From the NCBI GenBank assembly GCA_009779975.1, contig WRAY01000006.1:1-64000 (forward strand): a DNA stretch of 64,000 bases. Direction: 5' to 3'. The notes below the pieces were generated by a model, which was not told the DNA's origin, did not search any database, and worked only from the letters and a program-made list of their open reading frames with translations. The position numbers and the translations under genes are program-made. This DNA comes from Bacillota bacterium (lineage in GTDB: Bacteria; Bacillota; Clostridia; Christensenellales; Pumilibacteraceae). Of the stretch, positions 1-64,000 are shown piece by piece. Every line of letters begins with the position of its first letter. Position 1 is the stretch's first letter.

Positions 1-849
1 AATCCGTATCTTGACGGTGTTATTGTTCGTGTCTATGAAGAGACCGCAAGCGGAGATGTTCTAATTCTTGAGCATTCGTTTGATATAACCAATAATCCTC
101 TTACTAATCCTAACTCATTAAATTTAAACAACTTTTTAAGACCAAACTCCCATTATCGAGTATATGTCAAATTAGTTGGAAATCCAATAATTTTCACCGG
201 CTATAACTGGTCGGAACCGCATAGATTTACGACCGGACTGCCAACAGCAACAAGAGGAATTCCGAATATCTCTATGCCCGGTGCAGATGTTTTTAATGTT
301 CAAGCAATTATTCTCAACCAAGCGGCAGTTGTGACAAATCAACTTGCGCTTTATGTTGATGGGGTAAGGACGAATGTTGCGGTTGCTACTGTTAACTTAG
401 GCGGAGGTCAAGCAAGGACGCAGCAAACAATCGGACAACTTTTGGAACTTGCCGGCTTTAGCACTGACACAGGCAATCGTTTTGTTATTCAATTCCGTGC
501 CCTTGGAAACATGTCAATAAACGACTCTGAATTGTCAACTGCGTTATTTAACTCAACAACAGGCTGGACTCCTTTTGTTCAAGGTGATATGCCGTCTGAC
601 GGAGTTTTCCAATCTGTTGACTCGTCTCTTACTATAACAATCTCAGGCAACACTCTAACAGTCAATTTCCCGGGCTTTATGTTAACGACTACGACTTTCA
701 GCATCAACAGCGGCGGAGCACTTCTTTTAAGGCATGAGGGAATGTTTTTAACTGCATTCGGACTAGTTAATATTGTTTATCATGACGGCGGTTTTGACAC
801 TTTCTTTAGCGGTGCATTTTCAGAAGTGAGAAGGTTTGAAAGAGTTTAA
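1..849 (+). CDS. C-terminal part of a secreted/surface protein (5' end outside window)
   Basis: The frame is open from the first base to a TAA stop, so this is the 3' end of a longer gene. The first ~80 residues look like a beta-sandwich of fibronectin-III type (alternating hydrophobic strands, a YRVYVKL strand, then W-S-E-P and a T-T-G exit). The rest is Thr/Ser/Gly/Asn-rich beta-type sequence without cysteines, as in extracellular adhesin-like proteins. No C-terminal sortase motif or membrane anchor is visible. An internal ATG at 274 has no ribosome site and is not a likely start. The exact family is not recognised. A strong promoter for the next gene follows the stop. Confidence 0.7.
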   Translation, partial: NPYLDGVIVRVYEETASGDVLILEHSFDITNNPLTNPNSLNLNNFLRPNSHYRVYVKLVGNPIIFTGYNWSEPHRFTTGLPTATRGIPNISMPGADVFNVQAIILNQAAVVTNQLALYVDGVRTNVAVATVNLGGGQARTQQTIGQLLELAGFSTDTGNRFVIQFRALGNMSINDSELSTALFNSTTGWTPFVQGDMPSDGVFQSVDSSLTITISGNTLTVNFPGFMLTTTTFSINSGGALLLRHEGMFLTAFGLVNIVYHDGGFDTFFSGAFSEVRRFERV

Positions 850-867
850 TAGATGATGAAAAAACGC

Positions 868-896
868 TTGACACTAATTTTATCATGTTATACAAT
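868..896 (+). promoter_or_regulatory. sigma-A type promoter for the cPGS-like GTPase gene
   Basis: TTGACA (868-873), 17-nt spacer, TACAAT (891-896). Transcription would begin near 903 and leave a leader of about 75 nt before the AGGAG-preceded ATG at 977. Confidence 0.7.
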
Positions 897-976
897 ATAA
901 TTATATTAGTCCCCTTTGACTTTAAAACGAAGAGAAAGAGTCAATTTGGCTCAGACAAAAAGGAGAACAAAATCAG

Positions 977-2314
977 ATGAAGAAAAGAAATGTTATCATT
1001 ATTGGAGCGGCAGGCAGAGATTTTCACAATTTCAACACCTTTTTCCGTGACAATGACGCCTACAATGTTGTAGCGTTCACAGCAGCACAAATTCCAGATA
1101 TAGCAGGCAGAAAGTATCCTGCATCACTTGCGGGAAAACTTTATCCAAAAGGAATTCCCATTTTGGAGCAATCAGAGTTACCTAAACTAATCAAAGAATT
1201 AAATGTTGATGAATGTGTGTTTTCTTATAGTGATATTTCATATAACGAAGTAATGGGCATTAGTGCAATCGCCAATGCGGCCGGGGCGGATTTCAATTTC
1301 ATGGGTCATAAATACACGGCATTAAAATCAACGAAGCCGGTTATTGCAATCGGTGCTGTTAGAACCGGTTGCGGAAAAAGTCAAACAACAAGAAGAGTTG
1401 TTGAGGCTCTTGCCGCTCATGGCTTAAAAGCAGTTGCAATCAGACACCCTATGCCGTATGGTGATTTGGAAGCACAAAAAGTTCAAAGATTTGCTGAAAT
1501 CGGCGATTTGAAAAAACATAAATGCACCATTGAAGAAATGGAAGAATATGAGCCGCACATTGTTGCTGGTAATGTAATTTATTCCGGTGTTGACTATGAG
1601 GCGATTTTGAGAGAGGCAGAAAAAGACCCTAACGGTTGTGATGTTATTCTTTGGGACGGCGGAAACAACGACTTTTCTTTCATTCAGCCTGACCTTATGG
1701 TGACAGTGGTTGACCCTCATAGACCGGGTCATGAACTTTCTTACTATCCGGGGGAAGTTACTCTTCGCTTAGCCGATGTTGTTGTTATTAACAAAATGGA
1801 TAGTGCTGACTTTGCCGGAATTCAAGAAGTTCGAAAAAATATTAACAAAGTCAACCCTAAAGCAATTGTTATTGATGCTGCATCGCCGCTTAGCGTGACA
1901 AATCCGGAAAACATTAAAGGCAAAAGAGTTTTGGTTGTTGAAGACGGTCCTACTATGACTCACGGAAATATGAAAATAGGAGCAGGTGTTGTTGCGGCTC
2001 ACAGATTTGGTGCGGCGGAATTCGTTGACCCAAGACCATATGCCGTAGGAAAGTTAAAAGAAACTTTTGCAACATATCCTGCTATCGGCAATCTTCTTCC
2101 TGCAATGGGTTATGGCGAACAACAAATCAAAGACTTGCAGGCAACTATAGACAAAACACCTTGCGACACAGTAGTGATTGCAACTCCGATTGATTTGCAG
2201 CGTATTGTCAAAATCACAAAACCTGTTTCAAAAGTTGGTTACTCGCTCCAAGAAATCGGCGAGCCGAACTTTGACGGAGTTATCGCAGATTTTGTTAAAA
2301 AAATTAAAAAATAA
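977..2314 (+). CDS. cyclic 2,3-diphosphoglycerate synthetase-like P-loop GTPase
   Basis: A 445-residue protein of the COG2403 type, annotated as predicted GTPase or cyclic 2,3-diphosphoglycerate synthetase. The first ~110 residues form a Rossmann-like domain (RNVIIIGAAGRDFHNFN). A P-loop G-x-x-x-x-G-C-G-K-S lies at about 126-135, D-G-G-N-N-D near 227-232, and a guanine-specificity N-K-M-D at 272-275. In methanogens the family makes a thermoprotective solute; in Clostridia the same family is often linked to carbamoyl or purine degradation, so the reaction here is open. The start has AGGAG 7-12 nt upstream. The gene appears monocistronic, with its own promoter and a terminator directly after it. 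Confidence 0.8.
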   Translation: MKKRNVIIIGAAGRDFHNFNTFFRDNDAYNVVAFTAAQIPDIAGRKYPASLAGKLYPKGIPILEQSELPKLIKELNVDECVFSYSDISYNEVMGISAIANAAGADFNFMGHKYTALKSTKPVIAIGAVRTGCGKSQTTRRVVEALAAHGLKAVAIRHPMPYGDLEAQKVQRFAEIGDLKKHKCTIEEMEEYEPHIVAGNVIYSGVDYEAILREAEKDPNGCDVILWDGGNNDFSFIQPDLMVTVVDPHRPGHELSYYPGEVTLRLADVVVINKMDSADFAGIQEVRKNINKVNPKAIVIDAASPLSVTNPENIKGKRVLVVEDGPTMTHGNMKIGAGVVAAHRFGAAEFVDPRPYAVGKLKETFATYPAIGNLLPAMGYGEQQIKDLQATIDKTPCDTVVIATPIDLQRIVKITKPVSKVGYSLQEIGEPNFDGVIADFVKKIKK

Positions 2315-2336
2315 AGAGTTTTGAATAAAAACAAAA

Positions 2337-2364
2337 AAAGGACATTTAGCGATGTCCTTTTTTT
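2337..2364. terminator. intrinsic terminator, probably bidirectional
   Basis: Stem 2337-2345 with 2352-2360 (AAAGGACAT / ATGTCCTTT), 6-nt loop, A-run before and T-run after. It ends the GTPase transcript and can also end the minus-strand operon that stops at 2415. Confidence 0.8.
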
Positions 2365-2414
2365 CTGGCGAACACTGGTGTTTGTCCTTACAAGTTTTTC
2401 TGATTGCGGGATTT

Positions 2415-2663
2415 TTAACTGCAGCACTCGCAGCATCCGCAACTGCATGAACAGGGGTCTTTGCCGACAAAATAACAAATATCGGTAGTTGAGAAAATTT
2501 GTCCGATTTTTGCCAATGTGAAAATATCGGGAAGGCTTTCTCCTCTCTCCCATTTGCCGACAGCCTGAGGGCTGACAGAAATTTGCTTTGCGAATTGTGC
2601 TTGGGAGAGTTTTAATTTTTCTCGTCCCTCTTTTATTCTTATTCCCACGATATTGTTGTTCAT
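2415..2663 (-). CDS. XRE-family helix-turn-helix regulator with a Cys-rich C-terminal tail
   Basis: An 82-residue protein. Residues ~10-58 are a standard XRE/Cro helix-turn-helix (LSQAQFAKQISVSPQAVGKWERGESLPD). The last 12 residues hold seven cysteines in C-x-C-x-C-x-C-C-x-C-C spacing, a likely thiolate metal-binding tail. The start at 2663 follows the stop of the upstream Cys-rich peptide by 5 nt and has only a weak AAGAAAA site, which suggests translational coupling. A longer reading from 2783 in the same frame is rejected because it overlaps that peptide out of frame. Inference: a metal- or thiol-sensing autoregulator of the operon. The HTH is certain; metal sensing is untested. Confidence 0.85.
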   Translation of the reverse strand: MNNNIVGIRIKEGREKLKLSQAQFAKQISVSPQAVGKWERGESLPDIFTLAKIGQIFSTTDICYFVGKDPCSCSCGCCECCS

Positions 2664-2668
2664 ATTAA

Positions 2669-2830
2669 TTATTTTCTTGTTAAAAAACATTTGCATCCGC
2701 AATTGTTTTCCTCTGTGCATACGCATGGGCAGCACGAACATTCTTCGCCTGTAAAGACTTTGTTGAAACAGTCGCACCCGCAATTACTATCAGGTGTGCA
2801 TTGACACGGACAACATGGACATTCTTTCAT
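2669..2830 (-). CDS. metallothionein-like Cys-rich peptide (two 8-Cys repeats)
   Basis: A 53-residue reading frame with an excellent ribosome site (AAAGGAGG, 8 nt before the ATG). It has 16 cysteines, arranged as two copies of C-x-C-C-x-C-x-C-x5-C-x-C-x-C-F (residues 4-22 and 31-49) joined by an 8-residue linker. There is no signal peptide, so it is probably cytosolic. The C-x-C and C-C density resembles metallothioneins, but I do not recognise a named bacterial family (SmtA, MymT). It is first in a two-gene operon with the XRE regulator, behind a promoter and a palindrome. Storage or buffering of Cu, Zn or Cd is inferred from composition alone. Confidence 0.8.
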   Translation of the reverse strand: MKECPCCPCQCTPDSNCGCDCFNKVFTGEECSCCPCVCTEENNCGCKCFLTRK

Positions 2831-2880
2831 TATTTTGACCTCCTTTGCATCGCTGATGCTATTTGAATGTAAAATTATTT

Positions 2881-2892
2881 TTGTTTAAACAA
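2881..2892. promoter_or_regulatory. palindromic operator candidate TTGTTTAAACAA
   Basis: A perfect 12-bp palindrome (14 bp allowing the flanking T/A pair). It lies a few bases downstream of the predicted minus-strand start point (~2897) and upstream of the Cys-rich peptide's ribosome site, where an XRE repressor would block transcription. Confidence 0.45.
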
Positions 2893-2903
2893 ACTACATA
2901 TTT

Positions 2904-2932
2904 AATATATCATATATATATTGATAAGTCAA
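2904..2932 (-). promoter_or_regulatory. promoter of the Cys-rich peptide/XRE operon
   Basis: Read on the minus strand: TTGACT (2932-2927), 17-nt spacer, TATATT (2909-2904). It sits about 75 nt upstream of the peptide ATG. Confidence 0.65.
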
Positions 2933-3031
2933 TATATTATTAACACTTTTATTGCTACTTTTAGTTGTCTTAAGACATAGTCTTTACACATTTTTTTAAT
3001 CAAACTCTAATCTAAAAAAATTCGAAAAGAG

Positions 3032-3061
3032 TTGACGAAATTTAAATAAAAATGATATAAT
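3032..3061 (+). promoter_or_regulatory. promoter of the coiled-coil membrane protein gene
   Basis: TTGACG (3032-3037), 18-nt spacer, TATAAT (3056-3061), followed by a 40-nt leader with AAAGGAG before the ATG at 3103. Confidence 0.65.
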
Positions 3062-3102
3062 GAAACAAAATGCATTATTGATGCAAAGGAGAGATTTTTT
3101 TT

Positions 3103-3762
3103 ATGATAGTAATATTAGCAATCGGACTTGTTTTATCGCTTGGCGGAGGAGCATTGCTTTCGTGGCAACTTGGGGATAGTCTTCCTTTTGTTAGCGGACT
3201 TTATGGAACTGAGGGTTTTGTTTTAACTATGGGGCTATATGCGCTTGCAATAATGACACCGTTTATGATTATAGCCCTAATTTTGGCGATTGTCTCAAAA
3301 ACGAAGAAAAAACCTGAGCCTGTCATTAGCGGAAATGATGACGGAGCAGTTGAGAGGATTGAAAATCTTTTGCACAAAGGCATTGACGACATTAGAAGAA
3401 GTGTTGAGGGAAAGTCAAATGCTGTTTTGGAAAGAGAAATTGATTTGATGAAGCAACTGTTAGAAGCAACACTGAATGAAGCAATGGAAAAAAATGAAAC
3501 AGTTCCGCTGCTTAAAAAAATGAATGCTGAAAATGAAGCAACAAAAATAAACCTTGCAGTTCTCTTGAAAGAGAAAAATGCAAAACTAACGGCACTTCTA
3601 ATCTTGAATGAAAAGTTAGAAAAGAAAAACTACGCTCTAAGAAAAGTTATCGACGACGCCCTCGACCCGTATTGCATTGAACAAACTGACATTAAAGTTG
3701 ATAAAACACTAGAGCATCGCTCCGACTATCAAGGCGAAAAAAACGATTTTGACAATAATTAA
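3103..3762 (+). CDS. membrane-anchored coiled-coil protein, function unknown
   Basis: 219 residues. Two hydrophobic segments at about 2-22 and 37-64 are followed by a KTKKK stop-transfer, placing the rest in the cytosol. Residues ~80-185 are charged and heptad-like, rich in Glu, Lys and Leu, consistent with a long coiled coil, and the tail is acidic. No enzymatic motif is visible. It has its own promoter, a good ribosome site and its own terminator, so it is a single-gene unit. A structural or scaffolding role is possible, but the family is not recognised. Confidence 0.75.
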   Translation: MIVILAIGLVLSLGGGALLSWQLGDSLPFVSGLYGTEGFVLTMGLYALAIMTPFMIIALILAIVSKTKKKPEPVISGNDDGAVERIENLLHKGIDDIRRSVEGKSNAVLEREIDLMKQLLEATLNEAMEKNETVPLLKKMNAENEATKINLAVLLKEKNAKLTALLILNEKLEKKNYALRKVIDDALDPYCIEQTDIKVDKTLEHRSDYQGEKNDFDNN

Positions 3763-3772
3763 TAACTTTTAT

Positions 3773-3802
3773 AAAGGACAGCATTTAAATGTTGTCCTTT
3801 TT
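3773..3802 (+). terminator. intrinsic terminator
   Basis: Stem built from AAAGGACAGCATTT (3773-3786) and its near-exact complement (3787-3800, one G-T pair), followed by TTTTTG. It lies directly after the coiled-coil protein gene. Confidence 0.75.
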
Positions 3803-3895
3803 GTTTTAACCGATTGACATCTCTTTTTAGTCAAAATCGTAAATACCTATTCAACGATTAACAGATTAGAATAACTTTTTTTTGACACAAAAAAG

Positions 3896-3924
3896 TTGAC
3901 AGGTTTAAGAAATAAATGTATAAT
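3896..3924 (+). promoter_or_regulatory. promoter predicting a leaderless mRNA for the SecD-like lipoprotein
   Basis: TTGACA (3896-3901), 17-nt spacer, TATAAT (3919-3924). Only 7 nt separate the -10 box from the ATG at 3932 and no Shine-Dalgarno is present, so transcription should start at or next to the start codon. Confidence 0.75.
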
Positions 3925-3931
3925 GTTTTAA

Positions 3932-4648
3932 ATGAAGAAATTAAAAAATATTATTTTGACATTATTTGTGGTAATTTTGGCAAGTTTTTCTTTTTCTGCT
4001 TGTGATTTTTTTGTTTTGCAAAACGGGAGAAGTGGTGTGGTTTATGCTGTTTATCAAATGAATGTAAGTGAGGATTATAATGTTCTTTTGCAAAGAAAAG
4101 AAGCGACAAAAGATAGAATGAAAAATTATCTAATATCTTTAGGTTTTACTCAAAATACTATTGCAATAGAAGGTGAAGATAGGCTTCGTGTTGAAGTTGC
4201 AACAGACGGAGACCAGTATGCAGTTAAAAGACTTTTAAAAGATATGGGTGAGCCGTCGGATTTTTCTATTCGATTGGACAGCATTTATGGAGAAGATATT
4301 GGCATAACCGGACGGAACATCACGGCTTTGAGAGGGTATTTTGATTCAGTTTTTGAGACATATTTTGTCCGTATTTTTTTGGATTCTGTTGGGACAACCA
4401 GATTTGCAAATGCAACTTTACCTAAAAATTTTGAAAGACTAATTTCGTTTGTTAGTATCACAGGCGGCATTGAACAAGAAATTTCTCGTCCAAGAATTCA
4501 AACTCACATTACAAACGGAAGAATAATAATTTCCGGATTTGAAAGTGAAATTGAAATGAACCGTTTCATTAACCAAATCATCTCAGGTCAATTTGAAACT
4601 CGTTTGACACTTATAGAAACAGGGGCAAGAGGAGGAAGAGAAAGATGA
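3932..4648 (+). CDS. lipoprotein resembling the extracytoplasmic head (P1) domain of SecD
   Basis: 238 residues. The signal peptide (KK, then a hydrophobic core) ends in the lipobox S-F-S-A-C at about 20-24. The mature part follows the SecD P1 pattern: a helix ending in L-x-x-L-G-F, then G-E-D-R-L-R-V-E-V, a G-x-x-x-D-F-S-I-R-L strand, I-T-G-R-N-I, V-R-I-F-L-D-S-V-G-T-T-R-F-A-N-A-T, and a closing I-I-I-S-G-F-E-S-E-x-E / I-I-S-G-Q-F unit. The six-helix SecD membrane domain is absent. The gene overlaps the next one by ATGA and is probably co-expressed with it. A SecDF accessory or decoy role is inference; sequence identity to SecD is low. Confidence 0.65.
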   Translation: MKKLKNIILTLFVVILASFSFSACDFFVLQNGRSGVVYAVYQMNVSEDYNVLLQRKEATKDRMKNYLISLGFTQNTIAIEGEDRLRVEVATDGDQYAVKRLLKDMGEPSDFSIRLDSIYGEDIGITGRNITALRGYFDSVFETYFVRIFLDSVGTTRFANATLPKNFERLISFVSITGGIEQEISRPRIQTHITNGRIIISGFESEIEMNRFINQIISGQFETRLTLIETGARGGRER

Positions 4649-5091
4649 AAAAAACTGATGACAATGAGATAAGAGTTGCAAAAATAGCAATAAGTTACTT
4701 TTGTTTATTTTTACCGTTTGCGGTGTTTCTTGCATTGATTTTTGTTCGTCTTTTTTCAGGATTAGTTCAAGAACCTCTTAACACATTGAATGTTTTTACC
4801 ACCTTGGTTGCGATATTATGCGGAGTATTGACATTTTTGGTGATATCTTCACCAAAGTATGAAAAGAGAGTGATTATTCTAAAATTTACAACACTTATTG
4901 TTTTGTCTGTATTATATGCTGTTTATGTGGCGCTGCTCTTGACAGGATATGTTGGGTGGGCAGCGTTTCTTTCAACCGGTGTGTTTATAAGTGCCGCTAA
5001 TCATGGGGTTGCCGGCACTTTGATTATAGTTTTGTTTTTTGTTGTTCTTATTGGTGTTGTTGGATATTTGACAAGAAAAAAAGAAGAATAA
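4645..5091 (+). CDS. four-helix membrane protein, function unknown
   Basis: 148 residues with hydrophobic segments at about 10-38, 46-68, 74-100 and 117-142, and a short KKEE tail. Its ATG overlaps the stop of the SecD-like lipoprotein gene (ATGA), with AGGAAGAGAAAG upstream, so the two are translationally coupled and may act together at the membrane. It does not show the conserved SecD/SecF transmembrane motifs. The family is not recognised. Confidence 0.7.
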   Translation: MKKTDDNEIRVAKIAISYFCLFLPFAVFLALIFVRLFSGLVQEPLNTLNVFTTLVAILCGVLTFLVISSPKYEKRVIILKFTTLIVLSVLYAVYVALLLTGYVGWAAFLSTGVFISAANHGVAGTLIIVLFFVVLIGVVGYLTRKKEE

Positions 5092-5104
5092 ATAGTTTTT
5101 TCAA

Positions 5105-5133
5105 TTGATTTAATTTTTTGAATTGTATATACT
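5105..5133 (+). promoter_or_regulatory. promoter of the riboflavin gene cluster
   Basis: TTGATT (5105-5110), 17-nt spacer, TATACT (5128-5133). The predicted start point near 5140 leaves no room for an FMN riboswitch before ribD. Confidence 0.6.
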
Positions 5134-5168
5134 TAAAAGTGTTGAAAAATTCGTGTGATATAAAATAT

Positions 5169-6260
5169 ATGAAAAGGGCATTGCGGTTGAGTAAGAAAGG
5201 AATGGGATTTGTTAATCCTAATCCTTTGGTCGGCTGTGTCATTGTGAAAGACGGACAAATAATAGGAGAGGGTTATCACAAAAAATACGGGGGGCATCAT
5301 GCGGAAATTGAAGCATTGAATTGTTGCGGAGAAAGCGCTGAAAACTCAACTGTTTATGTCACGCTGGAGCCGTGCTGTCATTATGGAAAAACTCCGCCAT
5401 GCATTGATGCATTGATTGGGGCGAGAGTCAAAAGGGTAGTTGTTGCAATGTTTGATCCTAATGAAAAGGTCATTGGAAAGGGGATAGAAGTCCTAAAAAA
5501 CGCAAACATTGAAACAGAAATAGGAATTTTAGAAAGCGAAGCAAGAAAAATCAACGAAAAATACATCAAATATATCACAACTAAAAAGCCGTTTGTGTTG
5601 TTAAAATCCGCCATGACCCTTGACGGAAAAACAGCGGCAAGGACAGGCGACAGTAAATGGATTTCAAGTGAAAAATCAAGAAAACTTGTTCAGAAATTAA
5701 GACATGAGTATAGTGCAATAATGGTTGGTATTGGAACAGTTCTTGCAGATGACCCATTGTTAAATGCAAGAATTAAAGGCGGACAAGACCCGATTAAAAT
5801 CATTGTTGATGACAAACTTGAAATACCGCTCAATTCTAAACTTTTTAAAACAAAATCAAAAACAATAATTATCACGAGATATGATTGCAATGAATTAAAA
5901 GCAAAAGAACTGGAATATATAGGTGTGGAAGTTTTGAAGTTTGATGTTATTGACGGATATATTTCGTTCAAAGATATAATGACAAAACTAGGTGAAAATA
6001 ACATTGACAGCGTGTTGATTGAGGGCGGAGGAAACCTAAACGCAAGAGCGTTAACGGACGGAGTAGTTGACAAGTTGATAACTTTCATTGCTCCAAAATT
6101 AGTCGGAGGGCATAGTGCAAAAACATTTTTTGAAGGGGTTGGCTTTGAAAAAATTAGTGAAAGCATTAAACTATGTCACACACACTTTGAGAAAATTGGC
6201 GATGATATTATGATTGAATCGTATCCAAAATGTAGGGGTGAGCATCGCGAACCCGAATAA
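5169..6260 (+). CDS. ribD: bifunctional riboflavin biosynthesis deaminase/reductase RibD
   Basis: Deaminates the GTP-derived pyrimidine and reduces its ribosyl side chain in riboflavin synthesis. Counting from the ATG at 5169 (363 aa), the N-terminal deaminase has H-A-E at 44-46 and P-C-C-x7-C at 68-78, the zinc site. The reductase begins near 145 (KPFVLLKSAMTLDGK) and includes an I-E-G-G-G-N-L motif. Upstream in-frame GTG/TTG codons (5118, 5139, 5142) would restore a D-x-K-Y-M-K-R-A-L start closer to the family, but they lie at or before the predicted transcription start, so the start is uncertain. The last residues (CRGEHREPE) come from a GTAGGGG-type repeat that supplies the stop codon. 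Confidence 0.93.
   Translation: MKRALRLSKKGMGFVNPNPLVGCVIVKDGQIIGEGYHKKYGGHHAEIEALNCCGESAENSTVYVTLEPCCHYGKTPPCIDALIGARVKRVVVAMFDPNEKVIGKGIEVLKNANIETEIGILESEARKINEKYIKYITTKKPFVLLKSAMTLDGKTAARTGDSKWISSEKSRKLVQKLRHEYSAIMVGIGTVLADDPLLNARIKGGQDPIKIIVDDKLEIPLNSKLFKTKSKTIIITRYDCNELKAKELEYIGVEVLKFDVIDGYISFKDIMTKLGENNIDSVLIEGGGNLNARALTDGVVDKLITFIAPKLVGGHSAKTFFEGVGFEKISESIKLCHTHFEKIGDDIMIESYPKCRGEHREPE
6231..6257 (+). repeat. GTAGGGG-type repeat forming the 3' end of ribD
   Basis: GTAGGGGTGAGCATCGCGAA followed by CCCGAA; nearly identical to the copy at 10193-10219. It overlaps the last nine ribD codons and supplies the stop codon. Confidence 0.7.
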
Positions 6261-6283
6261 AATCAACCGTCTAAGGAGAAAAA

Positions 6284-6922
6284 ATGTTCACAGGAATAAT
6301 TGAAGAGGTTGGAATTGTCAATAGATTAACAAAAAATTCAAAAGAAGCAACGCTTGTTTTGGAAGTCTTTTTAGTTCATGTCGACACAAAAATAGGTGAT
6401 AGTATTGCAGTCAACGGTGTTTGTTTGACGGTGACAAAAATTGAAAATAACCTTTTGACATTCTTTGTGATGAATGAAACGATTGAGAAAACTTCTTTAA
6501 AATATTTGAAAACCTCTTTAAAAGTCAATTTAGAAAGAGCGCTGCTTCCAACGACTCGTCTCGGCGGACATATCGTTTCAGGACATGTTGACGGAATTGG
6601 AACAATATCAAATATTGAAAAAGCAGGGGATTCAAAAATTTATTCAATCCGAGTTGAACCTTTGATGCTTCGTTATATTATTAAAAAAGGTTCTGTCGCA
6701 ATAGACGGAATTAGTTTGACAGTCACAGAAATTTATGATACAATGTTTAAGGTCGGTATAATTCCACACACGCAAACCGCAACAAATTTGTTTGATAAAA
6801 GAGTAGGTGACACGGTAAACATTGAGTGCGACATGATAGGAAAGTATGTTGAGAAGTTTATGAATAAGGATATTAATAAAAGCGAAAGGCTATCAAAATT
6901 ACTAATTGAAGTGGGGTTTTAA
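6284..6922 (+). CDS. ribE: riboflavin synthase alpha subunit
   Basis: 212 residues, normal length. It joins two 6,7-dimethyl-8-ribityllumazine molecules to give riboflavin. The diagnostic N-terminus M-F-T-G-I-I-E-E-V-G opens the first lumazine-binding barrel. The second begins near residue 98 with G-H-I-V-S-G-H-V-D-G, and the internal repeat N-G-V-C-L-T-V / D-G-I-S-L-T-V is clear. AAGGAG lies just before the ATG. It is in an operon with ribD (23-bp gap). This heterotrimeric barrel enzyme works with the lumazine synthase encoded at 9621. Confidence 0.95.
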   Translation: MFTGIIEEVGIVNRLTKNSKEATLVLEVFLVHVDTKIGDSIAVNGVCLTVTKIENNLLTFFVMNETIEKTSLKYLKTSLKVNLERALLPTTRLGGHIVSGHVDGIGTISNIEKAGDSKIYSIRVEPLMLRYIIKKGSVAIDGISLTVTEIYDTMFKVGIIPHTQTATNLFDKRVGDTVNIECDMIGKYVEKFMNKDINKSERLSKLLIEVGF

Positions 6923-7003
6923 AATTATTAATTGAAGTGGGAGGGATAATAAATCGTAGGAACGATAAAACACGCCATATCAAAACATAAACATTGACGC
7001 TAT

Positions 7004-7079
7004 GCTAGATTCTTCACTTCGTTCAGAATGACAAGAATCAATAAAACAATGTCATTCTGAACGAAGTGAAGAATCTAGC
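7004..7079. repeat. inverted repeat with two TTCACTTCGTTCAGAATGAC arms
   Basis: Arms at 7004-7032 and 7051-7079 are 29-bp perfect inverted copies separated by 18 bp. The flanks continue the symmetry imperfectly on both sides. The element lies between ribE and ribBA. A single arm recurs at 10697-10716. Confidence 0.85.
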
Positions 7080-7162
7080 CATAAGCGTAAATTATGTTGC
7101 TACACAACAAATCCAGTCTGCTATCACAATTATTTTACCGACCCACAACCATCCAAAAAACT

Positions 7163-8359
7163 ATGTTTACATCAATAAAAGACGCAATTGAAGAAATAAA
7201 AAAAGGCAACATGTTGATTGTTGTTGACGACGAGGATCGTGAGAATGAGGGCGACCTTGTTTTGGCGAGCGAATTTGCCACACCTCAAAAAATCAACTTT
7301 ATGGCAACTTATGCAAGGGGCTTGATTTGCATGCCGATTAATGAGGAAAGACTGAATGAGTTGGATATTCCTCAAATGATAAAAAACAACACAGACACTC
7401 ATGAAACCGCTTTTTCAGTTTCAATTGACCACATTTCAACATCAACAGGAATAAGTGCAAAGGAGCGAAGTGACACAATAAGAGAAGTTATCAATCCATC
7501 ATCAAAACCAAACGATTTTCGCCGCCCCGGGCATATCTTTCCCCTAAAAGCAAAAGCAGGCGGAGTTTTGGAGCGTCCCGGTCACACCGAGTCGGCAGTT
7601 GATTTGGCTCGCCTTGCAGGCTGCTATCCATCGGGAGTAATTTGTGAAATAATGAACGAAGACGGAACAATGGCAAGGCTAGCCGACTTAAAAAAATATG
7701 CAAAAAAACATTCCTTAAAAATTATCACAATAAAAGACCTCATTGAATATCGACAAGAGCATGACCCATTAATTCGCATTGCCTCATATTCAAGTTTGCC
7801 AACAAAGTTTGGAACATTCAGTGTTGTTGGCTTTGACAACAGCAGAACAGGTGAGCATCACATAGCATTAGTCAAAGGCGAAATAAGAGGCGAGAAAGAC
7901 ATTTTAGTTCGAGTCCATTCCGAATGTCTAACAGGCGATGCTTTAGGGTCACTTCGATGTGATTGCCAAGATCAATTGCAAAATGCACTAAAAATGATTG
8001 AAAAAGAAGGCAAAGGTGCGCTAATCTATCTTCGTCAAGAGGGCAGAGGCATAGGACTAATCAACAAACTAAAAGCCTACGAACTGCAAGACAAAGGCAA
8101 AGACACAGTAGACGCTAACCTAGAACTAGGCTTCAAAGATGACGAAAGAAGTTACGGAGTAGGCGCTCAAATCCTAAGGCAACTAGGCTTAACAAGCATC
8201 CGACTTCTTACCAACAACCCAAAAAAAATCGAAGGTCTTTCGGAATACAACATAAAAATAACAAAGAGAATTCCAATTCAAATGACTTCAAAAAAAGAAA
8301 ACGAAAAATACCTAAATACTAAAAAAGAAAAAATGGGACATTTGTTGGAAGAAAAATAA
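7163..8359 (+). CDS. ribBA: bifunctional DHBP synthase / GTP cyclohydrolase II
   Basis: 398 residues. The N-terminal half makes 3,4-dihydroxy-2-butanone 4-phosphate ([11 protein letters not shown] at 22-32; R-x-G-H-x-F-P near 125; G-H-T-E-S-A-V-D). The C-terminal half opens GTP (zinc site C-x10-C-x-C in [16 protein letters not shown] near 252-265; [18 protein letters not shown]). I chose the ATG at 7163 ([12 protein letters not shown]) because it matches the family start; an ATG at 7094 would add 23 residues encoded beside the repeat. No good Shine-Dalgarno is seen. It supplies both precursors for RibD and RibH. Confidence 0.95.
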
Positions 8360-8372
8360 AAGGAGTGATAAA

Positions 8373-9464
8373 ATGTTAGATTTGATATTTGCAATAGTTT
8401 TTCTTGCTATTTTATTTGCTATGTTTATTTATGTTTTGTGTGTGCAAGTTATAAGAGTAAAGAAAAAACCTAATATAAATGTGATTGAAGTAACTTCTAA
8501 TTCGTTTTTTATCGTTTATGTATGTATTTTGCTTGCTGCATTACAGGTTATCATTTCTCTTTTAGTTTTCTCAAATGCTGAGCCGTATTTATATCCAATT
8601 ATTGCTATTTTTATAGTTCTTACTATCTGTGTTACCCGCTTAGTGATTAGGAAAAGAGTTGTTGTGAATGTTGAAACCCAAAAGGCTATTATTTTTGGAT
8701 TTTTCATAAAAGAAACAGAGGTCAATATTCAAGATATAATAAAAGTGAAATTTGAAGAAAAGGGATTTAGGAGATATTATCTAAATTTTTATACTGAGGA
8801 AAGTAGTAGAGAAAAATTCACAATTGACTTCGATATTTACAGAGATAAGGGTTATAGAATTCCAGTGAGTTTTTTAATTTATGTAGTTAAACATTCTAAA
8901 TGTAAAGTATTTCAAGAAGATGGAAAAGAGATGAGATTAGGAAAAAATCCCGAGAAAAAACTTAGAGATGAATTTGTAAAATTTAGTTATATGAAATTTC
9001 GCAAAGAGATGAGAGAAATAAAGAGAGTAGGAATTTCACATCAAAAAAAATCAAAAGACTCAAATTACAAAGAGATAAATGATAGAAGCAAATTTAGTGT
9101 AAGTAGTTTTGTAACAGGAGAACTAGAGTCTGAATTGTTGGAAAAATTTGAGTGTTATTTGGAAAACATAACAGAAAATAGAAAAATCAGTGATTATTTG
9201 ACTTTTGATGAATTTTTTGTGATTTTTGAAAATATGGCATGCTATCCGTTTGTTTTTATTCATGAAGGTATTTGTTTTGTTATTTCTAATGGTGAGAATA
9301 TGGGGTGTGATATATCTTTTACAAGTGAAAGCGATGATAAATTTGACGAGAAAGCCTTTAACGAAAGCACAAAAACATACGAAACACCGCAAGAACTGTT
9401 TGAAAACGCACGGATTAACGAAAAATCATTAAAAGAAATTTGGAACGAGTTAACAGCAGGATAA
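8373..9464 (+). CDS. membrane protein of unknown function inside the riboflavin cluster
   Basis: 363 residues with AAAGGAG before the ATG, 13 bp after ribBA. Three hydrophobic helices lie at about 3-24, 45-67 and 72-93. A strand-rich stretch at ~95-175 (RKRVVVNVETQKAIIFGFF) may be a bacterial PH-like fold. A charged linker then leads to a soluble C-terminal domain (~235-363) ending L-K-E-I-W-N-E-L, an ending common in small Clostridial accessory proteins. No riboflavin-transporter features (RibU, RibM) are visible, so the position may be accidental rather than functional. Confidence 0.7.
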   Translation: MLDLIFAIVFLAILFAMFIYVLCVQVIRVKKKPNINVIEVTSNSFFIVYVCILLAALQVIISLLVFSNAEPYLYPIIAIFIVLTICVTRLVIRKRVVVNVETQKAIIFGFFIKETEVNIQDIIKVKFEEKGFRRYYLNFYTEESSREKFTIDFDIYRDKGYRIPVSFLIYVVKHSKCKVFQEDGKEMRLGKNPEKKLRDEFVKFSYMKFRKEMREIKRVGISHQKKSKDSNYKEINDRSKFSVSSFVTGELESELLEKFECYLENITENRKISDYLTFDEFFVIFENMACYPFVFIHEGICFVISNGENMGCDISFTSESDDKFDEKAFNESTKTYETPQELFENARINEKSLKEIWNELTAG

Positions 9465-9470
9465 AAATAT

Positions 9471-9601
9471 GTGCGGGCGGGTTAATACCTGCTACTATAA
9501 TTAATGTTTTGAAACTCATAGGAACAAAAAACAACTGGGACGGGTATTAACCGCCCGCATAACACAATAAAAATGTAGGGGCGAACAGTGTTCGCCCGAA
9601 C
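9471..9601. repeat. cluster of GCGGGCGG/GTAGGGGCG-type palindromes
   Basis: GTGCGGGCGGGTTAATACC at 9471-9489 is mirrored by GGTATTAACCGCCCGCAT at 9543-9560. A separate short palindrome, GTAGGGGCGAACAGTGTTCG plus CCCG, follows at 9575-9598. They fill the gap before ribH. Confidence 0.75.
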
Positions 9602-9620
9602 AAAATACAAGGAGAGATAA

Positions 9621-10085
9621 ATGAAAAAAATTGAAGGAAATTTAGTTGGAAAGGGAACGAAATACTGTCTTATTGTTGGGCGGTTTAATGAACTTATTAC
9701 TTCCAAACTATTGAGCGGTGCTATTGACACGCTTGTTCGTCATGAAGTAGCGGAAAAGGACATTGATGTTGTTTGGGTTCCCGGTGCGTTTGAAATTCCG
9801 CTAGTCGCTAAAAAAGCGGCTAAAAGCGGAAAGTATGATGCTATTGTTTGTTTAGGGGCAGTCATTAGAGGTTCAACTTCTCATTATGATTTGGTTGCGT
9901 CGGAAGTTGTAAAAGGTATAGCATGTGTTTCATTGGACACAGAAGTGCCTGTTATTTTCGGCATTTTAACATGCGAAAACATTGAACAAGCAATTGAAAG
10001 GGCTGGAACGAAATCTGGCAACAAGGGAAGTGAAGCGGCACTCTCTGCAATTGAAATGGTCAATTTGATGAAAAGTTTGAAGTAG
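9621..10085 (+). CDS. ribH: 6,7-dimethyl-8-ribityllumazine synthase
   Basis: 154 residues, normal length. It condenses the RibD-pathway pyrimidine with DHBP from RibB to give lumazine. Family marks: V-G-R-F-N near 20-24 (usually R-F-N or R-W-N), W-V-P-G-A-F-E-I-P near 52-60, [13 protein letters not shown] near 78-90 with the catalytic His, and F-G-I-L-T near 112. AAGGAGA precedes the ATG. It is separated from ribBA by the membrane protein gene and a palindrome cluster, so co-transcription with the rest of the rib genes is possible but not certain. Confidence 0.95.
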
Positions 10086-10102
10086 GGTCAAAAAAATAAA
10101 AT

Positions 10103-10219
10103 GTAGGGGCGGCATTCTGCCGCCTGCACATCATTAAATTATGTAGTGCGGGCGGTCAATGCCCGCCCCTACGAATTTTTTTATTCTTATCCGTAGGGGT
10201 GAGCAACGCGAACCCGAAC
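10103..10219. repeat. three consecutive GTAGGGG/GCGGGCGG-type palindromes
   Basis: GTAGGGGCGGCATTCTGCCG + CCTGCAC (10103-10129), GTAGTGCGGGCGGTCAATGC + CCGCCCCTAC (10143-10172), and GTAGGGGTGAGCAACGCGAA + CCCGAAC (10193-10219). They fill the ribH-tsaE gap and run up to 22 bp before tsaE. Confidence 0.8.
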
Positions 10220-10240
10220 ACTCAACCATTTTATAAACCA

Positions 10241-10654
10241 ATGAAAATCACATCAAAAAACGAAAGAGAAACTGTTAGGTTTGCGTTTGAGTTTGCAAAA
10301 GGACTCAAAGGCGGTGATGTTGTTTGTCTTGATGGTGACTTAGGAGCAGGGAAAACTACTTTCACAAAGGGACTTGCAAAAGGATTGGGAATTGATTGTG
10401 AAATAACAAGTCCTACTTTTTCGATATTAAACGCTTATGACGGAAATCGTTTCAAACTCTATCATATTGATGCCTATCGCTTAAAAAATGCGGAAGAGGC
10501 AGTTGCAACAGGCTTGTGTGATTATATTTTTTCAAACGATGCGATTGTTGTTATTGAGTGGTTTGAAAATATATCACAAATTTTACCCAAAGAGTTGAAG
10601 AAAGTGAGTTTAAGGTATGTCAGAGATAATGTTAGAGAGATTATTGTTATGTGA
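10241..10654 (+). CDS. tsaE: tRNA N6-threonylcarbamoyladenosine biosynthesis ATPase TsaE
   Basis: 137 residues. ATPase partner of TsaB/TsaD in making the t6A37 modification on ANN-reading tRNAs. The P-loop G-D-L-G-A-G-K-T-T-F lies at about 35-44, then T-S-P-T-F-S-I-L-N-A-Y and H-I-D-A-Y-R-L, and V-I-E-W, all family marks. An in-frame GTG at 10199 falls inside a repeat and is rejected; the ATG at 10241 (MKITSKNE) gives the usual length. tsaB and rimI follow; tsaD is not in the window. Confidence 0.93.
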   Translation: MKITSKNERETVRFAFEFAKGLKGGDVVCLDGDLGAGKTTFTKGLAKGLGIDCEITSPTFSILNAYDGNRFKLYHIDAYRLKNAEEAVATGLCDYIFSNDAIVVIEWFENISQILPKELKKVSLRYVRDNVREIIVM

Positions 10655-10696
10655 TAAATATGATACAATTGTGGAACAACTTGGCAGAGAGCATCC

Positions 10697-10716
10697 TTCA
10701 CTTCGTTCAGAATGAC
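10697..10716. repeat. solo TTCACTTCGTTCAGAATGAC repeat
   Basis: An exact 20-bp copy of one arm of the inverted repeat at 7004-7079, in the gap between tsaE and tsaB. Confidence 0.8.
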
Positions 10717-10783
10717 ATTGGAAAGTTAAAAGAGTTTTTTTTTGCAGATTATCGTTCACATTTGTTAAATTTTAAAAAATAAA

Positions 10784-11464
10784 ATGAAATGTCTAGCAAT
10801 AAATACCGCATCAAGCGTTTTGCAAGTTGTGGTTATTAATGAGGACAAATTCTCAATAAGAACTTGCGTGACACAAAAAAATTTCACCGCTATTCTTTTG
10901 CCATATATTGATGAATGTCTAAATGAGGCAAATCTAACGCTCAAAGAGTTAGATTTTTTTGTCTGCTCTATAGGTCCCGGCTCATTCACCGGCATCAGGG
11001 TTGGACTTGCGACAATTCGAGGGTTTTGCCAAGCACTCGAAAAAGAAGTTTTACCAGTCACCGATTTGGAACTATTGTCATATCATGCTAAAAGTGAAAG
11101 TCTAAAAAAAATTTGCATAACGGATGCGGCAAACGGCTTTTTCTACATAGGTCAATTTTTGAATGGGCAAATCGGCGAAATCAAGTGTATTCGAGAGGAT
11201 GAACTTGAAGAATATTTGCTAAATGTTAAAGGCGAATTTTCAATATGCACACACAAGAATATTGAAAACAAAGTTAGAAGTGTTGTCTCCAACCTTCAAA
11301 AAAACGCCCAAATTTTCGTTTTAAACGATGAATGCAGCAGTCTAATTCATGTTGCAAGGGATAAAAATGCTCTCTTAAGACTTGTTCATTACACACAAAT
11401 TGAACCGTTATACATCAGACTTCCGCAAGCGGAGAGAGATTTATTGGGGGGCAAAACGAATTGA
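10784..11464 (+). CDS. tsaB: tRNA threonylcarbamoyladenosine biosynthesis protein TsaB
   Basis: 226 residues. ASKHA-fold protein that scaffolds TsaD and TsaE in t6A synthesis. Diagnostic features are M-K-C-L-A-I-N-T-A at the N-terminus and the G-P-G-S-F-T-G-I-R-V-G-L loop at about 65-76, followed by a less conserved C-terminal half ending in P-L-Y-I-R. There is no Shine-Dalgarno. The stop overlaps the TTG start of rimI (TTGA), as in the common tsaB-rimI pairs. Confidence 0.93.
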   Translation: MKCLAINTASSVLQVVVINEDKFSIRTCVTQKNFTAILLPYIDECLNEANLTLKELDFFVCSIGPGSFTGIRVGLATIRGFCQALEKEVLPVTDLELLSYHAKSESLKKICITDAANGFFYIGQFLNGQIGEIKCIREDELEEYLLNVKGEFSICTHKNIENKVRSVVSNLQKNAQIFVLNDECSSLIHVARDKNALLRLVHYTQIEPLYIRLPQAERDLLGGKTN

Positions 11465-11907
11465 AAACTAACAAGAAAAAAGTGCGATATGCAACATTTG
11501 ATGACCTAAAGACAATTCATGACATTGAAAAAAAATCAATCCAAAGCGCATGGAGTTTTGAACTAATTAAAGAAGCGTTTTCAATTTCGGATTATCACTT
11601 TTTTGTTTATGAAGATGAAAGTATTCTTGGATATATTTCAATGAAAATTATTTTGGACGAATGTGAAATAATGAATATAGCAGTGGATAGTGAAGAAAGA
11701 AGAAAGGGAATAGGAAGAGGACTCTTAGGCGAACTAATATTGTTTTGCAAAGAAAATGAAATAAAAAGAATACTGCTTGAAGTCAGAGAGAGTAATGAAA
11801 ACGCAATAAATTTCTATCAAAAGAATAAGTTTTTTGAGATTTCCAAAAGAGAAAAATATTATAGCGACGGTGAAACTGCTGTTATAATGGCGAGAATACT
11901 TTTTTAA
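11461..11907 (+). CDS. rimI: ribosomal protein S18-alanine N-acetyltransferase (GNAT)
   Basis: 148 residues, TTG start overlapping the tsaB stop by 4 bp. GNAT fold: N-terminal R-x-A-T-x-x-D, acetyl-CoA loop E-E-R-R-K-G-I-G-R-G-L-L near 80-91, L-L-E-V-R-E-S-N-x-N-A-I-N-F-Y-Q near 102-118 and a Y-Y motif near the end. This is the RimI pattern. RimI acetylates the N-terminal alanine of ribosomal protein S18; position next to tsaB supports the call. Confidence 0.9.
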   Translation: MKTNKKKVRYATFDDLKTIHDIEKKSIQSAWSFELIKEAFSISDYHFFVYEDESILGYISMKIILDECEIMNIAVDSEERRKGIGRGLLGELILFCKENEIKRILLEVRESNENAINFYQKNKFFEISKREKYYSDGETAVIMARILF

Positions 11908-11920
11908 ATTTTGGATTTTG

Positions 11921-12643
11921 ATGGAACTAAATGTTAATAACCTTAATATATATTATGAGAGATTTGACGGAGAGACTGGCGTGCCAATTTTGCTGCTTCA
12001 TGGGTGGGGAGCATCTTCATCCGCTATGGGCGGAATTTTTAGGTTTTTAAAAAACGAAAACAAAAGCGTCATTAGTGTTGATTTTCCGCATTTCGGCTTG
12101 TCGGAAACACCGCCTGAAAACTTCACAATCTATGATTATGCCGAGACGATAAAAGAGTTTTTAGAAAAGTTGCAGATTGAAAAAGTTAATATCATTGCTC
12201 ATAGTTTCGGTGCAAGAGTTGCAATAATTCTCGCTTCATGTTATCCGCATTTGGTTGATAAACTTGTTTTGACAGGGGCTGCAGGGTGTAAGCCAAAATT
12301 TTCATTAAAGAAAAAATGCAAAATTTTTGCTTATAAATTAAAAAAAAGAATTGGGATTAGACAAAAAAATGCCGGCTCAACTGACTACAGAAATTTGCCT
12401 TCTCACATGAAAAAAATTTTTGTTAATGTCGTTAACACTCATCTTGAACATCATTTGAAAAACATTGTCGCACCAACTCTTATCATTTTTGGAAAAAATG
12501 ACAAAGACACTCCGCTATATATGGCGAGGCGATTAGAGAAAAAAATAAAGAATTCTGCTCTAATTGTTTTAGAAAATGCCGGACATTATGCGTTTATTGA
12601 TAGAGAAAATTATTTCAACTCAATAATTAATGCGTTTTTTTAG
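11921..12643 (+). CDS. alpha/beta hydrolase
   Basis: 240 residues from the ATG. The oxyanion loop is H-G-W-G near 26-29, the nucleophile elbow A-H-S-F-G-A near 94-99 (Ser), the acid G-K-N-D-K-D-T-P near 190, and the base G-H-Y-A-F near 223. There is no signal peptide. The substrate is unknown. It sits just before the membrane-bound Mur ligase gene (84-bp gap), so a cell-envelope substrate is conceivable. No clear ribosome site is visible upstream. Confidence 0.88.
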   Translation: MELNVNNLNIYYERFDGETGVPILLLHGWGASSSAMGGIFRFLKNENKSVISVDFPHFGLSETPPENFTIYDYAETIKEFLEKLQIEKVNIIAHSFGARVAIILASCYPHLVDKLVLTGAAGCKPKFSLKKKCKIFAYKLKKRIGIRQKNAGSTDYRNLPSHMKKIFVNVVNTHLEHHLKNIVAPTLIIFGKNDKDTPLYMARRLEKKIKNSALIVLENAGHYAFIDRENYFNSIINAFF

Positions 12644-12726
12644 TGGACTAATTTGTTTTTATGTGCTAAAATAAATCGTAGGGAAAAAAACATTTTCTCT
12701 CTTGCAAAAAGGACTTAAAAAATATT

Positions 12727-14328
12727 ATGGATATGCATTTAGGTTTTATTATTCCGTTCATTATTATTATGTCACTGCTACTAACATTTTGCAGTGTCAA
12801 AATTTTTCAAATTTATCAGTTGAATTCCTATCAACATAGAGGTGTTTGGCATTGGTTTAAAGACACTAAATTTGATTTTCAAATCCGTTATTTTGCCTTA
12901 GCGTTTTTGTCGCTGATATGCTGTATTGTTTTCTTTTTTGCTTTTCCTTATGCGAATATTGGCGGTTGGCATTATGTCGGGAGTTTGTTTTTTGCAGGTT
13001 TTTGTGTTATATTTGCAGTCGTTCAACTTCGTCAAAAACAAAAAAAGCCGCTCAAATTGACCCCAAGAATATGGAGAACGCTGATAGTTTGCACTCTTTT
13101 AAATGCCGGAACTGTTTTTGGTTTTTTGGTAATCGGTGACGCAGTAAATCAAGGTTATTATCTTGCTTCGCTCAGCGCTCTTTTTATTCCGATAAATGTT
13201 GCTTTATCGTTTCTTATTCTCTATCCGATTGAAAAACAAAACCATAGGCGATATATAATGAGTGCGAAACAAAAGTTGAATGCAAACCCAAACCTTATTA
13301 AAATAGGAATAACAGGAAGTTACGGAAAAACGAGTGCAAAAGATATATTGACGATATTTCTTTCAAAAAAATTCAAAACCTTAAAAACTCCTGCAAGTTT
13401 TAACACTCCATTAGGCATTTCAAAAACAATCAATGACAACCTAACTCCTGATATTGAAGTGTTGGTTGCAGAAATGGGAGCGAGATTTCATGGCGATATT
13501 GCGGCGTTATGCAAGATAGTTGAGCCAAAATATGCAATCCTCACCGCAATCGCAAATCAACATCTCGACACTATGAAAACGCTTGACGGAATCTTTAAGA
13601 CAAAATATGAACTAATAGCCTCATTGCCCGATAACGGCTTTGCAGTCTTTTTAGAAGGAAGTGACAGGCTGCAGCAAGCATATGAAAAGTGTCATACTCA
13701 AAAGGTTTTAGTTCCAAGTGAGAGTGCAAGAACAGAAAATGCAAAAGTAACGAGTGACGGAACAACATTTGATATGGTGATAGACGGTGAAAGTGTCAGA
13801 ATCACAACAAAATTATTAGGATTTCATATTCCGAACATGCTCTTAATGTGTGCCGCACTCGCAAAAAAATTGGGAGTAACGCTCAATGACATAAAAGAAG
13901 CATGTGAAATGTTAGCGCCGACTCCGCATCGCCTTGAACTAATCAAAGCACCTCATATGACTATTATCGACAATGCCTACAACTCAAATCCGGAGGGAGC
14001 AAAAAGGGCATTGGAAGTTTTGGCATCATTTGAAGGACAAAAAATAATATTAACCCCCGGCTTTGTTGAACTAGGTCAAGACATGGAAACGGCTCATTTT
14101 GAATTAGGAAAAGACATCTCAAAGCACGCAGATTTTGCGCTTTTAGTCGGCTCAAGCGGTGAAATTATAAAAAAAGGAATTTTGTTTGCAATCGAAGATG
14201 GAAGCGAATTTAAAGTTGAAAATATTCATCTTGTTTCATCACTGGACGAAGGAATGTTAATATTAAAACAAATTGAAGGCGAAAAAATAGTCTTATTCGA
14301 AAATGATTTGCCCGATAATTATAGGTGA
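12727..14328 (+). CDS. murF: membrane-embedded MurF-type Mur ligase
   Basis: 533 residues, AAAGGAC before the ATG. The first ~175 residues form about five transmembrane helices (roughly 5-28, 54-78, 86-106, 117-138, 143-165). The Mur ligase core follows: P-loop G-I-T-G-S-Y-G-K-T-S near 195-205, A-E-M-G-A, H-L-D-T-M, and the C-terminal domain with H-R-L-E and D-N-A-Y-N-S-N-P. MurF normally adds D-Ala-D-Ala to the UDP-MurNAc tripeptide and has an N-terminal UDP-binding domain; here membrane helices replace it. The true substrate could be lipid-linked. A second, classical murF elsewhere in the genome cannot be excluded. Confidence 0.82.
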   Translation: MDMHLGFIIPFIIIMSLLLTFCSVKIFQIYQLNSYQHRGVWHWFKDTKFDFQIRYFALAFLSLICCIVFFFAFPYANIGGWHYVGSLFFAGFCVIFAVVQLRQKQKKPLKLTPRIWRTLIVCTLLNAGTVFGFLVIGDAVNQGYYLASLSALFIPINVALSFLILYPIEKQNHRRYIMSAKQKLNANPNLIKIGITGSYGKTSAKDILTIFLSKKFKTLKTPASFNTPLGISKTINDNLTPDIEVLVAEMGARFHGDIAALCKIVEPKYAILTAIANQHLDTMKTLDGIFKTKYELIASLPDNGFAVFLEGSDRLQQAYEKCHTQKVLVPSESARTENAKVTSDGTTFDMVIDGESVRITTKLLGFHIPNMLLMCAALAKKLGVTLNDIKEACEMLAPTPHRLELIKAPHMTIIDNAYNSNPEGAKRALEVLASFEGQKIILTPGFVELGQDMETAHFELGKDISKHADFALLVGSSGEIIKKGILFAIEDGSEFKVENIHLVSSLDEGMLILKQIEGEKIVLFENDLPDNYR

Positions 14329-14340
14329 TAATAATTACAA

Positions 14341-14377
14341 AAAAGGTCTATTTGCAAATTTACAAATAGACCTTTTT
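14341..14377. terminator. intrinsic terminator
   Basis: Stem AAAAGGTCTATTTG (14341-14354) with its complement (14363-14376), 8-nt loop, T-run. It ends the Mur ligase transcript and also faces the convergent spore-coat gene. Confidence 0.85.
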
Positions 14378-14465
14378 TAGTTAATTTAATTTTTAGAGTT
14401 GCAGTCAAAAGCAATGATACTTAGATTTAATAGTTCGTTTGCTTATTGACAGAAGAGACGAAGTC

Positions 14466-14861
14466 TCACATTTCGTTCCATTTTTGTTTGAACTTTGATT
14501 TTGCCTCAGTTACTTTCTGGCTGGGTGCCGGTTCGGTTGGATACATGTTTCTCTCGTTCATATAACTGAACACATCAAATTGGTCGCAAGCGCACTCTGT
14601 CATTTTTTGGTTGACAAGTTTTCTCATGTTAGGACAACTTGACTCAATAAGTGCTTTGCTGTAAGCACCGCAAAGTGCCTTTTGATACTTTAAAGCATCT
14701 TTTACCATCGCCTCGTCATTGAGCGATGTCATGTCCTCGCTGAACTCCGGTGAAACTCTTTTTGAAACACCGTGAGACATTGTTTTTTGAGTTCTTGTCG
14801 GTGTTGAAGCAATTGTTTTTGATGCTTTTGTGTTTGATTTTATTCTATCAGTTGATTTCAT
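14466..14861 (-). CDS. CotF-type spore coat protein
   Basis: 131 residues from the ATG at 14861, preceded by AAAAGGAGA. The N-terminal ~45 residues are Ser/Thr/Lys-rich and disordered. The C-terminal half follows the coat F pattern: D-A-L-K-Y-Q-K-A-L-C-G-A-Y-S-K-A-L, N-Q-K-M-T-E-x-x-x-D-Q-F-D-V-F-S-Y-M-N and a closing Y-P-T-E-P-A. CotF family proteins are packed in the spore coat of Bacilli and Clostridia. An upstream in-frame ATG at 14888 (MAKGEN) covers the ribosome site and is less likely. It lies downstream of a second small coat-like gene on the same strand. Confidence 0.85.
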   Translation of the reverse strand: MKSTDRIKSNTKASKTIASTPTRTQKTMSHGVSKRVSPEFSEDMTSLNDEAMVKDALKYQKALCGAYSKALIESSCPNMRKLVNQKMTECACDQFDVFSYMNERNMYPTEPAPSQKVTEAKSKFKQKWNEM

Positions 14862-14950
14862 TTTTTTTAAATTTTCTCCTTTTGCCATTATTGGCAGTAT
14901 TTATTGCAGGGATTCTCGGCGTCTTGCAATTTATTATAATACGATTTGAT

Positions 14951-14977
14951 GAGCGGTCGAGGGCATTTTTCCCTACA
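14951..14977. repeat. degenerate GTAGGG-type repeat
   Basis: Read on the minus strand this is TGTAGGGAAAAATGCCCTCG then ACCGCTC, a diverged relative of the GTAGGGGCG palindromes, between the two coat genes. Confidence 0.4.
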
Positions 14978-14991
14978 AATTTTGCAGTATT

Positions 14992-15186
14992 CTATTCATG
15001 TGAATTTAAGTAATTCAGCAGTGAATCAAATCTTTTTTTGTGGTTGTTTGCCCATGTTCCGAATTTTTTCTTCAGAGTCGGGTCTTGTGCTTGCGTTGAA
15101 AAGAACAGGCATTTTTGATATGCTAGGTGTTCTGTATCGAGAAGTTCCGATATTTCCTGCAAGTTTTTTGATGTGATTTTTGGCAT
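14992..15186 (-). CDS. small spore-coat-associated helical protein
   Basis: 64 residues, with AAGGAGG 9 nt before the ATG. Sequence pattern (L-T-x-K-x-L-x-x-x-x-x-L-L-D-x-E, then A-Q-D-P-x-L-K-K-x-F and H-K-K-R-F-D-S-L-L-x-Y-L) matches the two-helix, ferritin-like-derived small proteins commonly paired with CotF genes in Clostridia. It precedes the CotF-type gene on the same strand (~130-bp gap). A role in the spore coat is inferred from that pairing. Confidence 0.7.
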   Translation of the reverse strand: MPKITSKNLQEISELLDTEHLAYQKCLFFSTQAQDPTLKKKFGTWANNHKKRFDSLLNYLNSHE

Positions 15187-15243
15187 TAATGTATTTCCTC
15201 CTTGATGTCTTTTGTTGACATCACTTATATTATTATCAAACGC

Positions 15244-15272
15244 TTGCTACTTTAAACCTATTATGCTATAAT
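15244..15272 (+). promoter_or_regulatory. promoter predicting a leaderless recX mRNA
   Basis: TTGCTA (15244-15249), 17-nt spacer, TATAAT (15267-15272), then only 6 nt to the ATG at 15279 and no Shine-Dalgarno. Confidence 0.7.
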
Positions 15273-15278
15273 ACTATC

Positions 15279-15911
15279 ATGCCAATTATTACAAGTATCA
15301 CACAAAACAAGAAAAATAAAGAAAGGTCAAGTATTTTTCTTGACGGCGAATATGCCCTAGCATTTGACAATTTTATAATTTTTAAGCACAGATTAAAAGA
15401 AGGTGACGACATTGAAAAGGAAAAACTGGTCGAGATACAACGAGAGGATATGGGTTCAGTTGGGTTCGAAAAAGCAGTTAACTACACTTTGATACGAATG
15501 AGAAGCGAAAGAGAGATGAGGCAGTATCTTAAAGATAAAGGCTATTTAAAAGAAATAATCGATGAAATTATTGAAAAGTTACGCTCTTATAACTATATTA
15601 ACGATGCCTATTTCGCAAAATTGTTTGTCAGTGCAAAAAAATCGAAATGGGGAGAAAACAAAATAAAATATGAACTAAGACTAAAAGGAATCTCAAGTGA
15701 GGACATAGAACAAGCCTTTGAGGACTTCGACGGAAACGAAGAAGCCTATGAAATTGGAAAAAAATACCTAAAAGGTGACACAAGAGAACACTATGAAAAA
15801 CTTAAAAAATATCTATTTTCAAAAGGATTCTCTTTTTCTGATATAAATAAGGCAGTTGAGAGGATAAAAGAAGACAAAGAAGAAGAAACGGAGGAGGAAG
15901 ACAATGAATAA
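15279..15911 (+). CDS. recX: regulatory protein RecX
   Basis: 210 residues. Modulates RecA filaments. Three-helix RecX repeats are visible: A-V-N-Y-T-L-I-R-M-R-S-E-R-E-M-R-Q-Y-L-K-D-K-G-Y near 62-85, I-N-D-A-Y-F-A-K-L-F near 108-117, and G-x-x-K-I-K-Y-E-L-R-L-K-G-I near 127-140. The ~55-residue N-terminal extension is typical of Bacillota. The acidic end (EEETEEEDNE) overlaps the next start by 8 bp. recA is not in the window, and no LexA box was recognised near the promoter. Confidence 0.88.
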   Translation: MPIITSITQNKKNKERSSIFLDGEYALAFDNFIIFKHRLKEGDDIEKEKLVEIQREDMGSVGFEKAVNYTLIRMRSEREMRQYLKDKGYLKEIIDEIIEKLRSYNYINDAYFAKLFVSAKKSKWGENKIKYELRLKGISSEDIEQAFEDFDGNEEAYEIGKKYLKGDTREHYEKLKKYLFSKGFSFSDINKAVERIKEDKEEETEEEDNE

Positions 15912-16809
15912 AGAAGCAAAATTTCAACTCCCTGAGGGAATTAAAATCGGACACGCTCAAAACGATAAGACGGGTGTGACTGTTATTTTAAGTGAGGATG
16001 GGGCAGTCGGCGGAGTTAGCGTTAGAGGGTGTGCGCCGGGAACAAGGGAGACGGATTTACTTAAAAACGAAAAGTCAATCGAAAAAATCAATGCGGTTGT
16101 TTTGTCCGGCGGTTCAGCATATGGACTAAGTTCATGTGACGGAGTTATGGAGTTTTTGCAAAAAAACAGTCATGGATTTGCTATCAACGGTCTGGTTGTT
16201 CCGATTGTTTGCGGGGCTGTTATATTTGATCTTAATCATGGAGAATATAATTTTTCCGATAAAAAAATGGGATTAAATGCTGCAAAAAATGCAAAAGAAA
16301 AGAATGTCAAAAGAGGGCAAGTCGGGGCGGGGACATGTGCGACAATAGGTAAAATTACAGGCTTGCAAGGTGCATCAAAAGGCGGAATAGGACTAGGATG
16401 TGTTAAGGTTGGAAATGCTTTTGTTAGCGTCATAAGCGTTGTGAACGCTTTTGGAGATGTTGTTTGCCCAAAAACAGGAGTTGTTATTGCTGGAGCAAGA
16501 CTTCCTGACGGCAGTTTTCTGAACACAAATAACTTTGTCCTAAAAGGAAATATTCCAGCATTAATGCGTGGTGCAAACACAACTCTCTCTTGCATTATGA
16601 CAAATGTTGCCTTAACAAAACTCCAAGCAAACAAACTGGCAGACATTGCCCATAATGGCTTCGTTAAAACTATTTCACCCGTTCACACCGATTTTGACGG
16701 CGACACAATTTTTGTCATGTCACAAGGCGATGAGCAAATAGACTTTTTAACACTCTCATCCATGGCAGTTGAATCAGTTTCTAGGTCGATATTAAATAGT
16801 GTTGAATAA
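15904..16809 (+). CDS. P1 family (S58/DmpA-type) peptidase
   Basis: 301 residues, GGAGGAAG before the ATG, overlapping recX by 8 bp. Belongs to the self-cleaving N-terminal-nucleophile DmpA-type aminopeptidases: G-H-A-Q-N-D-x-x-G-V-T-V near 14-25, V-R-G-C-A-P-G-T-R-E-T-D-L-L near 40-53, V-L-S-G-G-S-A-Y-G-L near 63-72, G-A-G-T-C-A-T-I-G-K, and the cleavage region A-N-T-T-L-S-C followed by T-K-x-Q-A. D-F-D-G-D-T near the end fits the family. The function is N-terminal amino acid or amide hydrolysis; substrate unknown. Confidence 0.88.
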   Translation: MNKEAKFQLPEGIKIGHAQNDKTGVTVILSEDGAVGGVSVRGCAPGTRETDLLKNEKSIEKINAVVLSGGSAYGLSSCDGVMEFLQKNSHGFAINGLVVPIVCGAVIFDLNHGEYNFSDKKMGLNAAKNAKEKNVKRGQVGAGTCATIGKITGLQGASKGGIGLGCVKVGNAFVSVISVVNAFGDVVCPKTGVVIAGARLPDGSFLNTNNFVLKGNIPALMRGANTTLSCIMTNVALTKLQANKLADIAHNGFVKTISPVHTDFDGDTIFVMSQGDEQIDFLTLSSMAVESVSRSILNSVE

Positions 16810-16858
16810 TGTGTGGGTGGTTGAGGGCGTCTTCTCTTGCAAGATATCGAATTAATTC

Positions 16859-16885
16859 GTAGGGGCGGTCTCACTTGTCCGCTCG
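16859..16885. repeat. GTAGGGGCGG-type repeat before acpS
   Basis: GTAGGGGCGGTCTCACTTGT followed by CCGCTC, an imperfect palindrome that ends 20 bp before the acpS ATG. Confidence 0.7.
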
Positions 16886-16905
16886 AAAAAAAATTAACAG
16901 CAAAC

Positions 16906-17256
16906 ATGATAGGAATAGACATAATCGAAATAAAAAGAATTGAGGAAAAATCAAAAAAAGAAACTTTTCTAAATGGAATTTTCACTCAAAATGAAATTGC
17001 CTATTATCACGAAAAAGGCAAAAATCCTCAAACACTTGCGGGAATGTTTTGTGCTAAAGAAGCCGTTGCAAAAGCCTTAGGAACCGGCTTTTCACAATTC
17101 AAACCAATCCACATCGAAATTCTTCACAACGAATTAGGCGCTCCATATGCTGAGTTGTATGCTGCCGCAAAAAATCTTTTAGGCAACAAAAAACTAAACC
17201 TCTCAATATCTCACACCGAAACCATCGCCACAGCAATCGCAATTTTAAGCCAATAA
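16906..17256 (+). CDS. acpS: holo-[acyl-carrier-protein] synthase
   Basis: 116 residues, normal length. Transfers 4'-phosphopantetheine from CoA to acyl carrier protein. M-I-G-I-D-I-I-E-I-K-R-I opens the protein with the metal-binding Asp at 5; F-C-A-K-E-A-V-A-K-A-L-G-T-G is the second metal/CoA motif near 50-63, and S-I-S-H-T near 100 completes the site. Starting at the ATG at 16906 matches the family; a longer reading from 16837 runs through a repeat and is rejected. Confidence 0.95.
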   Translation: MIGIDIIEIKRIEEKSKKETFLNGIFTQNEIAYYHEKGKNPQTLAGMFCAKEAVAKALGTGFSQFKPIHIEILHNELGAPYAELYAAAKNLLGNKKLNLSISHTETIATAIAILSQ

Positions 17257-17317
17257 TACTTGACAGTTGTCTTCAACACTCTTGTCGGTTGACTGCTTGT
17301 CAAATTAGTCCTAACAA

Positions 17318-17352
17318 AACAGTCGAAGACTGTTAATAAGGGTCTTCGACCC
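17318..17352. other. two adjacent hairpins of unknown role
   Basis: AACAGTCGAAGACTGTT (17318-17334) and GGGTCTTCGACCC (17340-17352) are two perfect palindromes 5 nt apart, sharing the TCGAAGAC/GTCTTCGA core. Neither is followed by a strong T-run. The rest of 17257-17407 shows only short GTCAA-type repeats and no gene. Confidence 0.5.
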
Positions 17353-17407
17353 CTTTGTTGTGATAATTCCATGTATCAGTAATCTCAGGCAAAAGCATTG
17401 AAAATGC

Positions 17408-17437
17408 TTGACAAATATATACTATATATGATATAAT
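17408..17437 (+). promoter_or_regulatory. promoter of tRNA-Arg
   Basis: TTGACA (17408-17413), 18-nt spacer, TATAAT (17432-17437), 16 nt upstream of the mature tRNA 5' end. Confidence 0.75.
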
Positions 17438-17453
17438 AAAAAATATACCACAT

Positions 17454-17528
17454 GTTTCCGTAGTTAAATGGATATAACTGGGACCTCCTAAGTCTCCGTT
17501 ACAGGTTCGATTCCTGTCGGGAACACCA
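17454..17528 (+). tRNA. tRNA-Arg (anticodon CCT)
   Basis: 75 nt including an encoded CCA. The acceptor stem GTTTCCG pairs with CGGGAAC (G-T allowed), the D-arm is GTTAAATGGATATAAC, the anticodon stem GGGAC/GTCTC holds loop CTCCTAA (anticodon CCT, reads AGG), and the T-arm is ACAGG-TTCGATT-CCTGT. Confidence 0.93.
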
Positions 17529-17633
17529 TGATTGTTTTATATAGTTAATTTACAATCAAATTGCTATAAAAATATACGATTAAGAGAAACGATGCATAAA
17601 TTCAGCAACAAGCAAAATTTACAAAAAATGTCA

Positions 17634-17643
17634 GGGGGGGGGG
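17634..17643 (+). repeat. homopolymeric G10 tract
   Basis: Ten consecutive G in otherwise AT-rich intergenic DNA, between tRNA-Arg and the lipoprotein gene. Confidence 0.8.
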
Positions 17644-17713
17644 TATTATTGTGTATTAACTAAGGGTTTTGCACAACAGTTTTTAGTGTGTCAAGTGAAT
17701 TACAGCGTTTTCT

Positions 17714-17740
17714 AAGCACAGGATTTTCCTGTGCTTTTTA
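17714..17740 (+). terminator. intrinsic terminator
   Basis: Stem AAGCACAGGA (17714-17723) with TCCTGTGCTT (17727-17736), 3-nt loop, then TTT. It probably ends the tRNA-Arg transcript before the lipoprotein gene. Confidence 0.75.
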
Positions 17741-17761
17741 ATATAGATAAAAGAACAATAA

Positions 17762-17790
17762 AGGAAACGCTGACTAAGTTTGCGTTTCCT
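17762..17790 (+). other. leader hairpin upstream of the lipoprotein gene
   Basis: AGGAAACGC (17762-17770) pairs perfectly with GCGTTTCCT (17782-17790). There is no T-run after it. It ends 20 nt before the ribosome site and could act in the mRNA leader. Confidence 0.45.
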
Positions 17791-17822
17791 GCAATAGACA
17801 CATAGTGTCAAAGGAGAAAAAA

Positions 17823-19004
17823 ATGAAAAAAACAAAACTGCTAACAATTGTTTTAGCACTTGTAATGGTGGTAACAGCCATATTTGCCATTGTCGCTTGT
17901 GACATTAATGGTGGCAATGAACAAACTGACCCAACTGGCTATACCATTCCAACAGGATTAACTGCAACAGTGGGACAAACCCTTGCAGATGTTTCTCTTG
18001 CTCAGCATTCGGGGTGGGCATGGGTTGCACCAACGGCAAGCGTAGGAGAAGAGGGAGCACGCACACACAATGCGACATACACCCGAATTGGTTATAATGT
18101 GATCACAAGAAGTGTGTCAATTACGGTTAACCCCGCAGGCAATAATGATCCTACGCCTGTTGCTCTTGCAAATGCCGCCATAACAGAGGCAAGAGAAATA
18201 ATCGAAGATTTTTTGGCGACAACGCCATTGATGTTCCCGCAACATATGGCTGAGACTCAATCTGCCGTTCGGGAAATTATAGATGCTCATGACTTATCTG
18301 ATGAAATTCCAACACCTCTTCCAAGCGGAGTTGTTATTGTCATTGTAAATGGGGATTTCCAAACAGCAATTGCAGGAACTGCAACAAACCCAACCGGCAC
18401 TAATGGCTATGCAAAATTTATTATTCAACTAACAAAAGAACACGGAACAATGCAGACGGTCGAATTGGTCTATGAAATAATTGCAACGATATTTGTCAGA
18501 ACGAGCATGACGGCTGGGACATACAATTTTTATTCAATGGAAGTAGGCGGAGAGGTGTTTGTTTATGGGATTGATGTGATAGTTATCACGACTGGCACAC
18601 CAACTGCAACACTTACAACTAGCGGACTGGCGAAACTTGACATTGTGCTAGATGGACTGTCGCCTGAAGAACGTGCATACCTTTGGGGTTTCAGAAACCG
18701 TCCTGAAGTAAATTCAGATGACCCTAGGGTGCAACTGCAAAGATACATTGAAGTTAACATACAACAAGAGGAAGCATGGGTCGTAAATAATAACGGAACT
18801 ATCACACACCCGCAAGGAGGCATAATGTCGTATACTCTTGACGGAGAGATTTTGACAATAGTGCTGCCTAGTGCTCCGCCTTTGCCGGATCATATGTGGG
18901 GTCAGACTATGCACGCAATCTATTCACACGAAAACGGAACAATAACACAAGAAAACACAGATAATCCTATTGTTCGCACTTTCGTGTATAGACATCAAGC
19001 ATAA
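17823..19004 (+). CDS. secreted lipoprotein with a bacterial Ig-like module
   Basis: 393 residues from the ATG at 17823 (AAGGAG 6 nt upstream; a GTG-type extension from 17805 is rejected). Signal peptide MKKTKLLTIVLALVMVV and lipobox A-I-V-A-C near 27. Residues ~38-105 match the recurring Clostridial module with T-L-A-D-V-S-L, W-A-W-V-A-P-T-A-S-V-G-E-E-G and A-T-Y-T-R-x-G-Y-N, ending in S-I-T-V-N. The remaining ~280 residues are a beta-rich region with no recognised enzyme motif. Similar lipoproteins are abundant surface proteins of gut Clostridia. A terminator follows. Confidence 0.8.
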   Translation: MKKTKLLTIVLALVMVVTAIFAIVACDINGGNEQTDPTGYTIPTGLTATVGQTLADVSLAQHSGWAWVAPTASVGEEGARTHNATYTRIGYNVITRSVSITVNPAGNNDPTPVALANAAITEAREIIEDFLATTPLMFPQHMAETQSAVREIIDAHDLSDEIPTPLPSGVVIVIVNGDFQTAIAGTATNPTGTNGYAKFIIQLTKEHGTMQTVELVYEIIATIFVRTSMTAGTYNFYSMEVGGEVFVYGIDVIVITTGTPTATLTTSGLAKLDIVLDGLSPEERAYLWGFRNRPEVNSDDPRVQLQRYIEVNIQQEEAWVVNNNGTITHPQGGIMSYTLDGEILTIVLPSAPPLPDHMWGQTMHAIYSHENGTITQENTDNPIVRTFVYRHQA

Positions 19005-19042
19005 ATCAAATAAAACTATACTCAATCAGCATGCAAAAACAT

Positions 19043-19083
19043 ATGGAAAGTAAGAATGCAAGATTTACTTTCCATGTGTTTTG
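19043..19083 (+). terminator. probable intrinsic terminator
   Basis: ATGGAAAGTAA (19043-19053) pairs with TTACTTTCCAT (19065-19075), followed by a T-rich stretch. It lies 38 bp after the lipoprotein stop. Confidence 0.6.
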
Positions 19084-19184
19084 TGTGTCTAAGGGGGCAT
19101 CATTCAAGGGTTTGCTTTTCATCGGCAACACCAAAACTTGTCAAAATATATTCAAAGTATTAATCAATGTCTATATAAAATTGG

Positions 19185-19213
19185 TTGATTTTTTTAAAAA
19201 AGTATAGTATAAT
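19185..19213 (+). promoter_or_regulatory. promoter predicting a leaderless GNAT mRNA
   Basis: TTGATT (19185-19190), 17-nt spacer, TATAAT (19208-19213), then 7 nt to the ATG at 19221. An ATG at 19212 lies inside the -10 box and cannot be the start on this transcript. Confidence 0.65.
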
Positions 19214-19220
19214 GAAACAT

Positions 19221-19970
19221 ATGAATTTTAATGAATATCAAGACCCAATAAGGGTTGGTGATTATGAAGTTAGGTTTCTGAAGAATGCAGAAGAACTTTT
19301 GGCGTTTCAGAAGTTAAGGTATGAGCATTTGCTTTTGGAGTTTAATCCTGAAAGGCATGATAAAGAACGAATTGACTACAACGACGGCTATGATGAAATA
19401 GCCTCACAACTTTGTGTGTTTGACACAAGTGAAAAAAAAGAAAAACTTGTCGGAGGTTATGTTTTGTTCCGTTGTGCTCCGGACAAAATTTGCAAAACAC
19501 AAAGTGAGTTTGACATATCAAAACTTCTCAAAAAACATCCGAATGAAGTTTTAGATCTCTCTCGTGCTGTTGTTGATCCATTGCATCGCAATCCGATTGT
19601 TTTAAAACTTTTGTGGAGAGGAATTGAGGCGTATGTTTATAATCATAATCTAAAATATCTTATCGGAACTGTTTCCTTCAAGGGGATTGATCCCACTCCA
19701 TATTTGAAAGGATTGTCTTATGTGAAAGAAAATTACCGCATGGACGAGGATATGATGGCAACATCACTTCAAAAACATGATCTAAAATTGCCTCAACTAG
19801 ACCCAAACGAAATTGAAGTGGTGAAAAAGCAATTGCCGCCTCTTTTGAGGGGTTATCTCATGAACGGCTCAAGAATCGGCGAAGGAATATTTATTGACAA
19901 AGATTTTAACAGTGTGGATGTTTTCAACATTCTCAACAAAGATGACTATGGTCTTAGAAGACTAAAATAA
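19221..19970 (+). CDS. GNAT-family acyltransferase, OlsB/hemolysin-like
   Basis: 249 residues. The N-terminal region V-R-F-L-K-N-A-E-E-L-L-A-F-Q-K-L-R-Y-E and the centre V-G-G-Y-V-L-F-R then L-D-L-S-R-A-V-V match the GNAT-like family that includes ornithine N-acyltransferase (OlsB) and 'hemolysin' COG3176 proteins. These transfer acyl chains from acyl-ACP to amino groups, as in ornithine lipids. No OlsA partner is adjacent, so lipid synthesis is only a possibility; an acyl-homoserine-type or other N-acyltransferase is the alternative. The serine hydrolase gene follows after 2 bp. Confidence 0.7.
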   Translation: MNFNEYQDPIRVGDYEVRFLKNAEELLAFQKLRYEHLLLEFNPERHDKERIDYNDGYDEIASQLCVFDTSEKKEKLVGGYVLFRCAPDKICKTQSEFDISKLLKKHPNEVLDLSRAVVDPLHRNPIVLKLLWRGIEAYVYNHNLKYLIGTVSFKGIDPTPYLKGLSYVKENYRMDEDMMATSLQKHDLKLPQLDPNEIEVVKKQLPPLLRGYLMNGSRIGEGIFIDKDFNSVDVFNILNKDDYGLRRLK

Positions 19971-19972
19971 AA

Positions 19973-21556
19973 ATGCAGATAATGCAAAAAGCAAAAGAAA
20001 CAAAAAAGAATATATTGTTTTTGCTAATAGCGGTCTTTTCGCTATGTCTATTTTTCTTGCCGTCCGCTTTTAATGCCTTTGCATTGTTTACTCAAGAAGA
20101 CGATATTGACGAAATAATATTGGCAACTATGCAGCGTCAAAATGTTCCGGGAGTATCTGTTGCAATTGTTCAAACCGGAGATGATGATGAAGTGTCATTT
20201 GATGTCTCATTCCATTCTCAAGGTTATGCGTGTTTGAAAGAAGAAATCCCGGTTAATGAAGAAACTTTTTTCTACATCGCATCACTAACAAAAGCGTTCA
20301 CTGCACTAGGGGTGCAATTTTTAGAACATAGAGGTCACTTATCTTTGAATGACCCAATAAACAAGCATATTGAGTGGCTTGAGTTTAGTCATCGCAGTGC
20401 CGATTTTTCAATGGAAGAGTTGAGCATTTTCACTCTGCTCCACCATACCAGCGGACTGGGAAATTTTTCACATTCGGCAAGAATTCGTCCTGATGATAGT
20501 CCTGACGCACTTTATCAAGCAGTAAGGCACATCAACAGAACAAGGCTAAATTCCCGCCCGGGCTCACAATACTCCTATGCTTCAAGCAACTATATTGTTT
20601 TGGGTTTTTTAATTGAACAAATCAGCATGACACAATATAACATGTCTTATGAAGAGTTTATGGTAGAAAAAATTCTGCAACCGTTAGGGCTATATAACAC
20701 AAAAATGTTTCGTGAAGATGCAAAAAGCAGCGGAGTTCTTGCAGTAGGGCATCGCTCAGGCTGGTTTAGAGCAAGACCATATGAGGCAAGCATTGCTCGT
20801 TCACACACTTCGACCGGTTTTATGCTCTCAAATACTTCCGATATGACAAGGTGGCTGCAATTTCATCTCAATCCGGAAACAGCGCCATATCCTTTTAATA
20901 TCCTTATTCCAAATGGTCACATCAAAGATGCAACTGTTCAGCCAAGAGACTTGCCAAGCGGAGTTTATCACTATGCTTTGGGGTGGGATGTTAACTACTA
21001 CAGCGGAAGACTAAGACACTCCGGATTCATTGCAAATGTTGTTGCTGAGGCATTATTTTATCAAGAAGAGGGAATAGCAATCATTGTTTTCATGAACTCA
21101 TCCAGTGGACAGCCTTTAAATCTTGTTGAGAATATTTTGGCGATAATAAGAGGAGAAGATACAGGCAATATTTCAATAGGCTCGCCAATGCAAATTATGG
21201 ACATTGTGTTTTCAACTTTGTCAATATTTTTTATAGTTTTGCTGATAGGGTTAATTGCTTTAATAATATATCGTATTTTTAAAATAAGAAAAGAAAAAAT
21301 TAAACGAAAAAATCTTTCTCTAAAAAATAAGGTTGTTCTGGGGCTTTTGATTTTAAATATGATTTTATTAATAATCATATTTTCGCTTAATCCGATTATG
21401 GCAGGCGTAAGTTGGAGCACTGCTATAGCATGGATGCCAGTGTCTGCTTTCACGCTTTTAGCATTCTCTACGCTCTCAATCATAAGCATCAAACTATTAG
21501 TTGTATTCCGCATTATATTTCAGAAAATCCCCCCTCAAACTCTTGCAAACGAATAA
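19973..21556 (+). CDS. beta-lactamase-family serine hydrolase with C-terminal membrane helices
   Basis: 527 residues. An N-terminal signal/anchor helix (about 13-37) precedes the PBP4*/AmpC-like domain: S-L-T-K at 104-107 (nucleophile Ser and Lys), L-L-H-H-T-S-G-L near 160, Y-S-Y-A-S-S-N-Y (second motif), and an H-S-G-F near 345. Three hydrophobic helices at ~405-435, 455-475 and 485-515 anchor the C-terminus. The active site should face outward, for D-Ala peptides, esters or D-amino acid amides; resistance to beta-lactams is not implied. It is probably translated with the GNAT gene (2-bp gap). Confidence 0.85.
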   Translation: MQIMQKAKETKKNILFLLIAVFSLCLFFLPSAFNAFALFTQEDDIDEIILATMQRQNVPGVSVAIVQTGDDDEVSFDVSFHSQGYACLKEEIPVNEETFFYIASLTKAFTALGVQFLEHRGHLSLNDPINKHIEWLEFSHRSADFSMEELSIFTLLHHTSGLGNFSHSARIRPDDSPDALYQAVRHINRTRLNSRPGSQYSYASSNYIVLGFLIEQISMTQYNMSYEEFMVEKILQPLGLYNTKMFREDAKSSGVLAVGHRSGWFRARPYEASIARSHTSTGFMLSNTSDMTRWLQFHLNPETAPYPFNILIPNGHIKDATVQPRDLPSGVYHYALGWDVNYYSGRLRHSGFIANVVAEALFYQEEGIAIIVFMNSSSGQPLNLVENILAIIRGEDTGNISIGSPMQIMDIVFSTLSIFFIVLLIGLIALIIYRIFKIRKEKIKRKNLSLKNKVVLGLLILNMILLIIIFSLNPIMAGVSWSTAIAWMPVSAFTLLAFSTLSIISIKLLVVFRIIFQKIPPQTLANE

Positions 21557-21672
21557 AATATATGATAAAATATTAATGCCTAAAATAATCGTCTGCGACG
21601 AATTATTGTCTTTCCGTTGTCAAATTGTCAAATGCTTCGTGCTTGCGATATTTCCTAGGGAATAAAAATCAT

Positions 21673-21711
21673 GCTGTTGTGGCTCAGTCGGTAGAAGAAT
21701 GCCTTGGTAAT
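21673..21711 (+). pseudogene. truncated 5' half of a tRNA-Thr
   Basis: GCTGTTGTGGCTCAGTCGGT then AGA..ATGCCTTGGTAA resembles a tRNA-Thr acceptor strand, D-arm and anticodon loop (TTGGTAA, anticodon GGT). It stops after the anticodon loop; no matching anticodon 3' stem, T-arm or acceptor 3' strand follows. The intact tRNA-Thr(GGT) lies 115 bp downstream. The rest of 21557-21825 holds one imperfect hairpin (21584-21607) and no gene. Confidence 0.7.
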
Positions 21712-21825
21712 TATACATTTAACCAGTCCAAAAGTATCAAAATGTATTAAAAATATATCCCAGAGGCACTTTTTCACACCCTCTAAAAAAAAGTGTAAAA
21801 AACCATATAAAAACTAAATTATTTT

Positions 21826-21900
21826 GCTGATGTGGCTTAGGGGTAAAGCACTTCCTTGGTAAGGAAGAGAGCACGGGTTCAAATCCCGTCATCAGCTCCA
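21826..21900 (+). tRNA. tRNA-Thr (anticodon GGT)
   Basis: 75 nt with encoded CCA. Acceptor GCTGATG/CATCAGC, D-arm GCTTAGGGGTAAAGC, anticodon stem CTTCC/GGAAG with loop TTGGTAA, T-arm ACGGG-TTCAAAT-CCCGT, discriminator T. Confidence 0.95.
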
Positions 21901-21963
21901 TAAATGTTATTACTTGCCTTTGTTTATATAGTAATAACATTTTTCTATTACTAGGAGATAAAA

Positions 21964-22707
21964 ATGAAATATCACATAAAAACAGACTGCACGGGTGGTA
22001 ACTATGAATTTATTGAAGAAGTAATCTCTTTAATAGATTTTAGAGATGTTAAGAAAACAGAGCAAAAAACATTTTCTTGGGTTGCTGATATCATGGACTG
22101 TATTGACCGAATGGCTATTGGTTTTAATCTGCATATATTCTATGAAGAAGTTTTCCCAAATTTTCCTCGAAAAATGAATAATCTTTTTTTAAATGAATCT
22201 ATCATTCATTTTTGCAATTTAACAACGAACAAAAAAAACAATCTTTTGAGTATAACAAATATTTTAGATATTACTGAAAAAGAAATAGACAATGATAATT
22301 TAGAAAAATTTAAGTTATTCAAGTTGGCAGTTTTGACATGGTTGCAAAAACAATCTGCCCTTATTAATAATGCAAAGACACTAAGAGATAAATTTATTGC
22401 CCACAAAGATGTGAGGGATTCGGACAAGCAAAAAACTATTCAAGCAATGAATGATTTTCTGTTGAACGATTATATAAAAACAGCAAATATTCTTGTGGAA
22501 ATTTTTTGTTTTATTTCTCACTTTTTTGGTAATAGTGTATTTTTAGTTGGTGGTTATACGGATTTTAATGAGTATAGTTTTGCTTATGAAATTCTTAGGT
22601 ATTTGGATAAAACACCAATAAGAGATATAAAGAAAAATCGTATTATACATAATATTGACATAGAATTAAAAGAGATTAAGAAAATTCAAGAATCTTTAAC
22701 CAAGTAA
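21964..22707 (+). CDS. helical protein with a HEPN-like R-x5-H motif, function unknown
   Basis: 247 residues, AGGAGA before the ATG, 63 bp downstream of tRNA-Thr. It is almost all alpha-helical and very Lys/Asn-rich. Near residue 140, N-A-K-T-L-R-D-K-F-I-A-H-K-D is the pattern of HEPN-fold proteins of AbiU2/Abi type, where the Arg and His form an RNase site. There is no partner nucleotidyltransferase or obvious toxin nearby. A defence or stress RNase role is inference; the motif also occurs in non-catalytic helical proteins. Base composition is more AT-rich than its neighbours, consistent with acquisition at the tRNA. Confidence 0.6.
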   Translation: MKYHIKTDCTGGNYEFIEEVISLIDFRDVKKTEQKTFSWVADIMDCIDRMAIGFNLHIFYEEVFPNFPRKMNNLFLNESIIHFCNLTTNKKNNLLSITNILDITEKEIDNDNLEKFKLFKLAVLTWLQKQSALINNAKTLRDKFIAHKDVRDSDKQKTIQAMNDFLLNDYIKTANILVEIFCFISHFFGNSVFLVGGYTDFNEYSFAYEILRYLDKTPIRDIKKNRIIHNIDIELKEIKKIQESLTK

Positions 22708-22835
22708 AAAATTATTATAGGTTTCGGTTGCCTTTGCGTTTTGCGATTCTAATGCATGAAGCATATAATTTCGTAGGTTATTCTTTCGTTTGCGTGTCCT
22801 GCGTTTAGACTTTTTAGAGCATATAGACATAACAT

Positions 22836-22867
22836 AAAAAGCACCAATTGTCATTTGGTGCTTTTTT
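22836..22867. terminator. intrinsic terminator, bidirectional
   Basis: AAAAAGCACCAA (22836-22847) with TTGGTGCTTTTT (22855-22866), 7-nt loop, A-run on one side and T-run on the other. It separates the HEPN-like gene from the convergent ogt gene. Confidence 0.85.
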
Positions 22868-22892
22868 CATTTTGAAGTTGGAATTTGCTTTA

Positions 22893-23417
22893 TTAACAAT
22901 TAATTTTTTTTATATTAGACAAAAGAGTTGAGTGTCCTTCAATGTTTAGTAGTTTTTGTTTCATGTCTAGACCTCCTCGAAAGCCGGTGAGAGACTTGTT
23001 TTTTCCCAAAACTCTATGACAAGGAATAAATATCGGAATGGGATTACGATTGTTTGCCATGCCAACTGCACGAGCGGCTTTTTCATTTCCGCCTAGTTTT
23101 GCAAGTTCAGAGTATGTAGTAGTTTGTCCATAGTGAAGTATGTCACACATAGTTTTCCAAATTCGTTGAAAAAACTCTCCGCCTTTGGGTTTTAAGGGGA
23201 CAGAAAACACTGTTCGTTGACCTTCAAAATATTCATTCAGTTCATTTTTTGCTTGTTGCAAAACAGTAAATATTTCGCTATCGGTTTTGTCATCAAACAA
23301 TTCTGAAAGTGAAAAGGGCGGTTCTTCACCTTCAAAAAATACATTCGTGAGGTAACCATTATTTGCTGCAAGAGTTAATTTTCCTATTGGAGAGTCAATC
23401 CTTAGATATTTTGTCAT
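22893..23417 (-). CDS. ogt: methylated-DNA--[protein]-cysteine S-methyltransferase
   Basis: 174 residues, normal length. Suicide repair of O6-methylguanine. The acceptor motif I-P-C-H-R-V holds Cys133; before it are Y-G-x-T-x-x-Y-x-x-L-A near 96-106 and A-A-R-A-V-G-x-A-N-x-R-N-P near 114-126 (helix-turn-helix and Arg finger). AAAGGA precedes the ATG. It starts 2 bp after the stop of the membrane protein gene upstream on the same strand, so the two form an operon. Confidence 0.95.
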   Translation of the reverse strand: MTKYLRIDSPIGKLTLAANNGYLTNVFFEGEEPPFSLSELFDDKTDSEIFTVLQQAKNELNEYFEGQRTVFSVPLKPKGGEFFQRIWKTMCDILHYGQTTTYSELAKLGGNEKAARAVGMANNRNPIPIFIPCHRVLGKNKSLTGFRGGLDMKQKLLNIEGHSTLLSNIKKINC

Positions 23418-23419
23418 GA

Positions 23420-23845
23420 TTATATTTCCTTTGAGTTGTTGTCAATAGCAGTCTCTTTTCTTTCAAGGGATCTGTTTTCAATTTCATTTATTCTTTTTTC
23501 AAGATAGAACATTCTTTGTCGAGCATGCCCAAGCCCAAAAAGAAGAGCAGTGCAAATAAGGTTGCTGATAACAAGAGGTATTAAGATAATTGCATCAATT
23601 CTTAAACTAATCAAGAGTGCAACTATAATCACAAAAGCAACGCTCATAACAAATCCCAATATCGAGAAAAAACTAACTCTTGGAAGATGGGAATCAACTT
23701 CTATGTCAATGTTGTCATTATGTTCTATATGTTCTATTTCACATGATATTTGCAAAACATCATTATTCTCGTTATTGTTTTGCGAATTTTCTCTATCTAT
23801 ATCAGGCATAGTATGTGTTTTTTTGTTATTTTCGTTTGTATCCAC
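23420..23845 (-). CDS. small membrane protein upstream of ogt, function unknown
   Basis: 141 residues, GTG start. The N-terminal ~55 residues are polar, Asn/Glu/Asp-rich and without signal features. Two hydrophobic helices at about 60-82 and 86-106 follow, then a charged, heptad-like tail. There is no Shine-Dalgarno: the -10 box ends 6 nt before the GTG, so the message is predicted to be leaderless. Family not recognised. Confidence 0.65.
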   Translation of the reverse strand: MDTNENNKKTHTMPDIDRENSQNNNENNDVLQISCEIEHIEHNDNIDIEVDSHLPRVSFFSILGFVMSVAFVIIVALLISLRIDAIILIPLVISNLICTALLFGLGHARQRMFYLEKRINEIENRSLERKETAIDNNSKEI

Positions 23846-23851
23846 GATTAC

Positions 23852-23880
23852 ATTATAACATTTTGAAAAAGATAAGTCAA
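23852..23880 (-). promoter_or_regulatory. promoter of the membrane protein-ogt operon (leaderless)
   Basis: On the minus strand: TTGACT (23880-23875), 17-nt spacer, TATAAT (23857-23852), then 6 nt to the GTG start at 23845. Confidence 0.7.
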
Positions 23881-23912
23881 TTAAAATATTGTTTGTTTAC
23901 CATAGAATTTGC

Positions 23913-23941
23913 TTGCTTTTTTTATCAAATTGAAGTATACT
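23913..23941 (+). promoter_or_regulatory. promoter of thrS (nearly leaderless)
   Basis: TTGCTT (23913-23918), 17-nt spacer, TATACT (23936-23941), 9 nt before the ATG at 23951. No T-box leader fits between promoter and gene. Confidence 0.6.
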
Positions 23942-23950
23942 ATACATCCT

Positions 23951-25879
23951 ATGAATATAGTAGTTACTCTAAAAGATGGAAAAACTTTTGAAATTAATAG
24001 TGGGGCAACCCCGCTGGATATTGCAAAACAAATAAGCGAAGCACTCTCAAGAATGGCGGTTTGTGCCAGAGTTAATGGCGAATTGGTTGATTTAAACATG
24101 CAAATCACCAAAAATTGTTCGTTAGAAATTTTGACGCTGAGAGACCCAGAGGGTTTAGAAGTGCTAAGGCACACTGCTGCTCATGTTTTAGCCAATGCCG
24201 TTAAAAATATTTACCCGACAGTAAAACTTGGAATGGGACCTGCGATTAAGAATGGCTTCTATTATGATTTTGATTTTGACACTCCGATTTCTCAAGAAGA
24301 CTTTGTGAAAATTGAAGCACAAATGCAAGCAATCATAAAAGCGGATTTTCCGATTGTTAGAAAAAAAATGACTAAAAAATCTGCCCTTGCAAAAATGAAG
24401 GGCTTTAATGAAACTTATAAAGTTGAATTGATTGGAGATTTGAAAGATAGTAATATTTCGTTTTATGAGCAAGGTAATTTTATTGAATTATGTGCCGGAC
24501 CGCACTTGACATCAACCGGCAAATTAAAACACTTCAAACTCACAAGTTTGGCAGGTGCATATTGGCGCGGCAGTGAAAAAAATAAAATGCTGACCCGTAT
24601 TTATGGGACAGCATTTGAAAAGAAAAATGAACTGGACGAATATTTGATGAAAATCGAAGAAGCGAAAAAGAGAGACCACAACAAGTTGGGAAGAGAGTTA
24701 AAATATTTCATGACTGAGGAAAAAATAGGACAGGGATTGCCGCTGTTAATGCCAAAAGGAGCAACATTATTTAACACTCTTGTGCGTTTTGTTGAGGACG
24801 AAGAGGCAAAAAGAGGCTATCAATTAACTAAAACCCCATTCATGGCAAAAAGTGATTTGTATAAGTTGAGCGGACATTGGAATCTCTACAAGGATGGCAT
24901 GTTCGTTATTGGAAATGAGGATGAAGATGATGAAGTTTTGGCGCTTCGCCCAATGACTTGTCCGTTTCAATACATGATTTACAAAAACGGTCTTAAGAGT
25001 TATCGTGACTTGCCGGTGAGATATAACGAAACTTCAACACTTTTCAGAAATGAATCAAGCGGGGAAATGCATGGATTAATTCGGGTCAGGCAGTTTACTT
25101 TGAGTGAAGGGCATATCATCTGCACTCCGGAACAACTTGAAGAGGAGTTCAAAAAGAGTTTAGATTTGACATACTATATGCTGGATTGTCTTGGTTTTTC
25201 AAAAGATGTTTGGTTTAGATTTTCTAAAAGAGACCCTCAAAATAAAGATAAATATGTCGGAAGCGATGAAGCATGGGAAAAAGCAGAGGGTTTGATGAAG
25301 AAGATACTCGACGATATTGGGTTAAAGTATGTTGAGGCAATAGGGGATGCGGCGTTTTATGGGCCGAAACTTGACATTCAAATGGAGAATGTTTTTGGAA
25401 AAGAGGACACTATCATAACAATACAAGTCGACATGTTTCTATCATCTACTTTTGACATGACATTTGTTGACCAAGACGGCTCAAAAAAGAATCCCTATAT
25501 TATACACAGAAGTTCAATCGGTTGTTATGAAAGAACGATGGCACTTCTTATTGAAAAATACGCCGGAGCATTGCCTTTTTGGATGGCACCCGAACAGGTT
25601 CGAATTTTATCTTTGACGGACAGAAACATTGAATATGTCAATCAGATTGCAGAGAGATTAAAAAATGAAGGCTATCGGACAGATGTTGATGTGAGAGGGG
25701 AAAAAATAGGTTTTAAAATAAGAGAGGCTCAACTTGAAAAAATTCCCTACATGTTAATTGTCGGGGATAAAGACGAAGATATGAAGGTCGTTTCTGTCAG
25801 GTGCAGAAAAAATGGCGATATCGGACAGGTTTCACTTGACGAGTTTTTGTCAAAAATAAAGAAAGAGGCAAGACCTTAA
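23951..25879 (+). CDS. thrS: threonyl-tRNA synthetase
   Basis: 642 residues, normal length. An N-terminal TGS domain (about 1-60), then the editing domain with H-T-A-A-H-V-L-A near 70-77 and C-A-G-P-H near 180 (Zn-type editing site). The class II core has L-R-P-M-T-C-P-F-Q near 335, R-N-E-S-S-G-E-M-H-G-L-I-R-V-R-Q-F, and motif 3 near 530 (H-R-S-S-I-G-C-Y-E-R). The anticodon-binding domain ends the protein. The MNIVVTL start is chosen because it matches the TGS start; the longer reading from 23909 crosses the promoter. Confidence 0.97.
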   Translation: MNIVVTLKDGKTFEINSGATPLDIAKQISEALSRMAVCARVNGELVDLNMQITKNCSLEILTLRDPEGLEVLRHTAAHVLANAVKNIYPTVKLGMGPAIKNGFYYDFDFDTPISQEDFVKIEAQMQAIIKADFPIVRKKMTKKSALAKMKGFNETYKVELIGDLKDSNISFYEQGNFIELCAGPHLTSTGKLKHFKLTSLAGAYWRGSEKNKMLTRIYGTAFEKKNELDEYLMKIEEAKKRDHNKLGRELKYFMTEEKIGQGLPLLMPKGATLFNTLVRFVEDEEAKRGYQLTKTPFMAKSDLYKLSGHWNLYKDGMFVIGNEDEDDEVLALRPMTCPFQYMIYKNGLKSYRDLPVRYNETSTLFRNESSGEMHGLIRVRQFTLSEGHIICTPEQLEEEFKKSLDLTYYMLDCLGFSKDVWFRFSKRDPQNKDKYVGSDEAWEKAEGLMKKILDDIGLKYVEAIGDAAFYGPKLDIQMENVFGKEDTIITIQVDMFLSSTFDMTFVDQDGSKKNPYIIHRSSIGCYERTMALLIEKYAGALPFWMAPEQVRILSLTDRNIEYVNQIAERLKNEGYRTDVDVRGEKIGFKIREAQLEKIPYMLIVGDKDEDMKVVSVRCRKNGDIGQVSLDEFLSKIKKEARP

Positions 25880-25930
25880 AATATGTTGTTAAAGTAAAAA
25901 ATAAGCGATTTTAGGAGATTTTTGTGAGGT

Positions 25931-26407
25931 ATGTCAGACATAGATAGCAAAATTGAACAAATATTGCATGAAAATATGGCAAATGAAGAAGAGGTTCCAA
26001 CAAAAAAACCTTCAGTTTTTGCTCGTTTTAAAAATATATTCATTCCTCAAAAAAAAGAAAAAGATGAGATAAAAGACTCTTTAGAAAAAATCGAAAACCA
26101 AAAAAAAGTGATTGAAGCCAAGAAAGGTGCAGATATTTTATCGAAATATCTTGAACACATTGAAACTCAACTTGACAAAGTTGATGAACAAAATAAACTG
26201 CTCATAGACCATTTGGCGACAGCAAAAGAAAATAATGAGGCATTTATCAATCAAATCACTGCACTATCAAAAACTAATGAAAAACTATCCGAACAATTTT
26301 CATCGTTAAAAAGGCGTGAAAAGGTTGCAAAAATCATAGCAATTATTGCCTCGTCGCTTGCAATAGGTTTTTGGGTTTTTCAGTTTATAAGAATTATAGT
26401 CGGCTAA
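25931..26407 (+). CDS. coiled-coil protein with a C-terminal membrane anchor, unknown
   Basis: 158 residues. A charged N-terminal part with many Lys and Glu, a heptad-like region at about 45-130, and one hydrophobic helix at ~135-155 ending the protein, so the bulk faces the cytosol. AGGAG lies ~20 nt upstream, with GAGGT directly before the ATG. It follows thrS by 51 bp. Family not recognised. Confidence 0.6.
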   Translation: MSDIDSKIEQILHENMANEEEVPTKKPSVFARFKNIFIPQKKEKDEIKDSLEKIENQKKVIEAKKGADILSKYLEHIETQLDKVDEQNKLLIDHLATAKENNEAFINQITALSKTNEKLSEQFSSLKRREKVAKIIAIIASSLAIGFWVFQFIRIIVG

Positions 26408-26486
26408 AATGTAACTAAGGACTTATTTGGCACACACTTCTACTTTCATTAACATATAATAAGTTATGTTAGGCTTTTAGTGCCGA

Positions 26487-27086
26487 ATGAGGAGTGCTTT
26501 GCTAGTAGCGGATATAAATTTAACTAAATCAGTTGACAAAACAAAAAGGTTCAAAGGCGAGATAGACGGTGTCCATTTTTGTGCAATTGTCAACACAGAT
26601 TCAAACGGTCATGAAATAAAGCAGCACATGTCAACTTGTGCAAATAAATTTGTCTATGAATTTGTTGTTGTGATGCTTGATGAGGCGCTGAAATTGTGTT
26701 CCTTGGGCATAAGGAGACCGATAAATGTCATGGGTCACACTGATATCAATTATGTCAGCAAAAGACGAAAAAAAGGCTCTTTGCCAAAAAACATAATCCC
26801 TATGATTTGCAAGGATAGCGAAGTTGATTTTTTGCCTGACAAATTAAAAACTATAAATATCAAACTAAGCATGGGAAAGGGTGAGAATGGAGTTAAGCCT
26901 CAAGGTTTGCGAAAACTTATTCAAACATTAATAGAAAAAAACTATAAAATAAAAGGTATTTATGCCAATTTTTCAGGCTCAAAGAATTCTCAAATCACTC
27001 AAAAACAATTTAATGAATTTCAAAGGATTATTCTGCCTTATAAAGACTGCGGATATAAATTCTATATTTGTTCATTAAATAATTAA
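26487..27086 (+). CDS. conserved-looking protein of unknown function
   Basis: 199 residues, mixed alpha/beta. The start is uncertain: the ATG at 26487 overlaps a GAGGAG, which could instead serve a TTG at 26499 (LLVADINL...). Notable features are an early V-A-D-I-N strand, G-H-T-D-I-N-Y near 92-98 and a lysine-rich second half. A TATAAT box lies at 26455-26460 without a good -35 partner. One base separates its stop from the next gene, so it probably shares a transcript with the folate enzyme. No family recognised. Confidence 0.6.
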   Translation: MRSALLVADINLTKSVDKTKRFKGEIDGVHFCAIVNTDSNGHEIKQHMSTCANKFVYEFVVVMLDEALKLCSLGIRRPINVMGHTDINYVSKRRKKGSLPKNIIPMICKDSEVDFLPDKLKTINIKLSMGKGENGVKPQGLRKLIQTLIEKNYKIKGIYANFSGSKNSQITQKQFNEFQRIILPYKDCGYKFYICSLNN

Positions 27087-27087
27087 T

Positions 27088-27639
27088 ATGAAAAATGAAC
27101 TAAGGAAAAAATTATTTGACATTCGAGCGAATATTAAAAATAGAGATGAAAAAGAAACTCTTGTCATAAACAAAGTGTTAGAATTTATATCAGAAAATAA
27201 TTTTAACACTATTTTGTCATATGTCTCAATGCGATGTGAAGTTGACACAAAAGGAATTATTGAGCATTTAAAAGAGTTTAGTGATATTAATTTGCTAATT
27301 CCATTCACAATCGGAAGCAGTATGAAAGCGGTTGTTTATGAGGGAGAAGAATTAACGGTTGACAAAATCGGTAATGTTTTCGGCATAGAGGACAAGCCCG
27401 AATTTGTTAAAAATATTGAATTGTCAATAACGCCGCTGCTTGGTTTTAATGAAAAAAATCATCGCATCGGATACGGAAAAGGTTGTTATGACCAATATTA
27501 TGCCAGACATACAATTCAAAACAAGATTGGAATCGCCTTTGATGAGCAAGAAATTGAATTTGAGAGAGATAAATTTGATATTCCTTTGGACATAATATTT
27601 ACGCCGACAAGAATTTTAAAACTAAGGAGTAATAAATGA
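27088..27639 (+). CDS. 5-formyltetrahydrofolate cyclo-ligase
   Basis: 183 residues. Converts 5-formyl-THF to 5,10-methenyl-THF with ATP. N-terminal K-N-E-L-R-K-K-L, then C-E-V-D-T-x-x-I near 50-57, and the strong C-terminal motif G-F-N-E-K-N-H-R-I-G-Y-G-K-G-C-Y-D-Q-Y-Y near 122-141, matching the family (R-L-G-x-G-x-G-x-Y-D-R). It starts 1 bp after the previous stop and overlaps rsmD by 4 bp. Confidence 0.92.
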   Translation: MKNELRKKLFDIRANIKNRDEKETLVINKVLEFISENNFNTILSYVSMRCEVDTKGIIEHLKEFSDINLLIPFTIGSSMKAVVYEGEELTVDKIGNVFGIEDKPEFVKNIELSITPLLGFNEKNHRIGYGKGCYDQYYARHTIQNKIGIAFDEQEIEFERDKFDIPLDIIFTPTRILKLRSNK

Positions 27640-28184
27640 GAGTAATAGCAGGTAAATATCGAGGAAAGGTGCTTAATCCTCCTCAACATAAAAACTTCAG
27701 ACCGACAACCGACAGAGTGAAAGAAACCCTGTTTAATATTTTGGTAAGTCGCGGTGCTGTTGAAGATGCGGAAGTTCTAGACCTTTTTTGCGGCAGCGGA
27801 GCATTGGGAATTGAGGCGTTAAGCCGTGGGGCAGTAAAGGCAGTTTTTAATGATGCGGGCTCTCGAAGCATTGCGGTCACAAAAAAGAATTTAGACACTT
27901 GCGGCATCAAATCGCAAGTAATGTGTCTTGATTATTCTGTTGCGCTCAAAAGACTTCAAGGCGAGCAATTTGATTTGATTTTCCTAGACCCTCCATATGA
28001 CGAAACTTATGCTGAAAAGTTGTTCATATTAATTGATGAATACAATATTTTAAGAAAAGACGGCATGATAGTTTTTGAGCATTATATTAAAAAAGACTTG
28101 CAATTTCTTGAAAAAGATTTTATAATAGACAGCAGAGTGTGCGGAAACACAGTTTTATCGTTTTTGGAAAAAAAATCAGCATAA
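27636..28184 (+). CDS. rsmD: 16S rRNA (guanine(966)-N(2))-methyltransferase RsmD
   Basis: 182 residues. M-R-V-I-A-G-x-Y-R-G-K opens the family. R-P-T-T-D-R-V-K-E-T-L-F-N-I-L near 23-37, the SAM-binding V-L-D-L-F-C-G-S-G-A-L-G-I-E-A-L near 47-62, and the catalytic D-P-P-Y near 111-114 are all present. The ATG overlaps the previous gene (ATGAG.TAA region). In many Bacillota rsmD lies directly before coaD; here the MORN gene has been placed between them. Confidence 0.95.
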   Translation: MRVIAGKYRGKVLNPPQHKNFRPTTDRVKETLFNILVSRGAVEDAEVLDLFCGSGALGIEALSRGAVKAVFNDAGSRSIAVTKKNLDTCGIKSQVMCLDYSVALKRLQGEQFDLIFLDPPYDETYAEKLFILIDEYNILRKDGMIVFEHYIKKDLQFLEKDFIIDSRVCGNTVLSFLEKKSA

Positions 28185-28231
28185 AAACAACAAAATCAAA
28201 TGCGTTATTGAGCGCAAAAGGAAATAAAAAT

Positions 28232-30913
28232 ATGCAAACACAAACTTTTGATAATGGGAAATATGTCGGGCAGTTAGTTTATGACGGGAAAAGAAATGTT
28301 AGACAAGGAAGAGGAACATATTATTGGAATAGCGGCGACAGATATGAAGGGGATTGGGTCAATAATTTTATGCAAGGCAAAGGAATTTTTTATTATAATA
28401 ATGGCAATAAATACGATGGTGATTGGGTTAGCGATGTCAGACAAGGTAAAGGAACGCTGTATTATAAAAGCGGTAGTAAATATGTTGGAAATTTTATCAA
28501 TAACAAAATATATGGCAGAGGAATTTATTATGAAAAAGATGGCGATAGGATTGAGGGTGATTGGGTTGATGAAGATGGAAGCGGTAAGGCTACATGGTAT
28601 TTTAATGATGGCAGAAGATACGAAGGGAATTTAGTAAAAATTGAAAGGCATGTTAAAGGAATTTTTTATTGGCCAAGTGGCGATAAATATGAAGGCGACT
28701 TTTTAAACAACCATAGATCAGGAAAAGGAACATATTATTTCGCAGATGGCTCTAAATATGAAGGGGATTGGTTAAATAACTGGCAACATGGCAAGGGCAC
28801 AACATACTTGCCAAACGGCGATATATACATAGGTGAATTTAAAAATGGTGATAGACACGGAAAAGGAATATACAAATTAGACGACGGCAGACAAGTAGAG
28901 GGTGAGTTTGAAGAAGGAGCCTTTGTTCGTGGAACATTTAGGAATGGGCAAAATATAACAAATGTTGTTGTTAAAGACGGCGGTTTTGTTGCTCAGAACA
29001 CTTACTACACATCAATACTGGAATATTATAATAGTTCGTTAAAAAATGGATTGCCACATGGAAAAGGCACTTATAATTATTATAAAGTAAAATCAGACGG
29101 CAATTTTTTGAATGGAAGATTTCATGGAAAACATTCTCTGCAATGGAGGGATGGGAGCAAATCTGAGCGAGAGTATGTTAATGGATTTACGAAAGGTCGA
29201 AGCGTTACTTATTTGAATGACGGTTCAAAAATAGATGGAATTAGTGCTAACAACTTAATGCAAACCGGAAAATTTACTTTTTCGACCGGAAGAGTTGTTG
29301 ACTTTAAAAGGACTGGTGACAGGCGGGTTGGAAATGATGTAATAGCGTTTGATAATGATGATTTTTATGTTGGCGGAATTAGGCATAATGTTCCGCATGG
29401 TGATGGAACATATTATTTTAATCGTTGGGAAACTAATGGAAAAAAATTTTTTTCGGGGAAATTTATTAACGGAGAAAGATATGAAGGAACTTACAATATT
29501 CATGGTTTTCAATACAAAATCGAAAGACCGAAATTAGATGTTGTTACTCAAAATATATCCGGCGGGGACAAGTATGTTGGGAATTTGCTGGATGGTAAAA
29601 GAGATGGCAGGGGAACATACACTTGGGCTGATGGTGGCGTCTATGAAGGAGATTGGGAAGATGGACACAGAACGGGCTATGGAATGAGGATATATTCAAG
29701 CGGAAATAAATATTTTGGTGATTTTAAAGAAGGTAATTGCGAGGGAACAGGAATAGCCTTTATGAATGACGGCATTATTCAAAGCGGCGATTTTGTGAAA
29801 AATAACCTTAGCGGACAAGGAAAAGTATATTTTCCAAATGGAAATTGGCATGAAGGAAAATATGTTGAAGGCAGTAAAAATGGACATGGAACATTCTATT
29901 TTAATGAAAGTTGCTTAGTTCATCACGGGAACATTGTTGGAACTGAAATACATGGAAAGGGGATAAATTATTATTTGGATGGAAGCAGATATGAAGGAGA
30001 ATGGATAAATAGCAAAAAGCAAGGGAAATTTATTCAGTATAGTATTAGCGGGGATAAATATGAATGTATGTTTAGAGATGACAGGCTTGTTTCTTCAGCG
30101 TTAAGCGGAAATGATACGAACTTTAGCGGGACAAATACTCATGCAGACAAAAAAGCAAATGTTGGAGTTTTGGAAGAAGGGTTGCAAAAATACGAAGGTG
30201 AAGTGTTAAATGGAAAGCCATATGGAAAAGGTGTTGCCAGATATTCCAGCGGCAACAGATATGAGGGAATCTTTAAAAACGGAGAAAAAGACGGAAGAGG
30301 TATTTTGTTTCTTAAAGGCGGCGGTAAACTTGAAGGAGAATGGGAAGGTTCTTGGTCAAGCGATTCCAGTTTTTGGATGCATGGCAAATATATTAAAACA
30401 TTTGCAAACGGGGAAAAGAATGAATTGATTTATGAAAAAGGCAGACTCATCTCTCAAAAAAATGTAAAATCAGATAATGATGGTGTTGAAAAAAAAGATA
30501 GCATAACATTAAATCTTGCAGATGGAGGTTATAAAGGTGAGGTATTGAATGGAAAGCCTCACGGAAAAGGTGTTTTGAATTTCAAAAATGGTGATGTTTA
30601 TGAAGGCGATTTTGATAATGGACTCATGCATGGACAGGGAACAATGAGATTTGTAAGCGGGAGTTTTTATAAAGGGAATTTTGTTGATGGAAAAAGAACT
30701 GGCAGAGGACTCGTAAATTTTAAAAATGGAAACAGATATGCCGGAGATTTTCTTGACGACAAAAGAACAGGGCAAGGAAAAATGTTTTTTGCAAATGGGG
30801 ATAAATATGAAGGTGATTTTTTAAACAACAAAATACACGGAGTTGGAACTATGTTTTTAAAGAGTGAAGCAATGCAAGTGGGGAGGTGGGAAGATGACAA
30901 ATTTATCGGATAA
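28232..30913 (+). CDS. large MORN-repeat protein
   Basis: 893 residues from the ATG at 28232, which has AAAGGAA 7 nt upstream; the longer reading from 28139 lies inside rsmD. Nearly the whole length is made of MORN units of ~23 residues (Y-x-G-D-W/F-x-x-x-x-x-x-G-x-G-x-x-x-x-x-x-G), about two dozen or more, with degenerate stretches near 250-420 and 620-650. There is no signal peptide or enzyme domain. MORN repeats form beta-hairpin rods that bind lipids or proteins. The gene overlaps coaD by 20 bp and splits the usual rsmD-coaD pair. Confidence 0.9.
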   Translation: MQTQTFDNGKYVGQLVYDGKRNVRQGRGTYYWNSGDRYEGDWVNNFMQGKGIFYYNNGNKYDGDWVSDVRQGKGTLYYKSGSKYVGNFINNKIYGRGIYYEKDGDRIEGDWVDEDGSGKATWYFNDGRRYEGNLVKIERHVKGIFYWPSGDKYEGDFLNNHRSGKGTYYFADGSKYEGDWLNNWQHGKGTTYLPNGDIYIGEFKNGDRHGKGIYKLDDGRQVEGEFEEGAFVRGTFRNGQNITNVVVKDGGFVAQNTYYTSILEYYNSSLKNGLPHGKGTYNYYKVKSDGNFLNGRFHGKHSLQWRDGSKSEREYVNGFTKGRSVTYLNDGSKIDGISANNLMQTGKFTFSTGRVVDFKRTGDRRVGNDVIAFDNDDFYVGGIRHNVPHGDGTYYFNRWETNGKKFFSGKFINGERYEGTYNIHGFQYKIERPKLDVVTQNISGGDKYVGNLLDGKRDGRGTYTWADGGVYEGDWEDGHRTGYGMRIYSSGNKYFGDFKEGNCEGTGIAFMNDGIIQSGDFVKNNLSGQGKVYFPNGNWHEGKYVEGSKNGHGTFYFNESCLVHHGNIVGTEIHGKGINYYLDGSRYEGEWINSKKQGKFIQYSISGDKYECMFRDDRLVSSALSGNDTNFSGTNTHADKKANVGVLEEGLQKYEGEVLNGKPYGKGVARYSSGNRYEGIFKNGEKDGRGILFLKGGGKLEGEWEGSWSSDSSFWMHGKYIKTFANGEKNELIYEKGRLISQKNVKSDNDGVEKKDSITLNLADGGYKGEVLNGKPHGKGVLNFKNGDVYEGDFDNGLMHGQGTMRFVSGSFYKGNFVDGKRTGRGLVNFKNGNRYAGDFLDDKRTGQGKMFFANGDKYEGDFLNNKIHGVGTMFLKSEAMQVGRWEDDKFIG

Positions 30914-31421
30914 AAAAGCAATAAAAACAGACAAAAAAGTTGCCGTGTTTGCAGGCTCGTTTGATCCGTTTACAATAGGACATTATGATATTGTCAAAAG
31001 GGCATCCGTTTTTTTTGATAAGATTGTTGTCGGAGTTAGTTCTAATTCAATAGGCAAAAAAAGTATAGTAAAAGTGGATGACAGGCTGGAAATTGCAAAA
31101 ATGGCAGTTGATGATATTGTAAATGTCGAGGTTAAAGTGTTTGACGGGCTGCTTACAGATTTTGCGAAAGATTGCGGGTCAGGCGTTATTTTGAGAGGAT
31201 TAAGAACTGCAAATGACTTTGAGCATGAAAAACTTCTTGCGAGCGTTTACTGGGATATAATGCCTGAAATTGAGATATTTTATTTGGCATCGCCGTCTGA
31301 TCTTGCTCATATTTCAAGCACTGTTGTCAGAGAGTTAGCATTATTAGACGCAGATTTACAATACTATGTCACGCATAATTCAATGAAATTGATTAAAAAA
31401 CACTATAGGAGGTTAAATTAA
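30894..31421 (+). CDS. coaD: phosphopantetheine adenylyltransferase
   Basis: 175 residues from the ATG at 30894, preceded by GGAGGTGGGA. Makes dephospho-CoA from 4'-phosphopantetheine and ATP. A-V-F-A-G-S-F-D-P-F-T-I-G-H holds the nucleotidyltransferase H-x-G-H-type motif (here T-I-G-H) near 19-28, G-L-R-T-A-N-D-F-E-H-E near 102-112, and I-S-S-T-V-V-R-E near 138-145. The 15-residue N-terminal extension is unusual. It overlaps the end of the MORN gene. Confidence 0.95.
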   Translation: MTNLSDKKAIKTDKKVAVFAGSFDPFTIGHYDIVKRASVFFDKIVVGVSSNSIGKKSIVKVDDRLEIAKMAVDDIVNVEVKVFDGLLTDFAKDCGSGVILRGLRTANDFEHEKLLASVYWDIMPEIEIFYLASPSDLAHISSTVVRELALLDADLQYYVTHNSMKLIKKHYRRLN

Positions 31422-31422
31422 T

Positions 31423-31899
31423 ATGGCACACAGTATATTAGCGCTGCTTAATGCATTGGAGTCGGAACTAACTGACAAAAAAGGACTTTTTTCAAAAAAG
31501 GTTGACTTAGAGCGGTGTGTTGAAATTTTGTATGAAATGAAAAAGGTGTTTCCCGAGAGTATTAGGGAAGCAGAATATATCATTGCAAACAGAGACAAAA
31601 TGCTCCAAAATGCAGATAGTGTTGCAAAAAACATCATCAAAGAAGCAGAAGAGCGGGCGGAGCACATAATTGACAATTCGGAGTTGATAAAAAGAGCGGA
31701 AGCAGAGGCAAAAAAAATAGTCGATGCCGGTTATATTCAAGCAGAGCAACTGATTGACAAGACAAAAAATCATCTTGACGAAATGTTTAAAGATATTGAG
31801 AGGTACTTGACAAGTAATTTGACGATGGTCAGAAACAATCGTGAAGAACTTCGCGGCACCATGATAATGAAAAGGGATCAAGGGACGATAGATTATTAA
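31423..31899 (+). CDS. coiled-coil protein of the 'ATPase' type found next to coaD
   Basis: 158 residues, AGGAGG before the ATG, 1 bp after coaD. Residues ~50-130 form a charged helix with A-E-A-E-A-K-K-I and A-E-E-R-A-E-H-I runs, reminiscent of F-type ATPase subunit b and DivIVA-like proteins. Clostridial coaD neighbourhoods often hold this gene, usually labelled ATPase although no P-loop is present. It may have a role in division or cell-envelope scaffolding. Confidence 0.7.
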   Translation: MAHSILALLNALESELTDKKGLFSKKVDLERCVEILYEMKKVFPESIREAEYIIANRDKMLQNADSVAKNIIKEAEERAEHIIDNSELIKRAEAEAKKIVDAGYIQAEQLIDKTKNHLDEMFKDIERYLTSNLTMVRNNREELRGTMIMKRDQGTIDY

Positions 31900-31902
31900 C
31901 AC

Positions 31903-32901
31903 ATGTTTGAAAAACGCAAAAAACTCATCACACCTGATGAACTAAAGAAAAGACTTTCGCTTAGTGAGAATTTGAAAAATTTAAGGGAAGAAAAGATTCG
32001 CAAGACAAAAGACATTCTTGCGAATTTTGACAAAAGAAAAGTAGTGATTGTTGGACCTTGTTCGGCAGATGATGAAAAATCAGTCTTTGAGTATGTTGTG
32101 AAATTATCTAAACTTTCCGAAAAAGTTAATGAAAAATTGCTTATTATGTCACGCATACATACCGCAAAACCTCGTTCTCGCAATTTCTACAAAGGTATTT
32201 TACATGACAATGACGATTTATCGATCGGACTTGAGAGACAGCGGGCATTGCATATAAAAGCGTTTGGCGAGAGTGGTATCCCAACATCTGATGAGTTATT
32301 ATATATTGACAATCTTGAGTATTTGGATGATATTGTTTCTTATTTTACTGTCGGTGCAAGAACAAGTGAGAGTCCTATTCACAGATTTGCTGCAAGCGGA
32401 ATAGATATTCCTGTCGGTTTAAAAAATCCAATAAACGGCTCAATGGATTCGTTAATTAATTCTCTTTGCGTTGCTCAGTCTTCCCAAGATTTTATGCATT
32501 TAGGGTATCATGTGAAAACAAGCGGTAATGAATTTGCTCATGCTATTTTAAGGGGGGGGGTCACAAGTGACGGCAAAAACTTTTCAAATTTCGATTTTTT
32601 GAATATTCAGACTTTGCTGGAAAAGCATACAGCAGAAAATCTGAATACTCCTGCTGTTATAATCGATGTTGGGCATTCAAATTCCTGCAAAAACCCTCTC
32701 AATCAGCTGGTTGTTACTGAAAAAATTCTAAAAGTGATGAAGGAAAGTTCAGCATTAGGAGATTTTGTCAAAGGTTTTATGATTGAAAGTTACTTAAATG
32801 AAGGAAAATGTGACAGAACTTACGGAACATCAAGAACTGACGCATGTTTGAGTTTTAAAAACACAGAAAAACTTATATTAAATATTGCAGATAGATTTTA
32901 A
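31903..32901 (+). CDS. aroG: 3-deoxy-7-phosphoheptulonate synthase (type I, AroG-like)
   Basis: 332 residues. First step of the shikimate pathway (PEP + erythrose 4-phosphate). V-G-P-C-S-A-D-D near 49-56 (metal Cys), T-A-K-P-R-S near 82-87 with substrate residues, G-A-R-T-S-E-S-P-I-H near 141-150, L-K-N-P-I-N-G near 161-167, and H-A-I-L-R-G-G near 211-217. The I-L-R-G-G codons contain a G9 run at 32552-32560. No Shine-Dalgarno; the ATG follows the previous stop by 3 bp, which suggests translational coupling. Confidence 0.93.
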   Translation: MFEKRKKLITPDELKKRLSLSENLKNLREEKIRKTKDILANFDKRKVVIVGPCSADDEKSVFEYVVKLSKLSEKVNEKLLIMSRIHTAKPRSRNFYKGILHDNDDLSIGLERQRALHIKAFGESGIPTSDELLYIDNLEYLDDIVSYFTVGARTSESPIHRFAASGIDIPVGLKNPINGSMDSLINSLCVAQSSQDFMHLGYHVKTSGNEFAHAILRGGVTSDGKNFSNFDFLNIQTLLEKHTAENLNTPAVIIDVGHSNSCKNPLNQLVVTEKILKVMKESSALGDFVKGFMIESYLNEGKCDRTYGTSRTDACLSFKNTEKLILNIADRF

Positions 32902-32913
32902 GGAGTGTCAAAT

Positions 32914-33711
32914 ATGGAACAAAAATCAAAAAAGAAAAAATTAGGTTTGGCGCTGGGTGCGGGAGCATTCAGAGGTTTTTGTCATATTGGCGTTATTGAG
33001 GCATTAAAAGAACATAATATTGAAATAGATATGATATCCGGTTGTTCAATGGGGGCGATTATTGGAGGATGTGTCGCTGCCGGCATTTCAATAGAGCAAG
33101 TAAAAGAGATGGTTTTGTCTATAAAAAGAAGAAGAAAGATAATGGAATTTAACCTTTTCACACCAAAAAAAGGGGCGGTTTCAGGAAAGAGAATATCTGC
33201 AATACTCAAAGAAACTCTTGGAGATATTTCAATTGAAGATGCAAAAATTCCTTTTGCAGCAACAGCAGTCGATTTCAAAAAAGGAGAATTAATAACCTTT
33301 AATTCTGGTGTTATGCGTGACATACTTCGTGCAAGCATGTCAATACCGGGACTTTTCCGTCCGGTTTCCGTTGGAAAATATGAGGTTTTGGTTGACGGTT
33401 GCGTTTTGGAAAGTGTTCCTGTGGATGCAACATTATCGCTTGGCGCAGATGTTGTGGTGGCGGTGGATGCGCTTGGTCCGCCAAAAGACATAGGAAAGAT
33501 GAGAGGACTTCTTTCAACGCTTAAAAGAACTTTTGTTCTTGCTTGCTGGGAAAAAGATAAAATTAAAATGCAAAAGGCTGATATTATCATAACACCTGAA
33601 ATGAAGGGTGTCAGCCTGTTTGGGTTGAAACATCGAAAGCAGTCAATAAAAGAAGGATACGATAGCACTATTGAAAAAATCCCGCAGATATTAGAGTTGT
33701 TGAGAAACTAA
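32914..33711 (+). CDS. patatin-like phospholipase (RssA-type)
   Basis: 265 residues from the ATG at 32914 (AAGGAG 8 nt upstream; a GTG at 32905 is rejected). G-L-A-L-G-A-G-A-F-R-G is the oxyanion loop near 11-20, G-C-S-M-G at ~41-45 carries the nucleophile Ser, and V-D-G-C-V near 166-170 supplies the Asp of the dyad (usually D-G-G or D-G-A). No signal peptide, so an intracellular lipid acyl hydrolase. It sits between aroG and cysK with no clear functional link. Confidence 0.9.
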   Translation: MEQKSKKKKLGLALGAGAFRGFCHIGVIEALKEHNIEIDMISGCSMGAIIGGCVAAGISIEQVKEMVLSIKRRRKIMEFNLFTPKKGAVSGKRISAILKETLGDISIEDAKIPFAATAVDFKKGELITFNSGVMRDILRASMSIPGLFRPVSVGKYEVLVDGCVLESVPVDATLSLGADVVVAVDALGPPKDIGKMRGLLSTLKRTFVLACWEKDKIKMQKADIIITPEMKGVSLFGLKHRKQSIKEGYDSTIEKIPQILELLRN

Positions 33712-33782
33712 TAAATTAAATATAAAAAAAAACTGCAACTAATTATTAAAAAATTTAGATTGTGTCAAAAAAGGAGAATTTT

Positions 33783-34709
33783 ATGAAAATATACAAAAAT
33801 TTATCGGAACTTATTGGGACAACCCCAATGCTTGAACTTGTTCAATATAATGCTCAAAACAATCTAAAGGCAAAAATTATTGCAAAATTAGAGAGTTTTA
33901 ATCCGGGGGGAAGCGTTAAAGACAGAATTGCTTTTGCGATGATTGATGATGCCGAAAAAAAAGGTGTTATCAAAAAAGACACGCTGATTGTTGAGCCGAC
34001 AAGCGGCAACACCGGAGTTGGTCTTGCGATGCTTTGCGCTGCAAAGGGCTATAAACTAATGCTGACAATGCCCGAAACAATGAGTATTGAAAGGCGGAAA
34101 CTTCTTAAAGCCTACGGTGCGGAATTAGTTTTAACTGAAGGGGCTAAGGGGATGCGAGGAGCAATCGCAAAAGCACAAGAGTTACATCAAGAGATCTCTA
34201 ACTCATTCGTTCCTTCACAATTTGATAATCCTGCAAATCCGGAGTTTCACTATTCGACAACCGGCACTGAAATATGGGATTCAACAAGCGGTAAAATTGA
34301 TATTTTAATCAGCGGAATAGGGACAGGCGGAACAATTAGTGGTGCCGGAAAATTTTTGAAAGAAAAAAATACAAACCTAAAAATTGTCGCAGTTGAGCCG
34401 TTTGACAGTCCGGTATTGTCGCAAGGTTCATTTGGTCCGCACAAAATTCAAGGAATAGGAGCCGGATTTGTTCCAAACACCCTAAACACTAAAATTTACG
34501 ACGAAATAATCACAGTCAAAACGGAAGAGGCATATAAAGCAGCAAGAGAAATTGCGAAGTCTGATGGGGTTCTTGTTGGAATATCATCAGGTGCTGCGTT
34601 ATATGCCGCAACACAGGTTGCTCTAAAAAAAGAAAATGAAAAAAAGGTGATAGTTGTTATTCTTCCTGATAATGGCGAAAGGTATCTTTCAACAGAATTA
34701 TTTGAATAA
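33783..34709 (+). CDS. cysK: cysteine synthase
   Basis: 308 residues from the ATG at 33783 (AAAGGAG 8 nt upstream). PLP enzyme making cysteine from O-acetylserine and sulfide. P-G-G-S-V-K-D-R-I near 37-45 has the PLP lysine, T-S-G-N-T-G near 70-75 binds substrate, [10 protein letters not shown] near 174-183 the phosphate, and S-S-G-A-A near 263-267. cysE lies 61 bp downstream, so the two steps of cysteine synthesis are adjacent. Confidence 0.96.
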
Positions 34710-34730
34710 TAAATCTATTTTTCGTTAAAT

Positions 34731-34743
34731 ATGTCAGACATAC
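34731..34743. promoter_or_regulatory. palindrome TATGTCAGACATA before cysE
   Basis: A 13-bp perfect palindrome around a central A in the cysK-cysE gap. Related 13-mers occur at 35425, 38544 and 40308. A transcription factor site is possible, but the motif is too short to be sure. Confidence 0.3.
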
Positions 34744-34770
34744 ATTGTAAAAGCAAGGAGTTTTTAAAAT

Positions 34771-35412
34771 ATGATAGAACAATTTTTAAATGACAGAAAC
34801 AAAACAAAACAACTCTTGTCACACTTGATGCAAGATGATATTCGGCAAAAGGAAACGAATATCAAAGATAAATTAATCTTTGAAAAATTTTGTGATGACT
34901 TAAAAAAAGCAAAAAAGCATATCAAAGATGATGCAGAGTTTCTTTTTAAAAATGACCCGTCGGTCTCTGATATTATCGTTATGAATTCCTACACCAGTGT
35001 TTTTGCCGTTGCGTGTTATAGGATTGCTCATATCTACCCATGCGAAATAGTTTCAAGACAAATTGCTGAATATGCAAAGTCACTAACAGGTGTTGACATT
35101 CATCCGAATGCCCGCATTGGTGTGCCTTTTGCTCTCGACCATGGTGTTGGGACCGTGATTGGGGAAACGAGTGTTATTGGATCAAACTCAATGCTGTATC
35201 ATGGGGTGACGCTTGGGGCGAGACACTTAAAAGAAAGAGAGCAGGTTGGGGAGGATAGACACCCAAAATTAGGAAACAATGTCATAGTCTATTCCAACAC
35301 AACAATTCTCGGCAATTTATTTATTCCTGACAACTCAATAATAGGAGCAAACAAATTCATAAAAAATCAAAAAGACCTTGATGAAATTTGTCTAAAACAA
35401 GGAACTCGCTAA
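34771..35412 (+). CDS. cysE: serine O-acetyltransferase
   Basis: 213 residues, AAGGAG before the ATG. Makes O-acetylserine for CysK. A helical N-terminal domain is followed by the left-handed hexapeptide beta-helix: G-V-D-I-H-P-N-A-R-I-G, D-H-G-V-G-T-V-I-G-E-T-S-V-I-G, and Y-H-G-V-T-L-G-A-R-H-L-K-E-R. R-H-P-K-L-G appears as D-R-H-P-K-L-G-N-N-V. It is shorter than the E. coli enzyme at the C-terminus, as usual in Gram-positives. Confidence 0.95.
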   Translation: MIEQFLNDRNKTKQLLSHLMQDDIRQKETNIKDKLIFEKFCDDLKKAKKHIKDDAEFLFKNDPSVSDIIVMNSYTSVFAVACYRIAHIYPCEIVSRQIAEYAKSLTGVDIHPNARIGVPFALDHGVGTVIGETSVIGSNSMLYHGVTLGARHLKEREQVGEDRHPKLGNNVIVYSNTTILGNLFIPDNSIIGANKFIKNQKDLDEICLKQGTR

Positions 35413-35474
35413 AAAATAACATAATATGTCACGCATACTGTGTTAAAATCATTAAAACAAAAGGAAGAACAAAA

Positions 35475-35813
35475 ATGGAGAATTGTATTTTTTGCAAAAT
35501 TATTAAGGGAGAAATTCCTTCGAAAAAAATTTATGAAGATAACCTTTTTATAATTTTTCATGACATAAACCCCATTTCAAAAATCCATTATCTTGCTGTT
35601 CCAAAAACACATTATGCAACTTTAGGCGAAATGACCACAGAAGATGAAAAAAATCTCGGCAAAATTTTTGCTAAAATCTCATCAATGCAAAAGGAACTAA
35701 AACTAGAAAACGGCTATCGTTTGGTCATCAACCAAGGCAATGATGCCGGACAAACTATCTTTCACCTCCACATTCACATTCTGGCAGGACAAGAAATGGA
35801 GTTTTGTGTTTAG
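35475..35813 (+). CDS. HIT-family nucleotide hydrolase
   Basis: 112 residues from the ATG at 35475 (AAAAGGAAG upstream; the longer reading from 35388 overlaps cysE). HinT-like: C-I-F-C-K-I-I-x-G-E-I-P-S near 3-15, D-I-N-P-I-S-K-I-H-Y-L near 32-42, and the histidine triad H-L-H-I-H-I near 99-104. HinT enzymes split purine nucleoside phosphoramidates. The gene for the next unknown protein starts 9 bp after its stop. Confidence 0.93.
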   Translation: MENCIFCKIIKGEIPSKKIYEDNLFIIFHDINPISKIHYLAVPKTHYATLGEMTTEDEKNLGKIFAKISSMQKELKLENGYRLVINQGNDAGQTIFHLHIHILAGQEMEFCV

Positions 35814-35821
35814 AGACTTAG

Positions 35822-36625
35822 ATGAAATTTTTCAATAATGAAAAAAATTTATTAGAATATTTTCGCGGAGTTGATAGCGAAGAGGTTATGCTTATTCCAA
35901 ATGTTAAAGAAACAAGCATGATTTTTCAATCTGTTAAATGTCCAAAGAATTGGGAGAAATGGACGGATAGTTCTCATAAAGGTGCTTTACCGCCAGATTA
36001 TTTTTGCAATGAATTTAAATTAATGATGGAAATTATGCGTGTGGATGATAAATCTCGTCAAAATGAAAAAGGCAGAATTGTCAATCCAACGATTGAAAGA
36101 GAGAGTAGGATTGAATTGGAAATAAGAAAAAAAATAAATATTTCTGCAAATTCGCATGTGCTTGTGGTTGGAGCCAATACTGATTTGCCAACATATGATA
36201 ATCATAATTACATTTTTTATAGGAAAAACTTTAAACGAGTGTTAGATAAACATAAAGAAAAAATACAAAATTATAAGAAAAACCATCCATCATTTAAATT
36301 AATTTTTTTTGTCATGGATGAGTCAACAGGTTATTTTGAAGATAGGACAAGTTTAGCAGCGGAAAGGGGTTTTGTAGGTGGTGAAATGTTTATAGGCACT
36401 CCTCATTTCCATTTTCTTGATGATGCTTTTGTTGGTCAGTTTTTAAATTGCGAAATAGATTATTTAATATGGTGGACACCATGGAAACTTGTAGACACGA
36501 CTGATGGAATCATCCCTTTTCCTAGAGCAGTTGTGATTGATATAAAAAAATTTTTTCAAGATAAAAAAAATTATCAAAAGGTGTTGAAATATGATGAGAG
36601 ACATATGTTTAGTTCGGAGATGTAG
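35822..36625 (+). CDS. protein of unknown function
   Basis: 267 residues, alpha/beta and soluble, no signal peptide or membrane helix. A middle segment I-E-R-E-S-R-I-E-L-E-I-R-K-K-I, then V-L-V-V-G-A-N-T-D-L, L-I-F-F-V-M-D-E-S-T-G-Y-F near 160-175, and a W-W-T-P-W stretch near 218 are the most distinctive parts. The alternation of strands ending in acidic residues would suit a nuclease-like or Rossmann-type fold, but no motif settles it. No clear ribosome site. AT-rich relative to its neighbours, so it may be an accessory insertion between HIT and yybS. Confidence 0.6.
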   Translation: MKFFNNEKNLLEYFRGVDSEEVMLIPNVKETSMIFQSVKCPKNWEKWTDSSHKGALPPDYFCNEFKLMMEIMRVDDKSRQNEKGRIVNPTIERESRIELEIRKKINISANSHVLVVGANTDLPTYDNHNYIFYRKNFKRVLDKHKEKIQNYKKNHPSFKLIFFVMDESTGYFEDRTSLAAERGFVGGEMFIGTPHFHFLDDAFVGQFLNCEIDYLIWWTPWKLVDTTDGIIPFPRAVVIDIKKFFQDKKNYQKVLKYDERHMFSSEM

Positions 36626-36713
36626 TGGTTTAAACGAAGTAAAGTTATAACAGTATCTACTAAATACGATTAGTCTGAGTTGTTACATTGTTAAAAAATA
36701 TGGTATTATCCGC

Positions 36714-36742
36714 TTGACAATTGATTGTGATTGGTTTAATAT
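36714..36742 (+). promoter_or_regulatory. promoter of yybS-rplI (near-leaderless)
   Basis: TTGACA (36714-36719), 17-nt spacer, TAATAT (36737-36742), 9 nt before the GTG start at 36752, no Shine-Dalgarno. Confidence 0.55.
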
Positions 36743-36751
36743 TGTGTTAAG

Positions 36752-38074
36752 GTGTCTTTAAAAGAAAAGAAATTTTCTAGAAAAACAATTTTGTCGTTTG
36801 TTTTGTTGCAAGTTTTATGGGTTATTCTTTTGGCAGTATCCATACTTTTTCCGCTTGCGACTGTTGTGACCCTCATTCCTTTGATTGTTTTGACGGCACT
36901 TTTCCACATCAAAAACTGCAGAGCAAATCTGCTTATTATGATCGTGGCACAAGTAACGGTTGCATTTGCTTCCCGAGGCGATATAATCATTATACTTTTT
37001 TCCTTGACGATGGTTATGGGAACACTTGCAATGTTGTGGGGATTGAAATACCGCTCTTATAAGGTCGGAGCAGGACTCTCATCTCTTGTTATGGTTCTTG
37101 TGGCGCTCTCGACGCTTTTATTTTATTTTGTTATTCAACTTATTCAAGGAGAAGATGTTCGCTTGTATCAAGTTGTCGGAAACTATGTTTTGAGTGCGAT
37201 TTCTCTTGAGAACGCCAATAGCGTGGTTGCTAGCACCGGTTCTCAACTAAGGCTTATTGCAAGATTTTATTATGCGTTCAGTCAAGGAACTCCTGCTGCT
37301 ATTGCTGACTACTACAACTTTAACGCCCCGGCAATTATAATGTTTAATGATAGAGTGATGAGTTGGGCAGAAAATGGGACAATATTCTATGACATAATGT
37401 CAGCGGCAGCGTTTATGGGGATTTTTTCGTTTTTGCTTATTTCATTAGTAAATTGGAAAACTTCAAACATCAAGATTGAGAGCAACTGGGCATTCACAGT
37501 TATAACAGAGCCTGTTAAGTTCAAGGATATGCGGCTGGGCAAAAAATATTTTCTCTACTTTTTTCTTCCGTCACTTGTTGTTATGTCTATTGGCTGGATA
37601 TCTTCTCTTGCCAATCCAATGGAAAACATAAGCACCATTACTTCTGCGACAGTTAATATTTTTATCACAATCCCAACAGGGTTTGCAGCCTTTGCACTAT
37701 TGACACATTCAATTGACAGGATAAAGTTACGGCGAATAAAAATACCGCTTTTTATCACTCTTGGAGGATTGTTTTTGGCGGCAATGGTGATGCCGATTGT
37801 AATGTTTGCGATATCGTTTTTGGGGCTTGCCGACAGCCTTATCAATGTCCGAAAATTGCTGAATTATGCTTTTGCGCCTTTGTCAAAAGAGGAATTAGAA
37901 ATGAGAAGAAAAGAGATAGAAAAAAAAGTTGAAGAAGAAAAGATGAAGAGAAAAAAAGATTATGATGTCTTTAAAAAAATTGAAAGAAAGGACGACCCGC
38001 TAGAAATAGAAAACCTAGAAAATATTTTAGACACCATGGAGGAAGAAGAAGATGAAAGTAATATTGACAAGTGA
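36752..38074 (+). CDS. YybS-like multi-pass membrane protein (DUF2232)
   Basis: 440 residues, GTG start. About eight hydrophobic helices through ~residue 365, then a cytosolic, charged, helical tail ([19 protein letters not shown]...) of ~75 residues. The layout and position directly before rplI match the yybS family of Bacillota, where yybS-gdpP-rplI is the usual order; the c-di-AMP phosphodiesterase gene gdpP is missing here. Function unknown. Its 3' end overlaps rplI by 23 bp. Confidence 0.75.
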
Positions 38075-38501
38075 TGTTAAAGGTCAGGGCAAAAAAGGCG
38101 ATGTCATTAATGTTAGTGATGGCTATGCTAAGAATTTTTTGTTTAAAAACAATCTTGCGCTTGAGGCAAATGCAGTAAACATGAATGTTTTGAATAATGC
38201 TAAAAAATCGGAAGAGCATCGGCTTGCGGTTGAGAGGGCTGCGTTTGCGGAAATTGCTGAAAAGATAAACAAAACTTCTTTGACAATTTCAGTTAAAGCG
38301 GGCGAGAGCGGAAAGTTGTTTGGGGCACTGAACACTGCAAGTATTTGTGAGGCGCTTGCAAAAGAGGGTGTTGAGATTGACAAAAGAAAAATCGTCCTCA
38401 ATGAACCGATTAAAATTACCGGAAAGCATGTTTTGCCGGTAAAATTGTATCAAGGAATTAATGCACAACTGAGAGTTGAAGTTGTTGCAGACAAGGTTTA
38501 A
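38052..38501 (+). CDS. rplI: 50S ribosomal protein L9
   Basis: 149 residues, normal length, GGAGGAAG before the ATG, which lies inside the end of the yybS-like gene. [17 protein letters not shown] opens the N-terminal 23S rRNA-binding domain, with G-Y-A-K-N-F-L near 25-31; the long connecting helix and the C-terminal domain (E-V-V) follow. Confidence 0.97.
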
Positions 38502-38612
38502 GCATTCTTCACAAAAAAATTTAATAGTTAAAAATCTAAATACTATGTATGACATACTGTTTAGAAATAAATAAAAAAATGAACCATTAGGTTCAACGGA
38601 GAAAAACAGCAA

Positions 38613-39479
38613 ATGGCAAAAGAAAGACACGAGTTGAACAAGAATTTGGCACAAATGCTAAAAGGCGGCGTTATCATGGATGTCACGAACGCTGAGCAAG
38701 CGAAAATCGCCCAAGATGCCGGAGCATGTGCGGTAATGGCGCTTGAGAAAATTCCGGCAGACATAAGAGTCGCCGGCGGAGTTTCAAGAATGAGTGACCC
38801 GAAAATGATTAGCGGCATTCAAAAAGCCGTCTCAATCCCGGTTATGGCAAAATGCAGAATAGGGCATATTGTTGAGGCAAGGATTCTGGAGGCTATAGAG
38901 ATTGACTATATTGATGAGAGCGAAGTTTTGACACCGGCAGACGATTTGTTTCAAATTGATAAGTCTCAATTCAAAGTCCCTTTTGTTTGCGGGGCTAAAA
39001 ACCTTGGGGAGGCTCTTCGCAGAATTCATGAAGGGGCTTCAATGATAAGAACAAAGGGTGAGCCGGGGACAGGAAATGTTGTTCAAGCAGTTCATCACAT
39101 GAGAACGATAACAAGAGAAATAGCTGAACTAAGACTAGATAATCTAAAGGTAAAGGCAGAAGAATACAGAGTTCCTCTTTCACTCGTTGAAGAAGTTCTT
39201 GCAAAGAAAAGGCTGCCTGTTGTTAATTTTGCGGCAGGCGGCGTTGCAACTCCTGCAGATGCCTCTTTGATGATGTTGCTTGGTGCTGAAGGAGTTTTTG
39301 TCGGTTCAGGGATTTTCAAGTCTGGAGATCCGAAAAAACGAGCAAATGCAATTGTAAAAGCCGTCACAAACTATCAAGACTATGGAATGATTGCAAAACT
39401 ATCTGAAAACCTAGGCGATGCAATGGTTGGCATAAATGAAAAAGAAATTGAAATCCTAATGGCAGAAAGAGGCTGGTAA
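38613..39479 (+). CDS. pdxS: pyridoxal 5'-phosphate synthase lyase subunit PdxS
   Basis: 288 residues, normal length. Condenses ribose 5-phosphate, glyceraldehyde 3-phosphate and ammonia to [11 protein letters not shown] near 18-25 (catalytic Asp), [10 protein letters not shown] near 76-85 (Lys), [14 protein letters not shown] near 142-155 (second Lys) and G-G-V-A-T-P-A-D near 209-216. A small hairpin (38580-38595) lies before the ribosome site. pdxT follows. Confidence 0.97.
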
Positions 39480-39587
39480 TTCAGGTAATAGGTAAAAGAT
39501 AAAAATTATAGGGGACGCTGCTTTCGCATTGAAAAAACAAACCTTAATTTATGCGTTATGCGATAAGCGTTGTGCGTTAAAAAATTT

Positions 39588-40151
39588 ATGAAAATCGGAA
39601 TACTTGCAGTTCAGGGAGCATTCATTGAACATAAACACATATTAGATTCTCTAGGCATAGAGAGTTTTGAAATAAGGCAAAAAAAGGATGCGATGAGTGA
39701 TTTTGACGGATTAATTCTTCCCGGCGGAGAAAGCACCGTTATGAATAAACTTCTTCGTGAGTTGGACATTTTTGAAACATTAAAAAAGAAAATCAATTCG
39801 GGACTGCCAGTTTTTGGAACTTGTGCCGGAGTTATTTTGTTATCAAAAAAGGTCAAAAATGATAATTTTCTTTGTTTTGAGAGTGCGGATATTGAAGTTG
39901 AGAGGAATGCCTATGGAAGGCAATTGGGAAGTTTTTTGGCAAAAGAAGAATTTAACGACAGTGAGATTAAAATGAGTTTTATTCGAGCGCCAAAAATAAC
40001 GAAGACGGGAAAAGGTGTTGAGGTGTTGGCAAGGGTCAATGGTGATATTGTTGCAGCAAGAGACAAAAAACAACTAATGACGACATTTCACCCTGAATTA
40101 AACACCGATATTGTTCATAAGTATTTTATTGAGATGATAAAAGGTATTTAA
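39588..40151 (+). CDS. pdxT: pyridoxal 5'-phosphate synthase glutaminase subunit PdxT
   Basis: 187 residues from the ATG at 39588. Supplies ammonia from glutamine to PdxS. G-I-L-A-V-Q-G-A-F-I-E-H near 4-15, L-P-G-G-E-S-T near 45-51, the nucleophile G-T-C-A-G near 75-79 and F-H-P-E near 165-168 complete the triad. No Shine-Dalgarno. The 108-bp gap after pdxS contains imperfect GCGTTATGCG-type direct repeats but no other gene. Confidence 0.95.
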   Translation: MKIGILAVQGAFIEHKHILDSLGIESFEIRQKKDAMSDFDGLILPGGESTVMNKLLRELDIFETLKKKINSGLPVFGTCAGVILLSKKVKNDNFLCFESADIEVERNAYGRQLGSFLAKEEFNDSEIKMSFIRAPKITKTGKGVEVLARVNGDIVAARDKKQLMTTFHPELNTDIVHKYFIEMIKGI

Positions 40152-40356
40152 ACCACAGGATAAAACTAGTGTCTTGCCGAAAAACACAGTAAGGCGCTAA
40201 AAATGCGGGATTTAAAAACCTTTTGAGATTACTGCAAATTAATCTTTGTTCACTGAAGTTAATTTGCTCCTATTGTAAAAGGTATTAAAACTGCATTTTA
40301 GTTAACTGTGTCTGACATAGTATTTGTCAATGTGTGTTTTAGAAGGAGATTTTTTT

Positions 40357-41757
40357 ATGCCATTTAGATTAATCAGAAGAAAAATAGGCTGTTTTTTTAA
40401 GATTTTGTTCTTAGGAATTCTTGCCATTGGGCTTGGAATAAGTTTTATTTGGGCGCCTCAAATTGACCATGCTTTAGGACTTCGCGGTGTTGACTATGGC
40501 GATTTTCAAGGAGAATATTCAGCAAGCGATGTCATTGAAATTGGCGATGAAAATGCACGAATGATTATTCATTTTGTTGATGTTGGTCAAGCGGACGCTC
40601 AACTAATTTTAACGCCTTCAGGTCAACGCATCATCATTGATGCCGGAACAGGAATTGGACCATCGGCGGGGTGGCTCATGGAATACATATACGAGCATTT
40701 TGACAGCGAATATATGCGTTCAAGACCTTTTGGTTTTGACTATGCAATTTTAACGCACGCTCATGAAGACCATATGGGAGAGTTTCCTGATGTGCTTGAG
40801 CGATATGGGTCAAGTGTTTTTTATCGTCCGAATGTTTTAGCGACAAGAAGCGGTTTTATTGACCCCGGTGTGAATATGTTAAGGCGAGATAATCTAGGGC
40901 GCTTAGCGGAGCAGAACACCTTAATTTATAGCAGAGTTATAGAAAGAGTCCACAACACCAGTTTAGTGCCGCAAGACGGAGTGAGAGTTGTTTCAGGTGA
41001 TATGCCAATGTATCAAAGAAGAATAACTCCAAAACCGGAGTCAGGAATATATGAGGGTCATCCGAATTTCTATGAATTATTTTTCTACACTCCCACTCGC
41101 AACTTCTACTCAAATCATAATGATTTTTCGCCGATAAAAATTCTTTATTTCCAAGGAAGAAGAATTGTTTTGACAGGTGATGCGGAGAGGATTGGGGAGC
41201 AAGACTTTGTTGATACTATGCGTCAAAGGGCGGAGGCAGGAATAGACAGTGCTAGGTATGGAAAATTCCTTGACTCTAACTTTACTGTTGATGTTATTGC
41301 TCTTGGTCACCATGGTTCAAGAACATCATCCCACGACTTCTTTTTAGAATTTTTAACAACAGACGAATCTCGTCCGCATGTTTTAACAGTAATTTCAACG
41401 GGACAAAACAACCGCCACGGTCATCCGCATTCTCAAGTTCTGAATAGACTTGATGAAATGGGCTTTAATGAAGATAATATTTTGCGGACAGATGTTCACG
41501 GAACTATCGTCATGACAATCTACGAAGGTGAATTGTTTGTCGGCGGAACTGTTCATAGAACTGAGGGTGCGAGTATATCAGCGGCTTTGACATGGATACC
41601 TCTTTCAATCACTCTATGGTTTATTATCGCATTCACAATCCTCATTCTCCCCGGAATTATGAGAAGAAAAAGAAGAAGAGAGAGGAGAAATAATCGCAGA
41701 AACATTAATAATCGTTCAAGAAATAATAGCAATCGAAATAGCAATTGGAGAAGATAG
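40357..41757 (+). CDS. ComEC-like metallo-beta-lactamase-fold hydrolase, membrane-anchored
   Basis: 466 residues from the ATG at 40357, preceded by AGAAGGAGA (a longer in-frame reading from 40324 is rejected). An N-terminal helix (~12-32) anchors or exports it. The catalytic domain opens I-I-H-F-V-D-V-G-Q-A-D-A near 70-81, has T-H-A-H-E-D-H-M-G near 132-140 (metal site), L-T-G-D-A-E near 275, and G-H-H-G-S near 314-318. A C-terminal helix (~415-435) precedes a strongly basic Arg/Asn tail. Similar soluble ComEC-domain proteins are nucleases or phosphodiesterases; the substrate here is unknown. Confidence 0.88.
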   Translation: MPFRLIRRKIGCFFKILFLGILAIGLGISFIWAPQIDHALGLRGVDYGDFQGEYSASDVIEIGDENARMIIHFVDVGQADAQLILTPSGQRIIIDAGTGIGPSAGWLMEYIYEHFDSEYMRSRPFGFDYAILTHAHEDHMGEFPDVLERYGSSVFYRPNVLATRSGFIDPGVNMLRRDNLGRLAEQNTLIYSRVIERVHNTSLVPQDGVRVVSGDMPMYQRRITPKPESGIYEGHPNFYELFFYTPTRNFYSNHNDFSPIKILYFQGRRIVLTGDAERIGEQDFVDTMRQRAEAGIDSARYGKFLDSNFTVDVIALGHHGSRTSSHDFFLEFLTTDESRPHVLTVISTGQNNRHGHPHSQVLNRLDEMGFNEDNILRTDVHGTIVMTIYEGELFVGGTVHRTEGASISAALTWIPLSITLWFIIAFTILILPGIMRRKRRRERRNNRRNINNRSRNNSNRNSNWRR

Positions 41758-41764
41758 GAGTTTT

Positions 41765-42940
41765 ATGAAACTAACAAAACAAGAACTACTCACACGAAAA
41801 GAAAAATTTATTGCAGCCATGAATCAAGTTCATGGTGATTGGGACTATGCTCTTTTTATCTCAAAAGTCAACCAATACTACTTTGCCGGAACAATTCAAA
41901 ACGGATTGTTTGTCATCAAAAAAAACGGAGACAGTTTTTTCTTTGTCAGAAAAAGCGCTGAAAGAGCCAAATTTGAGTCTCCGATAACAGACAATATTTA
42001 CCCAATGCAATCTTATCGTGATTGTGTTGGGATTATTGACGAAAATTTAGGCAACGCATATATTGAAGACGAAGTTTTTTCATATGCAGTTTTGTCACGA
42101 CTTCAAAAATATTTCAAAATAGAAAAAATTCATTCTCTTGAAAATATCGTTAAATTTGTTCGAGCAGTAAAAAGTAAATATGAATTGCACTTAATGCGTG
42201 AATCCGGAAAACAAGTCGATATCTTGATGAAAGAAGTTGTTCCAAAAGTATTAAAAGAGGGTATGAGCGAAGCGGAATTTGCGGGACATATGTATCTCGA
42301 AATGATGAAAAGAGGCTATCAAGGAACTTCAAGAATTTCTGCTTTCCAAACCGAAATTGCGGGCGGAAATTATTCCTTTGGAAAAAATATGCTTCTTCCG
42401 ACAAATTTTGACGGTCCCGGAGGTTGGAAAGGAAATTGTCCCGCATATCCGGGAGGAGGAAGTCCTTTGACAAAGTTGCAAAAAGGCGATTTAGTTTTTG
42501 TTGACACATGTTTCACCATCGAGGGCTATCACACCGACAAAACTCAAATCTTTTCATTCGGAAAAAAACCAAGTGACGAGGTTTTAAAAGATCATGCCTT
42601 TTGCAAAAATTTAATCCACACAATTTCAAAAAAATTAGTAGTCGGGGCAATCCCGTCAAAAATCTATGAAGAAACAATCGCCTCACTCTCAGAGGACGAA
42701 CTAAAAGGTTTTATGAACGGCGTTCGTTTTTTAGGGCATGGTGTTGGACTTCTCATCGATGAATTTCCGGTAATCGCAAAAGGCTTTGATATGCCTCTAA
42801 TGGAAAACATGACCATAGCCCTTGAGCCAAAAAAACGCATTGAGGGTGTGGGGCTTGTCGGGGTTGAAGAAACCTATCACATAACAAAAGACGGAGCCAT
42901 TAGTTTAACAGGCGAACCGCAAGATATAGTAGTTATATAA
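41765..42940 (+). CDS. M24 family metallopeptidase (Xaa-Pro dipeptidase-like)
   Basis: 391 residues, AGGAG before the ATG. A creatinase-like N-terminal domain (~1-130) precedes the pita-bread fold. Metal ligands: V-D-T-C-F near 247-251 and D-K-T-Q near 258-261, H in G-H-G-V-G-L near 326-331, E in A-L-E-P near 356-359, and E-E near 374-375. It probably releases N-terminal residues before proline. It follows the ComEC-like gene by 7 bp, so they may be co-transcribed. Confidence 0.9.
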   Translation: MKLTKQELLTRKEKFIAAMNQVHGDWDYALFISKVNQYYFAGTIQNGLFVIKKNGDSFFFVRKSAERAKFESPITDNIYPMQSYRDCVGIIDENLGNAYIEDEVFSYAVLSRLQKYFKIEKIHSLENIVKFVRAVKSKYELHLMRESGKQVDILMKEVVPKVLKEGMSEAEFAGHMYLEMMKRGYQGTSRISAFQTEIAGGNYSFGKNMLLPTNFDGPGGWKGNCPAYPGGGSPLTKLQKGDLVFVDTCFTIEGYHTDKTQIFSFGKKPSDEVLKDHAFCKNLIHTISKKLVVGAIPSKIYEETIASLSEDELKGFMNGVRFLGHGVGLLIDEFPVIAKGFDMPLMENMTIALEPKKRIEGVGLVGVEETYHITKDGAISLTGEPQDIVVI

Positions 42941-43004
42941 AACAGAAGAATCAATTATTTTATAAATGATGAGTATGTAAAAAAATATTTGAATAATCAT
43001 AAAC

Positions 43005-43493
43005 ATGGGTAAGCGTAAAGAATATAAAGAATTTATTAAAAAACTTCGTGCTACTGAAGGTTGTCAAAGAAATTTTTGGTATAGCATAACCAATCAAAGC
43101 GATATTGATTTTTTGATGGAACGCTTTGGTGGTTTTCACGACAGTGTAATTATTAGTGCAAATTACACTAATGGATGCTGGCTTTCAGATGGTTCTATTA
43201 CAATGGATTCTGAAAAGGAAATCTTATCACTAATTTTCAAAAGCCAGTGGGTTAATCCAAAATTGGAATTAAAATTTATTGGCATTAGAAGATGTAATCT
43301 AATTGGTTATCAAGATAATTATAGTTCTGAAATACTGAATTGTTATTTATCATTTTTCGATGGGAACATTATTTTTGCGAATACAGAATCTTTTGATCCT
43401 GAAAATCCTATGTCTGATAAATTAATTGACGAGGATATGACAACATTTGCTATAGCAGACAAATTAAATTGGCGATTTATTGACATTGAATAA
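43005..43493 (+). CDS. small soluble protein of unknown function, immunity-protein-like pattern
   Basis: 162 residues. F-G-G-F-H-D-S near 42-48 followed by alternating strands (I-S-A-N-Y, L-S-D-G-S-I-T-M-D, L-E-L-K-F-I-G-I) fits a group of small Bacillota proteins with an F-H-D-S motif that often includes immunity proteins. No cognate toxin is adjacent. No ribosome site is visible. It is AT-rich compared with its neighbours. Confidence 0.6.
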   Translation: MGKRKEYKEFIKKLRATEGCQRNFWYSITNQSDIDFLMERFGGFHDSVIISANYTNGCWLSDGSITMDSEKEILSLIFKSQWVNPKLELKFIGIRRCNLIGYQDNYSSEILNCYLSFFDGNIIFANTESFDPENPMSDKLIDEDMTTFAIADKLNWRFIDIE

Positions 43494-43528
43494 TAATATA
43501 TTGAAGCATTCATGTGCGAATTAAGATT

Positions 43529-44038
43529 ATGAGGATTACGGACAAAAATTTTTTTAAAGTACCTGTTTTGGAACTTGCTGAAAAATTACTCGGCAAGATT
43601 ATTGTGCGTGAAATAGGCGGAGAATTGCGAAGATTTTGCATAACCGAGGTTGAGGCATACGGAACAAATGACAGTGCTTGTCATGCAAGCCGTGGAAAAA
43701 CAAAACGAAATGCACCAATGTTTGAAGAAGGCGGGGTTGTTTATGTTTATTTGTGTTATGGCATTTTTAATATTTTAAATATAGTCAGCGGCGAGAAAGA
43801 TGCGGGTGAGGGAGTTATGATTAGAGGAATTGATGATATATTCGGTCCCGGAAAAGTTGGTCGTATTATGGAGATTACTCGTGATTTAAATTATGAGGAT
43901 TTAAGCACTTCAAATAAAATTTGGATTGAAGATGACGGATTTAAAGTAAGTAATATTGAAAAATATCCTCGTGTCGGAATAGGATATGCAGCAAAAGAAG
44001 ACCAAGATAAGTTATGGCGGTTTAGGGTTTCAAAATGA
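43529..44038 (+). CDS. DNA-3-methyladenine glycosylase (AAG/MPG type)
   Basis: 169 residues from the ATG at 43529. Removes alkylated purines. V-L-E-L-A-E-K-L-L-G-K near 10-20, I-T-E-V-E-A-Y near 38-44 (catalytic Glu), A-C-H-A-S-R-G-K-T-x-R-N near 49-60, and V-Y-V-Y-L-C-Y-G-I-F near 70-79, all family marks. It is shorter than most members (usually 190-210), the C-terminus being compact but with the normal final strand. An upstream GTG at 43514 would add five residues. Confidence 0.9.
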   Translation: MRITDKNFFKVPVLELAEKLLGKIIVREIGGELRRFCITEVEAYGTNDSACHASRGKTKRNAPMFEEGGVVYVYLCYGIFNILNIVSGEKDAGEGVMIRGIDDIFGPGKVGRIMEITRDLNYEDLSTSNKIWIEDDGFKVSNIEKYPRVGIGYAAKEDQDKLWRFRVSK

Positions 44039-44158
44039 ATTGAATATAATGTATAAGGCGGATAACTCAAAAGTCTGTCTTTTAACAACACAGATTAAGT
44101 CCTTATGTTCGCTACTTTTGGCAACGAATTCAATCGATAGTTTCTATGGAGGAAAACT

Positions 44159-45040
44159 ATGAGTATCATAACAATAAATAACTTAAGAGTGAATTATGGT
44201 AATTTTACCGCACTCGAGATAACAGAACCTATTGAGTTTAAAGAAGGCGACAGAATTGGTATAATCGGCTCAAACGGAGCAGGTAAAACCACATTTGCAA
44301 AAGCATTGACAGGACTTGTTAATTATCAAGGCGACATTAAAACAGATTTAACAAAAGACGACATCGGAATTCATCTTCAGCAAAACGGCTACATAAAACG
44401 AATGCCGGTCAAAATGATAATTGAAACGGTGTGTGATTGTTATATCAAAGACAATAAACGACTTCAAGAAATAATAAAGTTTTTTGATTTTGAATCATGT
44501 TTAAAAAAGAAATTTGCACAACTTAGCGGCGGGCAGCAACAAAAGATGACTATTATATTGGTTTTGATGCACGAAACGAAATTAACGCTGTTTGATGAGG
44601 TCACAAGCGGGCTGGATTTTGAAGCGAGAGCGAAACTAACTCAACGGATATATGACTGGTATGAAAACACCGACAACACTGTTTGTTTTGTTTCTCACTA
44701 CTATGATGAATTGGAAAAACTGGTCAACAAGTTAATGATTGTTGAAAGCGGCCGCATTGCGGCTTTTGGGGAAGTGGAGGCGCTTTTCAAAAAGTATTGC
44801 GGTGAAGTGGTTTATATTATTGCTAACAGTGAGGCTAATATTGAGGCAGCAAAAAATTTTGCAAGAATAGAAGCACCGGCACATTTGCTTGCATATGCAT
44901 GTAATACTGAATCGGAAGAAAATAAGTTATCTGGTATATTAGTTAAAAACGACATCAATTTCAAACGCAGTAACAAAGACATAGAGATATTATTTGTTAA
45001 TGCTGTCAAATCTTTTAGGGAGGTAAATAAATTAGCGTGA
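44159..45040 (+). CDS. ABC transporter ATP-binding protein
   Basis: 293 residues, GGAGG before the ATG. Walker A G-S-N-G-A-G-K-T-T near 38-46, signature L-S-G-G-Q-Q-Q-K near 121-128, Walker B L-T-L-F-D-E near 140-146, and a switch His in C-F-V-S-H-Y near 178-183. The C-terminal ~80 residues are a regulatory extension of the kind seen in drug/bacteriocin-type (ABC-2) exporters. It overlaps the permease gene by 4 bp (GTGA). Confidence 0.93.
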   Translation: MSIITINNLRVNYGNFTALEITEPIEFKEGDRIGIIGSNGAGKTTFAKALTGLVNYQGDIKTDLTKDDIGIHLQQNGYIKRMPVKMIIETVCDCYIKDNKRLQEIIKFFDFESCLKKKFAQLSGGQQQKMTIILVLMHETKLTLFDEVTSGLDFEARAKLTQRIYDWYENTDNTVCFVSHYYDELEKLVNKLMIVESGRIAAFGEVEALFKKYCGEVVYIIANSEANIEAAKNFARIEAPAHLLAYACNTESEENKLSGILVKNDINFKRSNKDIEILFVNAVKSFREVNKLA

Positions 45041-45855
45041 TAAAGGCAAAAAACAAAACAAAAAAATTATCATTTAAACTCATAAAATATGAAGTAGTAA
45101 ATTTAACATCCAATATATTTGTTCTTATATTCGGCGTAATCTTTCCAATAGGAATGGCATTACTGGCAGCCAATGTGTTTGTGCAAGGGGTAGAGGGTGA
45201 GGCTCGTGCTGCCGCTCACACAGGGATATTTATCGCATTATCTTTTGGCATACCACTAGCCACAATGTTAATGGGGCATGCTGCAAACTATGCAAATGAA
45301 TTAGAACTAGGCACAGTGCAGCGTTTTAAACTCTTTGGATTTTCTGACAAGACAATGCTTTTTGCCAAGATGATAGCGCAAATATTATTTTTGATGATGT
45401 CATTTGTTTTGTATACTTTTGTTTTATTTCTAACAACTGATGTCGTCATTCCTTCAGCGGGTGCAGCCTTTATATTTTTGGCATTTTTTTTAATATTTTC
45501 TATTGCATTGTTTTTGTTAGGGCATGCAATAGCGTCGCTATGCGGTCAATTTGGCAAGACCTTTGGAATAGTAATGGGAGTATATTTTTTCATATCAATT
45601 TTTGGCGGCAGCATGGGAATAAACCCTTCCATGTTCCCGGATGGTATGCGTCATGTTTCAATGGCTTTTCCGGTATATTATCTGAACACTTACTTTAATA
45701 GTTTTTGGGCGGGCGGATCTTTTGAAAACTGGGTTTGGTTTTTAGTGACAAGTTTTGCGTTTGCAGTTGTGTCAGCAGGATTATATTTAATAGCAATGTT
45801 TTTAACCAAAAAAGGCAAAATAAAACAAGACGCAAAGCCGGCATATTGGGATTAG
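45037..45855 (+). CDS. ABC-2 type transporter permease
   Basis: 272 residues, GTG start overlapping the ATPase stop. A cytosolic N-terminal basic stretch, then six hydrophobic helices at about 25-48, 66-90, 105-130, 145-170, 180-205 and 225-255, the ABC-2 exporter layout. One ATPase plus one permease probably forms a homodimeric exporter for a peptide, lipid or drug; the substrate cannot be read from the sequence. Confidence 0.88.
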   Translation: MIKAKNKTKKLSFKLIKYEVVNLTSNIFVLIFGVIFPIGMALLAANVFVQGVEGEARAAAHTGIFIALSFGIPLATMLMGHAANYANELELGTVQRFKLFGFSDKTMLFAKMIAQILFLMMSFVLYTFVLFLTTDVVIPSAGAAFIFLAFFLIFSIALFLLGHAIASLCGQFGKTFGIVMGVYFFISIFGGSMGINPSMFPDGMRHVSMAFPVYYLNTYFNSFWAGGSFENWVWFLVTSFAFAVVSAGLYLIAMFLTKKGKIKQDAKPAYWD

Positions 45856-45938
45856 CAAGCATTATTTAATAAACATTAGATAAAGAGCCTCCTACAGTGT
45901 GTTTGATTTTTGCCATTTTAGTGTCAAAAATTGATTGA

Positions 45939-45963
45939 AGGGGCGGCATTCTGCCGCCTGCAC
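45939..45963. repeat. GGGGCGG-type palindrome
   Basis: AGGGGCGGCATTCTGCCGCC then TGCAC, identical in its core to the copy at 10103-10129. Confidence 0.75.
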
Positions 45964-45997
45964 CTTAATAATTTTTTTGTTTTTGTATGTTTTTTGT

Positions 45998-46026
45998 TTG
46001 ACAAAACGTTTTTAAATGTATATATT
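45998..46026 (+). promoter_or_regulatory. promoter of the TPP riboswitch-thiT unit
   Basis: TTGACA (45998-46003), 17-nt spacer, TATATT (46021-46026). Confidence 0.75.
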
Positions 46027-46038
46027 ATAATCATATCA

Positions 46039-46290
46039 AAGTGCTAGGGGTGCTGTGGTTGAACAGCTGAGATGACAAGTAAAGTGTCAGGCCCTATGAA
46101 CCTGTAGGGAGCACTGATTAAATGTTTTTAGAGATTTTGACAAGATTTTTTAGACCAAAATCGACACACTAACGAAGTCAATACTTGTTGTATTGATGAG
46201 GAAGTGAGGGGATTTTGAGCAAAAAGATGTTGAAATAACAGAAATAGTTATTCAGTGCTTCCGCGAGTTAAGACTTGCGTAGGGAAGCAT
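46039..46290 (+). ncRNA. TPP (THI-box) riboswitch, apparently interrupted
   Basis: Conserved aptamer pieces: P1 GTGCT (46041-46045), GGGGTGC, CTGAGA at 46067-46072, CCCTATGAACCTG at 46092-46104. In a normal aptamer the P4/P5 hairpin and GCGTAGGGA follow at once; here that part (GCGAGTTAAGACTTGC then GTAGGGAAGCAT) appears only at 46263-46290. The 158 nt between (46105-46262) begin TAGGGAGCACTGA and end TCAGTGCTTCC, near-perfect inverted ends. AGCAT at 46286-46290 can still close P1 with GTGCT. A terminator follows and thiT is downstream, so thiamine-dependent attenuation is expected if the aptamer still folds. Confidence 0.75.
46105..46262. other. 158-nt insert with inverted ends inside the TPP aptamer
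   Basis: The left end GGGAGCACTGA is complementary to the right end TCAGTGCTTCC except for one position. An internal hairpin GTCAATAC/GTATTGAT lies at ~46177-46196. There is no open reading frame of note and no resemblance to the GTAGGGGCG repeats. Confidence 0.5.
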
Positions 46291-46314
46291 ACTATATACT
46301 TGTTTAAATTTTTT

Positions 46315-46356
46315 AAAACTCGTGTGTGTATTGTTTTTTACGCATACGAGTTTTTT
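46315..46356 (+). terminator. riboswitch expression-platform terminator
   Basis: AAAACTCGTGTGTGT (46315-46329) pairs with ACGCATACGAGTTTT (46340-46354, one G-T pair and one mismatch), followed by TTT. It is the expected off-state terminator between the TPP aptamer and thiT. Confidence 0.8.
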
Positions 46357-46380
46357 TGGTTTTTTGTGGTTTGAAGAAAT

Positions 46381-46454
46381 GTAGGGTGAGCATTGCGAAC
46401 CCGCATACTCATCAATAAATTGAATCCATTCGGGCTCGCGATGTTCACCCTACA
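46381..46454. repeat. inverted pair of GTAGGGTGAGC-type repeats
   Basis: GTAGGGTGAGCATTGCGAAC then CCGC (46381-46404) is mirrored by CGGGCTCGCGATGTTCACCC + TAC (46431-46453). It sits between the riboswitch terminator and thiT. Confidence 0.8.
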
Positions 46455-46509
46455 ATCAAATTAAACTTTAATAATAATTCTCATTATACAATGTAAAAAG
46501 GAGGTTTCT

Positions 46510-47976
46510 ATGGAAGAAACATTAAAAACAGAAGAAATAGTTGGAGTTGAGGAGGAAATTATTCAATTGCCGCCAACAGACAATAACGATGATGATGACG
46601 ACTATATCGTTCCCGTCAAAAATCGAGGCTTTCGAAACAAGCATCTGCGTGCCATAACTTATGGAGCGGTGTGTCTTGCTCTTTCGTTTGCACTCTCATT
46701 TGTGGGTTTTAGAATGCCTATGGGCGGCATGATTTCGCTTGCTGCAATTGCGCCGATTGTTATTTTTGTCTATCTTTTCGGTTTTAAATACGGCGTTATT
46801 ATCGTTGTTGCAAACACTTTTCTAAGAACAATAACAGGTTCAACTATACTTGGCTTTGGGCAGGTAGTTCTTGATTATATAATACCAATGATGGCATTAA
46901 TTGTTGTGGCGCTTATTCCAAGACTTATGAACCCCAATAAAGAGAGCGGAAAATTTTTTGAAAGCGGATTATATGCCGGTATCGCAATATTTGCAGTTAT
47001 TCGTTGGATAAGTCAGACCATTTCCGGAATAGTCTACTTTGACGCACCGCTTGGTTTTTCACTTCTTTACAACAGTTTCGGACTGATTGATGCGGCAATC
47101 GCTGCAATTGCACTTGCCGCACTTTTTCGTTCATCTGCGTTTGTGAAAGAACTTCGCAAAATACAAGCGCTGCAACATGATATGGTTTTTAATGAGAATG
47201 AAGTTAAAACTGTTATCAACAAAAAAGTTGTTGTTATCTTGGTTGCAATGTGGTCAATGTTTTTAGTAACATTTCTAGTTTCAAGTGCAGCATTCAGACG
47301 AGATATTGAGCCTTTAAATGCTGCAGTGGAAACGCATCAGGCAAGAATGGACGAGTTGACTGAAATTGTCCCGAATTGGAATTTAAGAAGAAACAGAGGC
47401 AGTGCAAATGAAACTACAAGATTAGAAAATGTTTTTGAAAAAAGAATAGCGTGGTTAAGCGATACTGTCACAAGAAATGCTGATATTGATTTGGAGATTG
47501 AGGTGATAAATGAAGAAATTAATGATTTAAACTACAGAATCGCTCAAATGGTTTCAGATACTGCTCGTCAAAGATTAACATCAGAAAGAGATGTTTTGAT
47601 TGAAGAAAGAGACGCATTAATAGAAAACAAAGATGAACGACTTGAAGGTTATCAGTCGCAAATTGCCACTATGAATATAATGAACGAGACTAGAAATTCT
47701 TTAGTTGTGATGCAATATGGATTGTATGAGGATAGTGAAGAGTTCGCAATTTTACAAGGAGAGATAAATAATTGGTGGCGTTGGTATCTCCGTCAGTTTG
47801 ACCCATATCGTTTCAACGACAGAACATTGCGTCCCGCTCGTTCACATCGGAATCAAACAATTTGGATGTATATCGGATTGAACTTATTCCTGGCATTAGT
47901 TGCATTGGGAGTGACGGTTGCGCTAGAAAAGAGGAGTATTGTGCAAGCGGAAAAACCTGAAAAAGAAGAGAAATAA
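46510..47976 (+). CDS. thiT: ThiT-like thiamine ECF transporter S component with a coiled-coil extension
   Basis: 488 residues, AGGAGG before the ATG. A charged N-terminal tail (~1-45, with D-D-D-D-D) precedes about six helices up to ~220 with ThiT marks: Q-V-V-L-D-Y near 118-123 and R-W-I-S-Q-T-I-S-G-I-V-Y-F near 161-173. Normal ThiT ends there (~190 aa). Here a seventh helix near 240-262 leads into ~165 residues of charged coiled coil, then a final helix near 455-475. Thiamine import is supported by the TPP riboswitch upstream. ECF ATPases are not in the window. The role of the extension is unknown. Confidence 0.82.
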   Translation: MEETLKTEEIVGVEEEIIQLPPTDNNDDDDDYIVPVKNRGFRNKHLRAITYGAVCLALSFALSFVGFRMPMGGMISLAAIAPIVIFVYLFGFKYGVIIVVANTFLRTITGSTILGFGQVVLDYIIPMMALIVVALIPRLMNPNKESGKFFESGLYAGIAIFAVIRWISQTISGIVYFDAPLGFSLLYNSFGLIDAAIAAIALAALFRSSAFVKELRKIQALQHDMVFNENEVKTVINKKVVVILVAMWSMFLVTFLVSSAAFRRDIEPLNAAVETHQARMDELTEIVPNWNLRRNRGSANETTRLENVFEKRIAWLSDTVTRNADIDLEIEVINEEINDLNYRIAQMVSDTARQRLTSERDVLIEERDALIENKDERLEGYQSQIATMNIMNETRNSLVVMQYGLYEDSEEFAILQGEINNWWRWYLRQFDPYRFNDRTLRPARSHRNQTIWMYIGLNLFLALVALGVTVALEKRSIVQAEKPEKEEK

Positions 47977-47980
47977 AAGT

Positions 47981-48047
47981 GTAGGGGTTCGTATTGCTCG
48001 CCCCTGCAATAAATGAAGTGTAGCGGACGGTCAGTGACTGCTCGCTA
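47981..48047. repeat. two adjacent GTAGGGG/GTAGCGG-type palindromes
   Basis: GTAGGGGTTCGTATTGCTCG then CCCCTGC (47981-48007) and GTAGCGGACGGTCAGTGACT then GCTCGCTAC (48019-48047). They fill the thiT-pyrF gap. Confidence 0.75.
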
Positions 48048-48152
48048 CATTTTTTATTTTGAACAGGCATTTTTTTGTTGCAAAGGGTTAAAAAATTTGT
48101 TATACTTGAATCAAATAAATCAAGCGTCATAGACGCAATTAGGAGAAAACAT

Positions 48153-48857
48153 ATGAAAAGAGAAGTTATTATTGCTTGTGACTTTCCGTCAAAAAAAGAA
48201 CTGTATACTTTTTTACAGGATTTTGAAAAAGAAGGGTTGAAACCATTTTTAAAAATCGGTATGGAACTATTCTATAGAGAAGGTCCTAGCATTGTTAGTG
48301 AATTAAAAGCAAAAGGTGCAAAAATATTTTTAGATTTGAAACTTCATGATATTCCGAATACTGTCGGCAATGCTATGAAAAACATAGGCAGATTGGGAGT
48401 GGAAATTACAAACTTGCATGCAGCAGGGGGAATAAAAATGATGCAAGCGGCCAGAAAGGGACTTGATGAAGGGGCGGCGGCAGTGAATGCCAAAAGCCCG
48501 ATATTACTTGCAATAACTCAACTAACATCTATTGATGAAGAGACTTTAAAGAAAGAGTTATTAATTGAAACTAAACTAAAAGATACTGTTATTCATTATG
48601 CAAAAAATGCTAAAGCAGCAGGCTGTGACGGAGTTGTTTGCTCTGCTTTAGAAGTTAGCGAAATGAATAAACTGGGTTTAGTAGGGCTAACGCCTGGCAT
48701 AAGACTGGAGGGTGATGAGGCAGGAGATCAGAAAAGACTCGCAACACCGGCATTTGCAAAAGAAGCAGGCAGCACCTATATTGTCGTTGGCAGAAGTATC
48801 ACTCATGCAAATAATACTGTTGAAGCCTATAAAAAATGTGTCAAAGATTTTGAATAA
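48153..48857 (+). CDS. pyrF: orotidine 5'-phosphate decarboxylase
   Basis: 234 residues from the ATG at 48153 (TAGGAG upstream; the longer reading from 48075 is rejected). Last step of UMP synthesis. I-I-A-C-D-F-P near 6-12, L-K-I-G-M-E-L near 33-39, the catalytic F-L-D-L-K-L-H-D-I-P-N-T near 60-71 and T-P-G-I-R near 178-182, then V-V-G-R-S-I near 209-214. No other pyrimidine genes are nearby. Confidence 0.95.
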   Translation: MKREVIIACDFPSKKELYTFLQDFEKEGLKPFLKIGMELFYREGPSIVSELKAKGAKIFLDLKLHDIPNTVGNAMKNIGRLGVEITNLHAAGGIKMMQAARKGLDEGAAAVNAKSPILLAITQLTSIDEETLKKELLIETKLKDTVIHYAKNAKAAGCDGVVCSALEVSEMNKLGLVGLTPGIRLEGDEAGDQKRLATPAFAKEAGSTYIVVGRSITHANNTVEAYKKCVKDFE

Positions 48858-48905
48858 TCACAACAATTCACCTTAAAAATATTTTTGAAATAGTGCAAAA
48901 AATAG

Positions 48906-48934
48906 TTGACAGATCTCAAAAAAAATAATATACT
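48906..48934 (+). promoter_or_regulatory. promoter of infC-rpmI-rplT
   Basis: TTGACA (48906-48911), 17-nt spacer, TATACT (48929-48934). Confidence 0.8.
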
Positions 48935-48940
48935 AGTCGC

Positions 48941-49072
48941 ATTAATAGCAATTAAGAGAATTTTCTCACCACCATCTTTGAGAAGTGGTTGCTGCAAAAA
49001 ATGTTAATTCGTTGTGCCAATGGTGCGACTTATCACTTTTAGCGGTTGAGAATTTTCTCAGCCGTTTTTTTA
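48941..49072 (+). promoter_or_regulatory. attenuator leader of the infC-rpmI-rplT operon (L20-leader-like)
   Basis: A ~130-nt structured leader ends in an intrinsic terminator, stem CGGTTGAGAA (49043-49052) with TTCTCAGCCG (49055-49064), then T7. An earlier GAGAATTTTCTC (48957-48968) repeats the terminator's core and could form the competing antiterminator. Bacillota regulate this operon through L20 binding to such leaders; primary sequence alone does not prove the L20 site here. Confidence 0.7.
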
Positions 49073-49120
49073 ATAGTGACCAAAAGACTTCTTCAGCGGT
49101 CTTATTAGGAGGAAAATCTT

Positions 49121-49651
49121 ATTAACAGATTTCATCAAAGAGAAAAAGAACAAGAAAGGAATTATCGCATTCGTGATTTGCAAGTTCGTGTCATTGATTC
49201 GGACGGGTCGCAACTCGGAGTTATGCAAACAAGAGACGCTATTCGTCTTGCGGAAGATAAGGAACTAGACCTTGTTAAAATCAATGCAACTTCAAATCCG
49301 CCTGTTTGCAAAATAATGGACTATGGCAAATACAAGTTTGACAAGCAAAAAAGCGAAAAGGAAGCGAAGAAAAATCAAAAAACAACCGAGATGAAAGAGA
49401 TTTGGCTTTCAATGAACATTGGGCAGCATGATATTGAGACAAAAGTGAAAGCCGCTCAAAAGTTCATTGTGAACGGAGATAAGGTCAAAGTTGCCCTTAG
49501 AATGAAAGGCCGTCAGCAAGCCCACTCTCGTATTGGTGTTGATGTTATGCATCGTTTTTTTGAGTTGGTCAAAGAAGTTGCACAAAAAGAAAAAGAACCG
49601 TCAACTGAGGGAAGGCAAATTATCATGATAATTGCACCAATCAAAAAATAG
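49121..49651 (+). CDS. infC: translation initiation factor IF-3, ATT start
   Basis: 176 residues when read from the ATT at 49121, which has a perfect AGGAGG 8 nt upstream; this restores the family N-terminus (I-N-R-F ... N-Y-R-I-R-D-L-Q-V-R-V-I-D-S-D-G-S-Q-L-G-V). The next candidate, TTG at 49178, would remove the first 19 residues and has no ribosome site. A rare start codon is the hallmark of infC, used for autorepression by IF3. Then N-P-P-V-C-K-I-M-D-Y-G-K-Y-K-F near 66-80, the linker helix, and the C-terminal domain (K-V-A-L-R-M-K-G-R). Confidence 0.96.
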   Translation: MNRFHQREKEQERNYRIRDLQVRVIDSDGSQLGVMQTRDAIRLAEDKELDLVKINATSNPPVCKIMDYGKYKFDKQKSEKEAKKNQKTTEMKEIWLSMNIGQHDIETKVKAAQKFIVNGDKVKVALRMKGRQQAHSRIGVDVMHRFFELVKEVAQKEKEPSTEGRQIIMIIAPIKK

Positions 49652-49690
49652 TGATTGGCGAGTGACAATTAAAAATTTAACATACATTCT

Positions 49691-49716
49691 GCGTTATGCG
49701 TTATGCGTTATGCGTT
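49691..49716 (+). repeat. GCGTTAT heptamer tandem repeat
   Basis: About 3.7 copies of GCGTTAT between infC and rpmI, with a looser version (ATGCGTTATGCGATAAGCG) before pdxT at 39549. Confidence 0.75.
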
Positions 49717-49734
49717 GAAAAACAGGAGGAACAT

Positions 49735-49932
49735 ATGCCAAAAATGAAAAGTCACAGCGGAGCAAAAAAGAGATTCCGCTTAACAGGCTCAGGCAAAATC
49801 AAGCGAGGACAACAAGGAAAGAGCCATATCTTGAACAAGAAATCAAGAAAACGCAAAGTTTCTTTGCGTCAAACTGCCTACATGGGTTCAGCAAAACAAG
49901 AAAGAGCAATGAAAGAACTGATTCAAAAATAA
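49735..49932 (+). CDS. rpmI: 50S ribosomal protein L35
   Basis: 65 residues from the ATG at 49735 (AGGAGG 5 nt upstream). [21 protein letters not shown] matches the family; the basic C-terminal half is normal. In the infC-rpmI-rplT operon. An in-frame ATG at 49696 would add 13 residues encoded by the heptamer repeat and is rejected. Confidence 0.97.
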
Positions 49933-49992
49933 GGTGCGTTAAAAAACCTTTAAAATCATTTCACAAAACAAAACAATCGGAGGACTCACAAA

Positions 49993-50349
49993 ATGAGAAT
50001 TAAAAGATCAGTAAACGCACTGAAAAAGCGTAGAAAAATAATGAAACTTGCCAAAGGATATTTTGGCTCAAAATCTCGCTCATACCGCATCGCTCGTGAG
50101 GCGGTTATGAAGTCGCATATGTATGCTTTTGTCCACAGACGCCTAAAAAAGCGTGACTTTAGAAAATTGTGGATTGCAAGAATCAACGCAGCAGCAAGAC
50201 AAAACGGTTTGTCGTATTCAAGATTCATGCATGGCTTGAAAGTTGCCGGCATTGACCTGAACAGAAAAATGCTTGCAGAACTGGCAGTAAAAGACGCAAA
50301 AGGTTTTACGCAATTGGCAGAGCGTGCAACTCAAGCAATCGCTAAGTAG
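49993..50349 (+). CDS. rplT: 50S ribosomal protein L20
   Basis: 118 residues, CGGAGGA before the [19 protein letters not shown] opens the family; [15 protein letters not shown] near 20-34 and [11 protein letters not shown] near 61-71 follow. It binds 23S rRNA and, in Bacillota, represses its own operon through the leader. Confidence 0.97.
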
Positions 50350-50351
50350 AC

Positions 50352-51107
50352 ATGAAGTTAATAACTTCTAAAGACAACGACTTAATTAAACATGTCCGCT
50401 CACTCTCAGACAAAAAAACGAGAAAGGAATTTTTCGAGTTTGTTGTAGAAGGTGCTAGATGGATTTATGACGCACTCAATATTAATAATGTTGAGTGCGT
50501 TAGTATCTTGTTGAAAAACTCAAAAAAGAATGAGTTTTTGTCTCATCTTGAAAAAGTTTTAGATAACTTAACAAAAGTTGTTTTAGTAGATGATAATATT
50601 TTTGAAAAATTAGAAACAACTGAAAATGGACAGGGGATAATTGCGGTATTCAAGCAAAACCTAAAAAATGGAATTCCAAAAGGCAGCAAAATCCTATTCC
50701 TAGACCAAGTATCTGACCCGGGTAATCTTGGAACAATAATTCGAACAGCATGCGGAGCAGGCTATAATGATATAGTTTTAAATAACTGCACCGACCCATT
50801 CAGTCCAAAATCATCAAGGGCAAGCATGAGTGCATTATTAAAAGTTAGTTTATATGACTCTGGAATTGATATTTTGGACAGATTAAAAGAAACTCATCAA
50901 ATTATCGCCGCTAGTATTGACGGCACAAGTATGTATGAGTTGTCAATTACTGCAAAAAAACTTTGTTTGGTTATTGGGAATGAAGCCCACGGTATTTCAC
51001 CTCAAATAAAACTGCTTTGTCACGAATTTATCAGCATACCAACGCAAAACATTGAATCTCTAAACGCCGCTGTCAGTGCAGGAATTTTAATGTATATGCT
51101 GAGATAA
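50352..51107 (+). CDS. SpoU/TrmH-family RNA 2'-O-methyltransferase
   Basis: 251 residues, 2 bp after rplT. An N-terminal RNA-binding region (I-T-S-K-D-N-D-L-I-K-x-V-R-S-L near 4-18; F-V-V-E-G-A-R) precedes the knotted SPOUT domain with D-P-G-N-L-G-T-I-I-R-T-A near 120-131, V-I-G-N-E-A-H-G-I near 205-213 and I-E-S-L-N-A-A-V-S-A-G near 233-243. It methylates a ribose in 23S rRNA or tRNA; a gene of this type commonly follows rplT in Clostridia. The exact target is unknown. Confidence 0.92.
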   Translation: MKLITSKDNDLIKHVRSLSDKKTRKEFFEFVVEGARWIYDALNINNVECVSILLKNSKKNEFLSHLEKVLDNLTKVVLVDDNIFEKLETTENGQGIIAVFKQNLKNGIPKGSKILFLDQVSDPGNLGTIIRTACGAGYNDIVLNNCTDPFSPKSSRASMSALLKVSLYDSGIDILDRLKETHQIIAASIDGTSMYELSITAKKLCLVIGNEAHGISPQIKLLCHEFISIPTQNIESLNAAVSAGILMYMLR

Positions 51108-51120
51108 AATTATATTTAGA

Positions 51121-51158
51121 AAAAAGGACACTCTTCAAAAATGAAAAGTGTCCTTAAC
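51121..51158. terminator. intrinsic terminator
   Basis: AAGGACACT (51125-51133) with AGTGTCCTT (51147-51155), A-run before, weak T-run after. It separates the methyltransferase from the convergent kinase gene. Confidence 0.7.
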
Positions 51159-51235
51159 TTTATTATAAAGTATCGTCTAAAAATGCAATTTAATTTCTAT
51201 CGGCTGTGTCATTAGGAAATTCATTTTTTAGAAAT

Positions 51236-52036
51236 TTATCTATAAACTTCGTCTATTATTTCTCCAAAAGTTTTGTATCTGTCGCTTGCGTTATACATCA
51301 TCATTTTGTCTAATATTTTTTTGTAGGAAAAATTTGCTATCTTTGTTTCATTTTCAAGCATTCTGTTGATGAGTTCGGCAATACAAAACATATCGGTTTG
51401 ATGTGTGTATTTTCCGTCATAAAATTCATATGGATGGCGCACCATGTTATTGCGGTTGATGACTGCTGCCATGCTGTTTTTACCTTTGGTTTTGGGTTTA
51501 TCTACAGTGATTTCATTCTGACTGATAATTTTCCCCAATCCAAAATCAATGATTTTGACCATACCGTATTTATCTATCAGAATATTATTTTCTCGTATAT
51601 CACGATGGAGTATCTTGTTTTGCTCAAGAAAGTCAAAGGCGTCAAGAATTTGCAAAAATATTGCACCCGCTATGCTTCCATCGCCTTTTTCAAGTATTGA
51701 AAAGAATTTATCAATAGGCTGTCCGTTGATATATTCCATTATAATGTGACCTGAGAAAATTTCAGGATAGAGATAATAACTGAAAATGCGAACAAGATTT
51801 TTGTGATATAGCCGGTGCATTATTTTAATTTCTTGGACAAAAGAGTTATAGAATTTTTCTTTGTCCTCATCGTCGTCAGGCTCATACTTTTTTGCAACGA
51901 AAAGTTCATCAAGCGTCTCGTCTTGCAAAAGAACGGTCTTGCCGAAACTTCCGCTTCCAAGATTGTCTTTTACTATTTTATAGTCTTTATATTTGACAAA
52001 TCTCATTATTTTCTCGTTGTCTTTCGTCATATGCAT
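51236..52036 (-). CDS. Ser/Thr protein kinase (Hanks type)
   Basis: 266 residues if begun at 52036; an ATG at 52006 (MRFVKYKD) is an alternative. Complete kinase core: glycine loop L-G-S-G-S-F-G-K-T-V near 26-35, V-A-K (Lys49), a C-helix Glu near 69, H-R-D at 144-146 followed by N-N, D-F-G at 164-166, and the C-lobe with Y-T-H-Q-T-D-M-F. No transmembrane helix or PASTA domains, so it is soluble, unlike PrkC/Stk. It is transcribed divergently from the giant surface protein gene. Substrate unknown. Confidence 0.9.
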   Translation of the reverse strand: MHMTKDNEKIMRFVKYKDYKIVKDNLGSGSFGKTVLLQDETLDELFVAKKYEPDDDEDKEKFYNSFVQEIKIMHRLYHKNLVRIFSYYLYPEIFSGHIIMEYINGQPIDKFFSILEKGDGSIAGAIFLQILDAFDFLEQNKILHRDIRENNILIDKYGMVKIIDFGLGKIISQNEITVDKPKTKGKNSMAAVINRNNMVRHPYEFYDGKYTHQTDMFCIAELINRMLENETKIANFSYKKILDKMMMYNASDRYKTFGEIIDEVYR

Positions 52037-52113
52037 TTAGGAATAGTATGTGCAATATTTTTCAAATATGGATAAAAGCATATAAATAAATATTATAGTG
52101 CAAACTATTTAAC

Positions 52114-55100
52114 ATGAGAAAAAGAAACAGTGATGTTAATATAAACATTAAAAAGAGCAGTTGTAAAATGTTGATAATTGCAATGTTTGCTATCATAATT
52201 TTTGCAGTATTGTCAGGCGGATTTTTGCTTTCAGAAAACAAGCAAACAAGAGTGCAGTCTGTTTCTCCGCTTAGTATGGTGGAAATCATAAATAATGAGT
52301 CGGAATTAATCTCATTTGCAACATCTGTCGGAGCAGGGGCGCATAGAGAAGGAGTCACAGTCAGGTTATCGCGTGACATGAATATGTATGGACTTAGTTG
52401 GACACCTATCGGGCGTCCTTCTCAGCCTTTTAGAGGAACATTTGATGCAGAGTCATTTGTTATACGCAATCTTCATATCGGGCGTGAGCAGCAAAATATG
52501 CTCAATGAGAATAATTTTATTGGATTTTTCGGAGGGACTAACGGTGCTGTAATAAGAAATATAACTCTTGAAAATATAAGTTATAATATAACAGGCTCAC
52601 AAGGCAGTATAGGAACAGCAGCAGCAAATGCCGGAATAGGTTCGTCTGTTACTATTGGCGGACTTATTGCTCAAAGCACAAATACTATCGTTGAAAATGT
52701 TGTTGTCAGCGGTGGAATTATGGCGTTTGGAGGACAAGGCGGACTTAATCATGTCACAAGCAGCGGGACAGGACGCACAGGCGGTGCGGGAGGAGAAGTG
52801 ACAGTAGGAGGGCTAATCGGCGCAAAAACAGGAGGTGCGGTCAGGCGCTCTACTATGTTTGGTGAAATATACGGACACGGAGGACATGGCGGCGGAGGAG
52901 GAACAGGTGCGGCATCTTCTGCGGGCGGACTTGGCGGTAACGGAGGCTCTGTTATATTCGGCGGAATTGCCGGACGGGTCGGCGGCGGCGGAATTATTGA
53001 AGAAAGTTATATAAACGCTCATGTCACAGCCGGAAACGGACGCGGCGGGAATGGAGGAAATGCAGGGTCGACAAGCGGAACGGCAGGCGGTCCCGGAACT
53101 GCCGGAAATATTGTTGCCGGCGGACTTATCGGACAAGTCGGACCTTTGGCGGCAGACTCAGCAACAGTCAGGCACAGTTTTTTTGCCGGACATCTTGAAA
53201 TACTCACTCATGCAAACGGACTTAGACACCCGGGACGCATCAGAGGATCAGGAACTTCACAAACAATAGGCGCTATGAATGCAAGTGAAGGCGGACGAGC
53301 GGTTATAACCGGAGGCGGTATTGTCGGACTCATTACAGGAAATGAAGTGTCTGTTGCAAATTCATACACAGCAGGGAGGATTAGCACTCAGCATGAATAC
53401 TTTACTGACGGAACAACACCGAATGTCCGCTTGGCAGGTGTTGCCGGATTTGTTCAAGGAAACAATCTGTCAATTCAAAATACGGTGTCATTGACTGAGT
53501 TTGATGCACAAATTCACTTGCCTTCACCTATGACTCCGATGCCTAATCCTCCAGTAATTGTTCACAGTCTTACGACTAATCCATTTGCAGTCTATCAAGA
53601 TGCTACAATTTTGAATTCAAGTGCTTTTGTTTCTAATGGCAATCAGTTTTTTTCTCTTCAAGGTAATTCGGCAGAAGGACAGGCAGCAAGATTTCCATCA
53701 GTTGAGCCAAGTGTTTTTGTTTTTAACTTGAATCAGCCTCTGCTTGCTCAGTTTGTGTCGGGACCGTTTCCTGCAATTAACTGGGCGCAAATGACAGGAG
53801 TTGAAGGTATGGCGAATTGGCTTACAGGTCCAAGCGTGCCTTTAGGGCAAAATCAGTGGACATCGCCGGAAGGTATCACAGTCACTCATCTTCCTGTTCT
53901 TGTCAATAGAGCGTGGGGCGGACTTAGATATGACCTTGAAATAAATATTAATAATTTGACAGATCTTATCAACTTCAGAAATCAAGTGAATGGCGGACGG
54001 TCTTTTTTAGGATATACTGTGAAACTAAACTCAGATATAAACATCGGAACAGTCACAACATGGATTCCGATAGGCAATAACATTGCAAGACCTTTCAGAG
54101 GAATATTTGACGGACAAGGAAATGTCATTAGAAACTTGAGAATGCCTGCGGGCACTTCAAGTATTAATGCGGGATTTTTTGGTGTCACATTCGGGGCAAC
54201 TATTCGCAATCTCAAACTGGAAGACCCCTCAATTAATGTTTCAACAACCATGAATATGACAACGACTATTATCGGAGTTAACACTCCGAGTACAGGCGGA
54301 ATAGTCGGACTGTCGCTCGGAAGACTGAGAATAGACAATACTCATGTTTATGCAACTCCTACTTTTTTGGGAGAGACTTTTCAAATAACAAGTAATTTGA
54401 CCGGAACAACATCGGGAACAGGATTAGTTTTGCCGCTATCTGTTACTAGAACAGGCGGACTTGTCGGAAGCGCATTCGGATTTAATAACCATATAACCCG
54501 TTCGTCAAACAATGTTCCGGTGCAAGGGGCAAGTTTGAGGCGCGGGCACGGCGGACAGGTTGGCGGACTTGTCGGAATTGCTTATCGAATAGTTTTGGAA
54601 GAGAACATGTCGCTTGGAACTGTTCAATCTACTCACACCGCCCAAACGCCTAATGATTGGGCACGAGGCGGCGGATCTGCTGTTGGCGGTATTGTCGGAA
54701 ATATTCAAAGTTTTTCCATAATAAGAAACAATTCTTCAGCGAGTTCTGTGCGCGGAATGAATACACTAGGCGGAATTGTCGGCTGGATGGAATCGTGGGC
54801 ACGCCACAGTATTATCGAAAGAAATCTTTTCACCGGCGAAGTAGTTTCAACAATGACAACATCAACAGCAAGTACTACCGAAAATCTTGTTATGGGGGGG
54901 ATTGTCGGTTCAATGGGAGCGCTTGATATGACCATAAGATATAATATTATGGCAGGCTCTCGTATTCAGCATATCGGCACTATGAGCGGTTCCGGCACTG
55001 CCACAATTCGTGTCATAGGACAAATTTCAACACTCAATCCTAATGCAAGAAGGGTTAATCCTTCACCTGCCGCAGCAACATGGCAGTCAACAATTAACAC

Positions 55101-58100
55101 TGCGGTTAATCTTGTTAACCGTGATGCTGTGATTCAAGCGTCAAACAACAACTTTGTAGGAATACCAAATGCTCAACTAAGAGACTTTGGTGAGGGGATA
55201 GGAATTGATTCGACTCGTCCGCTTATTAGTGAAGGAATGTTTCCGGGAATTTTCTCGAATGTTTCATTGGGTTCACTGGGTGTTAACTGGGACACAACCA
55301 ACACATGGTTCTTAAATGAAGGCGAAGCGCCAATATTGCGGCATTTTTTGAATCTTGACATTCCTTTGGGTCAAGCGGGAACTTCACTGGCACCTATAAT
55401 AATATCAAATTTTAGTGACCTTTCAACTCTCAGAAACAGGGTCAACTCAGGAACAAATTTTGCAAACATTCATTTCAGAATGACTGCAAATATTGATTTG
55501 GGCGGAGTAAATTGGATTCCTATCGGAATTGCCGGACAAAGTTTTAACGGGATTTTTGACGGAGGCGGATTTGAAATACAAGGACTCTATAATACGAGAA
55601 CAGGAACAGGGAACTACCGCGGACTATTCGGACGGACAATGGGCGGTGCGGTTATTCGCAACATAAGCATAAGGAATCCGAATATTGCGCCGCGTGCCGG
55701 TCTCAATGTCGGCGCACTCATCGGACATGCACAAGCGACAACAGTTGATAATGTTCATATTCATGGCGGACAAGTTTCAGCAGTTGCGGGAGCGGCCAAC
55801 ACTGCAAATAATGTCGGAGGAATTGTCGGACAGATTGGCAACGGAAGTTCCATAAGAAACTCATCAACACGAGGAACTATTGTTAAAGGTGAAGTTAATG
55901 TCGGAGGAATTGTCGGGCTTAGTGCGGGAACTGTTGCAAATACCGGCATAACTTTAGCAAACAATTTTTCAACTGGACACATAACAGGACTTAATGCTGT
56001 TGGCGGAATTGCAGGAGTTGTCCGCGGAACAACTTTGACTACCTCATACTCAACCGGCGCAATAAGTGCAACGGGCGGAGTTGTCGGCGGAATTATTGGT
56101 CAGGCGGACACTCAATCTTCAAGAGTTGAGGACACTCTTTCAATGGGAAGCATAACTGCTTTTGCAAATATCAATGCGGTTGCGACAAGCCCAATGGCAG
56201 GCGGAATTATCGGACGAGTTGCAATAAACGGAACTATTGTTGTCAATGCAATTGCAACAGGCAACATTGCTGCTCAAAATATCAACACCGCTGCAAATGC
56301 AAACAGTGCAGTTGGCGGAATAATAGCCCGTGTTGATATCGGAACTGCAGTATCAACTGTGAGAATTGACAATTCAGTTGTTCTCTCACGGCGTATTTTT
56401 GGATATTCAGTGACACCGGCAACTCGAATATCGTCAATATTCGGAAATTCCGATACCAACAACGGAAGACCGTTGGGTGACGGAAATAGGATAAGAGCAG
56501 GTATTGAACTTTCAATTTCAGGAAGGGAAATGGCAGACACTCTTATCTATAACTCAAACTTTGACATGACAACAGTTGCACACTATGCGGGTGCAGGTTT
56601 CGGCATAGGAACTCCGGCAGCGACAGGTACAAGATGGGTTTTGGACACCGGAGCAAACAGGGGAGTTCCGTATATCCGTGCATTGCCTATTCCTGTTTTC
56701 ACTAAAGGTGACGCATCAAATCCTCACTTGATTTCTAATGTTGATGAATTGAGAGATTTGGCAAACAAAGTCAACAACGGAGAGAGCAGATTTTTAGGGC
56801 AGTTTATTCATTTGACACAGGATTTGGATGTGGGAGAATGGGGTAATCCGATAGGAACTAGTCTTGCAGCAAGTTTTGGCGGAACATTTAATGGTCAGGG
56901 CAATACAATTAAAGGATTAACAACACCGTTTAATCGTCAAAACGGAACATATGGACTATTTGGCTATGTTGCGGGCGGAACAATTGAAAACTTGATACTA
57001 ACGAGAGTCAATATCCACATAACCGGTCTTGCCGCGAACGCTAATAATGTCGGATCGTTGATAGGTCACGCAGACGGCGGAGTAAGGGTCAGCAATGTTG
57101 CGGTGAAAGATTCAATACAAGTAAGAAGCGGAGGCAGCGGCGCAATAACGGGTGCGCAAAATATCGGCGGTTTAATAGGAAATATAACGAGCCGCAATAA
57201 CTTTGTTGATCGTTCCTTTTCTACTGTTAATGTCAACGGAGGAAACAATGTCGGCGGTTCAATCGGAACAATGGCTGGCACAACGGTCACACGCTCATAT
57301 GCAAGCGGAAATGTCGGCGCTCATTCTAATGCTGCAGTCGGTGCCGCCGGAGGACTAGTCGGTTTTATGGAAGTTTTTGAAAGCAGCGTTGAAAATTGCT
57401 TCTCAACTTCAAATGTAACAAATATCAGAAATGCAAATAATGCTTTTTCATTTGCCGGCGGACTTATTGGAGATGTGACAGCGGCAAACAGCACAATCAG
57501 AAATTCTTATGCAAGCGGAAATGTTGCCGCAACAACATTAGGAACAGGAACTCTTGCAACGCTTCATGGTTCATATTCAGGCGGACTTGTTGGAAGATTT
57601 AATGCAGGTGCAGGCGGGTTAATTGAAGATAGTGCAGCATTTAATCAGATATTGAGTTCTAACACAAGAAATGCGGCAAACACTGCAGATGTTAATATTG
57701 TCAGACTGCATGCGCCGATTGCCGGAACAACAGTTGCGGCGGCAACTCGTTCAACTGTTGAAAATGTTCGCTTTTATGATGCAGTGCGTTCAGCAAATAA
57801 CCTCACAGGAAACGCAGCATCGCTCACAGCAATCGGAGGAACTCCTGCCTTCGCGGTTGAGAATAGAGATGAGTTTTTTCCCAATAATTTTTTTGATTCA
57901 CTCTATATAGAAGACCTTGGTTTTTCTAATGCATTTTGGGGAATAAGGCGTTCTCAAAACAATGGTTCACCATACTTGAGAGGTCTTTTCATCGATATTT
58001 CGCCTTTAACACGGTTAATAAATAATACAATAAGTCTTTGGCATATCCGCACAAATTGGACTGAGCAAACCTATGGTGCGCTAACAGACGCTTTGCGTGA

Positions 58101-61100
58101 CGCCATAACTGTTCAAAATAACACTAACAGAACTCTTGACGATATTGACGAGGCGTATTTAGCAATACTTGACGCAGTTAATGCGTTGCGTGGGGACAGA
58201 AGCGAATTGGGCGATGTTATCATGTTTGTCAGAGAGTTTTACTTTGATTGGGCACACTCTTTTTTAACGGCGAGAGATATGCCTAATTCTCAGCAAGATA
58301 TTGAACTGCTTTTAAACAATTTATTCTTAAATTGGGGTAATGTCAGTATTGCATATAATTTGGCAAACAGCATAAACGATAATGATTCAAACCGCTACAC
58401 TCAAGTTCAAATCAACAATGCACATTCAGCCCTGCTCAGTGCAATATTACCGGCTAATTTAATAATAAATCGTGCGGAACTAACCTCTCTGATTGCACTG
58501 GCAGAAGCAAGTAACGGAATAGAGTTTAGTGAAACTACTATAGAGGTGTTGGAAACTGCGTTGCTTAGAGCGCGTGCGGCAATGATGCAAAATGAAATTG
58601 TTGTGAGCGGAGCATCTCGTCCGATATCAGCAGGAAGAGAGGTTCTTGCAGCAACGATTACATTGAGAGAGGCTATCAGTGCCCTTGAATTTGACTTCAC
58701 ATTAAGCGGATTTGACACGCTTATCCAAGTTGCAAATGACATTGCGGCTATTAGAGCGAATCAAACAAACAGATTCGGAGTGCCGACCGGAACGACAATA
58801 GGTTCACCGATTTTTGATACATCAGCATTTTTAGTCAACAATGTTTTGCCGCTTGCAACAGGTTTTAGAGAAACTCATGAAGACTCAATTGAAGGCTCAC
58901 CTGTTTCAGCAGTTTTGTTAAAACGCGCAATAATGAGTGAATTAACAACTGCAATACAAGCGGTTCAATTTAACATGACTGCACTTAATGACCTTGTTGT
59001 TCTTTTGAGTGTTCAGCGTATTAGTTATTCTCCGTTCCAAGCAGCATTAACTGAAGGCTTTAATATGCTTGCGCAAAACTTTTTGCCGAATTCAGAGGGG
59101 CGTATTCAAGACACACTAAATCCTCTTCAATCAATGAGCGTTAATCAATTTAACGCTAGATACGAGAGTGCAATAGAAAATATTATCGAAGAACTTTTTA
59201 ACTGCCTTATTGCATTGAGGACTGAGTCTCAGCATGAGGCAGACACTTATCCGGACATGTATCCGGCAGCGCCGCTTCCCGGACATCCGGATTATTTCTT
59301 CAATCTGCGTGCAGGAATTATGAATGCAAACAGAGTGATAGGGGACAATTCGAGAAATGCAGAGGAACTTTTAAATGCAATTAATTGGCTTCGCCATAAC
59401 AAATTCAGTCTAAGCACTTTCAGGCAGTTGTTAGAACAAGCGCGTTTTTTAATAAATGAGGAACATTTTGGCGGAGCATATTTCGCAATAGGGTTCGGAG
59501 AATTATTAACCGCAGAATCACTTGCATCAATACGCTATGATTCATTCGTTGCACCGGATGCAGTATTTACTCCTTTGCAAGTCAGAGATGCAATTGAAGA
59601 TTTAAGAGATGCACTTGACGGACTTATCATTAATATCTCGCGTTTTCATGGGACAGGCGGATACTTTTTGCGCGCACAAGTCTATGCAACACCTTTTGGC
59701 GGCTTCACCATTCCGACGCAAATAGCAATGTTTAATTTCCTTGTAAATGCAACTAATTTGGGTCTCGCAAACGCTAATCAAGCCCACTTTAATCAACTGG
59801 CTGCCGGCGTGGCGGCTAATGAGACAGTTGAAGAGATAAACCGTTTAAGTCGGACAACTTATCGTGATGCGTTTATTTCTCAGATTCAAGCGTTTAGAAT
59901 TGCATTTGAGTCAAGGATATATGAGCGCGAAAACTTGGCACAAGCAATAAATAATGTTGAATCTCACAAAGCATATCGCAACTCAAATCAACCGTTCAGA
60001 ATGGGGCATGCGCCGTTTGTTTTTGATGACGGGGCATGGTATGACTACAACTCAAACCGTGTGAATGCCGATGGTATTTTAGTTAATGCTGACGGCTCGG
60101 TCAGAGAATTTTTAACCTATACGAGTGCAAGTTGGAATGATGTGCGCAATGAGGTCAATGCTGCAAGGATAGTCTATTTTGATATTCGTGCAACACGAAC
60201 ACAAATTGATGAAGCAGCACAAAATGTGTTAGATGCCATGAATGTGCTCACAACTAATACGACCAGAGTTGAAGAACTTTTAGATATTGCTGAAAATATT
60301 ATCTACAACCCAGGACTATTTGTTCCTTCAACTATTGAATCATTGAAAGAAATAGTTGATGAAATTAGTTATGAATTAGGAAATAAGCGTAGTTTTGAAG
60401 AGTGGCAATACGATTTTGAAAGATTGCAATATGCAATCAATAATGTTCAAATTAATGTTGCCGCACTGCAAGCATTGATTGATGAGGCACAGGCATTATT
60501 GCCATATTACTATAGATACACTCCTTTAAGTTGGAACACATTTACCTCAATGTTCACTCATGTGTCGGCAACATTCAACGATATAGTTGACTCATCCGTT
60601 GGATTTGATGCGGCAACTGTGACAAGTTTGTTCAATATGCTGAGGGCTTCAATGAATGCGCTTAGAGCGGATGTAAGTTTGCTTGTATCTCGCTATGAAT
60701 TCGCCCGCTCACTAAATCCGATTTTCATGACAATGGCGAGTGCATCTGCGCTAAATGATGTTCTAATAGAAGTTGCACAAGTTATATCAAACCAAAACAC
60801 TTCATTCACCGAGGTGAATGAAGTGCTTGAGGAGTTGAATTATGTGCTGGATAATATTGCAGTCAACCGCACTCAACTTCGTTTGACAATCGAAAACGCA
60901 AAGATTCAATTAGAAAGATTTTTTACCACAACTTCTATAAATAACCTTACAGCAGCGATTGATGCGGCGGAATTAGTCTATGACGAATTGCTTGCGGGTT
61001 ATGAAGGAGTTCAAGCGCTTATGGCGTCAAACTCTGCAATACTAAACGCTGTTTCTTCTTTGATAGTCGACAATACGGCACTTTCAAGCGTAATTTTCCT

Positions 61101-64000
61101 TGCAAGACAATATCTTTATGAAATAGTTGAAGGAAGGCGCACCTATGAATATTATGTCGGAGCAACTCTTAATGCGCTTAATGAGGCGTTGAATAACGGA
61201 GAGAGATTGCTTAACCAATCAATAATTACAATTGATGAATTAACTCATGCAATAAACAGTATTAATACCGCATTTAGCGGGCTCAGGGTCGACACAACAA
61301 GATTAGTTGTTTTGCTTTCACAAGCACAATGGTTTGAGGATAATATGCATTTATTTGTTGTATTTCCGCCGCAATTTTGGACGCTTCAATATGAAACTCA
61401 AAACATGATTGATGGAAATCCGGCGATTCGGGATTACCTAGAACTTTATGAAGATTTCAGATATTTTCTTGGAAACCTTGAGTTTAATAGCAGTGCGCTC
61501 AATGCCCTAATTCTTCAAGCCCAAGAAATACTCGAAACTCGTCGTGATAACTATTCGGGAAGAAGTATAACAAATCTTGAATATTGGCTGGAAAAAGGGC
61601 TTGATTTTTCCGGCGGGGACCCGGCAGAAATAACAAGCGGACTGGCAAACGCAATCATCAATCTTGTTGATGTTCGTGAACTAAGAGAAGCGTATTCGTT
61701 TGCAAGAGATTTTTCTAATTTGCATATAGGTGACTTTGAGGCAGATATCGGCTCATATACTATCGGAACATTTAACAGACTGCTTCGTGCTATTAATGAA
61801 ACAAACTATGAATTGAATTACGGAGAACTAAGTGCGACAACAGTTGCAAGGCTTATTGCTGAATTAGATTTTGAAAGATATCTTGTTTATGTCGGCAACT
61901 TAAGAGAGGCGTTGGAAATAGCAATCGAATACGATGATCTTGACCGTTTCACAGCAGATACGATTTATGTTTTGATTGGGGCTATTAATCACGCTCAAAA
62001 TATTTTATTATCCGAATATCCGTCTGAGACTGCAATAAATCAAGCGATTGAAAACCTAATTCAGGCGATAGAAGGACTTGAAGAAATTGACTATAATTAC
62101 AGGCTTGAAAACATTCTTCGTGATCTTGAGATTTATCCAAGAATTGCGGCAAACTATACAGTTGGCTCATTTATAGTATTTGAGACATATTTTAACAAAG
62201 CATATGCTCTTATAAATAATGCAAGCGGAAACTATGAATTTGATGAAGTCTACACAGGATTAAGGACAGCGATATCAAATCTTATTTATGTCCGTGACCT
62301 AATCGACTTAATAAGTGAGGCGGAAGATATTGATTTAAATAACTATACAACCGCTACTGCGGACGCATTTAGTCAAGTTTTAAGTGCCGCCATTAATGTT
62401 GCCGAAAATCTAAATGCAATGCGCACGCAAATTGAGCAGGCTATTTATGATTTAATTTATGCACGCGAAAACCTTGTTGAGCGCGGACCCGGTTATGGTG
62501 AGCCGGATCCTGTGACATATCGAGAGCGACTAGAGATTTTCATGAGAACAGTCCAAAATACCAACACTGCTAACTACACATTTGACAGTGCTTATGTGTT
62601 TGAAAATGTTCTATATGCAGTTCAAAATCTCATATATATCGGAGCGGAATATGACTATGAATATGAACAAATATACAATGAATTGCATACTGCTTTTAAT
62701 GCTCTTGTCTATATTCGTGATCTTAATTATTTAATCTATGAGGCGAACAATATTGATTACACTCGATATACCGCTGCATCATGGAGTTATTTTTCGAGCG
62801 TTGTTGAAAGTATAACAGATAGATTGAGTCAAACAGGCGTGACAAGAAGTGAAATTCAAGGAATGATAACTCAAATCAATATTGCACGGGAGGGGCTTGT
62901 TGTTTTCACTTATACGCCGGGTGACACTTATGAAGAAAGGCTCTATAATTTTGTGAATGCTCTTCCGGTTAGAGACAGAAACAGATTCACTGAAACTTCA
63001 TTCAGCAATTTTGAATATTATCTGAATTTGGCAATTGATTTTAATGAAGGGTCTTATTCTGGCTCTCGGACTGCCGAAGAACTCTATCATGCGGTAAGGA
63101 TTGCGAATGAGATGCTTGTTTATATTGGCGATTTAAAAGACCTTGTTGCATATGTTGCGGATTTGAATTATCAGAATTACACAGTCGCATCATTTGAAAA
63201 ATTCTACAATGAACTGAATAATGCAAGCAATGTTTTGTCTAATCCTAATGTTCTTCGTTCGCAAGTTATTGAGGCGAGAATAAGTTTGCAAGATGCATTT
63301 GATAATCTTGAAGAAAAGAACGGCAACGGAAATGGTAATGGTAATGGAAATATCTATGATGATTATTATGAGGAACGAATTTATAAATTTATCAATAACC
63401 TTCCGCATCGTGACAAAAACAGGTTCACTGTGAATTCATTTAGTGTTTTTGAGTATTATTTAAATATTGCGAATCAATTCAATTCCAAAATTTATTCAGG
63501 TGTAATGACTGCGCAAGAAATTTATAGTGCTGTTAGACTTTCAGAAAATAATCTTGTTTATATAGGAGATCTTATTGACTTGATTTTAAGTATCGAAAAC
63601 ATTGACTATAGCAGATACACCGAAATATCATTTTCAGCGCTTGTTTTAGAGTTGTATAACGCTGTTTTAATTTTAGAAAATCCTGACGCAGCAAGGGGAC
63701 AGATAGAGGATGCACTCATAAGGATTGAATATGCCTTTAATGCTTTAGAATTAAGAGGTTACAACCCGCCTCCGCCGCCTCCACCGTCCGACACAAACTG
63801 GGGGGCAATACTTCTTTGGGGAGGGGTCGGACTTGGAGTATTGCTGTTAGTGCTTACTCTTCTTATAGTGCTTGTGCTTTTAAGCAAAAAGAAGAAAAGG
63901 CTTCAAGCAATTGAACAAAGAAAACAGGAAGAATCTGATTTGAAAGCAAAAGCGAAGCAGGCAATAAGCGACGCTTTCACAGCACTCAGTGAAGCAAAAA
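52114..64000 (+). CDS. giant GLUG/helical-repeat surface protein (3' end outside window)
   Basis: The frame stays open from the ATG at 52114 to the window end, at least 3,962 residues. An N-terminal helix (about 17-37) exports or anchors it. Four GLUG-type blocks (about 53-609, 610-1090, 1093-1530, 1531-1955) each open with a W-x-P-I-G / F-x-G-x-F-D-G-x-G-x-x-I unit and then run G-G-L/I-V/I-G repeats; a Gly-rich stretch lies at ~203-336 in block 1. Residues ~1960-3880 are helical FIVAR-like repeats (Y-T-x-x-S-W/F-x-x-F, then A-L/I). Seven prolines precede a transmembrane helix (~3897-3922) and a KKKKR cytosolic tail that continues past the edge. No sortase signal. Probably an adhesin-like wall protein. 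Confidence 0.9.
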   Translation, partial: MRKRNSDVNINIKKSSCKMLIIAMFAIIIFAVLSGGFLLSENKQTRVQSVSPLSMVEIINNESELISFATSVGAGAHREGVTVRLSRDMNMYGLSWTPIGRPSQPFRGTFDAESFVIRNLHIGREQQNMLNENNFIGFFGGTNGAVIRNITLENISYNITGSQGSIGTAAANAGIGSSVTIGGLIAQSTNTIVENVVVSGGIMAFGGQGGLNHVTSSGTGRTGGAGGEVTVGGLIGAKTGGAVRRSTMFGEIYGHGGHGGGGGTGAASSAGGLGGNGGSVIFGGIAGRVGGGGIIEESYINAHVTAGNGRGGNGGNAGSTSGTAGGPGTAGNIVAGGLIGQVGPLAADSATVRHSFFAGHLEILTHANGLRHPGRIRGSGTSQTIGAMNASEGGRAVITGGGIVGLITGNEVSVANSYTAGRISTQHEYFTDGTTPNVRLAGVAGFVQGNNLSIQNTVSLTEFDAQIHLPSPMTPMPNPPVIVHSLTTNPFAVYQDATILNSSAFVSNGNQFFSLQGNSAEGQAARFPSVEPSVFVFNLNQPLLAQFVSGPFPAINWAQMTGVEGMANWLTGPSVPLGQNQWTSPEGITVTHLPVLVNRAWGGLRYDLEININNLTDLINFRNQVNGGRSFLGYTVKLNSDINIGTVTTWIPIGNNIARPFRGIFDGQGNVIRNLRMPAGTSSINAGFFGVTFGATIRNLKLEDPSINVSTTMNMTTTIIGVNTPSTGGIVGLSLGRLRIDNTHVYATPTFLGETFQITSNLTGTTSGTGLVLPLSVTRTGGLVGSAFGFNNHITRSSNNVPVQGASLRRGHGGQVGGLVGIAYRIVLEENMSLGTVQSTHTAQTPNDWARGGGSAVGGIVGNIQSFSIIRNNSSASSVRGMNTLGGIVGWMESWARHSIIERNLFTGEVVSTMTTSTASTTENLVMGGIVGSMGALDMTIRYNIMAGSRIQHIGTMSGSGTATIRVIGQISTLNPNARRVNPSPAAATWQSTINTAVNLVNRDAVIQASNNNFVGIPNAQLRDFGEGIGIDSTRPLISEGMFPGIFSNVSLGSLGVNWDTTNTWFLNEGEAPILRHFLNLDIPLGQAGTSLAPIIISNFSDLSTLRNRVNSGTNFANIHFRMTANIDLGGVNWIPIGIAGQSFNGIFDGGGFEIQGLYNTRTGTGNYRGLFGRTMGGAVIRNISIRNPNIAPRAGLNVGALIGHAQATTVDNVHIHGGQVSAVAGAANTANNVGGIVGQIGNGSSIRNSSTRGTIVKGEVNVGGIVGLSAGTVANTGITLANNFSTGHITGLNAVGGIAGVVRGTTLTTSYSTGAISATGGVVGGIIGQADTQSSRVEDTLSMGSITAFANINAVATSPMAGGIIGRVAINGTIVVNAIATGNIAAQNINTAANANSAVGGIIARVDIGTAVSTVRIDNSVVLSRRIFGYSVTPATRISSIFGNSDTNNGRPLGDGNRIRAGIELSISGREMADTLIYNSNFDMTTVAHYAGAGFGIGTPAATGTRWVLDTGANRGVPYIRALPIPVFTKGDASNPHLISNVDELRDLANKVNNGESRFLGQFIHLTQDLDVGEWGNPIGTSLAASFGGTFNGQGNTIKGLTTPFNRQNGTYGLFGYVAGGTIENLILTRVNIHITGLAANANNVGSLIGHADGGVRVSNVAVKDSIQVRSGGSGAITGAQNIGGLIGNITSRNNFVDRSFSTVNVNGGNNVGGSIGTMAGTTVTRSYASGNVGAHSNAAVGAAGGLVGFMEVFESSVENCFSTSNVTNIRNANNAFSFAGGLIGDVTAANSTIRNSYASGNVAATTLGTGTLATLHGSYSGGLVGRFNAGAGGLIEDSAAFNQILSSNTRNAANTADVNIVRLHAPIAGTTVAAATRSTVENVRFYDAVRSANNLTGNAASLTAIGGTPAFAVENRDEFFPNNFFDSLYIEDLGFSNAFWGIRRSQNNGSPYLRGLFIDISPLTRLINNTISLWHIRTNWTEQTYGALTDALRDAITVQNNTNRTLDDIDEAYLAILDAVNALRGDRSELGDVIMFVREFYFDWAHSFLTARDMPNSQQDIELLLNNLFLNWGNVSIAYNLANSINDNDSNRYTQVQINNAHSALLSAILPANLIINRAELTSLIALAEASNGIEFSETTIEVLETALLRARAAMMQNEIVVSGASRPISAGREVLAATITLREAISALEFDFTLSGFDTLIQVANDIAAIRANQTNRFGVPTGTTIGSPIFDTSAFLVNNVLPLATGFRETHEDSIEGSPVSAVLLKRAIMSELTTAIQAVQFNMTALNDLVVLLSVQRISYSPFQAALTEGFNMLAQNFLPNSEGRIQDTLNPLQSMSVNQFNARYESAIENIIEELFNCLIALRTESQHEADTYPDMYPAAPLPGHPDYFFNLRAGIMNANRVIGDNSRNAEELLNAINWLRHNKFSLSTFRQLLEQARFLINEEHFGGAYFAIGFGELLTAESLASIRYDSFVAPDAVFTPLQVRDAIEDLRDALDGLIINISRFHGTGGYFLRAQVYATPFGGFTIPTQIAMFNFLVNATNLGLANANQAHFNQLAAGVAANETVEEINRLSRTTYRDAFISQIQAFRIAFESRIYERENLAQAINNVESHKAYRNSNQPFRMGHAPFVFDDGAWYDYNSNRVNADGILVNADGSVREFLTYTSASWNDVRNEVNAARIVYFDIRATRTQIDEAAQNVLDAMNVLTTNTTRVEELLDIAENIIYNPGLFVPSTIESLKEIVDEISYELGNKRSFEEWQYDFERLQYAINNVQINVAALQALIDEAQALLPYYYRYTPLSWNTFTSMFTHVSATFNDIVDSSVGFDAATVTSLFNMLRASMNALRADVSLLVSRYEFARSLNPIFMTMASASALNDVLIEVAQVISNQNTSFTEVNEVLEELNYVLDNIAVNRTQLRLTIENAKIQLERFFTTTSINNLTAAIDAAELVYDELLAGYEGVQALMASNSAILNAVSSLIVDNTALSSVIFLARQYLYEIVEGRRTYEYYVGATLNALNEALNNGERLLNQSIITIDELTHAINSINTAFSGLRVDTTRLVVLLSQAQWFEDNMHLFVVFPPQFWTLQYETQNMIDGNPAIRDYLELYEDFRYFLGNLEFNSSALNALILQAQEILETRRDNYSGRSITNLEYWLEKGLDFSGGDPAEITSGLANAIINLVDVRELREAYSFARDFSNLHIGDFEADIGSYTIGTFNRLLRAINETNYELNYGELSATTVARLIAELDFERYLVYVGNLREALEIAIEYDDLDRFTADTIYVLIGAINHAQNILLSEYPSETAINQAIENLIQAIEGLEEIDYNYRLENILRDLEIYPRIAANYTVGSFIVFETYFNKAYALINNASGNYEFDEVYTGLRTAISNLIYVRDLIDLISEAEDIDLNNYTTATADAFSQVLSAAINVAENLNAMRTQIEQAIYDLIYARENLVERGPGYGEPDPVTYRERLEIFMRTVQNTNTANYTFDSAYVFENVLYAVQNLIYIGAEYDYEYEQIYNELHTAFNALVYIRDLNYLIYEANNIDYTRYTAASWSYFSSVVESITDRLSQTGVTRSEIQGMITQINIAREGLVVFTYTPGDTYEERLYNFVNALPVRDRNRFTETSFSNFEYYLNLAIDFNEGSYSGSRTAEELYHAVRIANEMLVYIGDLKDLVAYVADLNYQNYTVASFEKFYNELNNASNVLSNPNVLRSQVIEARISLQDAFDNLEEKNGNGNGNGNGNIYDDYYEERIYKFINNLPHRDKNRFTVNSFSVFEYYLNIANQFNSKIYSGVMTAQEIYSAVRLSENNLVYIGDLIDLILSIENIDYSRYTEISFSALVLELYNAVLILENPDAARGQIEDALIRIEYAFNALELRGYNPPPPPPPSDTNWGAILLWGGVGLGVLLLVLTLLIVLVLLSKKKKRLQAIEQRKQEESDLKAKAKQAISDAFTALSEAK
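62929..63595 (+). repeat. tandem ~438-bp (146-aa) protein repeat in the giant gene
   Basis: Y-E-E-R-L-Y-N-F-V-N-A-L-P near 62929 recurs as Y-E-E-R-I-Y-K-F-I-N-N-L-P near 63367. The ~75 residues after each (R-D-x-N-R-F-T, F-E-Y-Y-L-N, A-V-R, L-V-Y-I-G-D-L) are closely similar. An N-G-N-G-N-G linker at ~63321-63351 separates the copies. Confidence 0.75.

Follow-up and report, generated by a model that had tools for sequence, protein, structure and literature searches.

Two short genes follow one another on the reverse strand of the 64-kb stretch of DNA analysed here (the window). The first (2830-2669) encodes a metallothionein-like peptide of 53 amino acids, 16 of them Cys, arranged in two 8-Cys repeats; both copies fit the pattern C-x-C-C-x-C-x-C-x5-C-x-C-x-C-F. 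The second (2663-2415) begins 5 nt past the stop codon of the first and encodes an XRE regulator of 82 amino acids with seven Cys among its final 12 residues. A perfect ribosome-binding site, AAAGGAGG (2846-2839), lies 8 nt upstream of the peptide ATG, preceded by a sigma-70-type promoter, TTGACT-N17-TATATT (2932-2904), that is close to consensus (10/12). An earlier note, made from the sequence alone, had described both reading frames, the ribosome-binding site and an upstream promoter, and in these respects its account holds. The XRE gene has no obvious ribosome-binding site and is thus probably translated by coupling. It is followed by a terminator hairpin (2333-2364) shared with a converging gene (977-2314). 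Two further elements on the same strand may be regulatory: a putative XRE operator, CAACTAAAAGTAG (2955-2967; general form CAAC-N5-GTNG), which ends 45 bp before the −10 element, and a 14-bp palindrome, TTTGTTTAAACAAA (2880-2893), close to the expected start site. Elsewhere in the window, a short lipoprotein-like protein (3932-4648) contains a SecD head-type domain alone (PF22599, E 2.5e-8), and a small membrane protein (4645-5091) adjoins it.

Among the 864 open reading frames of 20-120 amino acids in the window, the peptide is the richest in Cys (30%, the runner-up having 22%). With 16 Cys in 53 residues it falls within the broad definition of a metallothionein, namely a small protein with about 20-30% Cys in CxC, CC and CxxC motifs. 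No relatives were found by BLAST or in Pfam, NCBIfam or the PDB, and a protein-level search with the peptide alone returned nothing from 74 genomes of its own family and nothing from GTDB contigs. Curated models of prokaryotic metallothioneins, among them the SmtA/BmtA type, likewise gave no match at Pfam E <= 10 and NCBIfam E <= 1, a negative to be read with the caveat that HMMER bias filters may weaken Cys-rich matches. The concern that the peptide might belong to a known but unrelated family was not borne out, since the database searches gave no match of that kind. PDB sequence matches to the peptides of this type were discarded as weak Cys-rich coincidences (e.g. Cys regions of SET domains, a conotoxin). 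Judged by its sequence, the peptide may with moderate confidence be taken to bind metal.

The regulator is a clear member of the HTH_3 family (E 1.6e-13; 50.9 bits against a Pfam gathering cut-off of 23). Its AlphaFold2 model has a five-helix domain (pLDDT about 81-97 for residues 1-60), for which Foldseek finds P22 c2, ImmR and the controller proteins of restriction-modification systems. The Cys-rich tail CSCSCGCCECCS (2418-2453), read in the window as DPCSCSCGCCECCS, is modelled with low confidence and predicted to be flexible. Matches to NCBIfam antitoxins all fall far below cut-off, so the protein is not placed in a type II toxin-antitoxin system. Confidence that the tail, too, would bind metal is moderate.

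This arrangement is not confined to the window. At least 16 genes for XRE proteins with Cys tails occur in at least 13 genomes, all from a single order, in which three families are represented: that of the window, that of genome G268 and that of genome G438, the last linked to the order by genome searches. Four other genomes of the window's family carry such XREs at 55-70% identity, and in each a small Cys-rich reading frame lies immediately upstream, too divergent in sequence for BLAST. Genome searches contributed G268, G827, G839, G824 and G908. A scan of GTDB contigs showed the Cys-tail-bearing genomes of the window's family to be metagenome assemblies from higher-termite guts, with the isolate codes Emb289, Lab288 and Co191, and added at least three loci. 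According to Herve et al. 2020 (PMC7024585), the codes refer to the termites Embiratermes neotenicus, Labiotermes labralis and Cornitermes sp. The closest relatives of the window that bear the module (peptide gene plus Cys-tailed XRE gene) are thus termite-gut assemblies. A search of 391 genomes across the class gave no further members, and one across the order and one further family added only G268 to the loci listed here.

A scripted survey found a Cys-rich reading frame upstream of 15 of the 16 Cys-tailed XRE genes and of 2 of 107 tail-less relatives, both of these being weak cases (Fisher p = 3e-16, a value that treats the loci as independent although they are related). At the sixteenth locus, in G824, the peptide has 18 amino acids and 4 Cys and fell below the threshold of the script. 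Of the 16 upstream peptides, 14 look intact (17-53 amino acids, mostly 25-45% Cys, G824 having 4/18), one is frameshifted (G064:C6, possibly an error of metagenome assembly) and one is truncated and has no promoter (G070:C33). A peptide profile run over the 13 module genomes matched module loci only; no orphan copies were seen. The co-occurrence in related Clostridia that the earlier note had proposed as a test is therefore observed, with peptide and tail travelling together at 15 further loci; orthologues do have the tail, and a Cys-rich peptide is conserved in position, its sequence having diverged beyond detection by BLAST. What is retained is Cys: all seven Cys are invariant in six tails of the CGCC type, where most neighbouring residues vary, and an alignment of four peptides from one subtype keeps all 12 Cys columns unchanged, compared with 8 of the 19 others. 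The alignments point to purifying selection acting on Cys in tails and peptides alike. The subtypes also seem to pair up, CPCTPxECKC peptides with CGCC tails and CGG peptides with KWCC-like tails, in the few loci available.

Relatives outside the module differ in what accompanies the DNA-binding domain. A tail-less branch, represented by L252, L253 and Bacteroidota loci in L143-L213, is fused to pentapeptide-type repeats; it has the helix-turn-helix domain and operator in common with the module and is missing the tail and the peptide. L252 and L253 bear a CAAC-N5-GT operator. The related XRE of G161 (L121/L142), preceded by a CAACTAACGGTTTA site, has a CPCC motif and an extra domain of about 70 amino acids with no Cys peptide, and was kept out of the module count. 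An XRE profile search of viral contigs gave seven matches; those reported stop at residue 76 or earlier and leave the tail uncovered.

The sequence CAAC-N5-GTNG (consensus ACAACTAAYGGTRGC) lies upstream of the promoter in 15 of the 16 modules, the exception being the truncated one; it is weak in L136 (TTACTAATTGTGG), and the final base deviates in L251. The window's copy, written as CAACTAAAAGTAGC (2967-2954), is the sole match to CAACTAANNGTRGC in its 2.03-Mb genome. Over nine genomes (about 14 Mb) this pattern has 10 matches, 8 of them at module promoters; the reversed pattern gives 8 matches in total, so that the location of the sites is informative and their number is not. The same operator stands beside the genes of tail-less XRE relatives, a link between this protein family and the site. 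That the XRE protein binds CAAC-N5-GTNG is strongly suggested by these comparisons.

The spacing between operator and promoter is regular. From the operator end to the −10 element there are 24 bp in five loci, 34-35 bp in eight and 44-45 bp in two, including the window; second operator sites lie at 54, 56, 65 and 65 bp. The choice of −10 is ambiguous in L140 (32 or 34 bp) and was made by eye in L166. With a period of 10.5 bp the distances are in phase, differing by complete turns of the helix (resultant 0.97; p = 2e-4 when each distance is counted once). If the −10 element occupies −12 to −7, the operators are centred near −42, −53 and −64, which are usual positions for activators. A protein that sits upstream of −35 and always on the same side of the helix would most plausibly be in contact with RNA polymerase, and with moderate confidence the XRE protein can be predicted to activate its own promoter, although an upstream operator does not in itself prove activation.

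The earlier note had instead assumed a repressor, a role that fits the operator-promoter spacing less well, and had proposed 2881-2892 as its binding site. The palindrome is real (2880-2893) but is an unlikely site for the regulator, as relatives conserve 2955-2967 instead. Perfect palindromes of 8-14 bp, centred 11-17 nt past the −10, recur in the window and in L135, L139, L140, L141, L190, L248, L249 and L251, and the longest ones sum to 120 against 80 in shuffles; their sequence differs by clade (TTTGTTTAAACAAA, ACCTTGCAAGGT, TTGCTAGCAA, GGAATTCC). A role as the conserved operator was rejected for this reason. The palindromes nevertheless lend something to an alternative in which the same two-gene metal operon is controlled by an autorepressor that metal releases from DNA, as in SmtB, with the upstream sites acting through cooperative binding or looping with the palindrome. 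Repression is the role of most small XRE proteins that we know of, many modules have a palindrome 10-17 nt past the −10, and the window's near-consensus promoter would also suit repression. Nevertheless, at most loci the only conserved operator is found beyond the core of the promoter, at whole-turn distances, and a single recognition helix would hardly be able to recognise all the start-site palindromes, which vary between clades. We regard autorepression as unlikely.

The reading we prefer, and consider somewhat better than an even bet, is a self-activating metallothionein operon in which an XRE activator would sense a thiophilic metal or metalloid through a metallothionein-like tail. It is favoured because peptide and tail occur as a pair, their Cys positions are fixed, the operator is common to the loci and its distances are helically phased. 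The product of the first gene would buffer the metal(loid). The product of the second, a small XRE protein, would bind the CAAC-N5-GTNG site that closely precedes the promoter of the operon, most likely as an activator. Its tail would form a small metallothionein-like cluster, and loading with the same thiophilic metal or metalloid would switch the protein on. More peptide would then be made, the metal would be soaked up and the tail unloaded, closing the loop.

The neighbouring genes bear on the possible ligand. Reading frames around 11 module loci were surveyed, mostly by eye and only in some cases with HMMs, and no conserved metal transporter adjoins the modules, which counts against the preferred reading, as does the lack of matches between the peptides and metallothionein families. 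In G064:C6 and G070:C33, a gene for a SAM methyltransferase starts inside the XRE gene or 1 nt past it; the two coupled enzymes (L134:6254-6871 and L156:6254-6862) are 56% identical and are found nowhere else in the 13 module genomes. In G070:C174, the gene for an arsenite methyltransferase (338 bits against a cut-off of 263) ends just upstream of the module. Arsenic and elements related to it are known to undergo methylation, and the operon-linked methyltransferases in some relatives thus make arsenic or another metalloid open to methylation a candidate ligand; further possibilities are copper, zinc and cadmium. A literature search for termite guts in connection with arsenic found nothing. 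The arsenite methyltransferase at L190:470-1285 has a Cys-rich C-terminus, and its gene ends just upstream of a module operator. In G069 (L223, G069:C13:18465) the operator occurs once more, with unchanged distance to the promoter, ahead of a methyltransferase gene that is not linked to a module and is possibly a second member of the regulon.

Sensing of thiol redox state would be expected to leave a similar sequence signature, which counts against reading the Cys clusters as metal sites. The tail could be a switch responding to oxygen, disulfide or nitrosative stress or to electrophiles, with the peptide serving as a thiol buffer and no dedicated metal involved. The hosts of these bacteria provide an anaerobic gut, Cys is dense and His absent, and a thioredoxin reductase gene lies upstream of one degenerate locus. 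That neighbour is, however, found at only 1 of 16 loci; moreover, two to four Cys suffice for single redox switches, and C-x-C-C-x-C and C-x-C clusters running along a whole peptide are typical of metal-thiolate ligands. A redox switch is consequently distinctly improbable in our view. We give still less credence to a precursor of a ribosomally synthesised and modified peptide (RiPP), or a toxin, accompanied by an XRE control protein or antitoxin: a small reading frame does adjoin an XRE gene with weak, sub-threshold antitoxin matches, and a radical SAM gene adjoins one locus (L137), but the 11 module loci have no maturase or transporter in common and so do not resemble RiPP clusters, Cys is spread along the entire peptide with no division into leader and core, and the XRE tail would be left unexplained. 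Finally, chance Cys-rich readings of non-coding DNA, of the kind that an exact-pattern scan of viral contigs returned in number (79 stretches with matching Cys spacing, discarded after translation as low-complexity or out-of-frame Cys runs), can practically be dismissed here given ribosome-binding sites, conserved position, invariant Cys columns and a common operator over 13 genomes.

A self-activating metallothionein operon of this type could be the bacterial counterpart of the yeast Ace1/CUP1 pair: an XRE activator that took on metal(loid) sensing when it acquired a short tail of metallothionein type, and that co-evolves with the metallothionein under its control. We put this forward tentatively, at a little under even chances. 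To our knowledge, bacterial metal sensors belong to a handful of protein families, and XRE is not among them; a search of the literature turned up no system of this kind. Should the parallel hold, it would add a type of metal sensor outside the established bacterial families, linked in some lineages to metalloid methylation. Were the tail indeed the sensor, the recipe would be minimal, a dozen metallothionein residues placed on a generic DNA-binding domain, and the modules offer natural pairs with differing tails and peptides. As the peptides are short, evolve quickly and escape BLAST, comparable metallothioneins may have gone widely unnoticed, and the regulator with its operator provides a route to finding them. 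No description of an XRE-metallothionein pair was found in the open-licence literature, which leaves its absence elsewhere unproven.

Several known systems share part of this design. The cyanobacterial smtA-smtB pair joins a metallothionein gene to a dedicated regulator, an ArsR-type repressor that is transcribed divergently (PMC7387436). The module has in common with it a metallothionein-type gene with a regulator of its own; it differs in that its regulator is of the HTH_3 (XRE) type, lies downstream on the same strand in one operon and has activator-like operator spacing, in that SmtB has no metallothionein-like tail, and in that the peptide matches no known family. MymT of Mycobacterium tuberculosis is a small, Cys-rich copper metallothionein that functions in copper detoxification (PMC7387436). 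Like the peptide it is small, bacterial and rich in Cys, but it is not known to have a Cys-tailed partner, and the two show no sequence match. It is regulated in trans by a CsoR-type repressor.

The controller (C) proteins of restriction-modification systems are small XRE proteins that both activate and repress their own promoters (PMC3874152), and they provide a precedent for the regulation proposed here. C.AhdI and C.BclI are, like the module's regulator, small autoregulating helix-turn-helix proteins of similar fold (Foldseek TM 0.65-0.80), and its putative operator, like those of this group, precedes the promoter of its own gene. Among the neighbours of the 11 module loci surveyed, none was recognised as a restriction-modification gene, which sets the regulator apart from the controllers proper, and we know of no C protein with a Cys tail.

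Fungal copper regulators offer parallels to the tail itself. The second Cys repeat of Cryptococcus Cuf1 has a CCX3CX4CXCX3CCXCCXC run (PMC4992176) of a Cys density similar to that of the XRE tail; Cuf1 is fungal, and its DNA-binding domain is not homologous. In yeast Ace1 (Cup2), CxC and CxxC clusters bind copper and switch on the metallothionein gene CUP1 (PMC4992176). As in Ace1/CUP1, the Cys clusters of the XRE regulator resemble those of the metallothionein it would control, and the logic appears to be that of an activator. Ace1 is eukaryotic, binds DNA through an unrelated domain and does not form an operon with its target; the module's regulator has an XRE domain of bacterial type for this purpose, and its Cys cluster sits at the C-terminus. 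The two share no homology.
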